Of a stretch of DNA of 7,396 nucleotides, positions 1 through 7,396 are shown one piece after another. Source of the stretch: Lachnospiraceae bacterium (GTDB lineage Bacteria > Bacillota_A > Clostridia > Lachnospirales > Lachnospiraceae); the NCBI GenBank assembly GCA_017960415.1, contig JAGCZE010000343.1, positions 1-7,396 of the forward strand, read 5' to 3'. Each line of letters begins with the position of its first letter. Positions within the stretch are counted from its first letter, which is position 1. The notes under the pieces were generated by a model. That model had not been told where the DNA came from and ran no database searches. It saw nothing but the letters and a program-made list of their open reading frames with translations. A program made the translations under genes and the position numbers.

Positions 1-1283
1 GGGAAGACAGAAGATTTAACAATATTACCGAGGTATGGCTCGGGGGCGATCATTACAAGTGGAGGCTGATGCGCGCGAACGGTGTGGATGAGAGATTTAT
101 TACCGGCGACGCACCCGCAAAGGAGAAATTTTTTAAATTTGCGGAGACCCTTGAAAAGTGTATCGGCAACCCCGTTCACCAGTGGAGCCATCTCGAGCTG
201 CGCAGATACTTCGGCTATGCCGGAGCTCTTAACAGCAAGACCGCCGAAGAAGTCTGGAATCTGTGCAATCAGAAGCTTGCACTGCCTGAATTCTCCGCAC
301 GCGGTATCATGGAAATGTCAAATGTGAAGCTTGTCTGCACAACTGACGATCCGGTTGACAGCCTTGAGTATCATGAGAAGATCAAGGCCGACGAAAGCTT
401 CAATATCAAGGTTCTTCCCGCATGGAGACCCGACAAGATCGTAAATATCGAAAAGTCTGATTTCGCGGACTATGTTAATAAACTTGCCAAGGCAGCGGAC
501 ACCGAGATCGTATGCATCAAGTGCGTGAAGCGTGCCCTGAAAGCCCGTATGGATTTCTTCGCAGCTCATGGCTGCAATGTGGCCGATCACGGCATTGAGT
601 ATGCCCCTTATGAGCCCTGCACTGAGGCGGAAGCTTCGGAGATCTTCAAGAAGGCTTATGCAGGCGGAGAGGTTACCGCAAAAGAGATCGCACAGTACAA
701 GACCCATATGCTGCAGTTCTTCGGCATGGAATATGCTCAGCGCAATTGGGTAATGCAGCTTCATTACGGTTGCAAGCGTAACAATAACGGATATATGTTC
801 AAACAGCTCGGACCCGATACCGGCTACGACTGCATCTTAAACGGCGCTCCCGGTCCCCAGCTGGCTGATTTCCTTGATTCGCTTGCAACTGAGAACAAGC
901 TTCCCAAGACTATCATTTACAGCCTCGATCCGAATGACAACGCAGTCATTGAAACCATCATGGGCTGCTTCCAGAATTCCGATGCCATCGGCAAGCTCCA
1001 GCACGGTTCGGCATGGTGGTTCAACGATCACCGCGACGGCATGGAAGCCCAGATGAAGTCCCTTGCCAATGAGGGCGTACTGGGCAATTTCATTGGAATG
1101 CTCACCGATTCACGTTCCTTCCTTTCCTACCCGAGACATGAGTACTTCAGGCGCATCATGTGCAACCTGATAGCCGGTTTCGTTGAAAAAGGCGAGTATC
1201 CTTGGGATGAGGAAGTCCTCGGCCGCTTGGTGCAGGACATCTCTTATAACAATGCAGTAAGGTATTTTGGATTTGATATTTGA
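1..1283 (+). CDS. uxaC: Glucuronate isomerase (uronate isomerase), 5'-truncated by window start
   Basis: Cytoplasmic enzyme that interconverts D-glucuronate and D-fructuronate (and D-galacturonate and D-tagaturonate), the first step of hexuronate catabolism. The reading frame is open from the first base. The first full codon is at base 3, and the first in-frame ATG at 69 is internal, because the 22 codons before it already match the family (residues NNITEVWLGGDHYKWRLM). The visible 426 residues compare with about 470 for the family, so roughly 44 are missing, including the N-terminal metal-binding HxH motif of this amidohydrolase-superfamily protein. Recognisable family blocks follow in order: MRANGVDERFITGDA, WSHLELRRYFGY, CTTDDPVDSLEYH, LPAWRPDK, WVMQLHYG with RNNNGYMFKQLGPDTGYD, GSAWWFNDHRDGM, and GMLTDSRSFLSYPRHEYFRR near the C-terminus. 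The stop at 1281-1283 lies at the normal family end, so the C-terminus is complete. Promoter and operon partners lie upstream, out of view. Identification is from remembered family motifs and is considered secure. Confidence 0.96.
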   Translation, partial: EDRRFNNITEVWLGGDHYKWRLMRANGVDERFITGDAPAKEKFFKFAETLEKCIGNPVHQWSHLELRRYFGYAGALNSKTAEEVWNLCNQKLALPEFSARGIMEMSNVKLVCTTDDPVDSLEYHEKIKADESFNIKVLPAWRPDKIVNIEKSDFADYVNKLAKAADTEIVCIKCVKRALKARMDFFAAHGCNVADHGIEYAPYEPCTEAEASEIFKKAYAGGEVTAKEIAQYKTHMLQFFGMEYAQRNWVMQLHYGCKRNNNGYMFKQLGPDTGYDCILNGAPGPQLADFLDSLATENKLPKTIIYSLDPNDNAVIETIMGCFQNSDAIGKLQHGSAWWFNDHRDGMEAQMKSLANEGVLGNFIGMLTDSRSFLSYPRHEYFRRIMCNLIAGFVEKGEYPWDEEVLGRLVQDISYNNAVRYFGFDI

Positions 1284-1313
1284 AAGCAGTTGCAAAGGTT
1301 TTCTAGACACACT

Positions 1314-1612
1314 GGGAAAGTGCGGCGGCCCCTATCTTAATATCGCAGCCATTTACATTACATAAGGCTCTGTCCGGGCAGCTCCCTGTCCGGATTGCAA
1401 CCGCAACGCCTCGTCAAACTTCCGCTAAGAAGCAGTAACACTCTCAGGAGTGCCTTCGAGTGTAACTGCTTCTAAGCGGTGATTTTGACTCGGCTAAAAC
1501 CGCGGGTCTATCCGACAAATGCAATCCGGACAGGGACTACCCGTCACGAGCCTTTTCTTTTTGTGCAAGAGGCTGCGATATTAAGATAGGGGCCGTCGCA
1601 CTTTCAATCCCC
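1314..1612. repeat. ~300-bp nested imperfect palindrome (three stacked stems)
   Basis: Most of the gap after uxaC folds back on itself. The outer stem pairs 1317-1350 with 1571-1604: 34 positions, 33 Watson-Crick and one G-T (G1325/T1596, a G-U wobble in RNA). GGG at 1314-1316 can extend it against CCC at 1609-1611 across a 4-base bulge. The middle stem pairs 1364-1370 with 1548-1554 (7 bp) and 1383-1399 with 1520-1536 (17 bp, perfect). The inner stem pairs 1413-1418 with 1484-1489 (6 bp) and 1422-1443 with 1458-1479 (20 of 22), closing on a 14-base loop. The 3' half has about 17 extra bases around 1494-1515. No protein frame was recognised inside. It could be a mobile hairpin element of MITE type, a structured RNA, or a processing or termination structure. 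No clear target-site duplication was found at the edges. The fold is read directly from the sequence; the function is unknown. Confidence 0.88.
1364..1562 (+). terminator. Probable intrinsic terminator for uxaC (inner part of the palindrome)
   Basis: The middle and inner stems of the large palindrome form a long GC-containing hairpin. It closes with AAGGCTC (1364-1370) against GAGCCTT (1548-1554). It is followed directly by the T-rich run TTTTCTTTTT at 1553-1562, which gives a rho-independent terminator layout on the plus strand, 80 bases after the uxaC stop. The minus-strand equivalent lacks a T-tract, so it would act in one direction. The hairpin is far longer than a usual terminator and is enclosed by another 34-bp stem, so termination may be only one of its roles. 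Confidence 0.5.
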
Positions 1613-1676
1613 AAATACCCTTGCGTAAGACCAAATCCCCCAAAACGGTTTCTGAATGGCAGCGGTTTCTAAATAA

Positions 1677-1705
1677 TTGTAAAATCAAAAATTTTTTGCT
1701 ATAAT
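1677..1705 (+). promoter_or_regulatory. Sigma-A type promoter for the first hybrid histidine kinase
   Basis: TTGTAA (1677-1682), a 17-base spacer, then a consensus TATAAT (1700-1705) preceded by TGC, which is an extended -10. The expected transcription start is near 1712, giving a leader of about 54 bases before the ATG at 1766. The spacer is very T-rich. The kinase is therefore probably transcribed on its own and not as part of a uxaC operon. The remainder of 1613-1765 holds no gene, but carries short TCTGAAT repeats described among the findings. Confidence 0.75.
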
Positions 1706-1765
1706 ATCTCTGAATCGTAACCTAAAGGCATGACCCAGCCCCCATTCAGACAAGGATAACCGACG

Positions 1766-3997
1766 ATGTACACAAAGATCATATATGTTGTTATAGATAT
1801 CATTTCGATCCTCAGCATTAATTTTACGATACATGCACTTAGAAAAGTAAAACAGGAATACGGGCGTTTACTGCGCTTTGCCCTGTCTTTTGCGGTCATT
1901 GCCATTCTGGCCAATATTATGATCGCTTTATCGGTCAATGCAACTATGGCTGATCTGGCATACAGCCTGTATTTTGCCTCTATCGACTGGATACTCCTTT
2001 ATCTGACCGGATTCTGCCTCGCATATACCGATCATGAGAAAGCAGTCGGGATTTTGAAGCTTCCCACGATCATCATAGTTTCGGTCGATTCGCTTATTAT
2101 GCTTTCAAACCATGCAACCGGCTTTGTCTTCGATATCTATGAGAAAAACATATCAAATACGGTCTTTTTTCAGACCAATTCCCGGCCTGTCTATTACATA
2201 CATCTTGCGATAGATTACATCGCTGTCGTTATCACGTTCTTAATGATCCTCTACAGAGTTGTCAAGAGCTATGACATGTACAGATTGAAATATATAATGA
2301 TATTCCTGGTCCTGGTGTTCGTTATAGGACTTAATCTCGTTTGTATGGCTTTTTCGCTGGTTCTTGATGCTTCAATAGTATTTTATGCGGTTGCGGGAAC
2401 CCTGATTTATATACTGATCACGCGGTATGTTCCGAGAAAGCTCATGAACGGGTCCATCGGCATGGCGGTTAATGACATGAAGGAAGGCCTGATCCTGTTT
2501 GATGCGAATGCTGAGTGCATTTTCGCCAACACATTTTCGAAAAATCATTTCTCGCTTACCGAAGAAACCGCAACCTTTGAAGCGGAGCCGATGGCAACGG
2601 TGTTGAAATCCCTTGAGGAAGACGGTAAAGAATTTGGCAAGGCCACTTATATCCAAACATCTGTGAACGAAGACGGGAAAACTAAAGAAGAACATTATCA
2701 GATCCGATACAATGCCCTGAAAGACAGGAAAGACCGTCAGATCGGCTCATACATGCTGATCGAGGATGTTACCGAAGAGGTTTCTTATCTGAAACAGTTG
2801 AGAGATGCGCGTAACAAGGCAGATGATGCCAATCGCGCCAAGAGCCTTTTCCTTGCAAACATGTCTCACGAGATCCGCACGCCTCTCAATGCCGTTCTCG
2901 GTATGAACGAAATGATACTGAGGGAAGCCAAGGTGCCCGAACTGGTCAACTATGCCGAAAATATCCATACTTCAGGTACCGTCCTTCTTAACCTGATCAA
3001 CGATATACTCGATTTTTCAAGGATAGAAGCTCACAAAATGGATGTAACACCGGTAGAATATGAGCCCCATGCATTATTGAGGGATATGTGCAACCGCTTC
3101 GATAATATGGCTGAGGAAAAGGGCCTGTATCTGGATATAAACTGTGACAGGGATATTCCGCTGAAGCTTATCGGGGATGAGAAGCATCTGACCCAGATTC
3201 TGAGCAACATAATCTCCAATGCGATCAAATACACGAGAAAAGGCGGGATCACAGTCAATGTGGACGCAACGGTTCCTGTAAATGATGAAGTCACGATCAT
3301 ATTTAATGTGACGGATACCGGTATAGGAATTGAAACAAATGATATACAATATCTGTTTGACGCTTTTGAGCGCGTCAATGAGAAGGAAAACGCGACTATT
3401 CAGGGTACGGGCCTCGGGCTTGCGATCACAAAGGAACTTGTTGAACTGATGGGTGGATCGATCCGTGTTGAAAGCGAGCTCGGAAATGGCAGTTCGTTTA
3501 TTGTTTCGATCACACAGAAGATCGCCGATCCGTCTCCGGCAGGACCGTTCAACAAAGACGTGGAGAACAGCCCGCAGATATACAGGGAAAGCTTCCGTGC
3601 GCCCCAGGCCAGGATGCTGATAGTTGATGATGTGGAGGTTAATATCATAGTTATCCGTGAACTCCTGCGTGAGACACAGATCCGAATAGACAGCGCCAAC
3701 AGCGGAGATGAAGCGATCGCAATGTGCCGCGAGAATAAATACGATCTGATCCTGCTTGACCACAGAATGCCGAAAAAAGACGGTATCGAGACTTACAGGG
3801 AACTTTGCGGGGATACGGTATTCGGAATGAATACGACCACTCCGGTCATCATGCTTACAGCCAATGCCCTGAGCGGTGCAGATGCGGAATATAAAAATCT
3901 GGGCTTCGCCGATTACCTGACGAAGCCCATAGATAGCAAGGAACTTGAAATGGCGCTGGTCAGACTGCTCCCGAAGGAGAAGGTGACCGTCACCTGA
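1766..3997 (+). CDS. Membrane hybrid histidine kinase (7TM - PAS-like - HisKA - HATPase - REC)
   Basis: Membrane sensor kinase of 743 residues. The start is fixed by AAGGA at 1752-1756 and by an in-frame TAA at 1757-1759. Hydrophobic segments at about 1-22, 35-57, 65-88, 97-114, 143-165, 174-199 and 203-220 suggest a seven-helix sensor of the HisKA_7TM kind. A PAS-like region (about 230-340) and a coiled linker (about 341-362) follow. HisKA carries the phospho-accepting His368 in SHEIRTPLN. HATPase shows the N-box Asn485, G1 DTGIG at 517-521, the F-box near 530-534 and G2 GTGLGL at 547-552. The receiver (about 616-735) has Asp621-Asp622, phospho-acceptor Asp665 (in LLDHRMP), Thr698 and Lys720, so every key residue of kinase and receiver is present. 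There is no HPt or output domain, so phosphate must pass to an HPt protein or regulator encoded elsewhere. It is convergent with the citrate synthase-like gene and paralogous to the kinase beginning at 5706. The stimulus is unknown. Confidence 0.93.
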   Translation: MYTKIIYVVIDIISILSINFTIHALRKVKQEYGRLLRFALSFAVIAILANIMIALSVNATMADLAYSLYFASIDWILLYLTGFCLAYTDHEKAVGILKLPTIIIVSVDSLIMLSNHATGFVFDIYEKNISNTVFFQTNSRPVYYIHLAIDYIAVVITFLMILYRVVKSYDMYRLKYIMIFLVLVFVIGLNLVCMAFSLVLDASIVFYAVAGTLIYILITRYVPRKLMNGSIGMAVNDMKEGLILFDANAECIFANTFSKNHFSLTEETATFEAEPMATVLKSLEEDGKEFGKATYIQTSVNEDGKTKEEHYQIRYNALKDRKDRQIGSYMLIEDVTEEVSYLKQLRDARNKADDANRAKSLFLANMSHEIRTPLNAVLGMNEMILREAKVPELVNYAENIHTSGTVLLNLINDILDFSRIEAHKMDVTPVEYEPHALLRDMCNRFDNMAEEKGLYLDINCDRDIPLKLIGDEKHLTQILSNIISNAIKYTRKGGITVNVDATVPVNDEVTIIFNVTDTGIGIETNDIQYLFDAFERVNEKENATIQGTGLGLAITKELVELMGGSIRVESELGNGSSFIVSITQKIADPSPAGPFNKDVENSPQIYRESFRAPQARMLIVDDVEVNIIVIRELLRETQIRIDSANSGDEAIAMCRENKYDLILLDHRMPKKDGIETYRELCGDTVFGMNTTTPVIMLTANALSGADAEYKNLGFADYLTKPIDSKELEMALVRLLPKEKVTVT

Positions 3998-4023
3998 TAT
4001 TATTGCAAGGTGTGATATTTTTT
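3991..4023 (+). terminator. Weak candidate terminator between the convergent genes
   Basis: CACCT (3991-3995, overlapping the kinase stop codon) can pair with AGGTG (4008-4012), followed five bases later by a run of six T at 4018-4023. An alternative small dyad, AGGTGA-CCG-TCACCT at 3981-3995, overlaps the last codons and excludes the first hairpin. Both stems are short, so this is a tentative call in a 51-base convergent gap. No better terminator is visible for either gene. Confidence 0.3.
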
Positions 4024-4048
4024 CTGATCTCCATGTCGGATATGATTT

Positions 4049-5449
4049 TTACCTGATCTCTATGCCGGACGCGATCAGTTCGTCTTTGTACAGATCGACC
4101 TGTGCCTGCATCTCGGCATCCGAGATAAGAGTAACACGGCCGTTATCATATTCATTATCGACCCAGGCCTTGATCTTCTCGCATACGGGATGCTTCTTGC
4201 TGATGGCCTTGTCGAAGCTTAAGTTGTAGCGGCGGTTGATCCAGCATGCGATGCCTGCGATACCCGAAGAATTGTTGACCGAAACCGCAGCGGGGCGGCC
4301 GAGGATCTTCTCGGTATCGAAAATGTTGTATATCTCTTCGTCCTTCAACAGACCGTCGGCGTGAATGCCCGCACGTGTCAGATTGAAATTGCGGCCGACG
4401 AAGGGAGTCATCGGAGGAAGATCGTAACCGGTCTCATTTACGATATAATCGGCGAGCTCTGTGATGACCTTCGGATCCATGCCGTTGAAATGTCCGCGCA
4501 GCGAAGCATATTCCATTACCATGGCTTCGGTGGGAACATTACCTGTTCTCTCACCGATGCCGAGCAATGAGCAGTTAACGGCGCCGCAGCCGTACATCCA
4601 GGCAGTAGCCGCATTAACGACACCCTTATAGAAATCGTTGTGGCCGTGCCACTCGAGCATCTCGCTCGGGAATCCCGCGTAATGCCTGAAACCGTAGACC
4701 ATACCGGCGATCGAGCGGGGCAGCGAAACACCGACATAAGGGATACCGTAACCCATGGTATCGCAGATCCTGAGCTTGATCGGAACACCGCTCTCCTCGG
4801 AAAGACGTGCAAGTGCGGTCGTAAACGGGATGACAAAACCGTAGAAATCGTCTCTCGTGATATCCTCCAAGTGGCAGCGGGGACGCAGGCCGGCCTCGAT
4901 ACAATCCTTGGCGATACCCATATATTTATCGAGTGCCTGGGCACGTGTCAGGCCCATCTTGTTGAAGATGTGATAATCGGAGGCGCTCATCAGTACACCG
5001 GTTTCCTTGACGCCCAGATCTTTGACCAGCTCGAAATCCTTCTTGGAAGCCCTGATCCATGTGGTGATCTCGGGAAAATCATATCCGAGTTCCATACATT
5101 TTTCCAGTGCGTCCCTGTCCTTCTTGGTATACCCGAAGAATTCTGTCTGGCGGATCATGCCTTTCGGTCCGCCCAGACGATGGAGCTTCTTGTAGATCTC
5201 GACCATCTGCTCGGTCGTATAAGGGGTTCTGGACTGCTGACCGTCGCGGAACGTAGTATCTGTTATAAAGATATCCTCGGGCATATTGGAGGGAACCTTA
5301 CGATAGTTAAAGGCTACCTTCGGAACCTCGGTATAAGGATATATCTCACGGAAAAGCTCAGGATCCTTAACATCCTGGAGCTGATATGAGTAGGGATCCT
5401 GCTCAAGCAGATTTGTATGAGGATTTAACAAAAGTGTATTTTTTATCAT
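4049..5449 (-). CDS. Probable Re-citrate synthase (isopropylmalate/homocitrate synthase superfamily)
   Basis: Cytoplasmic Claisen-condensing enzyme of the HMGL-like TIM-barrel family, 466 residues. Visible motifs are DTTFRDGQQ at 64-72 (the catalytic Arg and metal-binding Asp signature), HGHND at 268-272 (metal-binding HxH), GIGERTGN at 297-304, and RAGIHADGLLKD at 359-370 at the start of the C-terminal part. The long N-terminal extension before the barrel, the GGPKGMIRQTEFF block, the CDTMGYG block and the short C-terminal region (no full LeuA regulatory domain) resemble the clostridial Re-citrate synthases known from Clostridium kluyveri, which are often annotated as 2-isopropylmalate synthase. 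The predicted reaction is acetyl-CoA plus oxaloacetate to citrate, feeding 2-oxoglutarate and glutamate synthesis. The ATG at 5449 is preferred: GGAAAGG lies 6 bases upstream, and the alternative TTG at 5464 would bury that site. The gene stands alone between two kinases. Homocitrate or isopropylmalate synthase remain alternatives; no leucine or aconitase genes adjoin. Confidence 0.82.
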   Translation of the reverse strand: MIKNTLLLNPHTNLLEQDPYSYQLQDVKDPELFREIYPYTEVPKVAFNYRKVPSNMPEDIFITDTTFRDGQQSRTPYTTEQMVEIYKKLHRLGGPKGMIRQTEFFGYTKKDRDALEKCMELGYDFPEITTWIRASKKDFELVKDLGVKETGVLMSASDYHIFNKMGLTRAQALDKYMGIAKDCIEAGLRPRCHLEDITRDDFYGFVIPFTTALARLSEESGVPIKLRICDTMGYGIPYVGVSLPRSIAGMVYGFRHYAGFPSEMLEWHGHNDFYKGVVNAATAWMYGCGAVNCSLLGIGERTGNVPTEAMVMEYASLRGHFNGMDPKVITELADYIVNETGYDLPPMTPFVGRNFNLTRAGIHADGLLKDEEIYNIFDTEKILGRPAAVSVNNSSGIAGIACWINRRYNLSFDKAISKKHPVCEKIKAWVDNEYDNGRVTLISDAEMQAQVDLYKDELIASGIEIR

Positions 5450-5512
5450 AGCGGTCCTTTCCAAGCAATCAATTCACTTTGTCAATGTAATGTCCTAAAG
5501 TATGTAATCAAT

Positions 5513-5541
5513 ACAATAATTCATAAAATCTGTTTTGTCAA
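5513..5541 (-). promoter_or_regulatory. Promoter for the citrate synthase-like gene
   Basis: On the minus strand a consensus TTGACA (plus-strand 5536-5541) is followed after 17 bases by TATTGT (plus-strand 5513-5518). This predicts transcription starting near 5506 and a leader of about 57 bases before the ATG at 5449. A second TTGACA lies at plus-strand 5480-5485, but it has no -10 partner ahead of the start codon. The -10 matches consensus at four of six positions, so basal strength may be moderate or regulated. Confidence 0.6.
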
Positions 5542-5569
5542 GGGGATGTCGTCATAAATGCGGATAGTC

Positions 5570-5598
5570 TTGCTTTTGGAAGCAAAAAGGCATATAAT
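5570..5598 (+). promoter_or_regulatory. Candidate upstream promoter for the second hybrid kinase
   Basis: TTGCTT (5570-5575), a 17-base spacer, then a consensus TATAAT (5593-5598) within an AT-rich stretch. The -35 is poor and the -10 perfect. Transcription from about 5605 would give a leader of roughly 100 bases containing the dyad at 5645-5681. It is divergent from the citrate synthase promoter, with 28 bases between the two -35 boxes. Confidence 0.45.
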
Positions 5599-5638
5599 TG
5601 TAATATTATAGAAATATAGGAATATTGAGGGCATAGTG

Positions 5639-5667
5639 TTGACTTACGGTAAAGGACAAAATATTCC
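5639..5667 (+). promoter_or_regulatory. Candidate downstream promoter for the second hybrid kinase
   Basis: TTGACT (5639-5644), 17 bases, then TATTCC (5662-5667). The -35 is strong and the -10 weak, the reverse of the candidate at 5570-5598. Its spacer is overlapped by one arm of a 9-bp inverted repeat, as expected of a regulated promoter. Which of the two is used cannot be told from sequence alone. Confidence 0.35.
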
Positions 5668-5681
5668 GGCCGTTTGCCGTA
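5645..5681. promoter_or_regulatory. Inverted repeat upstream of the second kinase (operator or leader hairpin)
   Basis: TACGGTAAA (5645-5653) is matched by TTTGCCGTA (5673-5681): 8 of 9 positions complementary plus one T-G pair, separated by 19 bases. GGA/TCC (5654-5656 and 5665-5667) could extend the inner side. The arms begin directly after the -35-like TTGACT, and the second arm ends 24 bases before the start codon. It could be a protein-binding dyad or, if transcribed from upstream, an RNA hairpin before the ribosome binding site. Confidence 0.4.
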
Positions 5682-5705
5682 GTTTTGATTACGTGAGGAA
5701 GGCTT

Positions 5706-7396
5706 ATGAAATATCTGACTTATTCCGAGGCGACCGTTTTTCTTTCGGTAACCTTAACTTCGATGATATTTAACATACTGCTCTGCATCATGCTGAAACT
5801 TCTCGGAAGTGCCGATGACAAGAAGGGTGGCGGCTTTCGGCGGCTTGCAACTGTGGTTCTTCTCGGAAGCATTTTAACCTGTGCGGCTGTTTATACACGC
5901 CGGGTCATAAATCCGGCCGTTCCTCGGTATGTCGGTTTATTGATGCATCTGTGTTCTATAGGTGCCAACATCTTACTTACATATTATTTTGCAAGATATG
6001 TCGAAAGTTTCTTCGGCGACAGGGATCGAAACGGCGGATTGATAGAGAAGATCAACAGGAGCCTTGCGGGATGCGGAGCGGCTTCTGTGCTCGTATGTTT
6101 CTTTATTATGCTTCCCGGAGTCAACGAGACCGAGGAAAGCATCACGCTGCCGGGAGCGTATCACTTCATCGCGGGATATCTGATCGAAATTTATTTTATC
6201 CTGTATGCTCTTGTTTATTTTATCAGATTTAAGAAAACCCTGGACAGACGTGCATATATTACTCTTATTGCGGGTTTTGCCGTTACGATCGCCGGGATCG
6301 TTCTCGAACGTCTGAGCTTTATTGAGATCACCTGCAACTATCCGGGCGCGGTCATGGGTCTGTATCTGTTCTATTTCGGAGCTGAAACTGCCGATTACAA
6401 GAAACTGAACACGACCATGGAAGAGCTCAAGGAAGCCAAGGAAAAGGCCGACGCGGCCAATATTGCGAAGTCGGAATTCCTTGCCAACATGTCCCATGAG
6501 ATCCGTACGCCCATCAACGCCGTGCTGGGTATGAATGAGATGATCCTTCGTGAATGCGAGGATCCTGCGATCATCAAGTATGCCCGTGATGTAGAAGGCG
6601 CAGGCAAGAATCTTCTGGCTATCATTAATGATATTCTCGATCTGTCGAAGATCGAGGCAGGCAAGATGGAGCTGGTTGAGGCACCTTACCGTCTGAGCTC
6701 CGTTCTGAATGATGTGGTTAATATGACATCCTTCAGGGCGAAGGCCAAGAATCTGGAACTCGAAGTCCAGGTAAACAGCAATATTCCCGATAATCTGTAC
6801 GGTGATGAAGTGCGTATCAGGCGTATTATAGTCAATCTGCTGAATAATGCCGTAAAATATACCGAAAAGGGCAAAATACGCCTCGATATCAGCGAGAAGC
6901 GCAATGATGGTTCCACAGACCTCATTATCGAGATATCCGATACGGGTATCGGTATAAGGCATAATGATCTGATCAAGCTTTTCAACAGGTTTGACCGTCT
7001 GGATATGTACAGGAACAAAACTGTGGAAGGAACCGGTCTGGGACTGGCCATTACCAGGGGACTGCTGGATCTGATGCAGGGAACCATTGATGTAAGGAGC
7101 GTCTACGGGGAAGGCTCCGTATTTACGGTATCGATCCCTCAGAGAATAGTTGAGGCCGATCCCATAGGCAACTGGCAGGAAAGATACGAAGGAACCCTCA
7201 AGGATAAGGAAAAACACAAAGAGGAATTCCATGCACCCGAAGCACGCATTCTGGTTGTTGACGATACTGTAGTCAATCTGATCGTAGTACAGAATCTGCT
7301 CAAACACTCCGAGATGCAGATCGATACGGCTGCCAGCGGTCAGGAAATGCTGGATATGGCCGAACAGACCAAATATGATATTATTCTTCTCGATCA
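5706..7396 (+). CDS. Second membrane hybrid histidine kinase (7TM - HisKA - HATPase - REC), 3'-truncated by window end
   Basis: Membrane sensor kinase, 563 complete codons visible. The start is fixed by GAGGA at 5695-5699 and by an in-frame TGA at 5694-5696. Seven hydrophobic segments are seen at about residues 8-31, 46-64, 74-98, 119-137, 151-174, 182-201 and 212-226. A short coiled linker (about 228-255) then leads straight into the kinase with no PAS domain. HisKA holds His264 in SHEIRTPIN. HATPase shows N-box Asn381, G1 DTGIG at 412-416 and G2 GTGLGL at 442-447. A linker (about 480-512) precedes the receiver, with Asp519-Asp520. Its phospho-acceptor, Asp563 in IILLDH, is the last complete codon of the window. 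The rest of the receiver and any further domain lie outside. The kinase core and receiver are clearly paralogous to the kinase at 1766-3997, but the sensor half is not recognisably similar. The gene is divergent from the citrate synthase-like gene, 256 bases apart. Ligand and target are unknown. Confidence 0.92.
   Translation, partial: MKYLTYSEATVFLSVTLTSMIFNILLCIMLKLLGSADDKKGGGFRRLATVVLLGSILTCAAVYTRRVINPAVPRYVGLLMHLCSIGANILLTYYFARYVESFFGDRDRNGGLIEKINRSLAGCGAASVLVCFFIMLPGVNETEESITLPGAYHFIAGYLIEIYFILYALVYFIRFKKTLDRRAYITLIAGFAVTIAGIVLERLSFIEITCNYPGAVMGLYLFYFGAETADYKKLNTTMEELKEAKEKADAANIAKSEFLANMSHEIRTPINAVLGMNEMILRECEDPAIIKYARDVEGAGKNLLAIINDILDLSKIEAGKMELVEAPYRLSSVLNDVVNMTSFRAKAKNLELEVQVNSNIPDNLYGDEVRIRRIIVNLLNNAVKYTEKGKIRLDISEKRNDGSTDLIIEISDTGIGIRHNDLIKLFNRFDRLDMYRNKTVEGTGLGLAITRGLLDLMQGTIDVRSVYGEGSVFTVSIPQRIVEADPIGNWQERYEGTLKDKEKHKEEFHAPEARILVVDDTVVNLIVVQNLLKHSEMQIDTAASGQEMLDMAEQTKYDIILLD

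Follow-up and report, generated by a model that had tools for sequence, protein, structure and literature searches.

A dispersed, apparently unnamed family of nested-hairpin repeats in Lachnospiraceae

Bacterial MITEs such as the Correia/NEMIS and BOX elements are non-autonomous, multi-copy and hairpin-forming, and show nested insertion. The attC sites of integrons act as a folded single DNA strand, in which the structure rather than the stem sequence is kept and the unpaired letters are conserved. The CGTC-tagged REPs have been described as lacking a dedicated transposase, with stems of 8–9 bp, a CGTC tag and, in most cases, a CCA tail; the main text of that source, as available, includes 0 mentions of Firmicutes, Clostrid or Lachnospir (PMC3733652). 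For real RNA genes, template switching has been proposed to make and repair perfect stems in one event and with no G-U intermediates, as set out in the available part of PMC8794818. The nested hairpin described here lies in a 7,396-nucleotide stretch of Lachnospiraceae DNA, which as a whole is called the window. It belongs to a dispersed chromosomal, non-coding nested-hairpin repeat family of gut and rumen bacteria (Lachnospiraceae). The family is apparently unnamed, as the titles and abstract starts of the open-licence literature included no description matching it.

The hairpin at 1316-1605 is real and 290 bases long (Table 1). The preliminary description had placed three stacked stems here, and both its coordinates and its stems hold, with the outer stem as given in the table. 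The next layer inward from the outer stem is 7 bp long (1364-1370/1548-1554), and an inner stem of 6 bp (1413-1418/1484-1489) lies between the middle stem and the tip. The spacers between the outer and middle stems, 13 and 16 bases long and weakly paired, were absent from that description. The 14-base loop of the tip is itself closed by AGG/CCT. Folded as RNA, the hairpin reached -188.7 kcal/mol (z = -17.3), which none of 100 dinucleotide shuffles equalled. The longest perfect inverted repeat with arms at most 400 bases apart was 25 in the window and 9–11 in ten mononucleotide shuffles, and it dropped to 10 when the hairpin was removed. No ORF of at least 50 aa was found inside the hairpin, in agreement with the earlier statement that it carries no recognised protein.

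Table 1. Positions of the hairpin, its parts and its flanking genes in the window.
Feature	Position	Strand	Remark
uxaC (glucuronate isomerase)	3..1283	+	upstream flank; start lies before the window
Outer stem arms	1316..1350 x 1571..1605		35 pairs, single G-T at 1325/1596
ATCTTAATATCGC	1334..1346	+	least variable part of the outer module within the window's genus
Middle module, core and tip	1366..1553	+	found without outer arms in G023:C123 (L112)
Middle stem	1383..1399 x 1520..1536		17 bp, perfect
Conserved core, left half	1401..1418	+	CCGC AAC GCC .. GTCAAA; unpaired AAC kept family-wide
Tip hairpin	1422..1479 (1422-1443/1458-1479)		20/22 pairs, two A-A mismatches
Conserved core, right half	1481..1520	+	GATTTTGAC .. 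GGCTAAAACCGCGG .. ACAAAT; small hairpin 1506-1516
Inverted partner of ATCTTAATATCGC	1575..1587	-	nearly constant in the genus alignment
7TM hybrid histidine kinase	1766..3997	+	downstream flank

The closest genome was G001 (Lachnospiraceae MAG RUI380), with 90% protein identity through the HMGL-like protein encoded at 4049-5464. It included 23 hairpin matches at E ≤ 1, of which 11 had E ≤ 0.003 and three were near full length with 76–78% identity. Among 14 genomes reached through loci, convincing matches were present only in G001, the best match elsewhere having E 0.007. When a G001 copy was used as query, relatives were found in 11 of the 24 genomes of its genus. The genus alignment was formed of fifteen full copies, arm to arm. 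In it, ATCTTAATATCGC hardly varies, nor does its inverted partner; the middle stem is variable yet mostly paired, and the outer arms and ends were common to the copies within the genus. Also the pattern ATCTTAATATCGC alone, with A or C allowed at position 6, had matches in 19 of the 24 genus genomes, some of the single ones plainly chance matches inside genes, while the reversed control pattern had 0. In most genus copies the right outer arm includes an additional stretch (about TWCGCCACGCCCGAGCC). It is missing from the window copy (1588-1605), and the outer stem of the window is therefore more perfect than those of the genus copies. Terminators of the form CGCACT/AGTGCG (L105-L110) were counted 16 times in G001 and 0–3 times per genome in the 23 others of the genus.

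Two covariance models were used in the wider scans: R1, a model of the core, and R2, a broader model built from alignment A4. A4 consisted of 40 cores picked among the hits, the most divergent omitted and the window core being one of the rows, so that its score of 104.6 bits with R2 comes from a model that includes it. R1 was detected in at least 21 and R2 in at least 37 of 397 Lachnospiraceae genomes, these being lower bounds since the best 8 candidates at most were scored per genome under strict filters. Within Clostridia, at least three of 391 genomes were positive for R2, namely G001 and two others, all three also present in the Lachnospiraceae sample; the two others were positive in the Lachnospiraceae scan as well. 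Copies were counted in 12 positive genomes with at most 150 candidates scored in each, and the number of R2 matches ranged from 7 to 49 (G429 49, G138 41, G062 23, G415 15, G370 14, G333 14, G337 12, G399 10, G151 10, G266 8, G093 8, G401 7). G138 is near-complete, contig 1 covering 3.59 of about 3.7 Mb. The preliminary description had named a private hairpin as an alternative, which does not stand next to this many homologues in related Lachnospiraceae.

The family copies are mostly intergenic. When the neighbouring proteins were clustered by sequence, the largest cluster had five members (kinases), the next three, and the remainder were pairs; several of the clusters were orthologous loci. 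In G337, six similar copies are present at unrelated places, with 91–99.5% identity in pairwise stretches. Directly beside five of these six (L211-L216) lies a second palindromic repeat of about 300 bases, which at L216 is present on the opposite side too, in inverted orientation. The ends of this repeat are similar to the outer ends (ATTTTGG) of the G337 copies. Among the six, L213 abuts a stretch which by eye, from its motif, may be an IS3-type transposase gene. At L390 (G429:C45), three tandem copies and one inverted copy lie within 1.8 kb, and the G138 orthologue L210 has one copy and a fragment; tandem or inverted pairs were seen also at L182, L187 and L206. The right flank of L233 in G062 includes a GT-rich repeat, CCGGGAAAGATGGCACGGGG, with dozens more matches in the same genome, which is a separate repeat family.

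The layers of the hairpin come apart. Hairpins consisting of the outer module without the core, 135–136 bases arm to arm, were found at L149, L151, L154, L156 and L180, and shorter or interrupted coreless forms at L158, L152 and L157; such forms were sought, and seen, only in the window's genus. The opposite case is L112, which is 95% identical to window positions 1366-1553 over 188 bases and lacks the outer arms; as a yardstick, the best uxaC match in the genus has 88% identity. The arms of the G062 copies are about 28–127 bp long and mostly nearly perfect, and four of them had neither a second long copy in G062 nor a match to one another. The arms form 21–37 pairs in 22 of the 24 G138 copies, and their ends recur, usually as GGACG .. 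CTG; two copies, L362 and L374, are broken. In 14 of 276 pairs of G138 copies, the left arms had short stretches in common (E ≤ 0.01), which partly consist of the end motif. The near-perfect arms had earlier been taken to indicate recent origin or strong constraint, of which half holds: distant copies have arms of about equal perfection but mostly unrelated sequence. Outside the window's genus, the arms thus appear to keep their complementarity, while their sequence seems free or exchanged.

Tip and outer-core identities were uncorrelated in G138 (rho 0.09, p 0.12; 276 pairs, from 24 of the 41 matches). A tip identity of at least 93% was combined with an outer-core identity of at most 75% in nine of the 276 pairs, and a tip of at most 60% with an outer core of at least 93% in ten. 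Eight orthologous pairs between G138 and G429 were aligned out of 38 fetched loci, leaving out L210/L390 (tandem) and L372/L386 (weak flanks). The left arm was kept in all eight and the right arm was recognisable in seven; it has several changes in L189/L389, and in L362 a deletion cuts it. Four of the eight (L374/L382, L368/L381, L370/L194 and L189/L389) had a tip of another type. In L370/L194 and L189/L389, the outer flanks correspond to two separate loci in the other genome, and it is therefore possible that recombination took place between copies, or that the assembly is the cause. The flanks are re-sorted such that the left flank and element of L189 correspond to L389 and its right flank to L194, the element of which corresponds to L370. 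The window copy itself is mixed, with a core closest to G024 (0.93; tip 0.62–0.68) and a tip closest to G023 and G001 (0.80–0.89; cores 0.80–0.88). Across the 15 genus copies, core and tip identities were correlated (rho 0.58), and judging from these alignments, module shuffling appears strong only in G138 and G429. At L376/L395, L189/L389, L205 and L184, the left flank has degenerate tandem repeats of the left arm next to the GGACG end, as if copying had begun anew there more than once, and the number of the units differs between orthologues. At L199 and L200 the tip has been swapped for a much longer hairpin, which in L200 looks like a complete intrinsic terminator.

Homologue search and covariation had been named as checks in the preliminary description. 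In A4, 29 of the 31 core pairs were found to change on both sides, with 94.6% of the cells pairing. The covariation was 0.589 in comparison to 0.205 ± 0.010 in shuffled alignments (0 of 500 as high), and at most 0.144 in slid controls. Unpaired columns were more conserved than paired ones (0.835 vs 0.752, p 0.003; inner part, family-wide average), which suggests that something reads the loops.

The kinds of pairs were counted as Watson-Crick/G-T/A-C. The counts were 1132/31/31 for the 40 cores of A4, 1748/19/11 for the 60 copies from three genomes in alignment A5, and 1458/8/10 for the 50 A5 rows outside A4. The control, 27 tRNAs from the fetched loci, gave 539/39/0, helped by ARAGORN's own preference of G-U over A-C. 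The 15 genus copies gave 995/9/15 over 69 pairs, with five pairs of poor alignment and one that is T-G in every copy omitted; the count becomes 995/24/15 when the constant pair is included and 1038/33/18 over all 75 pairs. In the outer arms, counting by local alignment was noisy and gave opposite directions, with G-T:A-C mismatches of 27:49 in 16 genus hits and 152:116 in 61 others. A selected RNA would tolerate G-U but not A-C, and the parity of G-T and A-C therefore points to a hairpin kept at the DNA level. The comparison is conservative, because the covariance models that collected the members favour G-U. Several A5 columns also show whole changes from G-C to A-T with no intermediates, as expected if both sides change in a single event, e.g. 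by template switching. These changes support change at the DNA level more firmly than they exclude use as RNA. The parity could likewise arise by template switching that erases mismatches before selection sees them. Since this mechanism, in the available part of its source, is proposed for RNA genes, also an RNA function is compatible with parity (PMC8794818). Because the genus count depends on the pairs kept, our confidence in the DNA-level reading was lowered slightly and that in the RNA reading raised by a similarly small step.

The gap between uxaC and the kinase gene is 482 bases in the window and, by eye and measured to the first ATG, about 114 in the relative G030, the orthologues of which are 88% (uxaC) and 71% (kinase) identical to those of the window. 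No hairpin is present between the two genes in G030, and the R2 core model had no match there. The intergenic DNA of G030 is too diverged from the window to be aligned or to give breakpoints. Four further uxaC orthologues (L296-L299) are followed by different sequence and L300 ends too early; R2 had no match in L295-L300, L001 or L002. In G001, the kinase adjoins an HMGL-like gene, with no hairpin before it, and uxaC is on a separate contig. The hairpin would have been either inserted at the window junction or lost in G030, and its absence from the orthologous site points to insertion. A promoter-like match (TTGTAA-17-TATAAT, with TG before the second hexamer; 3 found, 0.7 expected) lies at 1677-1705 between the hairpin and the kinase gene, which may therefore have its own promoter. 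The HMGL-like gene of the window, on the opposite strand, sits between two related hybrid histidine kinases at 1766-3997 and 5706-7394. At L235 (G062:C65), the neighbour of a copy is by clustering a homologue of the window uxaC, possibly by chance.

Several known classes were rejected. The preliminary description had held the hairpin to be neither an ordinary intrinsic terminator nor a named RNA class, and both statements are borne out: its size and the lack of a T run after 1605 do not fit a terminator (three weak consensus matches inside the hairpin, 0.7 expected), and no Rfam 15 model matched the window at E ≤ 1. When E ≤ 5 was allowed in 15 + 18 copy-bearing loci, the Rfam matches that touched a copy or its flank were all at chance level, namely mir-1756 (E 1.1 and 2.1) inside the copy of L131 and a T-box (E 2.5) beside that of L195. 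The Rfam models of group II introns, HEARO and retrons had no match in the window or the copy loci; as to a neighbouring reverse transcriptase or endonuclease gene, the proteins beside the copies formed unannotated clusters of at most five. A phage, plasmid or viral origin was rejected as those records included no credible match to the family, only one chance-like plasmid match of 30 bases. Spacer-like memory, in which the arms would derive from phage or from other parts of the genome, was rejected by a thin test, in which four G062 right arms with their flanks had full-length matches only to their own loci among the best 40 of 88 candidates, the weaker partial matches lying almost wholly in flanking stretches. 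Phage records included nothing that matched the arm region of L233 (L233:780-1020), and viral contigs nothing that matched one 20-mer, a similarly thin test. Drift of the arms by silent correction alone is not favoured, as arms are kept between orthologues and most paralogues differ, although the 14 of 276 G138 left-arm pairs with short common stretches are a point on the other side. Also a Y1 transposase was rejected as partner, being present in five of 11 genus genomes with the repeat vs seven of 13 without it, and absent from five of 17 repeat-bearing genomes, some of which may be incomplete drafts. A Y1 gene of G062 lies about 1.3 kb from the C89 copy, which with four Y1 matches and 23 copies may be chance.

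The preliminary description had rightly considered that the pattern suits either a structured RNA or a hairpin-type mobile element. As a structured non-coding RNA family, the core would be an RNA domain, the outer stems long dsRNA clamps and the copies transcripts or 3' UTR elements. This agrees with the strong covariation, the conserved unpaired letters, the fixed orientation of the core, the constant T-G pair, and the location of 12 of 16 genus hits downstream of a same-strand gene, as the window copy after uxaC. The RNA half of the earlier proposal thus gains from the covariation, but it is weakened by A4 and A5, in which G-U is not in excess over A-C despite models favouring G-U. Neither does it gain from Rfam, nor from the strand relative to the upstream gene, which is near even overall (43 of 77 hits the same, L210 and L245 being one locus counted twice), and the RNA reading is considered unlikely. 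A classical MITE, with terminal inverted repeats by which a DDE transposase moves it, would account for the six similar G337 copies at unrelated places, for the nested palindromes and for the intergenic spread. The family, however, has no shared terminal inverted repeats: the window's genus, G062/G138 and G337 each have arms and ends of their own, and within G062 and G138 these mostly vary from copy to copy too. In addition, copy-specific arms are foreign to MITEs and no partner is evident among the clustered neighbour proteins. No target duplication was seen by eye in the copy flanks, and none is clear in G337 because the second hairpin repeat adjoins five of the six copies. A MITE of this kind is very improbable. 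The copy-specific complementary arms would be explained if the core inserts into the loops of pre-existing hairpins, e.g. intrinsic terminators, the arms being the target's own stem. The arms of the window do resemble the stereotyped terminators of G001 (CGCACT-loop-AGTGCG, 16 matches vs 2 in the control), and a complete terminator stem is present at one end of several copies or ends (L097, L102, L115, L148, L151). Against this stand the G138 arms, of similar length and with recurring ends in most copies as if the element's own, and the confinement of the coreless hairpins to the one genus in which they were sought; insertion into loops is regarded as quite unlikely.

With moderate confidence, the family is best explained as a non-autonomous DNA-hairpin repeat whose copies diversify through template switching or through conversion among one another. 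This explanation starts from the observed dispersal, covariation, modularity and absence from the orthologous site in G030, and from these we infer that it is as DNA that the structure acts, in the form of a single-strand hairpin or a cruciform exposed in replication. A polymerase or recombination intermediate would enter one copy and then switch template. A switch to the opposite arm would keep the arms complementary, and a switch made at the conserved internal loops, into a different copy, would exchange whatever lies inside that loop in one piece. New copies would arise by rare insertion into intergenic DNA by a putative enzyme supplied in trans; neither a transposase partner nor active movement was seen among the examined copies. 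It is possible, though doubtful, that the family is a new kind of modular DNA element, in which concentric layers (locus-specific arms, core families and tip families) are exchanged independently among dozens of copies via the conserved internal loops. If so, the chromosome would carry a combinatorial repertoire of folded single strands recognised by their shape, which would be maintained by template switching and possibly used by a recombinase or a replication or repair factor.

The findings add a large, covarying and apparently unnamed repeat family to a major family of gut and rumen bacteria, and make it testable how long perfect stems arise and remain perfect. As a genome may have as many as 49 paralogues, the loops are conserved and orthologues differ by whole tips, template switching or conversion could be read event by event. 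The count of G-T vs A-C pairs is a simple and portable way to ask at which level, RNA or DNA, a covarying palindrome is maintained.

The family resembles the bacterial MITEs in being non-autonomous, multi-copy, hairpin-forming and nested, and differs from them in having no family-wide terminal inverted repeat, no clear target site duplication, copy-specific arms outside the window's genus, and shuffling modules. With attC sites it shares the keeping of structure over stem sequence and the conservation of unpaired letters, but here the conserved part is at the apex with the variable arms outside, and no cassette array was seen. Like REPs and BIMEs, it consists of dispersed intergenic palindromic DNA, and the CGTC REPs are likewise described as lacking a dedicated transposase (PMC3733652). 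Most G138 and G062 copies begin with GGACG, the reverse complement of which is CGTCC, a likeness to the CGTC tag that is a lead only (PMC3733652). In contrast to the REP/RAYT system, in which RAYT is a Y1 transposase and the REPs are described as single hairpins of 20–40 bp, the copies here are about 190–400 bases long (290 in the window), with a multi-stem conserved core. Template-switch hairpins are described for RNA genes, and the exchange of nested tips between dispersed copies is absent from the available part of that description, but what both would have in common is perfect stems made and repaired in one event, with no G-U intermediates (PMC8794818).
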